The position numbers and the translations under genes are program-made. From NCBI GenBank assembly GCA_018334995.1, contig JAGXKW010000008.1:1-64000 (forward strand): a DNA stretch of 64,000 nucleotides, read 5' to 3'. Below the pieces are notes generated by a model. That model had not been told where the DNA came from, searched no databases, and saw only the letters and a list, made by a program, of their open reading frames with translations. Source of the stretch: Wenzhouxiangellaceae bacterium (GTDB lineage Bacteria > Pseudomonadota > Gammaproteobacteria > Xanthomonadales > Wenzhouxiangellaceae). Each line of letters starts with the position of its first letter. Positions within the stretch are counted from its first letter, which is position 1. Shown one piece after another: positions 1 through 64,000 of this stretch.

Positions 1-161
1 CCCCCGGCCTGCTGGTCGGCTTCGGTTCTGGGCGCCGGGTACATGATGCGCGAAATTTCCAGCTCCACCCCGCGCGGGTCTGCCCAACTCGAGAAATTGG
101 CCTCGCTGCAGAATGCGATGCGCAGCGGGGTCTCGGTCGCATAATCTTCGAACGACGTCAT
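1..161 (-). CDS. 5' part of a CDS running off the left edge; hypothetical protein
   Basis: Reverse complement from 161 reads MTSFEDYATETPLRIAFCSEANFSSWADPRGVELEISRIMYPAPRTEADQQAG without stop; family not recognised. Confidence 0.4.
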   Translation of the reverse strand, partial: MTSFEDYATETPLRIAFCSEANFSSWADPRGVELEISRIMYPAPRTEADQQAG

Positions 162-234
162 GACGGCAACGGCTCCCTCCTTTCGCGATGCGATCTTAGC
201 ATCCACGCAGTTTGCACGGCAGCACGCCCCGCGA

Positions 235-1131
235 TCACCTTCGGTAGCGAATCTCGCCGCTGCTCACAAGCACAGCCTGACCACCGACGTGCAGCGACGC
301 GAAAGTGGATTGACGCAAATCGAAACGCACCCGGATCGTCGCGGGACGGCCCATTTCGACGCCCTGCTCGACGCGCCAGTCAAAGCTGCCGTCGACCAGT
401 TCGCCGGCGGCTCGAAGCTGGGCCGGCAATCCGGCCGCGGCCGATCCCGTTGCCGGATCTTCGGCCACGCCGATGTGCGGACCGAACATGCGCACGTGCC
501 AGTCGGCCGGGCTTTCCTGCGCTGCCGGCGCGTACAACAGCACCCCACAGGCATCGCCCAGCGCCAGCGCCGCCCAGGCCGCGGTGTTCAGGCTGGCATT
601 ATTCACGGCTTCCAGCGGTGCGGCGGCATAGACGAAATCGATTCCGGCGCCGCAGCGACGCGGCCGCTCAGGGCCGCCGGCGACGCTCCCGCGTGGCAAT
701 CCCAGCGCCGTTTCCACCAGCCCGGTGTCGGGACCTTCGGCGACAACGCGCGGCAGGTTGGGGTTTTCGAATTCGGCGTGGCGGACCTCGCCGCTGCCCG
801 TAACCCGGACCGGGAAGCGTCCGGCGTCGAGCTGCAGTTCCAGCCCGCCCTGCAGGTCATGACGACGCGCGATGGCGGCCGCCGCGCCTACAGTCGGATG
901 GCCGGCGAACGGCAATTCACCGCCGGGCGTGAAAATGCGCAACCTGGCGTCGCAGCCGGCCTGTTGCCCTTCGAGCACGAACACCGTCTCGGAATAACCG
1001 AACTCCCGGGTGATCGCCTGCATCGTCTCGCCCGTCAGGACGTCGGCGTCGAACACCACGGCGAGCTGGTTGCCGGTAAAGCGCATGTCGGTAAACACGT
1101 CCCAGGTCTCGAATCGAAGGCTTTCGCTCAT
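235..1131 (-). CDS. PhzF family phenazine biosynthesis-like isomerase
   Basis: 298 aa; TGNQLAVVFDADVLTGETMQAITREFGYSETVFVL, FAGHPTVGAA and DPATGSAAAGL are PhzF hallmarks. Confidence 0.9.
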   Translation of the reverse strand: MSESLRFETWDVFTDMRFTGNQLAVVFDADVLTGETMQAITREFGYSETVFVLEGQQAGCDARLRIFTPGGELPFAGHPTVGAAAAIARRHDLQGGLELQLDAGRFPVRVTGSGEVRHAEFENPNLPRVVAEGPDTGLVETALGLPRGSVAGGPERPRRCGAGIDFVYAAAPLEAVNNASLNTAAWAALALGDACGVLLYAPAAQESPADWHVRMFGPHIGVAEDPATGSAAAGLPAQLRAAGELVDGSFDWRVEQGVEMGRPATIRVRFDLRQSTFASLHVGGQAVLVSSGEIRYRR

Positions 1132-1395
1132 CTCCGGATTTCTTCATTGGCGGGTCTTCCCCGAATTCTCGCATGCGCCCGGAACAGATATTTTCCCGTT
1201 TGGCCAAAAACAGGTGTATAGTGCTTTGAGCTGCAGAACACAGCAGTGGTTGATTTTGACCGTAATCCGAAAAGACTACCCTTCAATCTCCTCCATTTCC
1301 CTAGTTCAGGCTCCTTGAAAAGAGCGACAGCAGCACATCGGGCATCGCCGTTTTGGCAACCCGGTTTTTTCTAATCTCAAAGAGTAAAGATACAA

Positions 1396-1605
1396 ATGTC
1401 TAATACCACTGGTACAGTGAAATGGTTCAACGATGCGAAGGGTTTCGGCTTTATTTCGCAGGATGACGGCGGCAAGGATGTATTCGTGCATTTCAGCGCC
1501 CTGAACGGTTCGGGCTTCAAGAGCCTCGCCGAAGGCCAGAAGGTCCAGTTCGACGTGACCGACGGCGCCAAGGGCCCGCAGGCTTCCAACGTAGAAACGA
1601 TCTGA
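1396..1605 (+). CDS. Cold-shock protein, CspA family
   Basis: 69 aa; [31 protein letters not shown] has RNP1/RNP2 cold-shock motifs. Confidence 0.97.
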
Positions 1606-1634
1606 TCGCGATTACGTAGCAAGCTGATCGAAAG

Positions 1635-1660
1635 ACCCCGCCCCGTGCGGGGTTTTTCTT
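1635..1660 (+). terminator. Rho-independent terminator of the csp gene
   Basis: ACCCCGC-CCCGT-GCGGGGT stem-loop followed by TTTTCTT, about 30 nt after the stop. Confidence 0.85.
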
Positions 1661-1720
1661 GTTTATTGGCATCGAAATACCTGCCGTATTCGATGCTCGC
1701 CATTTGCGGCGCATGTCCGC

Positions 1721-1768
1721 GATTGTCACGACGATTGTCACGACGATTGTCACGACGATTGTCACGAC
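1721..1768. repeat. Four perfect tandem copies of a 12-bp unit GATTGTCACGAC
   Basis: Read directly; intergenic between csp and deoC. Confidence 0.95.
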
Positions 1769-1878
1769 AAGCGCCTCCGCTTCGCGTGCCGGCCTTGCGG
1801 CCGGTAGCTGGTGACGCGGTCGTTCAGCGTGGCACCGGATTCGCTATGCTGTGAATCCGGCCAAAGAAACTGCACTCG

Positions 1879-2616
1879 ATGGAAGATTCTCGCCAGCTCG
1901 CCACCCGCGCCGTCGGGCTTCTGGACCTGACGCGGCTCGAAGACGATCCCGACGACGTTCCGGTTCGCCGGTTGTGCGCACGCGCGCTGGCCGCGCCGGT
2001 GCGCCCGGCTGCGGTGTGCGTGTACCGGCGATTCGTGGCTACCGCGCGTCGGGCGCTGGGCGAGGATTCCGGCATCCGGGTGGCGACGGTGGCAAATTTT
2101 CCGGCCGGAAACGCCGAACCCAGGCTCGCGGGACTGGAATGCGAGCAGGCGGTTGCCGAAGGTGCCGACGAAGTCGACGTCGTGTTCCCGTGGCGCGCCT
2201 TGCGAATGGGCGACGAGGCAGTCGGAGCCGACCTGGTCACGGCCTGTCGCGATGCCTGCGGCCCGCGGCCGCTGAAGGTGATCCTCGAGTCGGGCATGAT
2301 CGACAGCGCCCATCACCTGCATCGCGCCGCCGAGATCGCGATCCACGCCGGGGCCGACTTCCTCAAGACCTCTACCGGCAAGGTCGCGGTGAACGCGACG
2401 CCGGAGGCCGCCGGGATCATGCTCGAGACGATTCGAGACAGCGGCCGGCCGGTCGGATTCAAGGTCTCCGGCGGCGTGCGCACGCTGGATGATGCGCGCC
2501 AGTACCTCCGCCTGGCCGAACAGATCATGGGCCCGGACTGGATATCGCCGGACCGTTTCAGGATCGGCGCGTCCGGTCTTCTGGACGTGCTGCTGGCAGC
2601 GCTCGAAGGACAATGA
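1879..2616 (+). CDS. deoC: Deoxyribose-phosphate aldolase
   Basis: 245 aa; ADFLKTSTGKV Schiff-base region and VGFKVSGGVRT. Confidence 0.95.
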   Translation: MEDSRQLATRAVGLLDLTRLEDDPDDVPVRRLCARALAAPVRPAAVCVYRRFVATARRALGEDSGIRVATVANFPAGNAEPRLAGLECEQAVAEGADEVDVVFPWRALRMGDEAVGADLVTACRDACGPRPLKVILESGMIDSAHHLHRAAEIAIHAGADFLKTSTGKVAVNATPEAAGIMLETIRDSGRPVGFKVSGGVRTLDDARQYLRLAEQIMGPDWISPDRFRIGASGLLDVLLAALEGQ

Positions 2617-2640
2617 ACTCACTCGACCCGACCGTTCCCA

Positions 2641-2672
2641 CCCCGGCCCTCGCCCGCCAACGGGAGGGGGAG
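2641..2672. repeat. GC-rich palindromic intergenic sequence between deoC and deoA
   Basis: CCCCGGCCCTCGCCCGCCAACGGGAGGGGGAG; resembles the sequence at 45331-45367. Confidence 0.4.
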
Positions 2673-2811
2673 TTGACTGCGTTTACCGCACTGCCAAAGT
2701 GCGCCCGCTCCTTCCGCGAGCGTGAAAGAGAAATTCTTCCGGTCGCCGATCGACCTGTTTGTTCGGATCGTCCCCCGTGTGCGGGTTCGGGCGGGGGCCG
2801 GAAGTAAACCC

Positions 2812-4170
2812 ATGCTGCCGCAGGAAATCATCCGGATCAAGCGCGACGGCGGCACGCTGGACGAGGCCGCGATCGGCGCGTTCGTCGCCGGCATCGCCGA
2901 CGGTCGCGTGGCCGACGAGCAACTGGGCGCATTCGCGATGGCTATATTCCTCAACGGCATGCGCCGCGCCGAATGCGTGGCGCTGACCCGCGCGATGCGC
3001 GATTCCGGGCGGGTCATGGACTGGTCGCCGCTGGTCCTGCCCGGCCCGGTGCTGGACAAGCATTCCACCGGCGGCGTCGGCGACGCCGTGTCGCTGATCC
3101 TCGGGCCCTGGGTGGCGGCCTGCGGCGGCTTCGTGCCGATGATCTCCGGACGCGGGCTGGGACATACCGGCGGCACGCTGGACAAGCTGGCCAGCATTCC
3201 CGGCTACGACCCGTTCCCGGATCCCGACCGTCTGGGCCGCATCGTCCGCGATGCCGGCGTGGCCATCATCGGTCAGACCGACGACCTGGCGCCGGCCGAC
3301 CGGCGCTTCTACGCCGTCAGAGACGTCACTGCGACCGTCGAATGTACGCCGCTGATCGTCGCCTCGATCCTGTCCAAGAAACTGGCCGCCGGGCTGGATG
3401 CGCTGGTCATGGACGTCAAGACCGGCTCGGGCAGCGTGATGGGCGCGCTGGAGCGCTGCACCGACCTGGCCGAAACCATCTGCGACGTGGCCGACGACGC
3501 CGGCACGCCAACCACGGCGCTGGTCACCGACATGGACCAGGTGCTTGCGCGCAACGCCGGCAATGCGCTGGAAGTCGCCGAAGTCATCGAGATCCTGCGC
3601 GGCGAGCGCACCGGCGGCCGGCTGCTGGAAGTCACGCGCGAACTGGCCGCCGGAATGCTGCTGGCCGGTCGCCTGTTCGAAGACCGCGACGGCGCCCTGG
3701 CCGAACTCGACCGGCGCCTGGCCAGCGGCGAAGCCGCGGAACGCTTCCAGGCCATGGTCGCCCGGCTCGGCGGCCCGGCCGATCTGCTGGAACGCTGGAC
3801 TGAAATTCTTCCGCGCGCCCCGGAGACCGTGCCGGTGGTACCGCCGCGACCCGGATCCATTGCGAGCATGGATGTCTACCGGGTCGGCATGGCGGTGGTG
3901 GAACTCGGCGGAGGCCGCACCCGCGCCGACCAGCGGATCGATCCTGCGGTCGGCCTGGAAGCCGTGGCCGGCATCGGCGAACACGTCGACGAACAACACC
4001 CGATCGCCCGCATCCACGCGCGCAGCCGGGCCGACGCCGAACGCGCCGCGGCCCGAATCCTGGCCGCCGTCGAGCTTGCCGAAGCCCCGGTCGCGCCGCC
4101 GCCGCTGATTCACCGCACCGTCGGCGCCGATCCGTCGCGGTCGGACAAGAGCGCGGGGCAGTCGTCATGA
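2812..4170 (+). CDS. deoA: Thymidine phosphorylase
   Basis: Start at MLPQEIIRIKRDGG; KHSTGGVGDAVSLILGPWVAACGGFVPMISGRGLGHTGGTLDKLASIPGY signature; upstream deoC, downstream cdd. Confidence 0.96.
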   Translation: MLPQEIIRIKRDGGTLDEAAIGAFVAGIADGRVADEQLGAFAMAIFLNGMRRAECVALTRAMRDSGRVMDWSPLVLPGPVLDKHSTGGVGDAVSLILGPWVAACGGFVPMISGRGLGHTGGTLDKLASIPGYDPFPDPDRLGRIVRDAGVAIIGQTDDLAPADRRFYAVRDVTATVECTPLIVASILSKKLAAGLDALVMDVKTGSGSVMGALERCTDLAETICDVADDAGTPTTALVTDMDQVLARNAGNALEVAEVIEILRGERTGGRLLEVTRELAAGMLLAGRLFEDRDGALAELDRRLASGEAAERFQAMVARLGGPADLLERWTEILPRAPETVPVVPPRPGSIASMDVYRVGMAVVELGGGRTRADQRIDPAVGLEAVAGIGEHVDEQHPIARIHARSRADAERAAARILAAVELAEAPVAPPPLIHRTVGADPSRSDKSAGQSS

Positions 4171-4574
4171 GCGATGTCGAACCCGCTGTCCTCGAGGCGC
4201 TGCTGCGCGCCCGCAAGGCCGCCTACGCGCCGTATTCGAATTTCCGCGTCGCCGCGGTGGCGGTCGCCGTCGACGGTCGCGCCCATCCGGGCTGCAACGT
4301 CGAGACCGCACACTACAAGAGCATCTGTGCCGAGGCCTCGGCGATATCGGCCATGGTCGGCGCCGGACAGCGCGAACTCGCCTCCATCTACGTACTGGGC
4401 CCCGAAGGCAGGGCCTGTTCGCCGTGCGGCGACTGCCGCCAGCGCATCCGCGAATTCGCCGGCCCCGACACCCGGATCGTGCTGGTCGATGCCGCCGGCC
4501 GGGTGTTGGAGCAATTCAGCGTGGATGAACTTCTTCCGTACGCGTTCGGGCCCGACAGCCCGGGCAAACCCTGA
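4167..4574 (+). CDS. cdd: Cytidine deaminase
   Basis: 135 aa; C-x-AE (SICAEASAI) and PCGDCRQ zinc motifs; overlaps deoA stop. Confidence 0.96.
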   Translation: MSDVEPAVLEALLRARKAAYAPYSNFRVAAVAVAVDGRAHPGCNVETAHYKSICAEASAISAMVGAGQRELASIYVLGPEGRACSPCGDCRQRIREFAGPDTRIVLVDAAGRVLEQFSVDELLPYAFGPDSPGKP

Positions 4575-4614
4575 ACGACGGGCAATGCCCGGGATATGCA
4601 GGAGACCACTATTC

Positions 4615-5754
4615 ATGATCCAGAAATTCAGACGATCGGCAAACCTGGCGATCCTGGCGCTTATGCTGGCGCTGGCATTCGCCGGCGTGCCAGGCGCCGT
4701 TGCCGCTGAACCGGAGTCCGACAGCATGAGTCCCGACACCGCCGCGCGATTCGCCCGGTTGGCGCTCGACTGCGTGGAGCAGGAATACCCGAACCTGATT
4801 CACCACGTTCTTTCCGGCGACGACGACGTCGCACCGCCGCGCAGGCTGACGCCCGCTTTCTACGGCTGCTACGACTGGCACTCGGCGGTACACGGCCACT
4901 GGCTGCTGGCCCGCCTGGCCCGGCAGTATCCGGAAAGCGAATTCGGCCGCGCGGCGGTCGACGCGCTGGCCCGCAATCTGACGCGCGAAGCGCTGCTGGC
5001 CGAGGCCGCCTACGTTTCGGACCCCGAGCGTACCGGCTTCGAGCGCCCTTATGGATTGGTCTGGCTGCTGCAGCTCATCGCCGAGCTCGACGAATGGGAT
5101 CAGCCGCCCGCCGCCCAGTGGCGCAAATGGCTGCGGCCGCTGGAATCGATCGCGGTGGATCGGTTATCCGAATGGATTCCGAAGCTCGCCTATCCGATCC
5201 GGGTCGGCGAACATGACCAGACCGCGTTCGCATTCGGCCTGGCCTGGGACTATGCCGAGCAGGTCGGCGACGACGAATTCAGGCAACTTCTGTCTGCGAC
5301 CGGCCGACGCCTTTACATGGAAGATCGCAATTGCCCGCTGCGTTACGAGCCTTCCGGACACGACTTCCTTTCGCCTTGTCTTTCCGAAGCCGACTTCATG
5401 CGCCGGATCCTGTCCGGCGAACGGTTCGGTGAATGGCTGGGCGAATTCCTGCCGACGATTGGCACGACGATTGGCACGACAATTGGCGAGCCGGACTGGC
5501 TGCCGGTGGCCCGGGTCACAGATCGCGGCGACGGCAAGCTGGCGCACCTCGACGGTCTGAACCTGAGCCGCGCCTGGATGCTGGAAGGCATTGCCGCGGC
5601 GCTGGGGGATGACGACCCACGCCGCGAACCGTTGCTGACCGCGGCCGGCGAACACGCAGAGGCGGGGCTGGCCGGAGTCAGCGGGGCGCATTACGAGGGC
5701 GGTCACTGGCTCGCCAGCTTTGCCGTCTATCTCGAAACCCGGCGCGGCTATTGA
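4615..5754 (+). CDS. DUF2891 family secreted protein
   Basis: Signal peptide MIQKFRRSANLAILALMLALAFAGVPGAVAA; YDWHSAVHGHWLLARLARQYP and HDQTAFAFGLAWDYA characteristic of DUF2891. Confidence 0.8.
   Translation: MIQKFRRSANLAILALMLALAFAGVPGAVAAEPESDSMSPDTAARFARLALDCVEQEYPNLIHHVLSGDDDVAPPRRLTPAFYGCYDWHSAVHGHWLLARLARQYPESEFGRAAVDALARNLTREALLAEAAYVSDPERTGFERPYGLVWLLQLIAELDEWDQPPAAQWRKWLRPLESIAVDRLSEWIPKLAYPIRVGEHDQTAFAFGLAWDYAEQVGDDEFRQLLSATGRRLYMEDRNCPLRYEPSGHDFLSPCLSEADFMRRILSGERFGEWLGEFLPTIGTTIGTTIGEPDWLPVARVTDRGDGKLAHLDGLNLSRAWMLEGIAAALGDDDPRREPLLTAAGEHAEAGLAGVSGAHYEGGHWLASFAVYLETRRGY
5457..5488. repeat. In-frame tandem repeat of GATTGGCACGAC (about 2.7 copies) inside the DUF2891 CDS
   Basis: Encodes ..TIGTTIGTTIGEPD; unit differs from 1721-1768 at one base. 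Confidence 0.9.
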
Positions 5755-5790
5755 GATCGGCCGGCGATTGCGCCGGCCCGGCCACTGCAA

Positions 5791-7515
5791 TCAATGCGTG
5801 CCGAGCGAGCCGGTATCTTTCGCACGCCTTTCGAGCCATTGCCAGACCCAGCCGTGCTGACGCGCGCGGCCGGTCAACAGGTATTCGAGCGTCTGGTCGT
5901 TGTCCAGGGTCGGACGGACGGCGCGTGCGGCCCGGCTGCGCCCGGCCATCAGGATGCGGTCGCCGATCTGCAGCATCTCGTCGTCTTCGGGGCACAGGAT
6001 GTCGCCGTCCTCCCGGCGCAGCAGCACGATCTCCAGCGGCAATCTTGAATCGCGCCGGCAAGGGTCGCGCAACAGCGTCCCCAGGGGCACGTCGATGCCC
6101 GCTTCGAGGGCACGTGCGATCGCGGGAGAACGCCTGGCACTGATGCGACCGGACGAAAGTTCCGGTGGCGCTTCGTCCTGGTGGCGAAGCAGTTTCGCCA
6201 GCAGCCCGCGCGCGAAGTCATCGTCCTGTTCCATCAGGGAAGCGAGAAAAGGTTCCACCAGGCCGGAGCTGAGCCGACTCAGCATGTAGCCGGCGATGAC
6301 TGCACTCGGCTGGGCCACGAAATCCGAACGGGCCGCCTGAAACAGGGCGTGTGTGGAAAAGCCGTTTTCCAGCGCGGCGAAAAACAGCTCCTCATTGAGA
6401 TCGCGCGCCGTGATCAGTATCGACAGGTTATCCGCGTCGTCGCTGGTTGCCGCGACAACCCCGACCGCGCTTTCGACGCCGGCCGCCTGCAGGGTTTCGG
6501 CCTGGGTGCCGCGCCCGGCGACCGTTCCCGAAGGCCGGCCCGGGCCCTGCGGATTGGGATCGATCATCGTGACCGTCATGCCGCGCCGTTCGAGCAGTTC
6601 CGCCACGGCCCGGCCCACCTGGGTATATCCACAGACGATCCACTGCCCCGCCGGCACTGGACGCGTCCGGGACAACCGGGCATCGGGCCCGGCCGAAATC
6701 CACTGGTACAGGCGAAACATGTCGGGGCGCGAAATCGCCAGGTCCATTCGACGCACGTATTCCTCTACCGGGTTGACCACGTAGTCGGTATCGAACGAAC
6801 GCATGTTGGCTGCCGCGTCCTCGGTGTCTGCGTGGGCGTGCACCACAACCGTATGATTGAGCAGTTTTGCGCTTATTGCGATCTTGAGGTTGATCCTGTC
6901 GCTTCCGGTGACGGCGATCACGCCGGCACACCAGCGATTGCGCAGACCCGCCGTGACCAGGTTGTCAGGCTTCTGCGCATCCATGACGAAAGCGGTGACC
7001 GAAACCCCGAGATCCTCGATTTCCAGCGTATCGACCTTTTCGCGGTTCTTTTCGACGATCACGATCGGATAGCCGCGTGCGCTCAGCGCACGAACCAGGA
7101 TGCGCCCCGTATCGCCGTAGCCGCATATGAGGTAGAAGGGCTGGCTCATCGAACGTATGCCGCGCGACTGGCGCGCGCGCCGCAACCCGCTGCGGTAGAC
7201 GGGATCCTGCATCAGCGAAATGATCGAACCGATGGAATACAACCAGGCGATCACGGTCAGGTAGATGCTGACCATGGTCCACATGCGCTGAGCCGGCGTG
7301 AAATCGTAGGGGATTTCGCCGAAGCCGATCGTGCTGCCGGTATAGCTGACCACGTAGAACGCCTCGAACAGGCTCATCCGCCAGGGATTGCCCTGGTCGT
7401 CCATGCCCGGCAGCAGGGTGAACCCGACCGTCGCGATCGCATAGGCCGAGATCAGCACGATCAGCGGCAGCCGCATGCGCCGGAAGAACAGAAACAGCAG
7501 CGATTCGGTTTTCAC
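5791..7515 (-). CDS. Ion channel with pore helix and two RCK/TrkA-N NAD-binding domains
   Basis: 574 aa; TIGFGE filter-like motif, two Rossmann domains (YLICGYGDTGRILV; WIVCGYTQVGRAVAELL). Confidence 0.85.
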   Translation of the reverse strand: MKTESLLFLFFRRMRLPLIVLISAYAIATVGFTLLPGMDDQGNPWRMSLFEAFYVVSYTGSTIGFGEIPYDFTPAQRMWTMVSIYLTVIAWLYSIGSIISLMQDPVYRSGLRRARQSRGIRSMSQPFYLICGYGDTGRILVRALSARGYPIVIVEKNREKVDTLEIEDLGVSVTAFVMDAQKPDNLVTAGLRNRWCAGVIAVTGSDRINLKIAISAKLLNHTVVVHAHADTEDAAANMRSFDTDYVVNPVEEYVRRMDLAISRPDMFRLYQWISAGPDARLSRTRPVPAGQWIVCGYTQVGRAVAELLERRGMTVTMIDPNPQGPGRPSGTVAGRGTQAETLQAAGVESAVGVVAATSDDADNLSILITARDLNEELFFAALENGFSTHALFQAARSDFVAQPSAVIAGYMLSRLSSGLVEPFLASLMEQDDDFARGLLAKLLRHQDEAPPELSSGRISARRSPAIARALEAGIDVPLGTLLRDPCRRDSRLPLEIVLLRREDGDILCPEDDEMLQIGDRILMAGRSRAARAVRPTLDNDQTLEYLLTGRARQHGWVWQWLERRAKDTGSLGTH

Positions 7516-7534
7516 GCCAGGCAGCCGGAAGCGA

Positions 7535-7918
7535 TCAGCGGCTCAGTCCCGCCGTATCCAGTGTCAGCAGCACCACCGACAGCAGGTTGGCCAGGAGCGC
7601 ACCGCCGGACAGCGACACGATGCTCGCCATCACCATGGGCGTCAGTCCGGCATCCGTCATGTGCACGGCCACCGACCAGACGATGGCGGCCGCGACCAAT
7701 TGCAGATCCACCACAAGGCTGGAGGCGAGCAGAACCGCACCCATCTGCGAACGCTCGCCGAACTTGAGCACGGTCGCGATCAGCCCGACCACCAGCGCAG
7801 CGAACAGTTCGTAGACGTTGTGATGATCCGGGTTGTCGATGTCGCCGAGGAAAAAACCGAAATTCAGCGTCAGCGCAAACAGCACGAAGAATCCGAAGAC
7901 CACCTTGCCCATGTTCAT
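7535..7918 (-). CDS. Small integral membrane protein next to the K+ channel (possibly DUF6394-like)
   Basis: 127 aa, about four hydrophobic segments; start overlaps nothing else. Confidence 0.65.
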   Translation of the reverse strand: MNMGKVVFGFFVLFALTLNFGFFLGDIDNPDHHNVYELFAALVVGLIATVLKFGERSQMGAVLLASSLVVDLQLVAAAIVWSVAVHMTDAGLTPMVMASIVSLSGGALLANLLSVVLLTLDTAGLSR

Positions 7919-8073
7919 GACAGGATCCCCTGCAGGAAATTGCTTGCATTATGCCTCAACCACTTCATTGTCGAAATGCAGGGCCGGGGCGGAATCTCCG
8001 AATCAAGACCTCCGGTGGATGGGTTACCATCGAGCCGAAGCGCCTGAGCCGGGCGCATGGGAGAGCCCCTGTC

Positions 8074-8736
8074 ATGAACGGCAAGAAACGCACTTTCGTG
8101 GTCATCGGCCTGGGGATTTTCGGCCGTACGATCGCCACCCAGCTTGCGAATTTCGGCAACCATGTGCTCGGCATAGACAGCGACGAAGGTCGGGTCAACG
8201 ACGTGATCGACGAACTCTCCGAAGCCGTCATTGCCGACAGCCGCGACGAACAGGCGCTGCGCGAAGCCGGCGTCGACCAGTACGACGTTGCCGTGGTCGC
8301 CATCGGTGAGGATCTGGAATCCAATGTCCTTTGCACCATGAACGCCAAGATGCTGGGCGTGGACGCGATCTGGGCCAAGGCGATGAATCGCACTCATCAC
8401 ACGATCCTGGAGCGTCTGGGCGCCGACCGGATCATTCATCCCGAAGAGGAAATCGGCCAGCACGTCGCACAGATGCTGCACAATCCACTGGTCCGCGATT
8501 ATCTGAGCCTGGGCGACGACAACTTTCTGGTCGACCTGTCAATACCCGATGAATTCGACGGCAGGCGCCTTGCCGAATTGAAGCTTTCCGAACACGACGA
8601 AATCCGGGTGGTCGGGATCGTGCGCGCCAACGATTACCTGGACGGACAGGATGAACAGATCGTGCTCGAGAGCGACGACAAGCTCCTGCTGCTCGGCCGG
8701 CGCGATACCCTGAGAGACTTCAGCGACAGCCTGTAA
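8074..8736 (+). CDS. TrkA/KtrA family K+ uptake regulatory subunit
   Basis: MNGKKRTFVVIGLGIFGRTIATQLANFGNHVLGIDSDEGRV RCK domain plus C-terminal RCK_C; internal start chosen within ORF 7951-8736. Confidence 0.92.
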   Translation: MNGKKRTFVVIGLGIFGRTIATQLANFGNHVLGIDSDEGRVNDVIDELSEAVIADSRDEQALREAGVDQYDVAVVAIGEDLESNVLCTMNAKMLGVDAIWAKAMNRTHHTILERLGADRIIHPEEEIGQHVAQMLHNPLVRDYLSLGDDNFLVDLSIPDEFDGRRLAELKLSEHDEIRVVGIVRANDYLDGQDEQIVLESDDKLLLLGRRDTLRDFSDSL

Positions 8737-8743
8737 AAAACCC

Positions 8744-10090
8744 ATGAATTCCGGGCTGCCATCCGTGTTCGGCCGTCGCGCCATCAACATTCCACCTTCG
8801 GGCGTGCTGGTGCTCACTTACCTGGTGCTGATCGCCGCAGGTGCGGCGCTGCTGATGCTGCCGGCCGCGACGCCAATCGACATCGGCTGGTCGGAGGCCG
8901 TGTTCACCGCAGCCTCGGCGGTCACCGTAACGGGTCTCGTGGTGCTGGAGACCGGGGGCGACTTCACGCTTCTGGGCCAGTGCGTGATCCTGCTGCTGAT
9001 CCAGCTTGGCGGGCTGGGCATCGTGACCTTCGCCGTGCTCATTCTTTCCATGCTCGGTCTGCCGATCGGACTTTCGCAGCGCATCTACCTGCGCGACGAA
9101 TTGAACCAGACCTCGATGTCCGATCTGCTCCGAATGGCGCTCGTGATCCTGCGCGTCGTGGTGTTGTTCGAACTGGCCGGGACGATCGCGCTGGCATTCG
9201 TGTTCGTGCCGGAATACGGCTGGACCGAGGGACTCTGGCAGGCGCTGTTCCATGCCGTATCGGCGTTCAACAATGCAGGCTTCGGGTTGTTCCCCGACAG
9301 CTTCACGCGCTGGGCGGGCGATCCGATCGTCAACATCGCGGTCCCGCTGCTGATCGTGGTCGGCGGCATCGGCTTCAGCGTGCTCACCGATCTATATCAT
9401 TACCGCAGCTGGCGCAGGTTCTCGCTGCACACCCGCCTGATGCTCGTCGGAACCCTGGCCCTGGCGGCCTGGTCGATCCTGACCTTCGCGTTCATCGAAT
9501 GGAACAACCCGGCAACCCTTGGCCAGTTCCAGGCCGCCGGCGACAAGCTCATGGCCAGCATCTTCCAGGCACTGACCACGCGCACCGCCGGGTTCAATAC
9601 GCTGGACATGAGCGCGCTGGAAGACAGCTCGACGCTGATGTTCCTCGCGCTGATGTTCATCGGCGGCGGCAGCACCTCGACCGCCGGCGGCATCAAGGTG
9701 ACCACCTTCATCGTGATCGTGCTGGCCACCGTCGCGTTCCTCAGGCGCCGTTCCGATCCGGTGGCGTTCCACCGGCGCCTGGGCCACGGCGAAGTCATGA
9801 AGGTGCTCGCGCTATTCTCGCTGGCACTGGCGCTGGTCATGACCAGCACCTTCGTGCTGACGCTGACCAACGACATCGATTTCATGGACCTGCTGTTCGA
9901 GGCCGTTTCGGCATTCGGCACCGTGGGCCTGTCGCGCGGCGCGACCGGGGAACTCGATCAGTTCGGGCGCGCCATCGTCATCGCCCTGATGTTCATCGGC
10001 CGCGTCGGGCCGCTTGTGCTGGCCATGTTCCTGGCCACCCGGCTGCCGCCGCGCATCCGGTATCCCTCGGGCAGGATCTTCCTGGGCTAG
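8744..10090 (+). CDS. TrkH/KtrB family K+ transporter
   Basis: 448 aa; TAASAVTVTGLVVLETG, FHAVSAFNNAGFGLF, TTRTAGFNTLDMSAL, GGGSTSTAGGIKVTTF, EAVSAFGTVGLSRG. Confidence 0.95.
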   Translation: MNSGLPSVFGRRAINIPPSGVLVLTYLVLIAAGAALLMLPAATPIDIGWSEAVFTAASAVTVTGLVVLETGGDFTLLGQCVILLLIQLGGLGIVTFAVLILSMLGLPIGLSQRIYLRDELNQTSMSDLLRMALVILRVVVLFELAGTIALAFVFVPEYGWTEGLWQALFHAVSAFNNAGFGLFPDSFTRWAGDPIVNIAVPLLIVVGGIGFSVLTDLYHYRSWRRFSLHTRLMLVGTLALAAWSILTFAFIEWNNPATLGQFQAAGDKLMASIFQALTTRTAGFNTLDMSALEDSSTLMFLALMFIGGGSTSTAGGIKVTTFIVIVLATVAFLRRRSDPVAFHRRLGHGEVMKVLALFSLALALVMTSTFVLTLTNDIDFMDLLFEAVSAFGTVGLSRGATGELDQFGRAIVIALMFIGRVGPLVLAMFLATRLPPRIRYPSGRIFLG

Positions 10091-12156
10091 TGGACCCAGC
10101 CGATCGAAAGCCTGAGATGGAAGGTCGTGCCCGGCGCCGGCTCGAAGAACCTGCCGCCGAATGCGTTGACCCTGACATTGTCGACGTAGCGCTCGTCGAA
10201 CAGATTGCCGATGCCGGCCGACAGGTCGACGTCGGTTCTTCCGAGCGAGAAATTCCGGCCGGCGTGGATATCTGCGACGACGTAGTCCGGACTGGCCACG
10301 GCATTGGCGTTGTCGGCGATCACTTCGCCGGCCGCGCGCAGGTCGACACCGGCGTAGTAGCCGGACGGCCCGGTCCAGTCCAGCGCGCCGAAGCCGAGGT
10401 GGCGCGGTACGCCCGGCAACCGGTTGCCGCTGAAGTCGCCGTCGGGCGTTTCGAAGCGGTCGAACTCGAAATCCGACCAGGTGTATCCGGCGCGCGCCCG
10501 CCAGCGCGTGCCGAGCCGCCATGAGGCCGCCAGTTCCAGACCGTTGCGCGTCGAGCGTCCGGCGTTGCGGAAGAAATCGCGCCCGCTGCCGGAGAATTCC
10601 GGCACTTCGAAGCTGATGATGGCGTCGTCGATGCGCGCACGGAACACGCTGGCCTCGTAGCGCAGCCCGGACGCGGTCGCACCGCGCAGGCCCAGCTCGT
10701 AGCTGCGCGCGTTCTGCGGTTCAAGCGCGCGGTTGAAGCCGCCGCCGGCACCCGGATCCTCCGGGTTGGCCAACTCGGTGGTCGTCGGTGTCTGGAACGC
10801 GGTGCCGACATTGACGTAGGCACTGAGCCAATCGTAGGCCCGCCACACCAGCCCCGCCCCGGGGCTGGTCTCGCGCCAGGTGCGGCTGCCCGAATCGTCG
10901 CCGTCTTCCAGCCGACGGTCGTCGACGTCGAGTCGCACCTCGTCGAAACGCACGCCGGCGCGCAGGGTCCAGTCGGGCGCCAGGCGAAATCGGTTCTGCA
11001 GGTACAGTCCGATCGCTTCGACCTGCTCGTTCTGGTCCAGCACCCGGTCGCCGCGAGTCCCGGCCAGGTTGTCGAAACGAAGCCGGTCATCGTCCTGGTC
11101 TCGGTAGTCGAAGCCGGCCGTCAGGCGCTGCTCGATCCCGCTCCATTCGGCATCGACTTCGTACTGCCCGTCGACGCCGGTGAAAGCGCGCTCGAAGGCC
11201 ACCTGGCCGCCGCTCTCGAACGGCAGCCGATTGTCGAAATCGCGCACAAAGCCGAAGCCCGACAATCGAACGCGCTGGTTGCCGCCGTCCAATTCGTGCT
11301 CGACGCCGGCGCCGAAGCGCCACTGTTCCAGCGACTCGCCGGCGTCGAAGGCCACGTTGGCCGCGCGCGCGGCGCGTGGCGAGCTGCGAGCCTGCGCGGC
11401 CGTGACCGCACCGGGATCCTGCTCTTCGGGCGCCTCGAAATAGCCCGCCACCGCCGTCACGCGGGTGGCCGGCGACGGCGTCCAGGTCAGGCGGGTGCTG
11501 GCGCGGTATTGCTCGACGTCGGAATGACGCCGGAATCCGTCCTGTTCGAACCGGCTGGCGGCAAACCGGACGCCCAGCCGTTCGGTACCGCCGCCGAACG
11601 CCGCACGGCTGTCGACCAGACCGTAGCGGCCGACCGTCTGCGCCGCGCGGGCCGCGGTCGATCCGTCGGGCGGCCGCGTGGTGATCAGGATGACCCCGCC
11701 GGCGGCATTGCCGTACAGCGCCGAAGCCGGCCCGCGCAGGATCTCGATACGCTCGACGGCGTCGAGATCGATGCTGTCGACCTGCGACTGGCCGTCCGGC
11801 AGCGTCTGCGGGACGCCGTCGACGACGATCGCCACGCCGCGAATGCCGAAGCTCGAGCGCGCGCCGAAGCCGCGCAGGGCCAGGCGCGTGTCCTGGGCGA
11901 AATTGCCGGCATTCTGGACGAACAGGCCGGGTACCTGGCCGAGCAGTTCGGCCAGACTGGTCAGGGGCCGGCCGCGCTTGAGATCCTCGGCGTCGAGCAC
12001 GGTCACGGCCGCCGAGACTTCGGGCAGGGTCAGCGCAGTGCGCGTGGCGGTGACCTCGACCGGATCGAATTCGGCCCGGTCGTCCTGAGCGCGCAGGTCA
12101 GCGGAAACCGTCAGCAGCGCCGGCAGGCAGAGAAACGGAACGGACGCTTTGAACAT
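10087..12156 (-). CDS. TonB-dependent outer-membrane receptor
   Basis: 689 aa; signal peptide, plug (VEVTATRTALTLPEVSAAVTVLDAEDL; RGFGARSSFGIRGVAIVVDGVP; IEILRGPASALYGNAAGGVI), beta-barrel C-terminus. Confidence 0.95.
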   Translation of the reverse strand: MFKASVPFLCLPALLTVSADLRAQDDRAEFDPVEVTATRTALTLPEVSAAVTVLDAEDLKRGRPLTSLAELLGQVPGLFVQNAGNFAQDTRLALRGFGARSSFGIRGVAIVVDGVPQTLPDGQSQVDSIDLDAVERIEILRGPASALYGNAAGGVILITTRPPDGSTAARAAQTVGRYGLVDSRAAFGGGTERLGVRFAASRFEQDGFRRHSDVEQYRASTRLTWTPSPATRVTAVAGYFEAPEEQDPGAVTAAQARSSPRAARAANVAFDAGESLEQWRFGAGVEHELDGGNQRVRLSGFGFVRDFDNRLPFESGGQVAFERAFTGVDGQYEVDAEWSGIEQRLTAGFDYRDQDDDRLRFDNLAGTRGDRVLDQNEQVEAIGLYLQNRFRLAPDWTLRAGVRFDEVRLDVDDRRLEDGDDSGSRTWRETSPGAGLVWRAYDWLSAYVNVGTAFQTPTTTELANPEDPGAGGGFNRALEPQNARSYELGLRGATASGLRYEASVFRARIDDAIISFEVPEFSGSGRDFFRNAGRSTRNGLELAASWRLGTRWRARAGYTWSDFEFDRFETPDGDFSGNRLPGVPRHLGFGALDWTGPSGYYAGVDLRAAGEVIADNANAVASPDYVVADIHAGRNFSLGRTDVDLSAGIGNLFDERYVDNVRVNAFGGRFFEPAPGTTFHLRLSIGWVH

Positions 12157-12332
12157 GCAGTGAATTCGATCGGTCGCAATACGGAATACGATTTTAACCG
12201 GCTCGAGCCAAAGCCGTCATCGCGGCTCGTCCGAGCCGGACGCACAAGCCCCGAACCGCGTCAGGGATTTTTCATATTCGCCACGCCGAGGAGCGCTTAG
12301 AATGAAGATCGTTCTGGCAATTACGGCGTTCA

Positions 12333-13436
12333 ATGACACTGCTGCTGTTCTACCTGTTCCTCGCCATCGGCGTTTCCTTCCTGTGTTCGATCCTCGAGGC
12401 CGTCCTGCTGTCGGTCACGCCGGCGCATATCGCGGTAATGAACGAGCAGGGCGCCAAATCCGGGAAACTGCTGCGCCGGCTCAAGCGCGACATCGACCGA
12501 CCGCTTTCGGCCATCCTCAGCCTCAATACCATTGCGCATACCTTCGGCGCCGCGGGCGTGGGCGCGCAGGCGCTGGTGGTGTTCGGCAGCGCCTGGATCA
12601 CGGTGACTTCCGCGCTGGTCACGCTGGCGATCCTGATCTTCTCCGAGATCATTCCCAAGACCCTGGGTGCGACCTACTGGAAGCAGCTTTCGGCGTTTAC
12701 GGCGCATGCCTGCCAGGTGCTCATCGTCCTGATGTGGCCACTGGTGACGTTGTCCAAGTTCATCACCCGCCTGCTGGCGCGCGGCAAGAGCGCGCCCAGC
12801 GTCAGCCGCGAGGAATTCCGCGCCCTGGCCCAGATCGGCACGCGCGAAGGCGTTTTCGAGGAAGAGGAGTCCAACATCTTCCTGAACCTGATCCGGTTCA
12901 GCGCAATCCGGGTCCAGGACATCATGACCCCACGCGTCGTGGTCAAGAAGTTCCAGCACGACACCACGCTGGCCGAGCTGATGGAAATGTCCGACGAGCT
13001 GGTGTTCTCGCGCTATCCGGTCTACGGCGAAAGCGATGAGGATATCCGCGGCTACGTGCTCAAGGCCGACATCATGCTGAACCTGGCGCGCGGCAGGCCG
13101 GAAATGCGGCTGGCCGAACTCGAGCGCGAAGTTCTGTTCGTGCCCGAATTCATCTCCCTGCGCGTGCTGTTCAGCCAGCTTCTGGCCGAGCAGGAGCACT
13201 TTGCCGTGGTCGTCGACGAATACGGCGGTCTGTCCGGCGTGGTGACCATGGAAGATGTGTTGGAGACTCTGCTTGGGATCGAGATCGTCGACGAAAGCGA
13301 CGCGACCCAGGATCTGCGCAAGGCCGCGCGCGACAAGTGGACTCAGCGCGCGAAGAAACTCGGGCTCGAGTTGCCCGACCTGGCAGAAGAAGCGGTTGCA
13401 GGCCGGGACGACAGCGGGCAGAATGAAAAGCCCTGA
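12333..13436 (+). CDS. CNNM/CorC-HlyC-like protein (DUF21 plus CBS pair)
   Basis: 367 aa; SEIIPKTLGATYW, VQDIMTPRVVV, HFAVVVDEYGGLSGVVTMEDVLETLLGIEIVDE. Confidence 0.93.
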   Translation: MTLLLFYLFLAIGVSFLCSILEAVLLSVTPAHIAVMNEQGAKSGKLLRRLKRDIDRPLSAILSLNTIAHTFGAAGVGAQALVVFGSAWITVTSALVTLAILIFSEIIPKTLGATYWKQLSAFTAHACQVLIVLMWPLVTLSKFITRLLARGKSAPSVSREEFRALAQIGTREGVFEEEESNIFLNLIRFSAIRVQDIMTPRVVVKKFQHDTTLAELMEMSDELVFSRYPVYGESDEDIRGYVLKADIMLNLARGRPEMRLAELEREVLFVPEFISLRVLFSQLLAEQEHFAVVVDEYGGLSGVVTMEDVLETLLGIEIVDESDATQDLRKAARDKWTQRAKKLGLELPDLAEEAVAGRDDSGQNEKP

Positions 13437-13496
13437 GCACGGGCAGATTCGTCCGGTTCGATCGTCGCGGATCGGTGATTCACAGCGGAGCGCATC

Positions 13497-13703
13497 ATGA
13501 AAACAAGGCGAGGCAGGATCCCCATCATCGTCGCGATATTGGCTTGCGGCGCCTGTGCCGACGAGTCCGGCGACGAACCCGAAGGCCATATGCTGGAAGC
13601 CCAGCAACAGGCGCTGGAACGGGCGCGAGGCGTGGAACGCGACGTCGCCGAAGCCGCTCGACGCCAGGCCGAGCAGATCGATGAGTCCGAAAACGATGGT
13701 TGA
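13497..13703 (+). CDS. Small putative lipoprotein
   Basis: 68 aa; signal with LACGAC lipobox-like motif, charged helical tail. Confidence 0.6.
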   Translation: MKTRRGRIPIIVAILACGACADESGDEPEGHMLEAQQQALERARGVERDVAEAARRQAEQIDESENDG

Positions 13704-13852
13704 ACATGATGCGCCATCGGCGTGCTTAACGTAGTTTATATTCAGGATTAGGGGCGCGACAGTCGAAAAAAAATCCAATGTGGAAAAGACGACCGTAATT
13801 CCGTGCCACTGGCATTCACAAACCAATTCTCATGATCAGACAGGAGCATCGA

Positions 13853-14284
13853 ATGAACGCATATCGCGCCTTGACAATGCTGGCGGCTTCCGCCGTCGGC
13901 TTCGCCGCTTTCGCGCAGGAACCGAACATCAACCCGGGCATGTGGGATACCACCAGCACCGTCACGATCGAATCCGAACAGATACCGATTCCGCCGCGCA
14001 CCAACAAGACCAGTGAATGCGTGACTGCCGAAAAGATTGCCGAAGGCCAGGCATTCCTGGAAGACAGCGACGAGTGTGAATTCACCAGAAAGGATCTGCG
14101 CGCCGACGGCATGGACTACAGCATGACCTGCAGCGACCCGGAGGGCGGTACAGTCACCATGAATGCACGCCTGGAATTCGATGGCGATTCCATGTCCGGC
14201 AACATCGACGGCGACATCGAATCGCCGATGGGCGTCATGCAGATGAACGTCGAAATGTCCGGCAAGCGCACGGGCGACTGCTGA
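13853..14284 (+). CDS. DUF3617-like secreted protein
   Basis: NPGMWDTTSTVTIESEQIPIPPRTNKTSECVTAEKI... typical DUF3617 start and Cys-containing core. Confidence 0.75.
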   Translation: MNAYRALTMLAASAVGFAAFAQEPNINPGMWDTTSTVTIESEQIPIPPRTNKTSECVTAEKIAEGQAFLEDSDECEFTRKDLRADGMDYSMTCSDPEGGTVTMNARLEFDGDSMSGNIDGDIESPMGVMQMNVEMSGKRTGDC

Positions 14285-14360
14285 GGCTGGACGCAACATG
14301 CTTGAAGCAAGGCTTCATGCGGGCGCCGCATGAAGCCGGCCAGGTTTCCTGGTTCCAGGC

Positions 14361-16112
14361 CTAACGGTCGCCAAGATCGGCTGCGTCGACGATCTGATTG
14401 CGACCGGCGCGCTTGGCGCGATATACGGCCTGGTCGGCGCGCGCCCTGAGATTTTCGAGCCGGGTTTCGCGTCGCGATTCGACCAGCCCGAAGCTCAGGG
14501 TAACCTCGATCGAGCGGCCTTCGTAATCGATCGGCCGGATTCGGTCGCGGAACTCGTGAATCCGCTGTTGCGCCTGAAGACGGTTGTGGTCGGGCAGGAA
14601 AATCGCGAATTCCTCGCCGCCGATTCTTCCCGTGATGCAGGGCGCCGGGAATTGTTCCCGCAACAGCGCACCGAGCTTGCGCAAAACCTCGTCACCGGCC
14701 CGGTGGCCATAAAAATCGTTGACCTGCTTGAACAGATCGACGTCGGCGGCAACCAGTGCGCTGACCCTGCCCTGCTCGCGCGCAGCGCGCAGCGCTTCCT
14801 CCGCGGCATGATGAAATCGACGATGGTTGAACAGGCCAGTGAGGCCATCGATCTCCGATAACATCCGGAAACGACGGCGGTCGACCGAGAAACGGAGCAA
14901 CAACCCTACCAACAGTATTCCGATTACTGCCAGAACGATCAAGCCGAGGGTTCGGTTGAAGCGTGTCGCTTCAACGGTCGTTTCGCGCATTTCCAGCAGC
15001 CGGCTGCGTTGGCGAAGCAGTTCCAGCTCCTGGTTGCGGCGCTGATTCTCGAACTCCGCCTGTATATATGCCACGCGGCGTACGCGCTGTTCGTCGTTGA
15101 AGCGCTGGGACGCAATCCGATATTGGCGCAGATGTCTCATTGCAGGTTCATAAAGCCCCTGCGCATGATAGATCTCCGACAATGCCGAATGAATCTCCAT
15201 CAAGTCCCGCCAGTTTTTCCGCCCATCGGGTCGGTTGATCAATTCCAGGAGAATATCGACACCCTCCTGTTGATCGCCGGTTTCAATCAACGCCTTGCCG
15301 AGCTCCTTGCGCGCTTCCAGCTCGCCGGCCAGAAAACCGGTCTCCCGGTTCTTTTCCATCGCGCGCCGCAACCAGCCGATGGCCTCGTTGTGTTGGCCGG
15401 CCGCGTTGCGGACACTCCCGATCAGCCCCATCGCTGTTCCCACCGAAACCGGGTCTCCCGATTGCTGACTTCGCTCCCACAGTTCCCGGCTGCGTTCGAT
15501 TGCAAACGGGATCAGACCGGCGTTCTTCTGCACCAGCACCAGCGAGTACAACGCGTTGTAAATAGTCCTGGCATCCCGCGTACGATTGGCCAGCTCGAGG
15601 CTTTCGGCCGCGCTCTCCAGCGCCAGCGCGTGCTCGCCCACCTCGGAGTGCAAACGCGCGGCCAGCGTCAGGATGTCAGCTTTCTGAGCGTCGTCGTCGA
15701 CCATTGCAAACAGCGACAGCGCCCCGGCCAGCAGATTGAACGCGCGCTCATAGTCCTGGATGATGTAGTTTGCGTTGATCGACAACTCGAGCGCGCGCAG
15801 GCGGCGTACATGATCGACCGGCTCGACGAGGACGGCGTCGAGCATTTCCAGCGCCCGATCGTACTGTCCATCCAGCAGCATGTTGCGCGCTTCCATGAGC
15901 TTCACGCGCGTACGCAAAACCGGCGTCGCATCAGCCAGGGCAGGCCGAAGCTCCTCGATCATTTGCTGGGAAACCGGCCAGGGGGACTGCTTGTGAGCCT
16001 GCTCGATCCGGTCGACGGCCTCGGACAGCGTCTCGCCGTCGGCCAGTGGCTCGGCGCGTGCCGCGAGCACGACCAGGCAGAACACCAGAATTGCCGAAGT
16101 CCCCAACCTCAA
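14361..16112 (-). CDS. TPR-containing diguanylate cyclase (GGDEF)
   Basis: 583 aa; signal peptide, TPR region, one TM, GRIGGEEFAIFLPD; apparent TTG start. Confidence 0.9.
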   Translation of the reverse strand: MRLGTSAILVFCLVVLAARAEPLADGETLSEAVDRIEQAHKQSPWPVSQQMIEELRPALADATPVLRTRVKLMEARNMLLDGQYDRALEMLDAVLVEPVDHVRRLRALELSINANYIIQDYERAFNLLAGALSLFAMVDDDAQKADILTLAARLHSEVGEHALALESAAESLELANRTRDARTIYNALYSLVLVQKNAGLIPFAIERSRELWERSQQSGDPVSVGTAMGLIGSVRNAAGQHNEAIGWLRRAMEKNRETGFLAGELEARKELGKALIETGDQQEGVDILLELINRPDGRKNWRDLMEIHSALSEIYHAQGLYEPAMRHLRQYRIASQRFNDEQRVRRVAYIQAEFENQRRNQELELLRQRSRLLEMRETTVEATRFNRTLGLIVLAVIGILLVGLLLRFSVDRRRFRMLSEIDGLTGLFNHRRFHHAAEEALRAAREQGRVSALVAADVDLFKQVNDFYGHRAGDEVLRKLGALLREQFPAPCITGRIGGEEFAIFLPDHNRLQAQQRIHEFRDRIRPIDYEGRSIEVTLSFGLVESRRETRLENLRARADQAVYRAKRAGRNQIVDAADLGDR

Positions 16113-16136
16113 ATCAACCGCCTGCAGTGTTCAGTC

Positions 16137-16165
16137 GTGGAGCGCCCCCTTGGCGGAAGCGCCAC
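16137..16165 (-). other. Hairpin in the leader of the diguanylate cyclase gene
   Basis: Minus strand GTGGCGC-TTCCGCCAAGGGG-GCG(CT)CCAC; lies in a 226-nt gap between blh and the GGDEF gene. Confidence 0.4.
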
Positions 16166-16338
16166 CGACCAAGAACCGATTCGCTACGCCAGGCGACGAC
16201 CGTCTTCGGCCACCCGCTTTCCCGCGCAGCAACCCTGACTTTCTCGAGTCATGACTACACTTGAGAAGATGCTCACATCCTAGCATCGAACCCGGGAGCA
16301 GATTTCGCGCGGCTGACGGACCGGCCCCGGATCCGGAA

Positions 16339-17334
16339 TCAGGTTTTCTGCCCGAACGCCATGTGCAGCAGCACGTGCGGAACGGTCAGCGCGGCAAGGC
16401 CGCAGAATATGATTTGCGAAAGCGCCTCCGGATAGAGAATGTTCCCCAGATCCATACCGGAAAGCGAAACCCAGCCGACAAGGCCGAGCGCGAGGGCGCC
16501 CAGGGTTGCCGGCCACAGCCGGGCGGCCCACTGCTGCAGCGTCCAGTCCGCCCAGGGGCCGGATTCCAGTGCGGCCATGTCCAGCAGGTGGCCAAAGCTG
16601 TGCAGCAGACAGAAGTAGGCGGCAAAAGCGATCAGCGGCGGCAGCAGCAACATCGATGCGACCAGCACCAGCAGACCGAACAGCTGGAATCGCGGATTGG
16701 GATCGTCCTCGATGAACATCCGGGCTATGAACATCCCGGCCCCGACCAGCCACAACGCAATCAGAGGTCGTGCCAGCCAGCGCAGGATCTCGGAGAGCGC
16801 GCCGCCGTCCATGCCGGTCAGCCAGCCGAAAATCATCGCCACTTCGACCGGGTGAGCGGCCACGGGACCGAGCACCGGAACGGCGCCGAACACGGCGATG
16901 GAAAGGCCGTCCTTGCGCGACGCGAAGGCGAACGCATCCTGTTCGCCGAAATGCAGCACGGAGATGAGCAGGAAGGCGACCAGCGTCTGCAGCGGCATCA
17001 CGATCCAGCACGCGACGACCACGGCCATGAGGGCCAGATATGCGCCGAAGAAGAGCGGACGATTGGAGCGGCCCAGAAATCGACGGAGAACGACGTCTCC
17101 CACCCAGGGATCGAGCGCGCCGTGCATGACGCCCAGCAATGCAATCGGGAGCGCGACCAGCACCAGCTGGGTTTCAATCTCGACCGAGGCGAGCAGAGCG
17201 CTGGCCGGTACCAGGCTGAGCAGTGCGATCAAGCCGATGCGCAGGTGGACCTGGCGCAATGCGGCGCGGAATCCGGGACGAGCGTCCCCGACTGGAGCTT
17301 CAAAGGGTGCAGCGGATGTGGATATCCGGGTCAC
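16339..17334 (-). CDS. blh: Brp/Blh family beta-carotene 15,15'-dioxygenase (retinal synthesis)
   Basis: 331 aa membrane protein; GVMHGALDPWVGD, SVLHFGEQD, LLHSFGHLLDM histidine motifs; adjacent to rhodopsin. Confidence 0.92.
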   Translation of the reverse strand: MTRISTSAAPFEAPVGDARPGFRAALRQVHLRIGLIALLSLVPASALLASVEIETQLVLVALPIALLGVMHGALDPWVGDVVLRRFLGRSNRPLFFGAYLALMAVVVACWIVMPLQTLVAFLLISVLHFGEQDAFAFASRKDGLSIAVFGAVPVLGPVAAHPVEVAMIFGWLTGMDGGALSEILRWLARPLIALWLVGAGMFIARMFIEDDPNPRFQLFGLLVLVASMLLLPPLIAFAAYFCLLHSFGHLLDMAALESGPWADWTLQQWAARLWPATLGALALGLVGWVSLSGMDLGNILYPEALSQIIFCGLAALTVPHVLLHMAFGQKT

Positions 17335-17392
17335 GATAGCGAGGAGATTCGCCCGACCGCAAGCGCGGCCGGGCGAATCGATCTGCCGATGG

Positions 17393-18148
17393 TCAGGCGG
17401 CTTCGTCGTCGGTCTTGATCACCGCAATGGTGTAGATCAACAGACCGAAAACGGCCTTGGCCACGATGTCGGCAATCGAATAACCGACCTGAACCGCGGT
17501 TTCCGCCCCGGCACCGGTCAGGCCCAGCATCGGGAACAGGAACACGATCGGGTAGAACAACCATGCAATGACGGTGAGGTAGCGTGCCGTGCTGACCAGA
17601 CCACGCGCCGAGGCCGGCTGGCGGTTGATCGCTTCACCCAGCCCGATGAACAGCTGGTAGAGAATGATCAGGAACGGGATCATCGACAGGCTCCACCACA
17701 ACCAGCGCGTACCCGCCTCGCTGCTGACTTCGCCGGGATAACCGAGAATGATCATCAGCGCGGCGAGACCGCCGAGCAGCCAACCCTTGCTGACGGTTTC
17801 CTGCTTCGAAAGGCGCATGACCAGCAGCAGCTCGACAAGCAGGAGCGGCACGGTCAGCAGCCAGTCGACGTAACGGTAGGCGTCGTTGAACGGCTGACCG
17901 GAAGCGACGTAGGCGCCGTCGACGAGCTCGAACGCGCCTTTCCAGTCGAACAGGATCTGGATGTAGTGATAGAGCGCGATGAACGTGACGAGCCCGGTAA
18001 TCGTCAGCGCCGTACGATATTCCGGCGCGACCCGGCCTCGCTGCATCCAGAAGAACACAGTCGACGCCGCAAACGCGGCCAGCGTCAGTGAAAAGACGTT
18101 GAAGACCAGGGTGTACTGGCCTACGCTCAGTGTCGGTAACGTTTCCAT
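17393..18148 (-). CDS. Proteorhodopsin-like light-driven ion pump (predicted H+ pump)
   Basis: 251 aa, seven TM; RYVDWLLTVPLLLVELLLV (D95/T99/E106), DIVAKAVFGLLIY Schiff-base K231, helix-B H61. Confidence 0.97.
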   Translation of the reverse strand: METLPTLSVGQYTLVFNVFSLTLAAFAASTVFFWMQRGRVAPEYRTALTITGLVTFIALYHYIQILFDWKGAFELVDGAYVASGQPFNDAYRYVDWLLTVPLLLVELLLVMRLSKQETVSKGWLLGGLAALMIILGYPGEVSSEAGTRWLWWSLSMIPFLIILYQLFIGLGEAINRQPASARGLVSTARYLTVIAWLFYPIVFLFPMLGLTGAGAETAVQVGYSIADIVAKAVFGLLIYTIAVIKTDDEAA

Positions 18149-18222
18149 TTGAAATCCCTCTCATGGCTTTTTTTTCCGCGGCTGCCCAGTGCTTCCGCGG
18201 TTGCGCGAGCACGTTACGCCGA

Positions 18223-18240
18223 CGGCGTGAATTCACACCG
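18223..18240. promoter_or_regulatory. Palindrome upstream of the rhodopsin gene
   Basis: CGGCGTGAATTCACACCG: inverted repeat with a single mismatched pair and perfect GTGAATTCAC core, about 75 bp upstream of the rhodopsin start. Confidence 0.4.
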
Positions 18241-18364
18241 TAACGGATGTGAAAATTCCGTTCAAGTCGATGCAGGAGTCGCTGAATCAAGGCTCCGTGC
18301 CGGCAAGGGGCACAGGTTCAAATCCGATACACTGTCGCCTTCAAGCCCCATGCCGGAGTACTCG

Positions 18365-19384
18365 ATGCGATTGACGACCCCCCTTCTCCTGATCTGCCTG
18401 GCGCTGGTTTCGGCCGGCGTCCGGGGCCAGCCCGAATCCACCGCGGAGATCGAACCCGTCGCCATTGCCATTCATGGCGGCGCGGGCACGATCTCGCGCG
18501 AGAGCCTGACGGCAGAACGCGAGCGCACGATTCGCGAAGCGCTGGAAGAGGCGATCCGCGCCGGCCATGCCGTACTGGAAAAGGACGGCGCGGCGGTCGA
18601 CGCCGTGACCGCCGCGATCACCGTGCTGGAAGATGCACCGGAATTCAATGCCGGGCGCGGCGCGGTGCTCACCAGCGAGGGGCAGGTCGAAATGGATGCC
18701 TCGCTCATGACCGGGCACGACCTCGGCGCCGGCGCGGTTGCCAGCGTTCAGGGCATCCGGCATCCGATCCTGGCGGCCCGCGCGGTGCTCGAACATTCGC
18801 CGCACGTGATGCTGGTCGGCGCCGGGGCCGAGGAATTCGCGCGGGCGAGAGATCTGAAGTTCATGCCCGGGGAATGGTTCGAGACAGAATTCAGGCGTGA
18901 GCAGTTGCGGGAGATCAAAGCACGCGAATCAGGACAGGCCACCCGCCTCGAGTCCGAACACCGCTGGTTCTCGACGGTTGGCGCCGTGGCGCTGGATAGG
19001 GCCGGCGACATCGCCGCCGGAACGTCTACCGGCGGCATGTCGAACAAGCGCTTCGGCCGGGTCGGCGATTCGCCGATCATCGGGGCCGGGACCTATGCCG
19101 ACAATCGCAGCTGTGCCGTTTCGGCCACCGGTCACGGCGAATACTTCATTCGCCACGTGGTCGCCTACAGCATCTGCGAACGCATGCGCCTGGCCGGCGA
19201 AACGCTTGCCGAAAGCGCCGATTTCGTGATCAACGATCTGCTGGTCGAAGCCGGCGGGGATGGCGGCGTGATTGCGCTGGACGCAAACGGCAATCTCGCC
19301 ACGCCATTCAATACGCCCGGCATGTATCGCGCCACGATCGACCGCGACGGCAACGTCGGCGTGAAGATCTACCGGGATGAATAG
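18365..19384 (+). CDS. Isoaspartyl peptidase/L-asparaginase (Ntn-hydrolase)
   Basis: Signal peptide then AIAIHGGAGTISRE; STVGAVALDRAGDIAAGTSTGGMSNKRFGRVGDSPIIGAGTYAD catalytic Thr region. Confidence 0.93.
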   Translation: MRLTTPLLLICLALVSAGVRGQPESTAEIEPVAIAIHGGAGTISRESLTAERERTIREALEEAIRAGHAVLEKDGAAVDAVTAAITVLEDAPEFNAGRGAVLTSEGQVEMDASLMTGHDLGAGAVASVQGIRHPILAARAVLEHSPHVMLVGAGAEEFARARDLKFMPGEWFETEFRREQLREIKARESGQATRLESEHRWFSTVGAVALDRAGDIAAGTSTGGMSNKRFGRVGDSPIIGAGTYADNRSCAVSATGHGEYFIRHVVAYSICERMRLAGETLAESADFVINDLLVEAGGDGGVIALDANGNLATPFNTPGMYRATIDRDGNVGVKIYRDE

Positions 19385-19402
19385 CCGCGGGGACACGGGC
19401 AA

Positions 19403-19585
19403 ATGCTGAACGATGCGCTGGAGTTCGCCTGCCCCTGGTGCGGAGAAATCAACCAGGTCGAAACCGAACCCGGCGACGCGGGCCAGTGGGTGATCCAGGA
19501 TTGCCAGGTATGCTGCAGCCCGATCGAAATCCGGCTGCCCGGCCCGGGACAGGACGAATTCACGGTGCGAGCCGAAGGGAACTGA
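19403..19585 (+). CDS. CPXCG motif-containing cysteine-rich protein
   Basis: 60 aa; FACPWCGEINQVETEPGDAGQWVIQDCQVCCSPIEI. Confidence 0.85.
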   Translation: MLNDALEFACPWCGEINQVETEPGDAGQWVIQDCQVCCSPIEIRLPGPGQDEFTVRAEGN

Positions 19586-19628
19586 CGTGTCGACACCGGA
19601 CCGTCAAGCGGGCCGGAGACAATCGTAG

Positions 19629-19704
19629 CCCGGGCACGCGAAGTGCGCCCGGGAAAGAAGCGGGTCAAGCCTGCGGCCCCGGATGCGCGCTACGCGCTTC
19701 CGGG
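19629..19704. repeat. Two REP-like palindromes
   Basis: CCCGGGC..GCCCGGG (19629-19653) and CCCGGATGCGC..GCGCTTCCGGG (19678-19704). Confidence 0.6.
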
Positions 19705-19719
19705 CTGCATCACTGCGTA

Positions 19720-20607
19720 TCAGGCCGCGCGTGAACCGTCGCGCTTGTCGCCTTTGCCTTCGTTGCCTTCACCCAGACCGAGGTTGCTGCAAAGCTTCAG
19801 CGTTGCCTGTGCCCGATTGAGGGTATAGAAGTGGATGCCGGGCGCGCCCAGATCGATCAATCTGCGGCAGAGACCGGTGATCACCTCTTCGCCGAACTGG
19901 CGGATCGACTTGAAGTCTTCGGCCTCTTCCCAGGCGCGCACCCGCTTGAAGATCCATTTCGGCATGTCGGCGCCGCACATCTTCGAAAAGCGCGCCAGCC
20001 TGGAGTAATTGGTGATCGGCATGATGCCGGGCACGATCGGGACCTGCACGTTCAGGCGCGCGCAGTCTTCCAGGAACTGCTCGTAGGCGTCGGCGTTGAA
20101 GAAATACTGCGTGATCGCGCTGTCGGCGCCGGCGTCGACCTTCTCCTTGAAGTGCTTCAGGTCGGCTTCCGGCGTCTTGGCCTCGGGATGGTACTCGGGG
20201 TAACACCCGACCTCGATCTTGAACCGGCCGCCGTAGCCCTGCCGGATGTGCCGGACCAGGTCGGTCGCGTAATCGAAGATGCCGCTTCCGCCGCCCGAGG
20301 GCTTGTCTCCACGCAGCACCACCAGGCGCTCTATGCCGTTTTCGCGATAAGAATCGAGCAGGTCGTCGATGCTGTCGATGTCTTCGGACATGCACGAAAT
20401 GTGCGGCGCGGCGGAAATGCCGGTCTCGCGCTGAATGTTGAACACGGTCTCGCGTGTCCGCAGGCGGGTCGAGCCGCCGGCCCCGAAAGTCACCGACATG
20501 TACTCGGGCTTCAGTGCCGCCAGGCGATCCCGGGTGCGCTTGAAAATCTCGACTTGCTCGTCGTTCTTGGGCGGAAAGAATTCGAAACTGAGCTGGGGGG
20601 TTGTCAT
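19720..20607 (-). CDS. metF: 5,10-methylenetetrahydrofolate reductase
   Basis: 295 aa; LSFEFFPPKN, VTFGAGGSTR, LVVLRGDKPSGGG. Confidence 0.96.
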   Translation of the reverse strand: MTTPQLSFEFFPPKNDEQVEIFKRTRDRLAALKPEYMSVTFGAGGSTRLRTRETVFNIQRETGISAAPHISCMSEDIDSIDDLLDSYRENGIERLVVLRGDKPSGGGSGIFDYATDLVRHIRQGYGGRFKIEVGCYPEYHPEAKTPEADLKHFKEKVDAGADSAITQYFFNADAYEQFLEDCARLNVQVPIVPGIMPITNYSRLARFSKMCGADMPKWIFKRVRAWEEAEDFKSIRQFGEEVITGLCRRLIDLGAPGIHFYTLNRAQATLKLCSNLGLGEGNEGKGDKRDGSRAA

Positions 20608-20761
20608 GGCTGGTGTGCTTTCGATTTGGATTGAAGGGCTTTCTTGCTCACAGCCGTGTCAAAGGCCTTGATAAAAAGTGATGCGTGAGACGCCATGGGT
20701 GGCTGCTGCCGGGTCGAGGCCGCAGTTCGGCGGCTCACGGCTCACCTTTTGTAGCGGAACG

Positions 20762-20794
20762 AATAAAGCGCCGGGAGGGGCGGCCCCTCCCGGC
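20762..20794 (-). terminator. Rho-independent terminator after ahcY
   Basis: Minus strand GCCGGGAGGGG-CCG-CCCCTCCCGGC followed by GCTTTATTC; 11-bp stem. Confidence 0.75.
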
Positions 20795-20811
20795 TGCTTC
20801 CGATGCACCGC

Positions 20812-22272
20812 CTAGTAGCGGTAGTGTTCCGGCTTGTACGGACCGTCTACGGTCACGCCGATGTAGTCGGCCTGCTTGTCGGTCATTTCGGTCAAGCGTG
20901 CGCCGACGCGCTCGAGATGCAGACGCGCGACCTTCTCGTCCAGGTGCTTGGGCAGCACGAACACTTCGTTCTTGTATCGCTCCGGATACTTGAACAGCTC
21001 GATCTGCGCCAGCGTCTGGTTGGTGAACGAGTTGGACATCACGAAGCTGGGATGGCCGGTTGCGCAACCCAGGTTGACCAGGCGGCCTTCGGCCAGCAGC
21101 GTGATGCGTTTGCCGTCGGGGAAGGTGATCTGGTCGACCTGCGGCTTGATGTTGTCCCACTCGTACTGACGCAGGCTGGAAACGTCGATTTCGTTGTCGA
21201 AGTGGCCGATGTTGCAGATGATCGCCTGGTCCTTCATGCGCTGCATGTGGTCATGGCGAAGCACATTGTAGTTGCCGGTGGCGGTCACGATGATGTCGGC
21301 CTGCTCGATGACGCCTTCGTCCTCGATATTGACAACTCGGTAGCCTTCCATCGAAGCCTGCAGGGCACAGATCGGATCGACCTCGGTCACCCAGACGTTG
21401 GCCGACAGCGCGCGCAGCGACTGGGCCGAGCCCTTGCCGACATCGCCGTAGCCGCAGACGATGGCAACCTTGCCGGCGACCATGACGTCGGTGGCGCGCT
21501 TGATCGCGTCGACCAGCGACTCGCGACAGCCGTAGAGGTTGTCGAACTTGCTCTTGGTCACCGAGTCGTTGACGTTGATGGCGGGGAACTTCAGCGTTCC
21601 TTCCTTCTGCATGCGGTACAGGCGATTGACGCCGGTCGTCGTTTCCTCGGTCACGCCCTGGATGTTCTTCAGCGCAGCCGAGTACCAGCCCGGGTTGGAC
21701 TCCAGACGCTTCTTGATGGCCTTGAACAGGGCTTCTTCTTCCTCGCTTCCCGGGTTGTCCAGGATCGACGGATCCTGTTCAGCCTGAGCGCCCAGGTCCA
21801 GCAGCAACGTGGCGTCTCCGCCGTCGTCGAGGATCATGTTGGCCGTTTCGCCGTCGGGCCACTGGAAAATGCGGTGGGTGAACTCCCAGTATTCGGTCAG
21901 GCTCTCGCCCTTGTAGGCGAAGACCGGAATGCCGCGGTCGACCATGGCCGCGGCAGCGTGATCCTGGGTCGAATAGATGTTGCACGACGCCCACCGGACT
22001 TCGGCACCCAGGTCGATCAGGGTCTCCATCAGTACCGCGGTCTGGATGGTCATGTGCAGCGAGCCGGCGATTCGCGCGCCCTTGAGCGGCTGGTCGGCCG
22101 CGTACTCTTCGCGCGTCTGGATCAGGCCGGGCATTTCGGTTTCGGCGATCGCGATTTCCTTGCGGCCATAGGCGGCCAGCGAGGGATCGGCGATCAGGTA
22201 GTCGTTTTCGGTAGAGGCGATGCTGGAGTCGAACAGCACGCCCTTGCTAACTTCTTCTGGCTTGGCACTCAT
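20812..22272 (-). CDS. ahcY: Adenosylhomocysteinase
   Basis: 486 aa; [29 protein letters not shown], ends KPEHYRY. Confidence 0.97.
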
Positions 22273-22330
22273 TGATTAAACCTCGGTATTGATGTTTAGG
22301 GTTCGAGTTGGTACGTATTCGGGCTCCGAA

Positions 22331-22364
22331 CGGGTCCCGCCGCACGCAGGGTGCGGCGGTCCCG
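22331..22364 (-). other. Strong hairpin between metK and ahcY
   Basis: CCGCCGCAC-GCAGG-GTGCGGCGG 9-bp stem with outer CGGG/CCCG; no T tract on the minus strand. Confidence 0.45.
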
Positions 22365-22387
22365 TCGATCGGCCCGGGTTGTCGTTA

Positions 22388-23605
22388 TCAGAGTCCAGCT
22401 GCCTTTCTCAGCGCCTCGGCGCGATCGGTCTTCTCCCAGCTGAACGTCGTGAAATGATCTTCCAGTGGCTTGCCGTCACGGACGACCTTCGCCGTGGCCT
22501 GTTCCGGAATTCGCCCGAAGTGACCGTTGGTCGCCGTCTGGCGGTACATCGGGTGCAGCAGATCGAGCATCTTCAGGATGCCGAACGGACGCAGGTCGAA
22601 GTGCTCGCGCACCAGCTTCTCGATCTGCTCTTCCGGGATCGTGCCGGTGCCGAAGGTGGTCACCGAGATGGACGTCGGCTGCGCCACGCCGATGGCGTAA
22701 CTGACCTGGATCTCGCACTTGTCGGCCAGGCCGGCGGCCACGACGTTCTTGGCCACGTAACGGCCGGCATAGGTCGCCGACCGGTCGACCTTGGACGGGT
22801 CCTTGCCGGAGAATGCACCGCCGCCGTGCCGGGCCATGCCGCCGTAGGTATCGACGATGATCTTGCGCCCGGTCAGGCCGGCGTCGCCGACCGGCCCCCC
22901 GATGACGAACTTGCCGGTCGGGTTGATGTGATACAGCGTGTCGTTGTGCAGCCATTCCTCGGGCAATACAGGCTTGATGATGTGCTCGCGCACGCCCTCG
23001 CGGATCTCGTCGAGTTCCACGCCTTCGTCGTGCTGAGTCGACAGCACCACGGCATCGATCGCGACCGGCTGGCCGTCCTTGTAACGCAGCGTAACCTGGC
23101 TTTTCGCGTCGGGACGCAGCCACGGCAGCGGGTTGTCGGTGTGCTTGCGCAGGCGCGTGTGGCGCTCGACCAGCCGGTGGGCATAAAAGATCGGCGCCGG
23201 CATCAGCGCGTCGGTTTCGTTGGATGCATACCCGAACATCAGGCCCTGGTCACCTGCGCCCTGCTCCTCGGGGGCCGCGCGGTCCACGCCCTGGGCGATA
23301 TCGGGCGACTGCTTGCCGATCATGTTGATCACCGAACAGGTCTGCCCGTCGAAGCCGACGTTCGACGAGTCGTAGCCGATATCGGTCACCACCTGGCGGA
23401 TCAGGTCTTCGAGTTCGACGTAGGCCGTGGTCGAGATTTCTCCGCCCACGATCACCGCGCCGGTCTTGAGAAAGGTCTCGCACGCCACGCGCGCATTCGG
23501 ATCCTGGGCCAGGATCTCATCGAGAATGGCGTCTGAAATCTGGTCGGCCATCTTGTCCGGGTGGCCTTCTGAAACCGATTCCGAGGTAAACAGGTATTCG
23601 CTCAT
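22388..23605 (-). CDS. metK: S-adenosylmethionine synthetase
   Basis: 405 aa; [51 protein letters not shown]. Confidence 0.97.
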
Positions 23606-23850
23606 GGGTTGATTTATCTCTTGATTCGGATAGAAAGATATTAGTGTAACGCATCACGTCGAGAAATGCATCCCCGATCCTGGATCGTTCCGGCGCCGAC
23701 GCCGAACGCGGTCCGGCGACGGCCTCGCCGCGCCGGGCAATGGGCCGCGCAACTGCATCGGCGCACGCGAATCCGGCCGAGCACCCGGCCCGGCACCAGG
23801 CCCCCAGGCGCTATGATGCCGGGCAAGCCACCTGGAATCAGCCGCCGCGA

Positions 23851-25293
23851 ATGCCGGAGCCGCAGACGCTACTCGACGCAAGCCTGATCGCCGCGCTGTT
23901 CCACGTGGTCGTTTCGCCGATCGCGGCCCTGCATGCGCTGATGTTCAAGCGCGATTCACGCGCCGCCTTCGGCTGGATCGCACTGTGCCTGCTGCTGCCG
24001 ATCGCCGGTCCGGTGCTGTACCTGCTCCTGGGCATCAACCGCATCCGGCGGCGGGCCCGGCGGCTGGAACTGCCGGGACTGCGAATCGGATTCGAACGCG
24101 GCCGCGCCAGAAGCGCCGAAACGCGAGCTTCCCCCGGGCTCGAGGCGTCGCTGCGTTCGATCGAACGGATCGGTGCGCGGCTGAGCGGACACGAACTGGC
24201 AGGCGGCAATTCGGTCACGCCGCTGCATAACGGCGATGAGGCCTATCCGGCGATGCTCGAAGCCATCGGCGAGGCGGCCCGAACGGTGTTTCTGTCGACT
24301 TACATCTTCGACACCGATGCGGCGGGACGCGGAATCATCGAGGCGCTCGAGGCCGCGCATCGGCGCGGCGTCGACGTGCGCGTGATCATCGACGGGATCG
24401 GCCAGTACTACAGCTGGCCGCGGGCGCGCAAGCTGTTCCGCCGTGCCGGAATCCGCAGCGCACTTTTCCTGCCGCCCAGCCTGCTCCCGCCGCGACTGTC
24501 GATGAACCTGCGCAACCATCACAAGATCCTGGTCGTCGACGGGCACAGCGCGTTCACCGGCGGGCTGAACATCGGCCAGCGCCACGTGCTCGGCAACACC
24601 CCGGAGCGACACGCCGTGGCCGATATCCACTTCAGGCTGGCCGGCCCGGCCGCGCTTCAGCTCGAATCGCAGTTCCTGCGAAGCTGGGAATTCATCACCG
24701 GCCAGCGCGAAGCGCCGGCGCCGGTCTCGCCGGTCCGGCAGGGTCGTCTGCCGTGCCGCGCGCTGTCCGACGGTCCGGACGAGGACATGGACCAGATCAC
24801 CCGGCTGCTCAGCGCGACGATCGCCGAGGCTCGCCGCTCCATCCTGATCATGACGCCGTATTTCCTGCCGCCGCGCGAATTGGTCGGGGCGATCCAGGCC
24901 GCCAGCCTGCGCGGCGTTCAGGTCATGCTGGTGCTGCCGGAGAAAAACAACCTGCCCTATGTGCACTGGGCGACGCGCAACATGCTTTGGGAATTGCTGT
25001 ACCAGGACGTAGAGGTGTATTACCAGCCACCGCCGTTCGCACACACCAAGCTGTTCGTCGTCGACGACAAGTACGCCCTGATCGGATCGTCGAACTGGGA
25101 CTCGCGCTCGCTGCGGCTCAATTTCGAGCTCCAGGTGGAAGTCTTCGGGGCCGAGTTCGCCGAGCAAATGGGCGCTATCGTTCGCCGCGCGGCGAACGTT
25201 GGCCGACGCGTTACACTCGCCGAGGTCGATGACCGCAGCCTGCCGGTCCGGCTGCGCGATTCGTTATGCTGGCTGTTCTCGCCCTACCTGTGA
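23851..25293 (+). CDS. Cardiolipin synthase (PLD superfamily)
   Basis: N-terminal two-TM PLDc_N region; HKD motifs NHHKILVVDG and HTKLFVVDDKYALIGSSNWDSRS. Confidence 0.93.
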   Translation: MPEPQTLLDASLIAALFHVVVSPIAALHALMFKRDSRAAFGWIALCLLLPIAGPVLYLLLGINRIRRRARRLELPGLRIGFERGRARSAETRASPGLEASLRSIERIGARLSGHELAGGNSVTPLHNGDEAYPAMLEAIGEAARTVFLSTYIFDTDAAGRGIIEALEAAHRRGVDVRVIIDGIGQYYSWPRARKLFRRAGIRSALFLPPSLLPPRLSMNLRNHHKILVVDGHSAFTGGLNIGQRHVLGNTPERHAVADIHFRLAGPAALQLESQFLRSWEFITGQREAPAPVSPVRQGRLPCRALSDGPDEDMDQITRLLSATIAEARRSILIMTPYFLPPRELVGAIQAASLRGVQVMLVLPEKNNLPYVHWATRNMLWELLYQDVEVYYQPPPFAHTKLFVVDDKYALIGSSNWDSRSLRLNFELQVEVFGAEFAEQMGAIVRRAANVGRRVTLAEVDDRSLPVRLRDSLCWLFSPYL

Positions 25294-25303
25294 GGCATTA
25301 GAA

Positions 25304-25876
25304 ATGACACAACTGATTATCGGACTCGTTCTTTTTCTCGGCATCCACTCACTGTCCATCGTCGCCCTGCCGGCGCGCAACGCGATGGCGGCCAGCATGG
25401 GCGAGTGGCCGTTCAAGGGACTTTATTCGATCGTCGCCATCATCGGACTGGTGCTCATCGTTCTTGGCTATGGCGAAGCCCGGCTGGATCCCACGGTCCT
25501 GTACGTGACGCCGGAATGGACCCGGCATCTCGCCATGCTGCTGATGCTGCCGGTCTTTCCAGCGCTGCTGGCCACCTACCTCCCGGGTCGGATCAGCCAG
25601 ACGCTGGGCCATCCAATGCTGGTCGCGGTCAAGGCCTGGGCGCTGTCCCACCTGCTGGTCAACGGCACGCTCGCCGACGTACTTCTGTTCGGCGGCTTCC
25701 TCGCCTGGGCCGTGGCCGACCGGATTTCTTTCAAGCGCCGGCCCGCAAGGGCCATTCCGCGAGCCCCGAAAAGCGGTTTCAACGACGTGATCGCAATCGT
25801 CGGCGGACTGGGCATCTATCTGGCGTTCGTATTCTGGCTGCACGCGAAGTGGATCGGTGTATCGATCACCGGCTGA
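25304..25876 (+). CDS. NnrU family membrane protein
   Basis: GLVLFLGIHSLSIV, hydrophobic segments, HLLVNGTLADVLLFGGFLAWAVADRISFKRR. Confidence 0.9.
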   Translation: MTQLIIGLVLFLGIHSLSIVALPARNAMAASMGEWPFKGLYSIVAIIGLVLIVLGYGEARLDPTVLYVTPEWTRHLAMLLMLPVFPALLATYLPGRISQTLGHPMLVAVKAWALSHLLVNGTLADVLLFGGFLAWAVADRISFKRRPARAIPRAPKSGFNDVIAIVGGLGIYLAFVFWLHAKWIGVSITG

Positions 25877-25920
25877 GGGAACCGAACGCAGCAGACCCGA
25901 AGGGCCGCTTTCAAAACGGC

Positions 25921-26448
25921 TTATCGTCGACCGAACAACCGCCCCAGCAAGCCCGGACGCCGGGGATTGCCGCGCCCTGCCCGGTCGCCGGGCCGGGCTT
26001 CGGGGGCATCGTCTTCGGCCTGGATGCACGATACGACCAGATCGTCGATCAGGGCCGGCGTGAACTGGTAGGGATCGAACGATGTCATTCCATGGCGGGC
26101 CAGGACTTCGCCCACGACGCGCTCGATGGCGACGAATTTCATCGACCAGTTCCGGAACCGCCTGGAGCGGATCGGGCGCCGCGTCAGCCGCTGGACGTCA
26201 TGGTGCCGCGCATCGCGGCAGATTCGCGCGTACAGACCGTCCACGGTATCCGCCGGGCCTTCCAGGTACTGAAAAAAACAGCCGTTGCCGTAATGCAGCA
26301 CGCCGCCGATCCGGCGCTGCTGGTTATTGCGTCGGGAGTGCACCAGGATGCGGTTGACTTCCGGATCGACGCCGTATCCCTGCTGCTCGCTGGAAAACGA
26401 GGCCCGGGAACAATAAGACAGGCAGATCAGATCGGTTGCTTTATCCAT
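25921..26448 (-). CDS. BLUF domain photoreceptor
   Basis: LICLSYCSRAS (flavin Tyr), RRNNQQRRIGGVLHYGNGCFFQYLEG (Asn, Gln), FRNWSMKF; internal Met start chosen (ORF extends to 26478). Confidence 0.92.
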   Translation of the reverse strand: MDKATDLICLSYCSRASFSSEQQGYGVDPEVNRILVHSRRNNQQRRIGGVLHYGNGCFFQYLEGPADTVDGLYARICRDARHHDVQRLTRRPIRSRRFRNWSMKFVAIERVVGEVLARHGMTSFDPYQFTPALIDDLVVSCIQAEDDAPEARPGDRAGRGNPRRPGLLGRLFGRR

Positions 26449-26588
26449 GAAGACTCTGGATTTGTGGAGCGAGCACAATAGACGAGACCAGTCGTGGCCC
26501 CGTCAACGCTCGGCGCGCCCCGGCGATTGGCGCCACCCTGAGCGTGCACACCCGACCCGAAGCCCGCTTTGGTAAGATTTCGACCATC

Positions 26589-27065
26589 ATGCGTTATCTA
26601 TTTTCTCTGGCAATCCTGCTGACGGTGCTCTGGCTCGGCATTTCCGGCGTCTACAAACCGCCACTGTTCGTGCTAGGTGGCTGCTCCGTGGTCTTCGTCG
26701 TATGGCTCTCCAGGCGCATGGACGTCGTGGGCGTGGAGCACAACCCGGTACTCTATTCCTGGCGGCTGCCGGTCTACTGGCTGTGGCTGCTGTGGCAAAT
26801 CGTCAAGTCCAACATCGATGTCGCCCGCGCCGCACTGTCGCCTGACAAACTGGTGCGCCCCCGGGTGGTGAAAGTACCCATGAAACTCGGCTCGGCGGTC
26901 GGGAAGGTCACCTACGCCAATTCGGTAACGCTGACGCCGGGCACGGTCACGCTGCTGCTCGAGGAGGACCACCTCGAAGTCCATGCGCTGCTCGAAAGCT
27001 CCGCGGCCAGTCTGGAATCAGGCGAAATGGAACGGAAAATCGCCTGGCTGGAGAACCACAAGTGA
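26589..27065 (+). CDS. mrpE: Mrp-type Na+/H+ antiporter subunit E
   Basis: VYWLWLLWQIVKSNIDVARAALSP; SVTLTPGTVTLLLEEDHLEVHAL. Confidence 0.93.
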   Translation: MRYLFSLAILLTVLWLGISGVYKPPLFVLGGCSVVFVVWLSRRMDVVGVEHNPVLYSWRLPVYWLWLLWQIVKSNIDVARAALSPDKLVRPRVVKVPMKLGSAVGKVTYANSVTLTPGTVTLLLEEDHLEVHALLESSAASLESGEMERKIAWLENHK

Positions 27066-27355
27066 CGACCGTCCTTGTCCTGACGGCACTGGCGATATTC
27101 GTCACGATGGCGCTGGCCCTGGTGCGGGCGCTCAAGGGGCCTTCGGTCTACGATCGAATCGTGGCGGTCAACGTCATCGGCACCAAGACCGTGCTCGTCG
27201 TGGCGCTGATCACCGCGATCAGCGGCAACGACGACCTGATCGACGTGGCGCTGGTCTATGCGCTGATCAACTTCATCGCGGTTGTAACCGTGCTGAAGCT
27301 GTCACGGATGCGCGATCTCGCCGCTGCCGGGGAAGGAGATATCACCGATGGTTGA
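27062..27355 (+). CDS. mrpF: Mrp-type antiporter subunit F
   Basis: 97 aa; VRALKGPSVYDRIVAVNVIGTKTVLV; position. Confidence 0.92.
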   Translation: MTTVLVLTALAIFVTMALALVRALKGPSVYDRIVAVNVIGTKTVLVVALITAISGNDDLIDVALVYALINFIAVVTVLKLSRMRDLAAAGEGDITDG

Positions 27356-27713
27356 GACCATGCTCGCCGTCATTTCCGGGATTTTCCTGCTCACCGGCGG
27401 GATATTCGGCATCCTGGGTGGCATCGGCCTGCTGCGTTTCCCGGATTTCTACAGCCGGCTCCATGCCGCCGGCATCACCGATACATTATGCGCCTTTCTG
27501 ATCATCATCGGTCTCGTGATACAGGCCGGCCTGGCACTGGTCAGCATCAAGCTGATGCTGATCCTGATATTCATGGTCTTTACCGCGCCCACCGCCAGTC
27601 ATGCGCTGGCCCGTGCCGGACTCGCCGCCGGCGATGATCCGGCAACCTTGGAAAGCGAACCCATGGAAATTGCCCCGCTCGGCTCGCGCGGAGAACCGCC
27701 ATCGAATTCCTGA
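27348..27713 (+). CDS. mrpG: Mrp-type antiporter subunit G
   Basis: 121 aa; LGGIGLLRFPDFYSRLHAAGITDTL. Confidence 0.92.
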   Translation: MVETMLAVISGIFLLTGGIFGILGGIGLLRFPDFYSRLHAAGITDTLCAFLIIIGLVIQAGLALVSIKLMLILIFMVFTAPTASHALARAGLAAGDDPATLESEPMEIAPLGSRGEPPSNS

Positions 27714-27739
27714 TCGACATCGCGCTGCTGACGTTCCTG

Positions 27740-28270
27740 GTGACTGTCGCGGTGGCGGTGGTGAGGGTGCGTGACCTGTTTTCAGCGGCAATGTTGTTCG
27801 CCATCTATTCCCTGCTGTCGGCCGGATTGTTCGCGGTGCTCGATGCAGGCGACGTCGCGCTTACCGAGGCCGCGGTGGGGGCCGGCATATCCACTATTCT
27901 GTTCCTTGCCGTGCTGGCGCTGACCGGTCACGAGGAGCGCCCGGCGCGCGGCAAGAATCGGCTGGCGCTGACGGTGGTCGTGGCCACGGGTGCCTGTCTG
28001 ATTTATGCGGCCGGTGATCTACCGGAATTCGGTGAGCCCGGCAACCCGCCCCACGTGCATGTCGCCCCGTATTACATAGAGCATGCCTATACGGACATGG
28101 GTGTACCCAACATGGTCGCCGCGGTACTGGCCAGCTATCGTTCCATCGATACGATGGGCGAGGCTTTCGTGATCCTGACCGCCGGACTGGGCGTGGTCGC
28201 GCTGCTCTCCGTTCCACCACGGCGACGGCGCCACAAACATAAGCCTGGAAAATCTGAGGACGACTCATGA
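27740..28270 (+). CDS. MbhD/MbhE-like (DUF4040) subunit, equivalent to the MrpA C-terminal region
   Basis: 176 aa; VRDLFSAAMLFAIYSLLSAGLFAVLDAGDVALTEAAVGAGISTILFLAVL; then DMGVPNMVAAVLASYRSIDTMGEAFVILTAGLGV; GTG start, may begin slightly upstream. Confidence 0.85.
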   Translation: MTVAVAVVRVRDLFSAAMLFAIYSLLSAGLFAVLDAGDVALTEAAVGAGISTILFLAVLALTGHEERPARGKNRLALTVVVATGACLIYAAGDLPEFGEPGNPPHVHVAPYYIEHAYTDMGVPNMVAAVLASYRSIDTMGEAFVILTAGLGVVALLSVPPRRRRHKHKPGKSEDDS

Positions 28271-28716
28271 GAACCAACGGCATCCTGCGCGTAATCGCGC
28301 GATTCCTGATTCCGCTGATCATGCTGTTCGGGCTCTATATTCAGTTCCACGGCGAATACTCGCCCGGCGGCGGCTTCCAGGCCGGTGTGGTGTTTGCGGC
28401 GGCCTGGATTCTGTTTGCCCTGATCTACGGCCTGGACGCCGCACTTGAGGTGATTCCCGAGCGCGCCCAGTTCGTGCTGGCCTGTCTCGGCGTGCTCCTG
28501 TATTGCTTCGTCGGCCTGCTCGGCGTCGTCCTGGGTGGGCGCTTTCTTGATTTCTACCCGCTGCTGGACTCGCCCCATGCAGCCCAGCAGACCGGGATCG
28601 TAGCGGTCGAATTCGGCGTCGGCGTGACCGTCGCAACCTGTGCGATGCTGTTTTTCACGTTTTTCGCCCGACGCAAGCGTGAAATCGACGCTGCCGAAAC
28701 CGGGGAGGACGACTGA
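28267..28716 (+). CDS. mrpB: Mrp-type antiporter subunit B
   Basis: 149 aa; LIMLFGLYIQFHGEYSPGGGFQAGVVFAAAWI. Confidence 0.93.
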   Translation: MRTNGILRVIARFLIPLIMLFGLYIQFHGEYSPGGGFQAGVVFAAAWILFALIYGLDAALEVIPERAQFVLACLGVLLYCFVGLLGVVLGGRFLDFYPLLDSPHAAQQTGIVAVEFGVGVTVATCAMLFFTFFARRKREIDAAETGEDD

Positions 28717-29120
28717 TGGCCTGGCTGGGACATTTCAACTACTGGGTCGTCGTGATCCTGATGATGATCGGTTTCTACGCCGTGATCGCCCGGGGCAACA
28801 TGGTCAAGAAGATCATGGGCCTCAATCTTTTTCAGACCTCGGTTTTCATCATGTTCATCTCGGCCGGCAAGATCATCGGCGGCTCGACGCCGGTGCTGCG
28901 CGAGGGCATCACCGTCTATTCCAACCCGCTGCCGCACGTGCTGATCCTGACCGCTATCGTCGTGGGCGTGGCCACCACCGCGGTCGGGCTGGCGCTGGCG
29001 GTGCGAATACTCGAGGCCTACGGTACGATCGAGGAAGATGAACTGGTGGATCCGCCCGATCAACCAGCGGATGAATCGCACCCCGGCATGCCTGCCGGAA
29101 AAGGCGACACGGCCGCATGA
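28716..29120 (+). CDS. mrpC: Mrp-type antiporter subunit C (NuoK-like)
   Basis: 134 aa; NMVKKIMGLNLFQTSVFIMFIS, NPLPHVLILTAIVVGVATTAVGLALAVRI. Confidence 0.93.
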   Translation: MAWLGHFNYWVVVILMMIGFYAVIARGNMVKKIMGLNLFQTSVFIMFISAGKIIGGSTPVLREGITVYSNPLPHVLILTAIVVGVATTAVGLALAVRILEAYGTIEEDELVDPPDQPADESHPGMPAGKGDTAA

Positions 29121-30592
29121 ATATCGGCGAATGGCTGCCGTTCAGCGTGCTGGTACCGCTGATCGCCGCACCGGTGTGCGCATTGATGCCTGGACGCACT
29201 GGACCATGGCTGCTGGCCTTTCTCGGCGCCCTGACATCACTGCTGATCGTCGCGATCGCGCTGCCGGTATTGTGGCAGGGCGAGCTTTCTTATCCGTTCG
29301 GCAACTGGCCGCCGCCGATCGGCATCGAATATCGCATCGACGCCGCCAATGGCCTGGTCGCGCTGCTGGTGGCGGCCGTGGCCACGTTCGTGCTGCCGTG
29401 GGCACGCATCATCAACAACTTCGAGGTCCCGGAACGCCAGGGCATTTTTTACGCCCTGTTCCTGCTGGCTTTCGCCGGCCTGATGGGAATCACGCTGACC
29501 GGCGATGCGTTCAACGTGTTCGTGTTCCTGGAAATATCTTCCCTGTCGACCTATGCGCTGATCGCGCACGGCTGGGATCGGCGCGCACTGCTGGCCTCGT
29601 TCCGTTACCTGATCATGGGCACCGTGGGTGCGACCTTCGTGCTGATCGGCATCGGCTTTCTATACATGATGACCGGCACGCTGAACATGGCCGACCTCGC
29701 CGAACGGCTGCCGGAAGTGCGCGATACCACCGCGGTGCGCGCCGCACTGGCGTTCATCATCGTCGGGCTGGGGCTGAAGCTGGCGCTGTTTCCGCTGCAC
29801 TTGTGGCTGCCCAACGCCTATGCCTATGCGCCTAACTTCATCACCGTGTTCCTGGCCGCGACCGCGACCAAGGTGGCGCTGTACGTCATGTTGCGGTTCA
29901 TCTTCACGATCTTCGGCCACGACTACAGCTTTTTCGCCCTGCCGCTGACAGCGGTACTGCTGGCACTGGCGATTGCCGGTATGTTCGCCGGCTCCTGGGT
30001 AGCGATGTTCCAGCACAACCTCAAGCGCATGCTGGCGTATTCCTCGGTCGCCCAGGTCGGCTACATGGTGCTGGGCATCGCGCTTGCAACCTCGGCCGGC
30101 CTGGCAGCCGGCTTGCTGCACCTGTTCAATCACGCACTCATGAAAGGCGCCCTGTTCATGGCGCTCGGAACGGTATTCTGGCGCGTCGGCAGCGTACGCA
30201 TCGATGACCTGTCCGGCATCGGCCGTGAAATGCCCTGGACCATGACCGCGTTCGCGCTGGCCGGACTGAGTCTGATCGGCGTGCCGCTGACCGCCGGCTT
30301 CGTCAGCAAGTGGTACCTGATCATCGCCGCGATGGAAGCCGGCCAGCCTTGGCTGGTGGCCCTCATCGTGATCACCTCGCTGATGGCGATCTACTACATC
30401 TGGCGGGTGGTCGAGGCCGCCTGGTTCACGCCGGCACGCGAGGCGCGAACACCCGTTTCCGAAGCGCCCCTGTCGCTGCTGGTTCCCCTGTACGTCGTGG
30501 TTGCAGCCAATTTCTGGTTCGGCATCGACACCCGGCTTTCGGTCGGTGGCGCCGAGGCGGCCGCGCGCGCACTGCTCGGAGGGAGTCCGTGA
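29117..30592 (+). CDS. mrpD: Mrp-type antiporter subunit D (proton-translocating, first copy)
   Basis: 491 aa; LEISSLSTYALIAHG, GLKLALFPLHLWLPNAYAYAPN, HLFNHALMKGALFM. Confidence 0.93.
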   Translation: MNIGEWLPFSVLVPLIAAPVCALMPGRTGPWLLAFLGALTSLLIVAIALPVLWQGELSYPFGNWPPPIGIEYRIDAANGLVALLVAAVATFVLPWARIINNFEVPERQGIFYALFLLAFAGLMGITLTGDAFNVFVFLEISSLSTYALIAHGWDRRALLASFRYLIMGTVGATFVLIGIGFLYMMTGTLNMADLAERLPEVRDTTAVRAALAFIIVGLGLKLALFPLHLWLPNAYAYAPNFITVFLAATATKVALYVMLRFIFTIFGHDYSFFALPLTAVLLALAIAGMFAGSWVAMFQHNLKRMLAYSSVAQVGYMVLGIALATSAGLAAGLLHLFNHALMKGALFMALGTVFWRVGSVRIDDLSGIGREMPWTMTAFALAGLSLIGVPLTAGFVSKWYLIIAAMEAGQPWLVALIVITSLMAIYYIWRVVEAAWFTPAREARTPVSEAPLSLLVPLYVVVAANFWFGIDTRLSVGGAEAAARALLGGSP

Positions 30593-32061
30593 GCGCCTTC
30601 CTGACCCAGCCCTTCACGGTCGTCATCATCCCGTTCCTGGGGGCGGTGCTGATCGCGCTGGCCGGCGACCGTGACCGCCTGCGCGACATCATCGGCTGGG
30701 TCACCTCGATCGCATTCTTCCTCGGCGTCATTGCCCAGGTGGGGCCGGCACTGGAAGGCGCCGGCCGCGAGCAGCGATTGTGGGAAATGCTGCCCGGCCT
30801 CGAGATCGCGTTCCGGATCGAGCCTCTCGGGCTGATCTTCGCCCTGGTGGCCGCCAGCCTTTGGCTGGTCGCGACGCTTTACGCCCAGTGCTATATGAAG
30901 GTGCTCGGCTACCGCCACCTGGGCCGCTTCTTCGCCTGTTACGCGATCGCGCTGGGCGCCGCTGCCGGCATCGCCTTCTCGGCCAACCTGCTGACGCTGT
31001 TCATCTTCTACGAAGTGCTCAGCCTGTCGACCTATCCGCTGGTTGCGCACTCGGGCACCGCTGCGGCCCGCAATGGCGCGCGCATCTACCTGGGTTACCT
31101 GCTGGCCACGTCGATCGGCCTGCTGCTGGTCGGCATCCTTTGGGTCTGGCAGGCCGCCGGCACGCTGGAATTCCAGCAAGGGGGCATCATTGCCGGCCAC
31201 GTCGACCCGAGCTGGATTCCGCTGCTCGCGGGGCTGTTCATGTTCGGCATCGGCAAGGCCGCGCTGATGCCCGTGCATCGCTGGCTGCCGTCAGCGATGG
31301 TTGCACCGGCGCCGGTCAGCGCACTGCTGCACGCCGTGGCCGTGGTCAAGGCCGGGGTGTTCACCGTGCTGAAAGTCGCCGTGTTCGTGTTCGGTACCGA
31401 CGTGCTGGTCGAAACCGGCGCCGGAATCTGGATTTCATGGGTCGCCGCGTTCACCATCGTTGCCGCCTCGCTGATCGCGCTGAGGCTCGAAGACCTCAAG
31501 GCCAGGCTGGCCTATTCCACCGTCGCCCAGCTCAACTACATCGTGCTCGGTGCCATGGTCGCCACCCCGCTGGCGATCATCGGCGCGGCGATGCACATCG
31601 CGACGCACGCGGTGGCCAAGATCACCCTGTTCTTCGGCGCCGGCGCAATCCAGGTGGCGCACGACCGCAAGAAGATCGCGGAACTCGACGGGCTGGGCCG
31701 CGCCATGCCGATCACCTTCGGCGCCTTCGCCATCGGCACGCTGAGCATCATCGGCCTGCCGATCTTCGGCGGCATGTGGTCGAAGTGGTACCTGGTCCTG
31801 GGCAGCATGCAGATTCACCAGTGGGTGCTGGTCGCGGCGTTGATGGCCAGTTCACTGCTCAACATCCTGTATCTGCTGGTCATTCCGATCCGGGCATTCT
31901 TCGCGCCGGCCGCCGAGGGCGTGCCCGAACACTATTCCGAAGCGCCGTGGCCGCTGCTGGTCGCCATGACGATCACCGCGAGCGGCTGCGTGGTGCTGTT
32001 CTTCTGGCCCGATCCGTTGTTCCGGCTGGCCGCAATGCTGGTTCCCGGAGGTGCTCCATGA
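30589..32061 (+). CDS. Second MrpD/NuoL-like proton antiporter subunit
   Basis: GTG start overlapping the previous stop; YEVLSLSTYPLVAHSG, GIGKAALMPVHRWLPSAMVAPAPVSALLHAVAVVKAG, HIATHAVAKITLFF. Confidence 0.9.
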   Translation: MSAFLTQPFTVVIIPFLGAVLIALAGDRDRLRDIIGWVTSIAFFLGVIAQVGPALEGAGREQRLWEMLPGLEIAFRIEPLGLIFALVAASLWLVATLYAQCYMKVLGYRHLGRFFACYAIALGAAAGIAFSANLLTLFIFYEVLSLSTYPLVAHSGTAAARNGARIYLGYLLATSIGLLLVGILWVWQAAGTLEFQQGGIIAGHVDPSWIPLLAGLFMFGIGKAALMPVHRWLPSAMVAPAPVSALLHAVAVVKAGVFTVLKVAVFVFGTDVLVETGAGIWISWVAAFTIVAASLIALRLEDLKARLAYSTVAQLNYIVLGAMVATPLAIIGAAMHIATHAVAKITLFFGAGAIQVAHDRKKIAELDGLGRAMPITFGAFAIGTLSIIGLPIFGGMWSKWYLVLGSMQIHQWVLVAALMASSLLNILYLLVIPIRAFFAPAAEGVPEHYSEAPWPLLVAMTITASGCVVLFFWPDPLFRLAAMLVPGGAP

Positions 32062-32264
32062 ACGACAGGCTGATTCGTTACCTGGTCATCGCGGCCGTTG
32101 TACTGGGCGGCATCGGACTGTTCATCCGGCCCGAATCCGGGGTCGATCGCGTGCCGGGCTTCTATCCGCTGACCGCGGTATTGATCATCACCCTGGTGGT
32201 ACTGGGCGTGCGGATGCTGGCGCGGTTGCTCGAGCGCCCGGAGGATGAATACGATGCCGATTGA
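32058..32264 (+). CDS. 68-aa two-TM membrane protein within the Mrp operon
   Basis: ATGA overlap with upstream stop; MNDRLIRYLVIAAVVLGGIGLFIRPESGVDRVPGFYPLTAVLIITLVVLGVRMLARLLERPEDEYDAD; overlaps next start. Confidence 0.8.
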   Translation: MNDRLIRYLVIAAVVLGGIGLFIRPESGVDRVPGFYPLTAVLIITLVVLGVRMLARLLERPEDEYDAD

Positions 32265-33945
32265 GCTGCTCCCGGTCGGGATATTCTGGCTCGGCGCGCT
32301 GCTTGCCGCAGTGCGCCACGACGGCGCGCGCTGGATCGCGCTGATCACCCCGATAATCGCGACCCTGGCTTCGGTCACCCTGCTGGCGCCGGGGGTCGGC
32401 GCGGATTGGCAAATCATGAATTACACCCTGGCGGCGGTCCGGGTCGACGAAATGACGCTGGTGTTTGTCGGTCTGTTCCACCTGGCCGGGTTCCTGGCGG
32501 CGATCTATTCGCTGGAGATGACCGACCGGGTCCAGGCCTCGGCCATGCTGGCCTACGTCGGTTCCGGCATCGGCGCAGTGCTGGCCGGCGACCTGGTGAT
32601 GCTGTGGCTGTTCTGGGAAATGCTGGCACTGACTTCGGTGGTCCTGGTCTGGGCGCGCCGGACGCCGGAAGCCACTGCCGCCGGCATCCGCTACCTGGTA
32701 TTCAACGTGGTCTCTGGCGTGACGCTGCTGGCGGGCATCGCGCATCTGACCGTCGTCGGTCACGATCTGGCGATCGGTCCGATCGCGCTCGATTCGCCCG
32801 GCGGCTGGCTGGTGCTGGCCGCGTTCGGCATCAAGTGCGGTTTCCCGCTGCTACACAACTGGATTCCGGATGCCTATCCGCGAGCCTCTCTGACCGGCTC
32901 GGTGATCCTGGTCGCGATCACGACCAAGGTCGGCGTGTATTCCCTGGCAAGGGCATTCGCCGGCGAAGAACTGCTGATGGTGATCGGCACGGTGATGGCG
33001 CTGTGGCCGCTGGTCTACGTGCTGGTCGAGGACGATCTCAGGCGCGTGCTGGCCTACAGCCTGATGGTCCAGATCGGCCTGATGGTGACCGGAATCGGGG
33101 CCGGCAACGACATCGCGCTGGACGGGGTGACCCTGCACGTGGTCATGGACGTGCTGTTCAAGATGCTGCTGTTCATGGCCCTGGGCGCGGTGCTGGTCCA
33201 GGCCGGCACGGTTCGCGCCAGCCAACTCGGCGGCCTCGGGCGCAAGATGCCCTGGACCATGACCTTCGTCATCGTCGGCGTGCTGGCCAACTCGGCCATG
33301 CCCGGCACCGGCGCTTTCGTCAGCAAGAAACTGCTGCTGGGCGGCATCGAATATGCCGGCGTAGGGCCGGTCTGGTATGCAGCACTCGCCGGCCTGTCGG
33401 CGCTCGGCATCCTGTACGCGGGCGTGCGCGTGCTCTACGAGGCCTTTCTGCGCCGGCCCGAAAAACCCGTGGAAGCCGAAGACGCAACCTTTCCGATGCG
33501 CCTGGCGATGGGGATGATCGCGGCCCTGCTGCTGATTGCCGGCCTGTTCCCGTGGCTGACCGACGCCCTGCGCCCGCTCGCCAGCGATTATCAGCCGGTC
33601 AAGCTGCCCAAGATCCTCGACCAGGTCCAGTTGTTGCTGTTCGCCTTGCTGACCTACGTGGTCCTCGCACGGCGCGGACTGGGGCTGCCGTCATCCGGCC
33701 GGCGCACGCTGCTGGATGTCGAATGGCTCTACCGCAAGCTGATCCCGACCCTGGCCCGCCGGGGCGCGGCGGTGCTCGGCCACATATCCGACCGGATCGG
33801 CACCATGATCCGCATTACCGAGCGCCATCCCGGCAACGGACGTGTCGCCAACTCGCTGGCGCACAGCTGGCCGGCCGGATCGATGGCATTCTGGACCGTG
33901 GTCTTGCTGGTGGTGCTGCTGTTTGCCGGCATCTGGCGCAGCTGA
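32245..33945 (+). CDS. Third MrpD/NuoN-like proton antiporter subunit
   Basis: 566 aa; LFWEMLALTSVVLVWARRTPEA, FGIKCGFPLLHNWIPDAYPRASLTGSVILVAITTKVGVYSL, DVLFKMLLFMALGAVL. Confidence 0.9.
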   Translation: MNTMPIELLPVGIFWLGALLAAVRHDGARWIALITPIIATLASVTLLAPGVGADWQIMNYTLAAVRVDEMTLVFVGLFHLAGFLAAIYSLEMTDRVQASAMLAYVGSGIGAVLAGDLVMLWLFWEMLALTSVVLVWARRTPEATAAGIRYLVFNVVSGVTLLAGIAHLTVVGHDLAIGPIALDSPGGWLVLAAFGIKCGFPLLHNWIPDAYPRASLTGSVILVAITTKVGVYSLARAFAGEELLMVIGTVMALWPLVYVLVEDDLRRVLAYSLMVQIGLMVTGIGAGNDIALDGVTLHVVMDVLFKMLLFMALGAVLVQAGTVRASQLGGLGRKMPWTMTFVIVGVLANSAMPGTGAFVSKKLLLGGIEYAGVGPVWYAALAGLSALGILYAGVRVLYEAFLRRPEKPVEAEDATFPMRLAMGMIAALLLIAGLFPWLTDALRPLASDYQPVKLPKILDQVQLLLFALLTYVVLARRGLGLPSSGRRTLLDVEWLYRKLIPTLARRGAAVLGHISDRIGTMIRITERHPGNGRVANSLAHSWPAGSMAFWTVVLLVVLLFAGIWRS

Positions 33946-34061
33946 CAAAGCATCGCGCACGAATTTCCTGAACGCGACGCCGGGCGCACGGGAATCGATC
34001 GCTGCGTGTAAGCCGGGTGCGTGGGTCTAGGGTCTTTCAAGCGCGGTCGACGCGCCGCTTG

Positions 34062-34325
34062 TCAGTCGCGATCGTGGTCGCGGCGAATCACGCGGTATTC
34101 GACGTGCCTCAGGTCTTCAGGCCCGGAAGGCTTTTTCCGGCCCACCAGCCAATTGCGGATGGTCAGGCCGATCGCCCCCAGGATCGCCAGCCCCGCGGCC
34201 ACGGCCAGAAATATGAGGCCGACGAAGAAGCTGACCGCGAGAATCGCGATGCCGAGCAGCGCCAGGCCGAACCGCGCCAGGGGGCTTTGCGGCACGCGAT
34301 AGAATGAATGCTGGAAATTTCTCAT
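34062..34325 (-). CDS. Small membrane protein
   Basis: 87 aa, two TM segments; start codon overlaps the divergent Rieske ORF start. Confidence 0.65.
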   Translation of the reverse strand: MRNFQHSFYRVPQSPLARFGLALLGIAILAVSFFVGLIFLAVAAGLAILGAIGLTIRNWLVGRKKPSGPEDLRHVEYRVIRRDHDRD

Positions 34326-34692
34326 GACCTTAATGACCTCGAAATCGGGCGATCAGTTCCTCTTCAAATCCGCCGAACTGGCCGAAGGCGAGTTCCGCGA
34401 AGCGAGCGTCGAAGCCGATGGTAACCCGCTGTGGCTGGTCGTCACGCGCCACAATGGCACGCCCAGGGCCTGGCTGAACGTGTGTCCGCACCAGGGCAGA
34501 AGCCTGAACTGGGCGCCGGACAAGTTTCTCGTCGACCCTGCGGGCCGGCTGGTGTGCGCCGCCCACGGCGCCGTGTTCGACCCGGCCGACGGCGCCTGCG
34601 TGTCCGGCCCGTGTCAGGGTGCCGCGCTGCGCGCCGTCGAGGTTTCCGAAGCCCACGGAGAAATCCGGTGCGCTCCGGAACCGCCTGGCTGA
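34324..34692 (+). CDS. Rieske [2Fe-2S] domain protein
   Basis: CPHQGRSLNW and CAAHGAVFDPADGACVSGPC (CxH...CxxH); alternative start at 34333. Confidence 0.88.
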   Translation: MTLMTSKSGDQFLFKSAELAEGEFREASVEADGNPLWLVVTRHNGTPRAWLNVCPHQGRSLNWAPDKFLVDPAGRLVCAAHGAVFDPADGACVSGPCQGAALRAVEVSEAHGEIRCAPEPPG

Positions 34693-34756
34693 AATTCCTC
34701 GGATCAGCAAATATCTGGAATAATGGGTCCCCTGATCATCTCGCGGGAGAAACCTC

Positions 34757-34933
34757 ATGGGTCCCGAAATCGGCTTGCTCGGCCTGATATGGCTGTTCGT
34801 GCTGGTCTGGGCCATCATCAAGACCGCCCAGGCCCGCGTGGGCGTATTCGTCCGCTTCGTCTGGATCGTGGTGCTGATCCTGTTCCCTGTCGTCGGCTTC
34901 CTGTTCTGGATCTTTCTGGGACCGAAAGGATAG
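34757..34933 (+). CDS. PLDc_N-like small membrane protein
   Basis: 58 aa MGPEIGLLGLIWLFVLVWAIIKTAQARVGVFVRFVWIVVLILFPVVGFLFWIFLGPKG. Confidence 0.75.
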   Translation: MGPEIGLLGLIWLFVLVWAIIKTAQARVGVFVRFVWIVVLILFPVVGFLFWIFLGPKG

Positions 34934-35077
34934 GCGCGGCGCAAAACTGGCGGTTTCTCGGTCGCCGGTCGATTCGAGGTTTCGACACCGGATTATCGCC
35001 AGAGAACCGGAGAGCCGACTGGCCAAGAAAAAAGCCGCCCCGGAATCCAGGCGGATTGTCTCGAAAGACTGAAAATC

Positions 35078-35154
35078 TGGCGCGCCCGGCAGGAGTCGAA
35101 CCTGCGACCTTCGGCTTCGGAGGCCGACACTCTATCCAGCTGAGCTACGGGCGC
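35078..35154 (-). tRNA. tRNA-Arg (anticodon CCG), CCA encoded
   Basis: GCGCCCGTAGCTCAGCTGGATAGAGTGTCGGCCTCCGAAGCCGAAGGTCGCAGGTTCGACTCCTGCCGGGCGCGCCA; full cloverleaf. Confidence 0.97.
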
Positions 35155-35374
35155 GTAGCTGCGTAGTGTAACCCAAACCCGATCTTTTCGCGTTCGGCCG
35201 GCACGCCGGCCTGAGTGTCGCGAAGACCTTCCGGCAACGGCTCGGAAAGAAAACCGTCGCCGGGTTCCCGTGATTGCGGCATAAAACGCACGTTGTCGAT
35301 TACACGCCCACTGACACGCGTTCTTCGCGTGACGCCGCTGACTGTGGCGTAGCCGGCAGGTGATCGGGCGCAGT

Positions 35375-37123
35375 TCAGCCCGCCACGACGCGGCGCGCCA
35401 AGACCCAGAGCCTGTCCACATCGACCGTCCCCTGCCCGCGATCGAAGATGTCTTCGAACCAGCCGTAATGCAACGACATCAGCGGGAAATAATCGAGATC
35501 GTCGAGCGCAGACCATAATCGCCGCGTTTCCTGGGGCTGATCCATTGCCATCCGGACCAGTCCGGCCTCGAATCGATAACCGCTTTCGGCGATCGTCACC
35601 GCCAGTCTCTCGGCCACGGCATGCTGGCCGAGGCGCAACCGGGCCAGGGCCAGCACAGCTTCGGCACCGGCGCCGGCCCAGTTCACCGACTGCCCTTCCA
35701 GCAGAGAGATGACTTCCTCGAACTCATCCAGGTTCCAGGCGGCAATCGCCTGGTACAGCGCTGCGGTGTTGAAGTCGGGCTGAAGCACCAGGGTGTGTGC
35801 TGCGACCCTCCTCGCGGCCGTGAAATCACCGCGCGCCAGGTGGCCCAGCGCCCGGTTCGACTGGCCTTCGATCGAGAACGGATCCAGCTCGGCGGCGCGG
35901 ATACCGCTGGCCTCGGCCTGGCAGGCGTCACCGATCAGCGCGCTGGTCCAACTCAGCCAGTTGTGGGCCAGCGGCAGCCCGGGACTGCGCTCAATGGCCC
36001 GACGCAGGGCTTGAATCGATGCCTGATATTGGCGAATTCCGCTGAGAAGGGCGCCCCTGGAAGCCAATGCATCGACCAGGTCGGGCTTCAGTTCCAGCGC
36101 ACGGTTCAGCGCGGACTCGGCCTTGGTCACGACTGCGCGGTTACTTTCATAGCCATAGTCGTAGAGCATGCCCAAGGCATCGGCAAGTCCGCACCACGCC
36201 TCGGCGAACTCCGGATCGATCGCAACCGCGCGGCGAAACAGCTCCTCGGCACGCCGCAGGCCGTGGTCGGCCCGGCTGTTCCAGAGGGTGCGTCCCTGCA
36301 CGTAGGCTTCATAGGCCTCCCGACTCCGGGTCGGAACGCTTTCGATACTCTTGCGGGCTTCGGGGCCGATTCGGGCCCGAAGCGAGGCCGCCACATCGCC
36401 GGCGATCTCGGCCTGTATTCCGAACAGGTGATCCATGTCGATCGGCTGTTCGTAGACCCGCGCCCAGCTGTTTCGATCGCGCCGCGCGTCGACCAGCTGC
36501 AGATTGACGCGAATCCGCGAATCCGCCTTCTGAATTGCGCCCTGCAACAGCCAGTGGACGCCCAGTTCGACGGCGATCTGCCCAGCCGTCCGAACGGTAT
36601 CCCGATAGCGATAGACCGAAGTCGCCGAGATGACCTGGAGTTCACCGAGCAGCGCGAGGGACGTCAGGACTTCGTGCAGCAGGCCTTCGGCCAGCAGCTC
36701 CACATCGCCCTCGCCGAGAACGCGCAACGGCAGCATCGCGATCGAGCGGACGCTCGGCACATCGGGCAATAGCGTCCGCGCATCGTCGGAAGCCGCCGCT
36801 TCCGGGTATTCCGGTTCACGCATCAAACGGTATCCCCGGCGCGGGATGGTCTCGATGTAGCCGGGATCCGAAGAGGTATCGTCAAGGGCCCGGCGCAGTT
36901 CGGCGATGCAGCGATTGAGCGAATTGTCGGTCACGACCGCCGGCGCCCAGACTTCCTGCGCGAAATCGTCGCGCGTCACCACTTCGCCAGGACGCGAGGC
37001 CAGCAAAGCGAGCACGTCCATGGCGCGCGGTCGCACCCGCACTTCATCGTCCGCCCTGATCATCAGGCGGCGATCCGGCAGCACCTGCCATTGTCCAAGC
37101 CGAAATTCCCTGCGCTCCGCCAT
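35375..37123 (-). CDS. Winged-helix (OmpR/CadC type) transcriptional regulator with FlgO-like and TPR regions
   Basis: 582 aa; RPRAMDVLALLASRPGEVVTRDDFAQEVW...SLNRCIAELRRALDD...IETIPRRGYRLM; TPR repeats; no obvious TM. Confidence 0.88.
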   Translation of the reverse strand: MAERREFRLGQWQVLPDRRLMIRADDEVRVRPRAMDVLALLASRPGEVVTRDDFAQEVWAPAVVTDNSLNRCIAELRRALDDTSSDPGYIETIPRRGYRLMREPEYPEAAASDDARTLLPDVPSVRSIAMLPLRVLGEGDVELLAEGLLHEVLTSLALLGELQVISATSVYRYRDTVRTAGQIAVELGVHWLLQGAIQKADSRIRVNLQLVDARRDRNSWARVYEQPIDMDHLFGIQAEIAGDVAASLRARIGPEARKSIESVPTRSREAYEAYVQGRTLWNSRADHGLRRAEELFRRAVAIDPEFAEAWCGLADALGMLYDYGYESNRAVVTKAESALNRALELKPDLVDALASRGALLSGIRQYQASIQALRRAIERSPGLPLAHNWLSWTSALIGDACQAEASGIRAAELDPFSIEGQSNRALGHLARGDFTAARRVAAHTLVLQPDFNTAALYQAIAAWNLDEFEEVISLLEGQSVNWAGAGAEAVLALARLRLGQHAVAERLAVTIAESGYRFEAGLVRMAMDQPQETRRLWSALDDLDYFPLMSLHYGWFEDIFDRGQGTVDVDRLWVLARRVVAG

Positions 37124-37194
37124 GAAAGGCAGCCCAATACTTCCAAGAGACGTTTTAGGCTACCATGCAGCCCAATCCCTGGCCATCAAAGCCC

Positions 37195-37692
37195 ATGAGC
37201 CCAACGGATCGCGATTCGACAATTCGACCGGCGCGACCCGGCGACGAAAAGCTGCTGATTGACCTGATTCGCGAACTGGCCGTCTACGAAAAGGCGCCGG
37301 AAGAAGCCGTCGCCACACCCGAACTGATTCATCAGGCCCTGTTCGGCGAGCGCCCGACGGCCGAGGCCGTGATCGCCGAATGGGAGGGGCAGCCGGCCGG
37401 ATTCGCGCTGTTCTTCCACAACTTCTCGACCTGGCTGGGCAAGCCGGGCCTCTACCTCGAAGACCTGTTCGTGCGCGAAGACATGCGCGGCAACGGCATC
37501 GGCAAGGCCCTTCTGCTGCACCTGGCCGGCATCGCGCGCGAGCGCGGCTGCGGGCGGATGGAATGGAGCGTACTGGACTGGAATACCCCGGCAATCGATT
37601 TTTATGAATCACTGGGCGCCAGGCCGCAGTCGGAGTGGACCGTTTACCGGCTGGATGCCAATGCGCTGTCGGCATTGGACACGCCTGACTGA
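37195..37692 (+). CDS. GNAT family N-acetyltransferase (diamine acetyltransferase-like)
   Basis: TIRPARPGDEKLLIDLIRELAVYEKAPEE; YLEDLFVREDMRGNGIGKALLLHLA; NTPAIDFYESLGA. Confidence 0.92.
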   Translation: MSPTDRDSTIRPARPGDEKLLIDLIRELAVYEKAPEEAVATPELIHQALFGERPTAEAVIAEWEGQPAGFALFFHNFSTWLGKPGLYLEDLFVREDMRGNGIGKALLLHLAGIARERGCGRMEWSVLDWNTPAIDFYESLGARPQSEWTVYRLDANALSALDTPD

Positions 37693-37731
37693 TTCCTTAC
37701 CGATGCCGGACATCGCACGCGCGCTGGAACA

Positions 37732-38979
37732 CTATCTTTCCGGTTCGGACAGGAACAGCACCTGCAGATCGTTGAGGAATCGCGCACCGCGCTCGGTGCG
37801 GATCAAGAAATTCCCTTTGGCGCCGGCGTCTGAGTAAGTCGGGGCGACCTCCCCGACTCGATCGTTCGCGTAGGTCGGGGTTGCATCCCCGACAATGTCG
37901 CGATGCTCCAGCAAGCCGGTTTCGATCGCGCGAGCCAGCCCCGGCTCCAGCGCTTCGATACCGAGCCCGGTGATGGACGCAAACTCGGCCACCGCGATCG
38001 GTTCGGCCAGCCGGGTGCGGTTGAGCATGTACTCGAACGCGATATCTTCTGCCGCCACCGGCGCTTGCTCGGCGATGAACGACCCGTCCTCGGCCGCCGC
38101 CATCCACGAATGCGGAATCTTCTTCCGGCGGGTTCGCAGCACGGAATTCTCGGCCGGCAGCGTGATCTTGCCCGCCGCGCCGGCGCCGATGCCGAGGTAG
38201 TCGCCGAAGCGCCAGTAGTTGAGGTTGTGGCGGCAGGCGCGGTTCGGCTTCGCCCAGGCCGAGATTTCGTAGTTCTGGTAGCCAGCCCCGGCCAGCCGCT
38301 CGCCGCAGGCGTCCTGCATGGTCCAGACCGTTTCCTCGCCGGGCAGCGTCGGCGGGCGGGCTGCGAAGATGGTGTTGGGCTCGATGGTGAGCTGGTAGTG
38401 CGAAATGTGCGGCGGGTCGAACGAGATTGCCGTCTCAACGTCGGTAACGGCTTGTTCGACGGTCTGCCCCGGCAGCGCCCACATCAGGTCGAGGTTGAAG
38501 TTTTCGAAGCCGGCGTCTTTGATGGCGTTGATCGCTGCCCTGGCCTGGCCGCCGTCGTGGATTCGGCCCAGTGTCTGCAACTTTGCATCGTCAAAGGTCT
38601 GTATTCCAAGACTGATCCGGTTGACGCCGGCGGCGCGGTAGGCCTCGAAGCGGTCGTGCTCGACCGTGCCCGGGTTGGCTTCCATCGTGATCTCGGCGCC
38701 CGGCGTCAGCTTGAGCCGCGCCGAAACGCCATCGATGATCTGTCCGATCGCGCGAGCCGAGAACAGGCTGGGCGTGCCGCCGCCGAAGAACACCGAATGC
38801 ACGGTCCGACCCCAGACCCGCGGCAGATCCAGTTCCAAGTCGGCCATCAGCGCTTCGACGTAGGCCTGCTCGGGCAGATCGCCGGTCAGTGCGTGCGAGT
38901 TGAAGTCGCAATACGGACATTTGGCCACGCACCAGGGTAAATGCACGTACAGGGACAGAGGTGGGAGGGTGAGGGGCAC
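37732..38979 (-). CDS. hemW: HemW-like radical SAM protein
   Basis: 415 aa; LYVHLPWCVAKCPYCDFNSHA CxxxCxxC, FFGGGTPSLF, NRISLGIQTF. Confidence 0.94.
   Translation of the reverse strand: MPLTLPPLSLYVHLPWCVAKCPYCDFNSHALTGDLPEQAYVEALMADLELDLPRVWGRTVHSVFFGGGTPSLFSARAIGQIIDGVSARLKLTPGAEITMEANPGTVEHDRFEAYRAAGVNRISLGIQTFDDAKLQTLGRIHDGGQARAAINAIKDAGFENFNLDLMWALPGQTVEQAVTDVETAISFDPPHISHYQLTIEPNTIFAARPPTLPGEETVWTMQDACGERLAGAGYQNYEISAWAKPNRACRHNLNYWRFGDYLGIGAGAAGKITLPAENSVLRTRRKKIPHSWMAAAEDGSFIAEQAPVAAEDIAFEYMLNRTRLAEPIAVAEFASITGLGIEALEPGLARAIETGLLEHRDIVGDATPTYANDRVGEVAPTYSDAGAKGNFLIRTERGARFLNDLQVLFLSEPER
37838..37893. repeat. Two copies of a palindromic dispersed repeat inside hemW
   Basis: GTCGGGGCGACCTCCCCGAC (37838-37857) and GTCGGGGTTGCATCCCCGAC (37874-37893), 36-bp period, in frame. 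Confidence 0.9.
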
Positions 38980-38996
38980 GGGTTTTCTGGTTCGCT

Positions 38997-39017
38997 GGTT
39001 TACGGTTTACGGTTTAC
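38997..39017. repeat. Heptamer tandem repeat GGTTTAC x3 upstream of hemW
   Basis: Read directly; preceded by GGTTTTCT GGTTCGCT. Confidence 0.85.
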
Positions 39018-39051
39018 GGCTTCAAGCGGACCTCTCCTGGCATAGGAGCGG

Positions 39052-39097
39052 TCTCCAGGCCGCGAACGTTTGAATTGGTAAGCTCGGCGCCTGGAGA
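39052..39097. repeat. Inverted repeat TCTCCAGGC ... GCCTGGAGA
   Basis: 9-bp perfect arms in the rdgB-hemW intergenic region. Confidence 0.6.
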
Positions 39098-39159
39098 CGC
39101 CTTTTCCTGCGCAAGTCCCTAACCCGAAACCGCTTGTCCTCGGACCTCCGGATTCCGGG

Positions 39160-39765
39160 CTAGATTCCCGCGTCGTCGATTTGTTCCATCAACGCATCCA
39201 GCGCCCGCCCCCGATGGCTGACGCGGTTCTTTTCGCCGGCCGGGAGTTCGGCGGCGGTCGCGCCCATATCCGGGTCGTAAAACACCGGGTCGTAGCCGAA
39301 ACCGCCGTCGCCGCGGCGCGATTCGAGGATGTAGCCGTGCCAGCGGCCGGTCGCGATCAGCGGGGCCGGGTCGTCGGCGTGGCGCAGAAGCACCAGGCAG
39401 CAATAGAAATACGCGCCGCGCCTGGCTTCGGGCAGGCCTTCGAGTTCGCTGACCAGCTTGTCGATATTGTCGTCGTCGCCGGCATCGGCGCCGGCGAAGC
39501 GCGAACTGTAGATGCCCGGCCGGCCCCTGAGCGCGCGCACCACCAGGCCGGAGTCGTCGCCCAAAGCGGCGTGGCCCGCGGCTTCGGCTGCCGTGCGCGC
39601 CTTGATCAGGGCATTTTCCACGAAGGTTTTGCCGGTCTCCGGCGGTTGCTCGACGTCGAACTCCGACTGCGGCCGGACCTCGAAGCCGCGCGGGCCAAGC
39701 ATGTCCTCGAATTCGGCCAGCTTGCCGTCGTTGCCGGAAGCGATCACCACCGTACGTATTGCCAT
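39160..39765 (-). CDS. rdgB: XTP/dITP pyrophosphatase (HAM1 family)
   Basis: MAIRTVVIASGNDGKLAEFEDML, ALGDDSGLVVRALRGRPGIYSSRFAG, GFGYDPVFYDPD; start inside longer ORF 39160-40386. Confidence 0.95.
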   Translation of the reverse strand: MAIRTVVIASGNDGKLAEFEDMLGPRGFEVRPQSEFDVEQPPETGKTFVENALIKARTAAEAAGHAALGDDSGLVVRALRGRPGIYSSRFAGADAGDDDNIDKLVSELEGLPEARRGAYFYCCLVLLRHADDPAPLIATGRWHGYILESRRGDGGFGYDPVFYDPDMGATAAELPAGEKNRVSHRGRALDALMEQIDDAGI

Positions 39766-39779
39766 GACTCGTGCTCCTA

Positions 39780-40502
39780 TCAGTCTTCGGCCCGCACCGC
39801 GTTCTGGGCCGACATCAGCGTTTCGATGCCGGAGCTGGCCAGGTCGAGCATGCGATCGAGCTCGTCGCGATGGAATGCATGGCCCTCCGCCGTGCCCTGC
39901 ACCTCGATAAAGCCGCCGCCGTCGTTCATGACCACGTTCAGATCCGTGTCGGCGGTCGAATCCTCGGCGTAGTCCAGGTCCAGGACGGCTTCGGTGCCGA
40001 CCACGCCGACCGATACCGCGGCGACCTGGCCGTGAATCGGGTTCTTTTTGATCCGCCGCGACTTCAACAAGGTATTGACGGCATCGACCAGCGCCACGTA
40101 AGCACCGGTGATGGACGCGGTCCGCGTGCCGCCGTCGGCCTGCAGCACGTCGCAGTCGAGCGTGATGGTGCGCTCGCCAAGGGCCTCCATATCGACGACC
40201 GCGCGCAGGCTGCGCCCGATCAGCCGCTGGATCTCCAGCGTCCTGCCGCCCTGCTTGCCCTTGGTGGCTTCGCGCATGTTGCGCGAGCCGGTGGCGCGCG
40301 GCAGCATGCCGTACTCGGCGGTCACCCAGCCCTTGCCCTTGCCCCTGAGCCACGGCGGAATGCGCTCTTCGACGCTGGCATTGCACAGCACACGGGTTTC
40401 ACCGCAGCTGATCAGTACCGAGCCTTCGGCATGGCGGGTGAAGTGGCGCTGGATGGTAAGCGCGCGCAGCTCGTCGGGCTGCCTTCCGGACGGTCGGGTC
40501 AA
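39780..40502 (-). CDS. rph: Ribonuclease PH
   Basis: 240 aa; [56 protein letters not shown]. Confidence 0.97.
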
Positions 40503-40605
40503 AAGGGGTTCCTCTTCTTAACGTGATGGATCGATTCCAGCAGGGCGGAAAGGGTACCACGTAGCATGCGTGCGACCGCCGTCGACGAGCACCCGTTCGC
40601 GTCGA

Positions 40606-40992
40606 TCAGCGGTCGATGACCGCGACGGCTTCCATTTCGACATCCACGTCCTTGGGCAGCGCGGATACCTGCACGGCTGCGCGCGCCGGGAACGGCTCGT
40701 CGAACGCTTCGGCCATGATCGCGTTGACCGCCGTGAAACGCCCCAGGTCGGTCAGGTAGACGTTGAGTTTCACGATGCTGTCGAGATCGCCGCCGGCGGC
40801 CCGGCAGACGGCGTCGAGGTTGGCCAGCACCCGCCGGGTACGCACTTCGAAGTCGCCTTCGACGATGTCGCCGGTATCCGGGTCCAGCGGAATCTGCCCG
40901 GACAGGTAGACGGTATTGCCGGATCGAACGGCCTGCGAATACGGGCCGATCGCGGCCGGAGCGGAATCGGTCTGGATCGGGGTCTTCGGCAT
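40606..40992 (-). CDS. ridA: RidA family enamine/imine deaminase
   Basis: 128 aa; APAAIGPYSQAVRSGNTVYLSGQIPLDP. Confidence 0.94.
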   Translation of the reverse strand: MPKTPIQTDSAPAAIGPYSQAVRSGNTVYLSGQIPLDPDTGDIVEGDFEVRTRRVLANLDAVCRAAGGDLDSIVKLNVYLTDLGRFTAVNAIMAEAFDEPFPARAAVQVSALPKDVDVEMEAVAVIDR

Positions 40993-41180
40993 GGCGCTAC
41001 CTGTCGGTCTGGATATATGTCGATGTTAACGGGAATCGGGGAGGCGGCGGGTTATCTGATGTTCTGGTCCGGATTGGCCGTCTCGACAGTCATCCATCAG
41101 TGCAGTCTGACTGCAGATCTTGCCTTTCCGGAAAATCGAAACCGGCAATCCGAAACCGCTTGTCCGCTCGGGACAAAAAC

Positions 41181-41837
41181 CTACCTCGGCGGATCGAGGT
41201 GATCGGTGGTGGTGGTGTTGAGCCGGAACCAGCCGGCGATGCTGGCGCGGTCGATGCGAGTGGGCGGCACTTCGTGCTCGATTTCCTCGCTCCTGAAAAG
41301 CACCAGCGTTCCCGCGCGCGGCGCGATACGGGCCATCTCATCACCGCCGGGCTGGTAGAGGACCAGCTCACCGCCGTCGCCCGGCCGCCAGTCATGATTC
41401 AGGTACAACACCAGCGACACCATTCGGTTGGCCGTCCCGCGAAAGCTGTCGAAATGGCGTCGATAGAACGCCCCGGGCGGGTACAGCGCATAATGCGCCT
41501 CGAACTCGAACAGGGCCAGAAACAGCCGGCGATTCAGCGCCAGCCGGATCTGTTCGGCCTGCGCCAGGAAAGCTGCCTGCGCCGGGCGCTGGCGGTCCAG
41601 CCAGAAAATCCAGTCGCCCCGGGTATCGCGATCGACCTGGAAATCGCGCTCGCGGCCGATGCCGGCACGCTTGAGACGATCGTCGTCGATCACCTGGTCG
41701 AGATCGGCCGAAAGCGCAGCCACCTGCGCCGAAGATACAGCATCGGCACGCCAGAACCAGCCATGCTCGGCCAGCGCGTCAGCGGCTTCGTCGATCCAGG
41801 CGCTGAATTCGGCCAACTCGGGGAATGATTGAATCAA
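41181..41837 (-). CDS. 2OG-Fe(II) oxygenase (prolyl-4-hydroxylase-like)
   Basis: 218 aa; YRRHFDSFRG...NRMVSLVLYLNHDWRPGDGGELVLY...HEVPPTRIDRASIAGWFR (HxD..H..R). Confidence 0.88.
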   Translation of the reverse strand: MIQSFPELAEFSAWIDEAADALAEHGWFWRADAVSSAQVAALSADLDQVIDDDRLKRAGIGRERDFQVDRDTRGDWIFWLDRQRPAQAAFLAQAEQIRLALNRRLFLALFEFEAHYALYPPGAFYRRHFDSFRGTANRMVSLVLYLNHDWRPGDGGELVLYQPGGDEMARIAPRAGTLVLFRSEEIEHEVPPTRIDRASIAGWFRLNTTTTDHLDPPR

Positions 41838-41892
41838 GCGCGAACCTTTCTCTGAGCCCTCCGTGAGAGCTCATCATAATCCGCAAATTTCC

Positions 41893-41912
41893 GTCGGGGA
41901 TGCAACCCCGAA
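41893..41912. repeat. Dispersed palindromic repeat (same family as inside hemW)
   Basis: GTCGGGGATGCAACCCCGAA; near-exact reverse complement of 37874-37893. Confidence 0.85.
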
Positions 41913-42019
41913 CTACGGTCTTGTCCAGTGTCCTGAACGCGATCCACCCGGTCACGGGGACGGTGCGCACCGCCGGACGCCGCCACAGCCGTTCTGAGCG
42001 CGCCTGGCAGCGTTTTTTT

Positions 42020-44140
42020 TCAGCCCAGCTCCCGGCTCACGCGGAACACCTTCGGGTTGCGCCTGAGCCGCGTCAACACGCGCGCCAGCTGGGTGCGATG
42101 GCGCAGCCCGATCAGGAAATACAGTTCAGCGGTATCGCTGGTCGACTCGCGTTGCTCCACACGCTCGATATTGGCCTGCGCCTGGCCGATGGAAGACGAG
42201 ACCGAGGCCAGCACGCCCGGCCCGTTGACCGTGATGACCTTGAGCAGAACGCTGTAGCTGCCGCGCGGCAATGGCTCCCAGGCAACTTCCAGGCAGCGCT
42301 CGGGATGCTCGCGCTCGAGCGCCGGAACGTTCGGGCAGTTGTCGCGATGAATGATGATGCCGCGACCGGGAGACAGGTAACCCATTATTCGATCGCCGGG
42401 AATCGGGTGGCAGCAGCTGCCGTAGCTGATCGCGCTGCCTTCGTTGCTGCCGACCGTGAACGTATCGGCGCCGGCTTTTTCGCCGGAGCGCCGCTGGGTG
42501 ATGGGCAGCAGTTTCTGGGCCACGGTCGCGGCCAGCAATTCACCGCGCGCGATGCGCACCAGCAGGTCTTCGAGCCGTTCCAGTCCGGCTTTTCTGACGT
42601 AACGGTCGAGCTTGCGCTGGGAGATGGTGTCCAGTGAACTGTCGCGTCGCGCCAGGGCCTGGTCCAGCAGGCGATGGCCGATGGCAACCGAATCGGCCTG
42701 CTCGAGATTCTTCAGGTGCGACCGGATCGCGGTGCGCGCCTTGGCCGTGACGACATTTTCCAGCCATTCCGGCCTGGGCTTGACGCTCTGATCGGTTTCG
42801 ATCTGCACCGTCTGGCCGTTTTCCAGCCGCGTGCTCAGCGGCGCGGGCTGGTGGTCGATAAAGGCCCGACTCGCATGATCGCCCACATCGGTGTGAATCG
42901 CATAGGCAAAGTCCAGCGCCGACGAATGCGCCTTGAGATCGATGATCTTGCCCCGGGGCGTGAACACGAACACCTCGTCCGGGAACAGTTCGGCCTTGGC
43001 GGTATCGATGAAGTCCATCGAATCGCGTGTGCGATCCTGCGACTCGACCAGCTTGAGCAGCCACTCGCGCGCCCGTACCGCGGTGGAGCCGTCCGGCGGC
43101 GTGGCCTTGTACAGCCAGTGCGCGGCGGCGCCCTTTTCGGCCACCATGTCCATTTCCTCGGTGCGGATCTGGATTTCGACCGGCACGTCGTAGGGGGACG
43201 TCAGCACCGTATGCAGCGACTGGTAGCCGTTCGGCTTGGGCAACGCGATGTAGTCCTTGAAGCTGTCGGGGCGCGGCTTGTACAGGCTGTGTACCACGCC
43301 GAGGGCCTGGTAGCAGTGCGATTCGGCCTGAGTAATGATGCGGAAGGCGTACAGATCGTAGACTTCGTTGAACGACAACGACTTCTCGCGCATCTTCAGG
43401 TAGACGCTGTAGATGGTCTTTTCGCGCCCCTCGACACGGCAGGGAATGCCGGCCTCGTTGAGCCGCTTCTTCAGCGCCTCGCTGACCGAGTCGATGATTT
43501 CCTTTCGGTTTTTGGCCACCGAGCGCGCCCGCCGCTCGATGACGCGATAGCGATTCGGGTAGAGGTTGGCGAAACCGAGCTCCTCGAGCTCGTTCTTCAG
43601 CGTGTTCATCCCGAGCCGATCTGCGATGGGAGCGTAGATTTCCAGGGTTTCACTGGAGATTCGTCGACGCGCCTCGGTGGACATGGCCCCGATGGTGCGC
43701 ATGTTGTGCAGCCGGTCGGCCAGCTTGATGAAGATCACCCGCAGGTCGCGGCTCATGGCCAGCAGCAGTTTGCGGAAACTCTCCGCATCGGCTTCCCGGC
43801 GGGTGCGGAACTTCATCTTGTCGATCTTGGTCACGCCATCGACCAGGCGCGCGACCTGATCGCCGAATTCGCGCGTCAGGTCGTCGATCGAGATGTCGGT
43901 ATCCTCGACCGTATCGTGGAGGATGGCCGCGGTGATGGTCTGGTGGTCCATCCGCATTCCGGCCAGGATGGACGCGACCGCGACCGGGTGCAGGATATAG
44001 TCTTCGCCGGAACGGCGCGTCTGCCCGCGATGGGCTTCCTGTCCGACTTCGAACGCGTGCAGGGCCCTGGCCACCTGCTCGGGCTCAAGGTAGGTATTGA
44101 GCAGTCGCCTGAGTTCGCGAACGGGGCCGGGGTAGCTCAT
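42020..44140 (-). CDS. spoT: Bifunctional (p)ppGpp synthetase/hydrolase
   Basis: 706 aa; HD (LHDTVEDTDIS), synthetase (YDLYAFRIITQ), TGS, ACT regions. Confidence 0.97.
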   Translation of the reverse strand: MSYPGPVRELRRLLNTYLEPEQVARALHAFEVGQEAHRGQTRRSGEDYILHPVAVASILAGMRMDHQTITAAILHDTVEDTDISIDDLTREFGDQVARLVDGVTKIDKMKFRTRREADAESFRKLLLAMSRDLRVIFIKLADRLHNMRTIGAMSTEARRRISSETLEIYAPIADRLGMNTLKNELEELGFANLYPNRYRVIERRARSVAKNRKEIIDSVSEALKKRLNEAGIPCRVEGREKTIYSVYLKMREKSLSFNEVYDLYAFRIITQAESHCYQALGVVHSLYKPRPDSFKDYIALPKPNGYQSLHTVLTSPYDVPVEIQIRTEEMDMVAEKGAAAHWLYKATPPDGSTAVRAREWLLKLVESQDRTRDSMDFIDTAKAELFPDEVFVFTPRGKIIDLKAHSSALDFAYAIHTDVGDHASRAFIDHQPAPLSTRLENGQTVQIETDQSVKPRPEWLENVVTAKARTAIRSHLKNLEQADSVAIGHRLLDQALARRDSSLDTISQRKLDRYVRKAGLERLEDLLVRIARGELLAATVAQKLLPITQRRSGEKAGADTFTVGSNEGSAISYGSCCHPIPGDRIMGYLSPGRGIIIHRDNCPNVPALEREHPERCLEVAWEPLPRGSYSVLLKVITVNGPGVLASVSSSIGQAQANIERVEQRESTSDTAELYFLIGLRHRTQLARVLTRLRRNPKVFRVSRELG

Positions 44141-44201
44141 ATGACGGGATGGCTATGCAGCTGGAACCGCTGAGAAGCGTAGCGAGCGGGTGCGTAGCCT
44201 G

Positions 44202-44220
44202 CCCCGGAACTGATCCGGGG
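44202..44220. repeat. Palindrome CCCCGGA-ACTGA-TCCGGGG
   Basis: 7-bp perfect stem between rpoZ and spoT. Confidence 0.6.
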
Positions 44221-44325
44221 GTGGCCTCCGGAACGCACAGTCCGCAGTGTACACGTCAGCACATGAGGATTTGGAGCCGCGCCGGACTGCGTCGGGCGCA
44301 CGCGCACTGGCTTCTCGGTGGTCGC

Positions 44326-44595
44326 TCAGTCTTCGTCCGGCGGGGGCGGTGGAAGCTCCGCCTGCATCGCCGCCAGCCGGGCGTCGAGCTCGGCCTGGTA
44401 GGTGCGGATGTTCTCGGCGTCGACCTGGCCTTCGGCGATTTCGCGCAGCGCGATCACGGTCGGCTTGTCGGTTTCCTCGTCCACCAGCGCATCGGCGCCG
44501 TTGGCGAGCTGGCGCGCCCGCTGGGCGGCCATCACGATCAGGTTGAACCGGTTGGGTTCAACGTCAATGCAATCTTCTACGGTAACGCGGGCCAT
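44326..44595 (-). CDS. rpoZ: DNA-directed RNA polymerase omega subunit
   Basis: 89 aa; [30 protein letters not shown]. Confidence 0.96.
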
Positions 44596-44658
44596 TTCGA
44601 CTCCTGAAATTGATCATGCATGCTAGAGCAAGCCTTTAAGTATAACGTCTATTGCCGA

Positions 44659-45300
44659 TCACGCCAACAATTCCGCGAGGCGCGCCTTCTGGCGCATCTG
44701 CTGCCGCTCCCGGCGCATTGGCCAGGCCCGGATAATCGCCATGAGCTGCTCGCGCGCACGGTCGAAATCGTCGTTGATCACGATCCAGTCGAATTCCATG
44801 CAGGCCGACATTTCCCGCTGCGCCTCGCCCAGGCGTCGGGCGATGATTTCGGGCTGGTCGGTGCCGCGCCCTGTCAGGCGTCTCCTGAGAACCTCCAGCG
44901 ACGGCGGCAGAATGAATATCTGACATGCCTGCGGATGGCTGCGGCGCACCTGGGCGGCGCCCTGCACGTCGATCTCCAGCAGCACGTCCCTGCCCTCGTG
45001 CCAAAGCGATTCGACGTGCGCCCGGTCGGTTCCGTAGCCGTTGCCGAACACTTCGGCGTGCTCCAGGTAGCGGCCCTGACGCACGCGCTGGTCGAAGGTG
45101 GCCCGATCGATGAAATGATAGTGTTCGCCGTCGATCTCCCCGCGTCGGATCGGGCGCGTGGTGTCGGACACCGAGAACGCCAGCGACGGAAATTCGCTCA
45201 GCGCGCTGTTGATCAGGCTGGTCTTGCCGGCGCCGCTGGGCGCGGCGATCACGTACAGCTCGCCCACGACGTCTTTATTCTTGCCCTTAGCCCGCATCAT
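44659..45300 (-). CDS. gmk: Guanylate kinase
   Basis: 213 aa; LYVIAAPSGAGKTSLINSAL, SVSDTTRPIRRGEIDGEHYHFI. Confidence 0.96.
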   Translation of the reverse strand: MMRAKGKNKDVVGELYVIAAPSGAGKTSLINSALSEFPSLAFSVSDTTRPIRRGEIDGEHYHFIDRATFDQRVRQGRYLEHAEVFGNGYGTDRAHVESLWHEGRDVLLEIDVQGAAQVRRSHPQACQIFILPPSLEVLRRRLTGRGTDQPEIIARRLGEAQREMSACMEFDWIVINDDFDRAREQLMAIIRAWPMRRERQQMRQKARLAELLA

Positions 45301-45330
45301 TCCCCGCCCGTTCGACCAACCGAAATCCTC

Positions 45331-45367
45331 CCCACCCCGGGTCTCCCCCGCAAGCAGGCGAGGGAGC
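45331..45367. repeat. GC-rich palindromic intergenic sequence upstream of gmk
   Basis: CCCACCCCGGGTCTCCCCCGCAAGCAGGCGAGGGAG; CTCCCCCGC/GCGAGGGAG arms. Confidence 0.45.
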
Positions 45368-45425
45368 GATAGAAGGCGCTGTCACAAGCAGCGCCGGACT
45401 TGTTCGCGGTCCCGTTAGCGGCGCC

Positions 45426-46301
45426 TTACTCGACATTCTGGATCTGCTCTCGCATTTGTTCGATCAGGACTTTCAACTCCACGGCCACGCCGGTGGTCTC
45501 GGCGGCCACCGATTTCGACCCCAGCGTATTGGCTTCGCGGTTGAGTTCCTGCATCAGGAAATCCAGCCGGCGCCCGACCGGCTCTTCGAGCTCGAGCACG
45601 CGCCGGATTTCGGCGACGTGGGCTTCAAGCCGGTCGAGCTCCTCGTCGACGTCCAGGCGCGTGAGCTGCAGCGCGATCTCCTGCTCCATGCGGCCGGGTT
45701 CGATGTCCTGGCCCAGCCCGGCCAGCCGCTCTTCAAAACGTGTCTTGAGCGCCTCGCGCACCGCCGGGAGGTGCTTGCGGACCTTCGCGACCTGCTCGAG
45801 AATGCCATCCAGGCGCGGCCGGAGCATGTCGGCGATGGCCCGTCCCTCCTGCGCCCGGGCCGCGGCCAGGTCGTCGATGCAGCAATCCAGCAGGTCCAGC
45901 GCGCGGGCACGCTCGGCGTCGAAATCCGGGCGTTGCTCGATGATCATTCCGGGCCATGCCAGCAGGCGGATCAGTTCCTGTTCGGCGGTGTCGCCGGCGA
46001 GTTTCTGCAACCGTTCCAGGCGCGCCAGCAGCGAACGCGCCAGCGCCTCGTTCAGCTCCAGGGTCGCGGCTTCGGCCGCCGGGTCGGGCTGGTAGCGCAG
46101 GTTGATCTCGATCTTGCCGCGACTGAAGCGCTGCTTGAAGCGCGCGCGGATTTCCGGCTCCAGCACGCGGAACTCCTCCGGCAGGCGCGGCGACAGGTCG
46201 AGATAGCGCTGGTTGACGCTCTTGAGCTCCCAGAACAGCTGCCCGGCGGTCGCCGCGTCGCTGCGGCTGGCATAGGCCGTCATGCTATGGATCATGTTCA
46301 A
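45426..46301 (-). CDS. YicC/YloC family endoribonuclease
   Basis: MIHSMTAYASRS N-terminus; LNREANTLGSKSVAAETTGVAVELKVLIEQMREQIQNVE C-terminus. Confidence 0.95.
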   Translation of the reverse strand: MNMIHSMTAYASRSDAATAGQLFWELKSVNQRYLDLSPRLPEEFRVLEPEIRARFKQRFSRGKIEINLRYQPDPAAEAATLELNEALARSLLARLERLQKLAGDTAEQELIRLLAWPGMIIEQRPDFDAERARALDLLDCCIDDLAAARAQEGRAIADMLRPRLDGILEQVAKVRKHLPAVREALKTRFEERLAGLGQDIEPGRMEQEIALQLTRLDVDEELDRLEAHVAEIRRVLELEEPVGRRLDFLMQELNREANTLGSKSVAAETTGVAVELKVLIEQMREQIQNVE

Positions 46302-46521
46302 CCCGGTCGGAAGTAAAGCGGGAATAGTAACTTACTAATGCGGTCGTTGATCGGCGTCCTCTCGACCTGTGCCGATGAATGCGCTCTTGGGTTTTCCGTC
46401 CGCGGCGACGCATGCCTCCGTCCCGACAACCCGATCCGGATGCTTTGGGGCTATCCTTGCCGTGGTTCGCCGCGCCGCGCGAGGCCGTGGGGACATTTCA
46501 GCGGGCACGCATACCCATTCG

Positions 46522-48603
46522 ATGACTTCGAAGCCAGACCACACCAGCGCCGCCAGACGGATCGACGAACTCAACGGCGTCGGGCCTGCGCTGGCGTCGA
46601 AATTCAAGGCGCTGGGCATCACGGGCGAAACAGGCCTGCTGCTGCACCGCCCGCTGCGCTACGAGGACCGCACCCAAATCATTCCGATCAACCGGGTGCG
46701 GCCGGCGGCCACCGCCCAGGTACAAGGCCGCGTGACCCACCAGGAGATCCGCAAGGGCCGGCGGCGCAGCCTGCTGGTGGTGCTCGAGGACGACCATGGC
46801 CAGCTGGTGCTGCGCTTCTTCAACTTCTACCCCAGCCAGCGGCGCCAGTTCGCGGTCGGCAACCGGCTGCGCTGCTTCGGCGAGGTGCGCTTCGGCCCGG
46901 AGGGCTTCGAGATGGCCCATCCGCAGTGCCGGATCGTACGCGAAGGCGCCGAACCGCCGCTGCCCGACCATTTGAGTCCGGTCTATCCGACCACCGCAGG
47001 ACTGGGCCAGCAGCGCCTGGCGGCCATGGTGCTGGATACGGTGCAGCGCGCCCTAGACGGCCGCATGGCCCTGGACGACGTGCTCGATGCCCCGCTGGAC
47101 CTGCCCGACCTGAGATCGGCGCTCGCCATCATCCACCGGCCGGGGCCGCAAACCGACCTCGACGCCCTGATCGAGGGCGAACATCCGGCCGTGCAGCGCC
47201 TGGCGCTGGAAGAACTGGCCGCCCACCACCTTGCGCTGGCGCGGCTGAACCGGGCCCGCGCCCGTCAGCACGCCGAAGCGCTGGAAGACGACCGCGGCCT
47301 GGTCGATCGCATGCTGGCCGCATTTCCGTTCGAACCGACCGGTGCGCAGCAGCGCGTGATGGGCGAGATCGGTGGCGACCTGGCCGGCACGCGGCCGATG
47401 CGCCGGCTGCTGCAGGGCGACGTGGGTTCTGGCAAAACGCTGGTCGCAGCGGCCGCGGCGGCCCAGGCCATCGGTGCGGGTGCCCAGGTCGCGATCATCG
47501 CGCCGACCGAGATCCTGGCCGAGCAGCATTTGCGCAACTTCCGCGAATGGTTCGAGCCGCTGGGGATCGAGCCGGTCTGGCTGGCCGGCAAGGTGACGGG
47601 GAAAAAACGCAGCAAAGCGCTGCAACAACTCGCCGCCGGCGCGCCGCTGGCGATCGGCACCCACGCGCTGTTCCAGGAGGGCGTGGAGTTCGATCGCCTG
47701 CGGTTGGTGATCGTCGACGAACAGCACCGCTTCGGCGTAGACCAGCGTCTTGCGCTGGCCGCCAAGGGAAGCGACAACGACACGCAGCGCATCCCGCACC
47801 AGCTGGTGATGACCGCAACGCCCATCCCGCGCACGCTGGCGATGACCGCCTACGCCGGGCTGGAAGTCTCGGTCATCGACGAACTGCCGCCGGGGCGCAA
47901 GCCTGTGACCACCGCGGTAATCGACGGCGAACGCCGGCCCGAGGTCATCGAGCGCATCCGCGTCGCACTCGCCGACGGCCGCCAGGCCTACTGGGTCTGT
48001 CCGCTGATCGAGGAATCCGACGTGCTCGAGGCCGAAGCAGCCGAAACCACCGCCGCCGAGCTCGAGCGGCAACTGCCCGATTTCCGCGTCGGCCTGGTCC
48101 ACGGCCGGATGAAGGCGGCCGGCAAGCAGGCGACGATGGATGCGTTCAAGGCCGGCGAAATCCGGCTGCTGGTCGCGACCACCGTGATCGAAGTCGGCGT
48201 GGACGTGCCCAACGCCAGCCTGATGATCATCGAGAACGCCGAACGGCTGGGGCTGTCGCAGCTGCACCAGCTGCGCGGGCGGGTCGGCAGAGGCAGCGAC
48301 AAGTCGGCCTGCCTGCTGATGTACAAGGCACCGGTGGGCGAACTGGCGCGCGCCCGGCTCAAGGTCATGCGCGAGACCACCGACGGCTTCCGCATCGCCG
48401 AGCGCGACCTGGAACTGCGCGGGCCGGGCGAGGTCCTGGGCACGCGCCAGACCGGCATGCTGCGCTTCCGCATCGCCGACCTGGCGCGCGACACGGAGCT
48501 GGTCAGCCAGGTCCCGCCCCTGGTCAAGAATCTGACCCACGCGCAGGCCGACGTGCTGATCGAGCGCTGGATCGGCGACGCGAGTCAGTTCGCCGACGTT
48601 TGA
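46522..48603 (+). CDS. recG: ATP-dependent DNA helicase RecG
   Basis: MTSKPDHTSAARRIDELNGVGPALASKFKALGI; RLLQGDVGSGKT, DEQHRFG, TATPIPRTLAMT, QLRGRVGRG. Confidence 0.96.
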   Translation: MTSKPDHTSAARRIDELNGVGPALASKFKALGITGETGLLLHRPLRYEDRTQIIPINRVRPAATAQVQGRVTHQEIRKGRRRSLLVVLEDDHGQLVLRFFNFYPSQRRQFAVGNRLRCFGEVRFGPEGFEMAHPQCRIVREGAEPPLPDHLSPVYPTTAGLGQQRLAAMVLDTVQRALDGRMALDDVLDAPLDLPDLRSALAIIHRPGPQTDLDALIEGEHPAVQRLALEELAAHHLALARLNRARARQHAEALEDDRGLVDRMLAAFPFEPTGAQQRVMGEIGGDLAGTRPMRRLLQGDVGSGKTLVAAAAAAQAIGAGAQVAIIAPTEILAEQHLRNFREWFEPLGIEPVWLAGKVTGKKRSKALQQLAAGAPLAIGTHALFQEGVEFDRLRLVIVDEQHRFGVDQRLALAAKGSDNDTQRIPHQLVMTATPIPRTLAMTAYAGLEVSVIDELPPGRKPVTTAVIDGERRPEVIERIRVALADGRQAYWVCPLIEESDVLEAEAAETTAAELERQLPDFRVGLVHGRMKAAGKQATMDAFKAGEIRLLVATTVIEVGVDVPNASLMIIENAERLGLSQLHQLRGRVGRGSDKSACLLMYKAPVGELARARLKVMRETTDGFRIAERDLELRGPGEVLGTRQTGMLRFRIADLARDTELVSQVPPLVKNLTHAQADVLIERWIGDASQFADV

Positions 48604-48622
48604 AACCCAGGAAACGCAACGC

Positions 48623-50395
48623 TCAGCCGCGCACGTAGCTGCCCGGCGCCGGCTCGATCTGCGGCAGCACGCCGCCGCCGGGCTCGCGCGCCGGCACGCG
48701 AGGGCCGGCGTATTGCGTCACCCAGTCGTTCCAGTGGCCCCACCACGAACCTTCGTGATAGTCGGCGTCTGCTATCCATTCGCCGGGGTCCTCGGGCAGT
48801 TCGTCGTTGGTCCAGTAGCCGTACTTGTCGGCCGCCGGCGGATTGATGACCCCGGCGATGTGGCCGGAGCCGGCCAGCATGAACGTTACCTCGCCCGAAT
48901 AGATCTGGGTGGCCTTGTACACCGAGGTATACGGGGCGATGTGGTCTTCGCGTGCGGACTGGATGTAGACCGGCAGATCGATGGTTGAAAGATCGATGGG
49001 CACGCCGTCCATTTCCACCCCGCCGGGCTCGACGAGCTTGTTGTTCAGGTACAGCTCGCGCAGGTACCAGTTGTGCATGGCCTCCGGCAGGCGCGTGTAG
49101 TCGGAATTCCAGTACAGCAGATCGAATTCGGGCGGCTTGCGTCCGAGCAGGTAGTTATTGATGACGAAGGTCCACAACAGGTCGTTCGCCCGCAGCATGT
49201 TGAAGGTCATCGCCATGGCCTCGCCGTCGAGGTAGCCGAGCTTCTTCATGCGTTTTTCCAGGCTCTTGAGCTGCTTGTCGTCGATGAATACGCGCAGGTC
49301 GCCGGCCTCTTCGAAATCCACCTGCGCGGTGAAGAACGTCGCCGAGGCGATCCGGTCTTCGCCCATGGCCTTCATCCAGGCCAGCGTGGCCGCCAGCAAC
49401 GTGCCGCCGATGCAGTAGCCGATCGCGTTGACCTGGTACTGGCCGGTCGCCTCCTCGATCGCGGTCAGCGCCTCGAGAATGCCCTGGTGCATGTAGTCGT
49501 CGAATTCCTTGTAGCGAAACTTCTCGTCGGGGTTGACCCAAGAGATCACGAACACGGTATGCCCGCGCTCCACGGCCCAGCGGATGAACGAGTTCTTCGG
49601 CTGCAGGTCGAGAATGTAGAACTTGTTGATCCACGGCGGCACGATCAGCAGCGGTGTCTCGTGCACGGTCTTGGTGCGCGGCGCATACTGGATCAACTGC
49701 ATCATTTCGTTTTCGTACACCACCGCCCCTTCGGTGGTCGCGATGTTGCCCCCGACTTCGAAGGCGGCCTTGTTGGTCATCGAGATCAGCAACTGACCGT
49801 CGCCCTTCTCGAGATCCTCGAGCAGCATGCGGTAGCCACGCAACAGGTTCAGGCCCTTCTCGCGACGCGTGGTTTCCAGCACTTCGGGGTTGGTCAGCAC
49901 GTAATTCGACGGCGAAAGCGCGTCGGCGAACTGGCGGGTGTAGAACCGGATTCGGGCGCGATCGTCGGCGTCGAGCTCGCGCATGCGCGCGGCGTTGGCC
50001 AGCATCCAGTCGGAGGTCGTCAGATAGACCTGCTTGAGCAGGTCGAAGATCAGGCGCTCGCTCCAGGCCTCGGAGCGGAAGCGGCGATCGCCGCGCGGCA
50101 CCTCGGCGGCCGGGTCGGTGTCCTTGCCCAAGGCGCGAAAACCGAGATACTTGAGCAGACCGAAATAACGCCGGGTCAGATCCCACTGCGCCTGGACGAT
50201 GCGCTGCGGATGGCGCACCGTGTTCAGGGTGGCCTTCCACAGCGGACGCTTGAGATTGAGCGTATCGATCTCGGGCAGCTGCAGGTTGCGCGCCTGGCGC
50301 AGCAGTATGGCGCCGGAAAGCTGGGAGATCCGCGTCAGTTCACTACTCAGTTCGAGGGCGTCCTGTGAAAGCGAGGTCTGTTTTTGTTCAGTCAT
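48623..50395 (-). CDS. phaC: Class I poly(R)-hydroxyalkanoate synthase
   Basis: 590 aa; GYCIGGTLLAATLAWM lipase-like box, PPWINKFYILDL, GSGHIAGVINPP. Confidence 0.95.
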   Translation of the reverse strand: MTEQKQTSLSQDALELSSELTRISQLSGAILLRQARNLQLPEIDTLNLKRPLWKATLNTVRHPQRIVQAQWDLTRRYFGLLKYLGFRALGKDTDPAAEVPRGDRRFRSEAWSERLIFDLLKQVYLTTSDWMLANAARMRELDADDRARIRFYTRQFADALSPSNYVLTNPEVLETTRREKGLNLLRGYRMLLEDLEKGDGQLLISMTNKAAFEVGGNIATTEGAVVYENEMMQLIQYAPRTKTVHETPLLIVPPWINKFYILDLQPKNSFIRWAVERGHTVFVISWVNPDEKFRYKEFDDYMHQGILEALTAIEEATGQYQVNAIGYCIGGTLLAATLAWMKAMGEDRIASATFFTAQVDFEEAGDLRVFIDDKQLKSLEKRMKKLGYLDGEAMAMTFNMLRANDLLWTFVINNYLLGRKPPEFDLLYWNSDYTRLPEAMHNWYLRELYLNNKLVEPGGVEMDGVPIDLSTIDLPVYIQSAREDHIAPYTSVYKATQIYSGEVTFMLAGSGHIAGVINPPAADKYGYWTNDELPEDPGEWIADADYHEGSWWGHWNDWVTQYAGPRVPAREPGGGVLPQIEPAPGSYVRG

Positions 50396-50428
50396 TCGTG
50401 AACCTCCCGGAGGTCGGGTTGCTGGAAA

Positions 50429-51184
50429 CTAGAGCCGAAGCGCGCCGTCGATCGCGAAATCCCGGCCGCTGACGTAGTCGTTTTCGAAAATGAACCGGGC
50501 CGTGGTCGCGATCTCGGACGGTTCGCCAAGGCGCCCGAGCGGCACGTTCTTCGTGATGCGTTCGAGCGCCTTTTCCGGCATGGCCGCCACCAGCTCGGTG
50601 GCCATGAACCCGGGTGAAATCGAAGCGACCCGGATACTGTCGCGCGCCAGTTCCTTCGCCCAGGACACGGTCATCGCCGCCACCCCGGCCTTGGCCGCGG
50701 CGTAGTTGGACTGGCCGAAGTTGCCGGCCCTGGAAATGCTGGAAATGTTGATGATCACGCCTTCGCCGCCGCGTCCGGCCATGCGCCCGGCCGCCTCGCG
50801 GCCGCACAGAAAGACGCCGGTAAGGTTGACGTCGACGACGCTCTTCCAGGCGTCCAGCGACATCCGGTCGACCACCTGGCCCTCGCGCGCCTTGACCAGC
50901 AGCGCATCGCGCGTGATGCCGGCGTTGTTGATCAGCCCGTCAACCGGCCCGATGGCCCGCTCCAGCGTATCGAACGCGGCTTCCACCGCCTGCTCGTCGG
51001 ACACGTCGGCGACGGCCGTGGCGTGGCCGCTGCCTTGAAGTCCCTCGGCGGCTTCGGCCAGGGCGTCCCCGTCCATATCGATCAGGCCGATGCGCGCGCC
51101 AGCTTCGGCCAGCTCGACGGCCATGGCCAGCCCGAGCCCGCGTGCGGCTCCGGTGATGATGATGTGCTTGTCGAAAAGATTCAT
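50429..51184 (-). CDS. 3-oxoacyl-ACP/acetoacetyl-CoA reductase, SDR family (FabG/PhaB-like)
   Basis: 251 aa; IITGAARGLGLAMA, NNAGITRD, SNYAAAKAGVAAMT; within the pha cluster. Confidence 0.92.
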   Translation of the reverse strand: MNLFDKHIIITGAARGLGLAMAVELAEAGARIGLIDMDGDALAEAAEGLQGSGHATAVADVSDEQAVEAAFDTLERAIGPVDGLINNAGITRDALLVKAREGQVVDRMSLDAWKSVVDVNLTGVFLCGREAAGRMAGRGGEGVIINISSISRAGNFGQSNYAAAKAGVAAMTVSWAKELARDSIRVASISPGFMATELVAAMPEKALERITKNVPLGRLGEPSEIATTARFIFENDYVSGRDFAIDGALRL

Positions 51185-51208
51185 GCGGGTGCCCCGATTT
51201 TTTGATTG

Positions 51209-51236
51209 TTGGTTATTGGTTGTTGGTTGTTGGTCA
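51209..51236. repeat. Heptamer tandem repeat TTGGTTA TTGGTTG TTGGTTG TTGGTCA upstream of the fabG-like gene
   Basis: Read directly. Confidence 0.85.
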
Positions 51237-51273
51237 TGGATTATCGACCATGATGCGGAACGGCTTCAGTGCC

Positions 51274-51759
51274 TCAGGTGTCTTCTTCGGGCTCGTTGCG
51301 CGCAAGCGGCGGCTTCAGGGCATCGGTCCAGAGCGCGAACATGCGCTCCTGCAGCTTGCGATAGGGTTCCATGGAGGCCGCGCCCAGGCCATCCAGTCCG
51401 GTTTTGCCCAGCGTCTCGGCAAAGGCCTTTTCCAGCGGCTGCTGCTGCGACTGGAGATGCATCATCACGCGTTCGAGATACTCGCGCGCCATGTCGCGCA
51501 TCGGATTGGAATTGACCCGGATCATGGCTTCGAGGAATTCGTCGCTGAGCACCGGGCGGCCGAGCATTTCCTGGTCGGCGACGATCTGCAGCAGCACCTG
51601 CCGCGTCACATCGGTGCCGGTCTTCGCCTCGACGACCTGGACCGAGTCGCCGCCGCCGATCATGTCGCGCACGTCCTCCAGGTTGATCGCCTGGCTGGTC
51701 TCGGTATCGTACAGGCGCCGATTGGCGTATTTCTTGATGATTCGCTTGGCGCGGGACAT
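51274..51759 (-). CDS. phaR: Polyhydroxyalkanoate synthesis regulator PhaR
   Basis: 161 aa; RIIKKYANRRLYDTETSQAINLEDVRDMI. Confidence 0.95.
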   Translation of the reverse strand: MSRAKRIIKKYANRRLYDTETSQAINLEDVRDMIGGGDSVQVVEAKTGTDVTRQVLLQIVADQEMLGRPVLSDEFLEAMIRVNSNPMRDMAREYLERVMMHLQSQQQPLEKAFAETLGKTGLDGLGAASMEPYRKLQERMFALWTDALKPPLARNEPEEDT

Positions 51760-51924
51760 GGCTGTTTTCCGATCGGTGTGCGGGCAACGACTGTTGCCGA
51801 TGGCGTCAGTCTAACGGCAGGGTGGCCGGCCGGCGCGCTGGATCCATGGCCACGTGCTGGCCGTGCGGCAAAACCGGGCCGCCCGCCTGGGGCGGCCCGT
51901 ACAAGGGCATGAAACCAAGCTGGA

Positions 51925-52296
51925 TCAGGCGCTCTTGCCGGAAGTCTTGCCTTTCGACTTCGGCTGATTCTGCGGGGCGGCAACGAAGCTGGAAAAATCC
52001 AGGTTCTTGGCGAAATCCTGGCCCAGTTCGGCCAGTTTCTCGCGCGATTCGTTGCCGATCTCGGTGAGCGTCTCGAACTGCTGATTCATCTCTTCGGCAT
52101 ATTCCTTGAACGCGGTCGACTGCTTGGCGAAGAAATCGGCCGGGTCACTCAGGTCCTCGAGGCTGGAAAAGCGCTTCTTGTTGAGTTCCATCATCTTTTC
52201 GACCGAAGCGAGATTGGCCCGCGTGGTCTTGTCGATGGCCTCCATGAAGATTTCCTGGGCCTTCTTGATGTCTTCGAATGCGGTCTGGTTGGTCAT
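51925..52296 (-). CDS. Phasin family protein
   Basis: MTNQTAFEDIKKAQEIFMEAIDKTTRANLASVEKMMELNKKRFSSLEDL...; start chosen inside the ORF reaching 52416. Confidence 0.88.
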   Translation of the reverse strand: MTNQTAFEDIKKAQEIFMEAIDKTTRANLASVEKMMELNKKRFSSLEDLSDPADFFAKQSTAFKEYAEEMNQQFETLTEIGNESREKLAELGQDFAKNLDFSSFVAAPQNQPKSKGKTSGKSA

Positions 52297-52348
52297 GTTG
52301 GTTGCCTCCGTGGCAGTTTTTCGGTCCGGGGATGCGCAATCGATTTGA

Positions 52349-52392
52349 TTGTGCGCTGCACAAATCCTATCACAGGTTTTTGTGCAGTGCAA
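52349..52392. promoter_or_regulatory. Pair of predicted PhaR operators upstream of phasin
   Basis: TTGTGCGCTGCACAA (52349-52363) and TTGTGCAGTGCAA (52380-52392), 31 bp apart; TGC/GCA-rich as known PhaR sites. Confidence 0.6.
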
Positions 52393-52412
52393 TAAAGGCG
52401 TATCGGAAGAGG

Positions 52413-53891
52413 TCAAAAGGTCGACAGGCCGGTGAATTCCATGAACCGGTAGCGCCAGTACCGAAACCAGCCTTCCTTCGCGAATGCCGGGTACGGCCGA
52501 CTGTAGGTCTCGCCGGGCCGATTGTTCCAGCGCCGGTCGAAATAGGCGTCGAAGTCGGCAACCACTTCGGCGTCGGCGTGCGCGACGACCCGCACATTGG
52601 TCTCCAGGTTGAGATCATCGAGGTTGCGGCGGGTGAAGTTGGCCGAGCCGGCGATCAATTCGGCCCGGCCGTTTGCGTAATGAATCGCGACGGCCTTGTC
52701 GTGGCACTGCTCGCCGGTCGTATTGCACCAGCGCACGCGGACGCCGGCATCGGTCAGTTCGGCGGCGACCGAACGATTGGGAATGCCGCTCTTCTCGCGG
52801 CCGAACGCGCCTTCGTTCGGGTCCAGCACCACGCGGACCCGGGCGCCGCGAGCCTGCGCCGCGATCAGCGCCTCGATGGTCGACCGGTGCGACAGATAGA
52901 ACATCGCCAGGTCGATCCGGTCGCCCTGCCCTGCCCGCTCCAGCGATGCCAGCAGCGCATCGCGGATCGCGGCTTCGGTCAATACCTGGATGCGCGTACC
53001 GGCGGTGGAACCGTGCTCGATCGGGCGCCGACCGACTTCCGGCCAATCAAGCCCCGGCGCCGAGAACTCAGCCACCGCGGCTTCGGTGGCCAGAAGGTCG
53101 AGCGCCGCGGGGCCGGAGAACTCGATTGCAATGTTGCTATGAGCGCTGGACGCGTCGTGGGCATTGCCCGAGGTCACCATGCCGGTCCAGCCGGCAGCGC
53201 TGTCGACGACCAGGGTCTTGCGGTGGTTGGCCTTGAAATTGAGCAGTTCCAGCACGCTTCGCATGCTGACCTGCTGATCGCCCACCGGATTGGGCAGCCA
53301 GCCGCCGTCGTCGGCGCGGCCGAACCATTGGCAGCAAAGTCGCCAGATCCCGGACCAGGCCGGATTGGAAGCGCGCAGCTTCTTCAGTTCGGTGATCACG
53401 ACTTCCACGCCTCCGTTCCGAAGCCGATCGAACAGTTCCAGGTCCAGGCTGCCGTAGAAGTGGTTGATCGGATCGGTGATCAGGATTGCACGCAGCTCCG
53501 GCGCCTCGCGCTTGCGCCGGATCAGCGCGTCGGTCACCTCGGCCGAAAGTGGCCGCATGTCGGGGCCATCCGGGTTGCCGGCGAAATGGTTGAACAGGAA
53601 CATGTCGATCACGATCACGCGCTCGGCCTGATCGATCAGTTCGAGCACGCGATCGAAAATGCGCTGTTCGATCTGTCGCCGGCCGCGGGCATCCACCCAC
53701 GAATAATCGGCCAGAAACCTGAGGCCATCGACGGAGCGCAGCGGCATTTCCGCGCTCAGGCCCTCGGGCAGCGGCTTGTAGTTGTGCCAGACCGCCATCG
53801 CGATCCAGGCCAGCAAGAGAAGCGCTGCCGCGATCCGGACGCGGCGCCAGGCCCGCGTTTTGGGCGAGCGAAAGATCGGCTTGCTACTCAT
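52413..53891 (-). CDS. Phospholipase D-like domain protein
   Basis: 492 aa; two HxK motifs NHRKTLVVDS and CHDKAVAIHYANGRAELIAGSANFTRRNLDD; N-terminal TM. Confidence 0.88.
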   Translation of the reverse strand: MSSKPIFRSPKTRAWRRVRIAAALLLLAWIAMAVWHNYKPLPEGLSAEMPLRSVDGLRFLADYSWVDARGRRQIEQRIFDRVLELIDQAERVIVIDMFLFNHFAGNPDGPDMRPLSAEVTDALIRRKREAPELRAILITDPINHFYGSLDLELFDRLRNGGVEVVITELKKLRASNPAWSGIWRLCCQWFGRADDGGWLPNPVGDQQVSMRSVLELLNFKANHRKTLVVDSAAGWTGMVTSGNAHDASSAHSNIAIEFSGPAALDLLATEAAVAEFSAPGLDWPEVGRRPIEHGSTAGTRIQVLTEAAIRDALLASLERAGQGDRIDLAMFYLSHRSTIEALIAAQARGARVRVVLDPNEGAFGREKSGIPNRSVAAELTDAGVRVRWCNTTGEQCHDKAVAIHYANGRAELIAGSANFTRRNLDDLNLETNVRVVAHADAEVVADFDAYFDRRWNNRPGETYSRPYPAFAKEGWFRYWRYRFMEFTGLSTF

Positions 53892-53918
53892 GCGGGCAGT
53901 GTAGCCGCTACGGCAGGA

Positions 53919-56900
53919 TCAATCTTTCGACGGCCGCATCCACAACGCGTACAGGGCCGGGACGAACAGCAGCGTGATCGCGGTGCCGACGAGGACGCCA
54001 CCGATCAGCACATAGGCCAGCGGCCCCCAGAAGCTGTCCAGCGTCAGCGGCACGAACGCCAGCGCCGCCGCCATTGCGGTCAGCACCACCGGCCGCGCGC
54101 GCCGCACCGCCGCCTCGACGATGGCCTCGAACGGCGCCTGTCCGTCGGCCAGGTTGTCCGAGACCTGCTGGGTCAGGATCAGCGTGTTGCGCATCAGGAT
54201 GCCGGCCAGGCCGATCAGCCCGAGCAACGCGACGAAGCCGAACGGCTGGCCGAAGACGAGCAGCGCCAGCACCGCGCCGACCAGACCCAGCGGCGCGGTG
54301 GCCACGACCATGAACATGCCCGAGAACGAACGCATCTGCAGCATGATGAAGATCAGCATAAGCGCGACCATCAACGGCATCAGCTTCTGGATGGAGGCAT
54401 CGGCCTTGCCCGACTGTTCCATCGAACCGCCGATGTCGATTCGGTAACCGTCGGGCAAGGAAGCCCTGAGGTCGGCCATGTCCGCCCACAGCTCGTTGGT
54501 CACGTCGTTGGGCTGGGCGCCGGCGATGTCGGCCTGCAGGGCCACGAACGGCTGCCGGTTGTAGCGCCAGGTCACCGGTTCCTCGAAACGCATTTCCAGT
54601 TCGCCGAGCTGCGACAGCGAGACCTTGCGGCCGTCCTCGGTCTTGAGCTCCAGCCCCATCGGATCGATCGGCCCGGCTTCGCGGCGTCCGCGCACCATGA
54701 GCTGCACGGTGCGGATGTCCTGCCGGATCTCGGCGACCGCCAGCCCGTGGCTCTGGTATTCGAGCTGCTCGGCCACTTCGCGCGGCGTCAGGCCGATCAG
54801 CCGGAGGCGCTCGACGTCCATGTTCAGGAAGGCCGCCGGCGCGCGTTCGTCCCATTCAAGATGCGGATCGACGATGTTGGGGTGTCCGGCCATCAGGTCG
54901 CGCAACCGATAACCAAGCTCGCGCAGCTTCTGCTGATCCTCGCCGATGACGCGAAACTCGACCGGCCAGATCACCGGCGGACCGTACAGCAGCTGCGAGA
55001 CGCGAACGCGCGCCTCGGGAAACGCGCCGTCGTCGATCCGCCGCTGCACCGCCTGCATGACGCGGTCGCGCGCGTGCTCGTCGTCGGTGACCGCGACAAT
55101 CTTGGCGAACGCCGGATCCGGCTGTTCGGGGTTGGCCGAGATGAAAAAACGCGGCGCGCCGGCGCCGACGAAGGTCGAAAGCGAGCGCACCCCGTCCATG
55201 CCCTCGATCGCCGACTCGACCTTGCGCGCGGCGCGATCGGTCAGCCTGATCGAGGAACCCTGGGGCAGGAAAATGCTGACCAGCACCTCGGGCCGGTCGG
55301 AGCCGGGGAAGAACTGCTTGGCCACCGGTCCGGCCATGCCGGCCATGGCCAGCAGCAGCAGGCCCACCGTGGCGCTCACGACCACGACGCGCCGACGCAC
55401 GCACCATTCGATCAGCGAGCGCAGCCGCACATACAACGGGGTTCGGTAAGCCGCGCCCGCCTCCCGGTCATCGTGCTCGCCGTCGGAGGCTTCCGGCAGC
55501 AGCATCACGCCCAGGTACGGCGTAAAGGTCACCGCGACGATCCAGGAGATGAGCAGCGCGAAGGCCAGCACCCAGAAGATGTTGCCGGCGTACTCCCCGA
55601 CCCCCGACTGGGCGAAGCCGATCGGCACAAAGCCGGCTGCGGTCACCAGCGTGCCGAACAGCATGGGGGCCGCGGTCGCGCGCCAGGCAAAAGCGGCCGC
55701 GTCGACCCGCTTCAGGCCCGCTTCCATCTTGACCAGCATCATCTCGATGGCGATGATCGCGTCGTCGACCAGCAAGCCCAGCGCGATGATCAGCGCACCC
55801 AGCGTGATTCGGTCCAGGTTCATCCCGACCGCCTGCATCAGCAGAAACGTCAACCCCAGCGTCACCGGCACTGCGATCCCGACGATCAGGCCGGCGCGGA
55901 AACCGATGGCCAGGAAACTCACGCCCATGACCACGAGGACCGCGATCAGGAACTTGACCTGGAACAGGTTGACCGCCTGGGCGATCGCCTCGGCCTGGTT
56001 GGTCAACACTTCCAGCTCCATGCCCAGCGGCAGGCTGGCGCGCTCGCGCTCGACGAAGTCGGTCAGCCGGTCGCCCAGCTCCAGACCGTTGGTGCCCGGC
56101 GCCATGACCACGCCCAGCACCAGCGCGTCATCGCCGTCGGCCCGGATCATGAACGAGGGCGGTTCCTCGTAGCCGTGCCGCACCGTGGCAATGTCGCCCA
56201 GCCGCAACAGGCGATCGCCGGCGCGGATCGGGATGGCGCGCAGTTCATCGAGCTCCGAGACGTCGGTGTCGACCCGCAGATAGACGCGCGGGCCTGCGGT
56301 GTCGACCTGGCCCGACGGGGCCAGCGCATTGTGCGCTTCGATCGCGTCGAAGATCTGCTGCGGCGCGATGCCGAGGTTCACCAGCTCCGCGTTGTCGAAC
56401 TCGACGAACACCCGCTGCTCGCGCTCGCCCTGCAGCACGGCCTTCTGCACCCCTTCGACGCGCTTGAGCCGGTCGCGGATGTCCTCGGCGCGGCGCGTGA
56501 GGTCGCGCATGGGCATGCCCGGCGCGGTCAGCGCCATCAGGCTGAAGAAGACATCGGAAAAATCGTCGTTGACGTTCGGCCCGATCACGCCCTGCGGCAT
56601 GCGAGGCTGCTCGTCCCACATCCGCTTGCGCACTTCGTAGAACAGCTCGGGCAGCTTTTCCGACGGCGTATAGTCGTGAAACTCGACCTGCAGGTCGGCC
56701 CGGCCGGGCCGGATCGACGTTTCGATGCGGTAGAGGTTCTCGACCTCCTGGATCTTCTTTTCGAGCCGGTCGACGACCTGGTCTTCCATTTCCTGCACCG
56801 TGGCGCCCGGCCACTCGGCCGAGACCACCAGCACGCGGACGGTGAAAGACGGATCCTCGGCTCGACCCAGTGAAACAAATGCATACGCGCCGCCGAGCAC

Positions 56901-56972
56901 GGCCAGCAGGAGAAAGAACAGCGTGACCGAGCGCTGGTTGACCGCAACGCGCGAGAGATTGGGAATGCTCAT
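53919..56972 (-). CDS. RND efflux transporter permease (AcrB/HAE-like)
   Basis: 1017 aa; GVVMAPGTNGLELGDRL, GLLVDDAIIAIEMM, LIGLAGILMRNTLIL. Confidence 0.95.
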   Translation of the reverse strand: MSIPNLSRVAVNQRSVTLFFLLLAVLGGAYAFVSLGRAEDPSFTVRVLVVSAEWPGATVQEMEDQVVDRLEKKIQEVENLYRIETSIRPGRADLQVEFHDYTPSEKLPELFYEVRKRMWDEQPRMPQGVIGPNVNDDFSDVFFSLMALTAPGMPMRDLTRRAEDIRDRLKRVEGVQKAVLQGEREQRVFVEFDNAELVNLGIAPQQIFDAIEAHNALAPSGQVDTAGPRVYLRVDTDVSELDELRAIPIRAGDRLLRLGDIATVRHGYEEPPSFMIRADGDDALVLGVVMAPGTNGLELGDRLTDFVERERASLPLGMELEVLTNQAEAIAQAVNLFQVKFLIAVLVVMGVSFLAIGFRAGLIVGIAVPVTLGLTFLLMQAVGMNLDRITLGALIIALGLLVDDAIIAIEMMLVKMEAGLKRVDAAAFAWRATAAPMLFGTLVTAAGFVPIGFAQSGVGEYAGNIFWVLAFALLISWIVAVTFTPYLGVMLLPEASDGEHDDREAGAAYRTPLYVRLRSLIEWCVRRRVVVVSATVGLLLLAMAGMAGPVAKQFFPGSDRPEVLVSIFLPQGSSIRLTDRAARKVESAIEGMDGVRSLSTFVGAGAPRFFISANPEQPDPAFAKIVAVTDDEHARDRVMQAVQRRIDDGAFPEARVRVSQLLYGPPVIWPVEFRVIGEDQQKLRELGYRLRDLMAGHPNIVDPHLEWDERAPAAFLNMDVERLRLIGLTPREVAEQLEYQSHGLAVAEIRQDIRTVQLMVRGRREAGPIDPMGLELKTEDGRKVSLSQLGELEMRFEEPVTWRYNRQPFVALQADIAGAQPNDVTNELWADMADLRASLPDGYRIDIGGSMEQSGKADASIQKLMPLMVALMLIFIMLQMRSFSGMFMVVATAPLGLVGAVLALLVFGQPFGFVALLGLIGLAGILMRNTLILTQQVSDNLADGQAPFEAIVEAAVRRARPVVLTAMAAALAFVPLTLDSFWGPLAYVLIGGVLVGTAITLLFVPALYALWMRPSKD

Positions 56973-56976
56973 CGCC

Positions 56977-58071
56977 CTACTCGAGCTCGCGCACGGCCAT
57001 GCCCGACTGAAGCAGATGGGTGCCCAGCGCGATCACCGGCGTACCCGGTCCCAGCACATCGCCCGCATCGCCGTCCGGACCGGCGTCAGAGTCCGGGTCG
57101 GCCAGAATCCTCGCGTTTTCGGTGTCCATGTCCAGCAGCGTGACGCGCACCGGGCGGGCCTGGCCGGCGCGGATGATCCAGACCTGCGGCCCGTGCCCGC
57201 GCTCGTTGATCGCCCCGGCCGGCACCTCGAGCACGTCGCCGTCGACACCGTCGGTGTCCAGCGCGACCTTGACCACCTGGCCGAGCCGCGGCGACGGGTC
57301 TTCCGCGGCGATCGAATAGCGCGCCTTCCAGGTCCGGGTCACGTCGTCGGCGGCGCCCGCGGCTTCACGCAGCGAAAGCCCGCCGACCGCCCGCCCGTCC
57401 GCCACGATGTGCCCCGATTCGGGTACGCCGAAGCGCTCGGGCAGGAAGACCTCGACTTCTTTCTCGCCTTCCAGCGCAATCACGCCGACGGCCTGTCCGG
57501 CGGCGACCACCTGGCCGGGTTCGCCGGTCACCTCGATCAGCAAGCCCTCGCGGCCGGCGGCGAGCTCCGTATAGCCGAGCTGGTTTTCGGCCTGGTCCAG
57601 CCGGGCCTGCGCAGCCTGGACGCGCTCGCGCGCGCTTTTCTCGACCAGCTGCACGCGCTCGAAAACCTGGTCGCTGATGAAATCTCTCGCCAGCAGGTCG
57701 CGGTTGCGCCGGGTCTCGGCCCGGGCCGTTTCAAGCTCGGCGCGCGCCGCCTGGAACTCTGCGCGTGCGACGGCGACGGCCTGCTCGAAGTCCTGCGGAT
57801 CGAGCCGGAACAGCTCCTCGCCCGGGACCACGCGATCGCCGGCGTCGACACGGCGCTCCAGGATCCGGCCGCCGACCTGGAAACTGACCGGCGTTTCGTA
57901 ACGCGCACGCACCGTACCCGAAAGCCGCGCGCTGCCGATGTCGGCGACCTTTGCCCGGCTTGTCAGCACCGGCCTCGGTTCATCCTTCGACGGCGCGGCG
58001 TCTTCATCGGCGCATCCGGCAATAAATGCGGCAATAAAAAGGACCGGCAGGGGCAGCACGATGCGCTTCAT
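56977..58071 (-). CDS. RND efflux periplasmic adaptor (MFP)
   Basis: Lipoprotein signal MKRIVLPLPVLFIAAFIAGC; GTVRARYETPVSFQVGGRILERRVDAGDRVVPGEELFRLD. Confidence 0.93.
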   Translation of the reverse strand: MKRIVLPLPVLFIAAFIAGCADEDAAPSKDEPRPVLTSRAKVADIGSARLSGTVRARYETPVSFQVGGRILERRVDAGDRVVPGEELFRLDPQDFEQAVAVARAEFQAARAELETARAETRRNRDLLARDFISDQVFERVQLVEKSARERVQAAQARLDQAENQLGYTELAAGREGLLIEVTGEPGQVVAAGQAVGVIALEGEKEVEVFLPERFGVPESGHIVADGRAVGGLSLREAAGAADDVTRTWKARYSIAAEDPSPRLGQVVKVALDTDGVDGDVLEVPAGAINERGHGPQVWIIRAGQARPVRVTLLDMDTENARILADPDSDAGPDGDAGDVLGPGTPVIALGTHLLQSGMAVRELE

Positions 58072-58109
58072 GGAACTGGATCCGGCTTGTTTGTGAACGG
58101 GAGCGTATC

Positions 58110-58123
58110 GTATTCGAATATAC
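58110..58123. promoter_or_regulatory. Candidate TetR operator core in the divergent region
   Basis: GTATTCGAATATAC containing the perfect palindrome TATTCGAATA, between the adaptor and TetR starts. Confidence 0.35.
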
Positions 58124-58130
58124 TCCGCCG

Positions 58131-58754
58131 ATGGTGAAGACAAGCCCCGGCAGGCCCATCGACGTCAACAAGGACCGCGACATTCTCGCCGCCGGCCGGG
58201 CCCTGCTTTTCGAACACGGACCGCAGGCGGTGACCATGGAGGCGGTTGCGCGCACGGCCGGCGTGGCCAAGCCCACCTTGTACAGGCGCTACGCCAACCG
58301 CGACGAATTGCTGGCCGCCGTGGCGATGAACGAATCCGAGTCCATGGCCGGGCGCTTCAGCATGACGCCCGGCAACATCGACGACCTCCGGCAGGCCCTG
58401 GTCGATTTCGGCTGCGACCTGACGCGCTTCCTGCTCAGCCGCGAGCACATCCGCTTCATTCATGCCCTCGGTGCATCGACGGGGCTGCCCCAGGAAAGCC
58501 GCGAATCCATCTTCCGGCACGGCCCGCTGGCGACCCGCGACCGGCTGGCCGACTGGCTCGGCAAGGCGGCCGGCGCCGGGCTGCTGCGCTGCCCACATCC
58601 GGCCGGCAGCGCCGAGAAATTCCTCGGAATGCTGATGGGACTGGACCTGGTGCGTACGCTGTATCACGTCCCGATGCCGCGCGACGTCGGCGCCCTGAAT
58701 GCGCATGTGCAAACCAGCGTGGACGACTTCCTGGCGCTGCATCGGCGAGTATGA
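58131..58754 (+). CDS. TetR/AcrR family transcriptional regulator
   Basis: 207 aa; ILAAGRALLFEHGPQAVTMEAVARTAGVAKPTLYRRYANRDELLAAV HTH; divergent from the RND operon. Confidence 0.94.
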   Translation: MVKTSPGRPIDVNKDRDILAAGRALLFEHGPQAVTMEAVARTAGVAKPTLYRRYANRDELLAAVAMNESESMAGRFSMTPGNIDDLRQALVDFGCDLTRFLLSREHIRFIHALGASTGLPQESRESIFRHGPLATRDRLADWLGKAAGAGLLRCPHPAGSAEKFLGMLMGLDLVRTLYHVPMPRDVGALNAHVQTSVDDFLALHRRV

Positions 58755-58793
58755 ACGGCCGTATCGACAGCGGTACGGTACAGACGGCGCTGC
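58670..58793 (+). repeat. Left copy of an imperfect direct repeat (TetR 3' end plus degenerate ClC 5' end)
   Basis: 58670-58754 aligns with 62312-62395 at roughly 82% (14 mismatches, 1 gap over 85 nt by eye); homology resumes at 58763-58793. Confidence 0.75.
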
Positions 58794-58864
58794 AGACCCG
58801 GGCACAGATCCGACTCGAATGAATGGGACGCCTGCCGCACCGAACGGCCCGGCAGGAAGAATGC

Positions 58865-61800
58865 TTACGCAGACATCATCGCTTCGATTTCTTCGGGGAT
58901 GACGGGCCTGCTGAACAGATAACCCTGCACGAACGCGCAACCTTCCTCGATCAGCACCTCGAGCTGCGCCTCGGTCTCCACGCCCTCGGCAACCACCTTC
59001 ATGCCAAGCGCCTGCCCGAGCCGCAACGCCGACACCACCAGTTGGCGCTGGCGTTGATCGCTGTCGAGCCTGCCGATGAAACTGCGATCGATCTTCAGGC
59101 TCGTGAACGGATGATCGCGCAGATAGCTCAGCGATGCGTAACCGGTGCCGAAGTCATCCATCACGATTCCGATGCCGCCGCGTCGAAGCGTCCTGAGCGC
59201 ATGTTCGACTTCGCGCCTCCCGGGCAACAACAGACCCTCGGTAACCTCGATCTCCAGTGCGCCGTTCGAAAGGCCGGCGCTCTGCATCGCCGCGATGATT
59301 CTTTCGGCCAGCCTCGGCTCCCGGAACTGCCGGGGGGAAACGTTGATCGACACGCAGAAATCGCTTGCCACCCGATTGCGCCAGTCGACAACCTGCGCAA
59401 TGACTTCATCGATCACGAAATCGCCCAGTTCCTCGATCAATCCGCTTTGCTCGGCAACCCGGATGAATTCATCCGGGAGGACTTCGCCAAGCGCCGGATG
59501 CCGCCAGCGCAACAACGCCTCGGCACCCACGCAGGTTCGATCCTCCAGCCGGATCACGGGCTGATATTTCAGATACAGCTCCCGTCGGGCAACCGCACCG
59601 CGCAATGCCTCTTCCAGCGCCAGCTGGCGCTCGACCGCTTCATTCATCGAGCGCGTGAAGAACTGATACCCGTCACGTCCCTTGCTTTTGGCGTGATACA
59701 TCGCGGTATCGGCATTGCGCAACAGATCATGCGCCGTCGTGCCGTCGTGCGGAGACAGCGCAATGCCGATGCTGGTGGTCAGAATGAATTCACGATCATC
59801 GACCACCAGGGCCTGCTTGAACGCGTCGACGATCTTGCTGGTCGAGCCTATGATGTCGGAGACGTGCTCGAAATCGTCGAGGACGATGACGAACTCGTCG
59901 CCGCCGATACGCGAAACCGTATCCTGGGCGCGAAACAGCGACTGTAGCCGCGAAGCGGCATCCACCAGGGTGCGATCCCCTGCGTCGTGACCCAGCGTGT
60001 CGTTGACCTTCTTGAAATGGTCCAGGTCCAGGAACAGCACGGCCACCTGAGTACCGTTCCGGCGCGCACGCTTGAGCGCCTGCTGCAGCCGGTCAAGCAC
60101 CAGCACGCGATTCGGCATGCCGGTCAGGCTGTCGTAGTGGGCGAGATCGAAAAGTTTCTTTTCGGTTTCCTTGCGCTCGGTGATGTCCTGGGCAAACCCG
60201 CGCAGGCTCTTGCGACCATCTCCGAGATCCACCAGTTCGGCGTGCACCGCAACCCAACGCGCTTCGCCATTGTCGGGACGCACGATGCGATGCTCGACGT
60301 TGTAGGAATGACCGTGCTTCACCGTTGAATTCAGCGCATCGACGACGTCCCGGCGTTCTGCTTCCGGGGTCAGCTGCAACACCTGCTCGCGGGTCAGCGG
60401 ACCGTAGCCGCAGCCGGCAACCCGTCGCCATTCGGTGGAGGCCGTGAATTCCTCGGTACCGACCACCCACTCCCAGCTGCCCATGCCGGCCAGGGCCTCG
60501 GCGTGCGTGCGCAATGCCTCGCTCGCCCGCAGCCGGCGCGTCTTGTCACGCCGGTCCACGGCCATGCCGATGAGGTCGCCAAGCGCCTGCAGCAGTGCGG
60601 CTTCCTCGCCACTCCAGTCACGCCTGGCCAGCACCGAATCGAAGCCGATCAGACCGACCAGCTCATCATCGGCAAAAATCGGCAAGGCCATCAGCGACTG
60701 GATATTCCCGACGGCGAACAACGTTTTTTCGGCGGCCCATTCTTCACCCAGAGCCTGGATGTCCGGCAGAACGGCCCGCTGCTTGCGCTTGAGCTTCTCC
60801 AGCAACCGGGGAATGGTCGTGGATGGCACGTCCTGCAGGTCGTCACGTTCGCTGGAAATCCCAGCGGCCACCCATTCATGCGTATTGCTGTAGAAAGCCA
60901 GGTCCGGCGTGAACCAGATGAGGTAGGCACGATCGGCCCTGCAGCAGCTGCCCACCTTTTCGAGCGTCGAGTAAAGCGCATCGTCGATATCGGCTTCATC
61001 GGCCTCGAACAGCATGCGCGAAACTTCCACCATGAGTCGCTGGAGCCCCGACACGTACTCCAGATCGCGCTGAATGGTCTTGAGCTCGCTGATATCGATC
61101 ATCACGCCGACGAGCTTTTGCGGCTTGCCGTCGATGACGACAATATTGACGACGTCACGCAGCCATACGGTCCTGCCTTCGGCATCGATCATGCGGTAGT
61201 CGAAGCTGTGCCTGCGTCGGTCGCGTACGGCCCGGCGACAGAATTCGACCGCCCATTCCCGATCATCCGGATGAATGTGGCGCGGCCAGAAATCCGGCTC
61301 GCTGGTCCACTGCTCCGGCGAATAACCCAGCAACTTCTTCGATTCCGGGCTCACGTATCGAAATTCCAGGGTGTCCGGATCGCCCTCCCAGATGATGGCC
61401 GTGGTCGATTCGACCAGCGACTGGTAATGCTGCTGCTGCCGTTGCAATTCCTTCGCCTTGTCGGCCTGTGCGATGCGCCCGCGGATGTGCTCTTCGGTCC
61501 TGTTCGCAAGCTGTCGGCTCATTACGAGCAAAGCGGCGACATAGATCACGATGAGCAGGGCGGTGGTATTGGACAGCGGGGTCTCCAGCAGCCAGAACCG
61601 CAGCGCGAAAGGCAGCAGGGCCGGCAGCAGAAACAGCCATGCGCATTGCCAGCGCGATGCAACGTTCACCACCCCGCCGGCGCCAAGACCGGCGACCAAG
61701 AAGGTCAACAAGGCCTGGTGGCCGGACGTGCCGCTGTCGAAGAAGACCCAGGCGCTGCTGCCCCACAGGATGCCCGAAAGCAGGGTCAGGGTGCGGTAAC

Positions 61801-62077
61801 GGACGTACCATTTGAGACTGGCTTCGGGCAGGCCGAACTCGTTTTGGTATGCCCTGAAAAGCAGCATACGGCTTCCGGCAATCACGGCGAAAGCGATCAG
61901 CCATCCCAGCAATATCGGCTCGGCGACCAGGCCCCAGTGGGTTACGCACAGCACCACCGCCAGCAGTGCGGTGATGACCAGAGTGCCGGGCAGCGAGCCG
62001 TAAAGATGACGATTCTGCTCGGCCAGTACCCGATATGCGTGTTCTTGTTCGTTATGATGCTTTTCCATTTTGGACAC
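58865..62077 (-). CDS. Membrane PAS/GAF/GGDEF/EAL sensor, c-di-GMP turnover
   Basis: 1070 aa; N-terminal TM region, two PAS regions, GAF, RAQDTVSRIGGDEF, EALLRWRHP, DDFGTGYASLSYL. Confidence 0.94.
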   Translation of the reverse strand: MSKMEKHHNEQEHAYRVLAEQNRHLYGSLPGTLVITALLAVVLCVTHWGLVAEPILLGWLIAFAVIAGSRMLLFRAYQNEFGLPEASLKWYVRYRTLTLLSGILWGSSAWVFFDSGTSGHQALLTFLVAGLGAGGVVNVASRWQCAWLFLLPALLPFALRFWLLETPLSNTTALLIVIYVAALLVMSRQLANRTEEHIRGRIAQADKAKELQRQQQHYQSLVESTTAIIWEGDPDTLEFRYVSPESKKLLGYSPEQWTSEPDFWPRHIHPDDREWAVEFCRRAVRDRRRHSFDYRMIDAEGRTVWLRDVVNIVVIDGKPQKLVGVMIDISELKTIQRDLEYVSGLQRLMVEVSRMLFEADEADIDDALYSTLEKVGSCCRADRAYLIWFTPDLAFYSNTHEWVAAGISSERDDLQDVPSTTIPRLLEKLKRKQRAVLPDIQALGEEWAAEKTLFAVGNIQSLMALPIFADDELVGLIGFDSVLARRDWSGEEAALLQALGDLIGMAVDRRDKTRRLRASEALRTHAEALAGMGSWEWVVGTEEFTASTEWRRVAGCGYGPLTREQVLQLTPEAERRDVVDALNSTVKHGHSYNVEHRIVRPDNGEARWVAVHAELVDLGDGRKSLRGFAQDITERKETEKKLFDLAHYDSLTGMPNRVLVLDRLQQALKRARRNGTQVAVLFLDLDHFKKVNDTLGHDAGDRTLVDAASRLQSLFRAQDTVSRIGGDEFVIVLDDFEHVSDIIGSTSKIVDAFKQALVVDDREFILTTSIGIALSPHDGTTAHDLLRNADTAMYHAKSKGRDGYQFFTRSMNEAVERQLALEEALRGAVARRELYLKYQPVIRLEDRTCVGAEALLRWRHPALGEVLPDEFIRVAEQSGLIEELGDFVIDEVIAQVVDWRNRVASDFCVSINVSPRQFREPRLAERIIAAMQSAGLSNGALEIEVTEGLLLPGRREVEHALRTLRRGGIGIVMDDFGTGYASLSYLRDHPFTSLKIDRSFIGRLDSDQRQRQLVVSALRLGQALGMKVVAEGVETEAQLEVLIEEGCAFVQGYLFSRPVIPEEIEAMMSA

Positions 62078-62251
62078 GCAGCCAGCTTTTCCGGGCGCCG
62101 ATGCCCGCCATGCAGTTTAACGTGTTCACATGCGGCGGCCGGCAAACGCCGCGCATGGCGAATGCGGCAAGATTATTGGAAGGCTGCGCGAAGTGCAAAC
62201 CGCGCGGCTTCGCGCCCCGGACTGTGTTCAAAGGGCCGCTACAATGCGGTC

Positions 62252-62395
62252 ATGAATCTCCCTTCCGAGCGCCACCTCGAAGTCGCGATCATCGGTGCTG
62301 GATCCAGCGGGCCCGATGCCGCGCGGCGTCGACGCCCTGGGTACGCATCGCAAACCACCGTGGATGATTTCCCGACACTGCATCGGCAAGTCTGA
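62252..62395 (+). pseudogene. Chimeric remnant: FAD/NAD Rossmann N-terminus joined to a TetR C-terminal fragment
   Basis: MNLPSERHLEVAIIGAGSSG (GxGxxG) then PDAARRRRPGYASQTTVDDFPTLHRQV*; the tail matches TetR VQTSVDDFLALHRRV*. Confidence 0.65.
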
Positions 62396-62434
62396 CCGCG
62401 GAGATGGACGGCGGCACGGCAAAAACGGCATTGC
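62312..62434 (+). repeat. Right copy of an imperfect direct repeat (TetR C-terminal remnant plus start of ClC)
   Basis: See 58670-58793. Confidence 0.75.
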
Positions 62435-64000
62435 GGGCGGTCTCGCTGCCGCTGATTGCCGGCGTGCTGGCCGCGCTGGCCGCTCAGCTGTTCGTTGCGC
62501 TGGTCCTGGCTCTCAACGACGTGCTGCTCATCACGCCGGCCCGACGGGCGGGATCGGCCGGCCCCAGTCTCGCCATTGCCACCATCCTGGTGCCGACGCT
62601 GGGCGGATTGCTGGTCGGGGGCTTGCGCCATTTCGCCGGCGCCCAGGTCGCGCGCGGCCCCGCCGACATCATTGCCGCAGTGCAAACACGCAGCGACGAA
62701 CTGTCCGCGCGCGCCGGTTGGCTCAGCGCATCCTCCAGCCTGGTCTCGCTGGGCTCGGGTGCGGCGGTCGGCGAATACGGACCGCTGGTGCACATCGGCG
62801 GCAGCCTGGGCGCCACGCTGGCACGCATTTTCCGCAGCGATGTCACCACGATCAACATCACGATCGCGTGCGGCGTGGCCTCGGCCATCGCCACGGTCTT
62901 CAATGCGCCGATCGCCGGCATCCTTTTTGCCCACGAGATCATCCTCAGGCATTTCGCCCCGCGTGCTTTCGCGCCGGTGGCGCTGGCTTCGATCATCGGC
63001 TACATCCTGGCCAATGCGTTGAGCGTCCGCCGGCCGCTGCTGGCAGTCGAACAGGTCGGCCAGCCGCAGCTCTGGGAATTCGGCCTGTTCGTGCTGCTGG
63101 GCGTCGTCGGCGCAGGACTGGCCATTCTGTTCATGCAGGCCATCCTCGGCGCCGGAAAGGCGGCCGCGAAAATCCGGCGCTTCGAGCCGCTCAAACCTGC
63201 GCTTGCCGGGCTTGCACTTGGGCTGGCAGCGCTGGTGCTGCCCGAAATTCTGGGCATGGGTTTCGACCTGCTGAGGTCGGTCACCGCAGGCGAACTCATG
63301 CCGATCGGGGCCCTGGTCGCCATCATGGCAGCGCGCCTGCTGGCCACGGCGATGTGCCTTGGTATGGGTTTTACGGGCGGGGTGTTCAGTCCAGCCCTTG
63401 TCATCGGCAGCCTGCTCGGCGCGATATTCGGTCTTGGCATGAGTCAGGGGCTGGGATTGCCGGTGACCGATTCGGCCGTCTATGCGATCTGCGGCATGGT
63501 GGCGGTCACCGCGCCGGTGATCGGCGCACCGGTCACGGCGGTCGTCATCGTGATGGAATTGACCGGCAGTTATACGCTTACGCTCGCGGCGCTTGCCAGT
63601 GTGGCGATCTCGAACTCGATGGTGTCGCGCCTTTTCGGACGCTGCCTGTTCGACCGCCAGCTGCGACAGCGGAGAATCGACTTGTCGGCGGGTCGAACCA
63701 AGGCCATTCTCGAATCGCGCGACATCGCTCCGCTGGTCAGCGCCAACCTGGCTGTCGTCAGTCAGGACGCGACCGTGGCGCAGGCCGAAAAGGCCATGGT
63801 CGACAAGCATCTCGACCAGGTTTTTCTGATCGACGGCAACGGCCTCTACCAGGGCAGTGTCCAGCTCAAGGACGTTTTTTCCGGCGTGCCGGAACAGGCT
63901 GCAATCGAGCTGCGCAATCGCAACGACGTGGTGATGCTCGAACACCTCAACATCTGGCGCGCAATGCAGCGACTCAAGCGTTTCGACGGCGAAAGCGTCG
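62404..64000 (+). CDS. ClC-family chloride channel/antiporter with CBS region (partial, runs off right edge)
   Basis: MDGGTAKTALRAVSLPLIAGVLAAL...; GSGAAVGEYGPLVHIGGSLGA; FTGGVFSPALVIGSLLGAIFG; C-terminal CBS-like segment; no stop before 64000, absent from the ORF track. Confidence 0.92.
   Translation, partial: MDGGTAKTALRAVSLPLIAGVLAALAAQLFVALVLALNDVLLITPARRAGSAGPSLAIATILVPTLGGLLVGGLRHFAGAQVARGPADIIAAVQTRSDELSARAGWLSASSSLVSLGSGAAVGEYGPLVHIGGSLGATLARIFRSDVTTINITIACGVASAIATVFNAPIAGILFAHEIILRHFAPRAFAPVALASIIGYILANALSVRRPLLAVEQVGQPQLWEFGLFVLLGVVGAGLAILFMQAILGAGKAAAKIRRFEPLKPALAGLALGLAALVLPEILGMGFDLLRSVTAGELMPIGALVAIMAARLLATAMCLGMGFTGGVFSPALVIGSLLGAIFGLGMSQGLGLPVTDSAVYAICGMVAVTAPVIGAPVTAVVIVMELTGSYTLTLAALASVAISNSMVSRLFGRCLFDRQLRQRRIDLSAGRTKAILESRDIAPLVSANLAVVSQDATVAQAEKAMVDKHLDQVFLIDGNGLYQGSVQLKDVFSGVPEQAAIELRNRNDVVMLEHLNIWRAMQRLKRFDGESV

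Follow-up and report, generated by a model that had tools for sequence, protein, structure and literature searches.

We analysed a window of 64,000 nt, that is, the whole stretch of DNA studied here, which corresponds to positions 1-64000 of a 70,504-nt contig in a draft genome of 129 contigs (G000). At the right end of the window and beyond it lie tetR, a GGDEF-EAL gene, clc and the gene of an FMO-like monooxygenase, interspersed with partial copies of one another (Table 1), and an HlyD/RND efflux pair is located to the left of tetR in divergent orientation. The GGDEF-EAL gene also carries PAS and GAF domains (Pfam). The clc product matched the NCBIfam ClcB-like model at 4.7e-70, which is below the cutoff, and alignment with Escherichia coli ClcA (3ejz) showed an atypical ClC, in which GEYGP stands in place of the gating glutamate motif GREGP and no GSGIP motif is present; a homologue in another genus has GQYGP at the position of the GREGP motif.

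Table 1. Genes, partial gene copies and scars at the tetR-FMO locus
Feature	Position	Strand	Evidence
tetR, intact, 207 aa	58131..58754	+	Pfam TetR_N 2.2e-15, TetR_C_7 9.7e-14; AefR-like C-terminal domain
TetR tail, copy 1, left end of duplicated unit	58670..58754	+	aligns to 62312-62395
clc 5′ scar, copy 1	58763..58793	+	23/31 identical to 62404-62434
clc 3′ scar with stop codon, copy 1	58794..58822	+	58798-58879 aligns to contig 64091-64174
GGDEF-EAL gene, intact, 1070 aa, kept in copy 1	58865..62077	-	Pfam EAL 1.9e-70, GGDEF 7.7e-49
FMO upstream region and first 20 codons, copy 1, right unit end	62211..62311	+	90% over 92 nt, contig 64183-64274
Chimeric open frame, 47 codons (20 FMO + TetR tail)	62252..62395	+	read from sequence
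TetR tail scar, copy 2, 1-nt deletion	62312..62395	+	alignment to 58670-58754
clc, intact, 570 aa, ClcB-like, kept in copy 2	62404..64116 (window ends 64000)	+	Pfam Voltage_CLC 1.6e-73
GGDEF-EAL 3′ scar, copy 2	after clc, to contig 64174		alignment to left block
FMO-like monooxygenase (flavoprotein), intact	contig 64216-65688, past window		FMO-like Pfam 3.6e-15

A self-BLAST search of the whole 70.5-kb contig revealed that its two strongest repeats both belong to this set of copies. The best one, which pairs 62219-62310 with 64183-64274 (90%, E 7e-29), represents the FMO start and extends partly past the end of the window, and the second-best pairs 58670-58788 with 62312-62429 (77%, E 5e-18). 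The other, weak repeats of the contig (29542-33264) correspond to three paralogous subunits that, judged by sequence, are antiporter/NADH-dehydrogenase-like membrane proteins, and represent ordinary paralogy.

The last 85 nt of tetR recur at 62312-62395 with 70 identities, 14 mismatches and one 1-nt gap, and beyond the stop codon the similarity extends over the 31 nt that begin clc (23/31, P ~6e-8 under the base composition). When 58600-58850 was aligned with 62250-62500, the resulting local alignment (58670-58794 versus 62312-62435) scored 104, against 52 for the best of 2000 random pairs from the window. These results bear out the first-pass annotation, which had derived both regions from one tetR-clc junction by duplication and had read the right copy as a TetR scar followed by an intact clc. 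Its description of the left copy as a dead ClC start was correct in that the scar is present, with the start ATG at 58763 now ATC, but incomplete in that both ends of clc remain there, as the block described below indicates. Joined in frame, the 5′ and 3′ scars in copy 1 read IDSGTVQTALQTRAQIRLE*, for comparison with MDGGTAKTALR...QTDLRAEEQIRAE* in the intact product, and the clc body deleted from this copy amounts to ~551 codons.

A further block aligns 58798-58879 on the left with 64091-64174 on the right, with a score of 34, whereas the controls reached at most 24 over 4610 contig windows and 27 over 5000 Markov shuffles. The block spans 81 columns at 72%; alone it attains only E 0.008 in the whole-contig search, and its weight comes from its position. 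Its right side consists of the last clc codons, a spacer and a remnant of the final GGDEF-EAL nucleotides, while its left side consists of a remnant of the last clc codons, the spacer and the intact GGDEF-EAL end. Since this block is found on both sides, clc would formerly have been placed between tetR and the GGDEF-EAL gene in both copies. The alignment indicates that clc and the GGDEF-EAL gene stood tail to tail in each copy, and that remnants of the deleted genes survive: the two ends of clc in the left copy, and the 3′ end of the GGDEF-EAL gene in the right one.

The region of the first ~100 nt of FMO is repeated to the left of clc (~62211-62310), adjoining the TetR scar. At the joint 62311/62312, FMO codon 20 is fused to the TetR tail, which places the right end of the unit against its left end with at most one nucleotide of ambiguity, and such an end-to-start joint is what a tandem duplication must make. 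The two FMO copies differ at 9/92 positions, versus 41/195 in the other blocks (Fisher P 0.02); this lower divergence is expected under constraint or gene conversion, and unequal block divergence is not predicted by a single event without later conversion or constraint.

Taken in order, the three homologous blocks (TetR tail plus clc 5′ end; clc 3′ end, spacer and GGDEF-EAL 3′ end; FMO upstream region plus start) are arranged identically in copy 1 (58670-62311) and copy 2 (62312-64275), with two complementary gaps between them. Copy 1 lacks ~1.65 kb of clc and copy 2 lacks ~3.3 kb holding the GGDEF-EAL gene; from these gap sizes in collinear copies, the duplicated unit is therefore ~5.3 kb. 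The two deletion joints exhibit only very short similarities. The copied TetR-clc junction proposed in the first-pass annotation is thus real, but the unit is larger than that junction and includes the clc 3′/GGDEF-EAL 3′ block and the FMO start.

We consider it highly probable that the locus arose by tandem duplication of this ~5.3-kb segment (TetR tail, clc, GGDEF-EAL, FMO start) followed by complementary loss. In this course of events, clc would have entered an ancestral tetR-GGDEF/EAL-FMO locus just after tetR, and from the scars we infer that the order before duplication was tetR-clc-GGDEF/EAL-FMO. The segment bounded by the TetR tail and FMO codon 20 would then have been duplicated in tandem, with end joining without clear microhomology that would account for the FMO-start/TetR-tail joint seen in the sequence. 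The scars point to a subsequent in-frame loss of the clc body from copy 1, both clc ends being kept, and to loss of the GGDEF-EAL gene from copy 2 except for its last nucleotides. A complete tetR could have survived only on the left and a complete FMO gene only on the right, and the outcome would be a change from tetR-clc-GGDEF/EAL-FMO to tetR-GGDEF/EAL-clc-FMO. Each of clc and the GGDEF-EAL gene is missing from one copy only, in complementary fashion and with remnants left, with the consequence that a gene would be deleted if the two copies were to recombine now. The arrangement itself probably serves no function and arose as a by-product of evolution.

The same blocks and scars could also be generated in two events instead of three, by a one-step complex duplication through template switching of a replication fork. 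On reaching FMO codon 20 the fork would have switched to the TetR tail, continued through clc into the end of the GGDEF-EAL gene and switched again to the FMO upstream region, such that copy 2 never held a whole GGDEF-EAL gene and clc alone was later lost from copy 1. The scarcity of microhomology at the joints is compatible with this path; however, its two template switches must happen to spare every gene as well as the FMO promoter region, and the sequence offers no reason to prefer it to duplication plus deletion. We therefore regard it as improbable. Still less credible is an assembly artefact joining two strains, for which the draft state of the genome might speak, given that the copies are 10-25% different and that an assembler would find no overlap between the sequences on either side of the joint; this is the least probable of the readings considered.

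Gene order in relatives bears on the first-pass proposal, in which the GGDEF-EAL gene was inserted into a tetR-clc pair and the junction was duplicated in the process. Orthologues of tetR were found in G002, G003, G004 and G005. In G002 and G004, tetR, the GGDEF-EAL gene and FMO are adjacent, in that order and without clc, and G005 shows tetR-GGDEF/EAL-FMO, likewise without clc, with one more gene between tetR and GGDEF-EAL. Although tetR-clc junction sequence does flank the GGDEF-EAL gene on both sides, this synteny contradicts the insertion: in clc-free congeners the GGDEF-EAL gene lies beside or near tetR as its ancestral neighbour. Its own 3′ scar after clc moreover indicates that the GGDEF-EAL gene was part of the duplicated unit and lay beyond clc as seen from tetR, and an insertion would leave unexplained both this 3′ end and the FMO start before the TetR scar. 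We consider the proposal ruled out by congener synteny and give it scarcely any weight. Very improbable, too, is an origin from foreign DNA, in which a related species would have supplied a circle or fragment with TetR tail-clc-FMO start that was integrated through one crossover at the FMO start. Such an event would also give FMO-start direct repeats around TetR tail-clc, and clc is sporadic in the family; but it is ruled out by the clc scar after tetR in copy 1, whose two ends it does not explain, and the TetR tail of copy 2 is closest to the resident TetR tail.

How neighbouring bacterial genes change order is debated, and the duplication-and-loss route in bacteria is rarely caught with its traces intact. 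Tandem duplication-random loss (TDRL) is standard for animal mitochondrial genomes (for example PMC5745709 and PMC4223735). There, as in G000, several genes are copied in tandem, one copy of each is lost, a new order results and remnants stay in the gaps. The G000 locus differs in that it lies on a bacterial chromosome, in that the ends of its unit fall inside two genes, which forces the survivor for two of the four genes, and in that its deletions are large with short end scars and do not reflect gradual decay. Brandis and Hughes (2020) proposed the SNAP hypothesis to explain gene order in bacteria, stating that direct empirical evidence was absent and that no unique feature marks the genome once an event is complete (PMC7055797). 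Both SNAP and the present locus reorder neighbouring bacterial genes by duplication and asymmetric loss. The duplications that SNAP discusses, however, are maintained by positive selection and measure, for example, 100 kb, while the G000 unit is ~5.3 kb and the locus is silent on selection. Where SNAP expects no unique feature after completion, features are left in G000. Asymmetric duplicate loss was also described for the rpoBC-str-S10 operon cluster (Brandis 2021, PMC8046335), and there too the order changes are attributed to segmental duplication plus loss; they are deduced by gene order comparison, and no paired scars are described in the passages searched. A search of the open-access literature found no comparable bacterial case with paired scars. 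The mechanism is thus that of known tandem duplication-random loss, proposed for bacteria as SNAP, and the G000 locus is a rare scarred example, for which the evidence comes from one draft genome only. As this locus shows, a completed event can be recognizable by a signature, namely the end-to-start joint together with complementary end scars of the lost genes. Large-scale searches for this signature are feasible and would allow the proportion of rearrangements due to duplication and loss to be measured.

A clc of this family occurred in 0/5 congeners. No second genome with clc at this locus was found among six congeneric genomes (G000 included), 399 genomes of the order or the GTDB genome contigs, and no living relative was found with the pre-duplication order. 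The nearest clc genes, which are 50-51% identical, belong to 5 genomes from a different genus of the same family, and the three of their neighbourhoods that were read show no tetR of this kind beside clc. Most likely clc is thus a newcomer at the locus, though the congeners may have lost it. The additional gene in G005 (L019:9169-11457; 762 aa) has only a weak DUF11 match and fills the same tetR/GGDEF-EAL gap that would once have held clc in G000. As for timing, the TetR tails of copies 1 and 2 agree at 69/83 sites, and their agreement with G002 is 58/84 and 54/83; because the tails are closer to each other than to G002, the duplication occurred after G000 and G002 separated; between these two genomes, divergence at fourfold sites is 0.69 in tetR and 0.88 in the GGDEF-EAL gene. 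Because tetR is divergent from the HlyD/RND pair in four genomes (G000, G002, G004 and G005), its position suggests that it regulates this pair and not clc.

In its present place clc follows the copied FMO start region, from which it may perhaps be expressed. The chimeric frame stops 8 nt before the clc ATG and is a possible leader of clc. The sequence TACAAT, which lies just ahead of the FMO start codon, also occurs in G002 and is kept in both copies, and a promoter scan of 62050-62450 yielded no sigma-70-like site on the + strand. We offer promoter capture by clc as a hypothesis; that the completed, scar-marked reordering also provided a new clc promoter, with the copied FMO start retained and driving clc via the chimeric leader, seems to us rather doubtful. 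Between the GGDEF-EAL gene and FMO, a TATTGGAAG-type element at 62172-62199 is conserved in G002 (23/29) and has been lost from the FMO of copy 2; it overlaps the sole promoter-like site found, which is on the - strand and directed toward the GGDEF-EAL gene.
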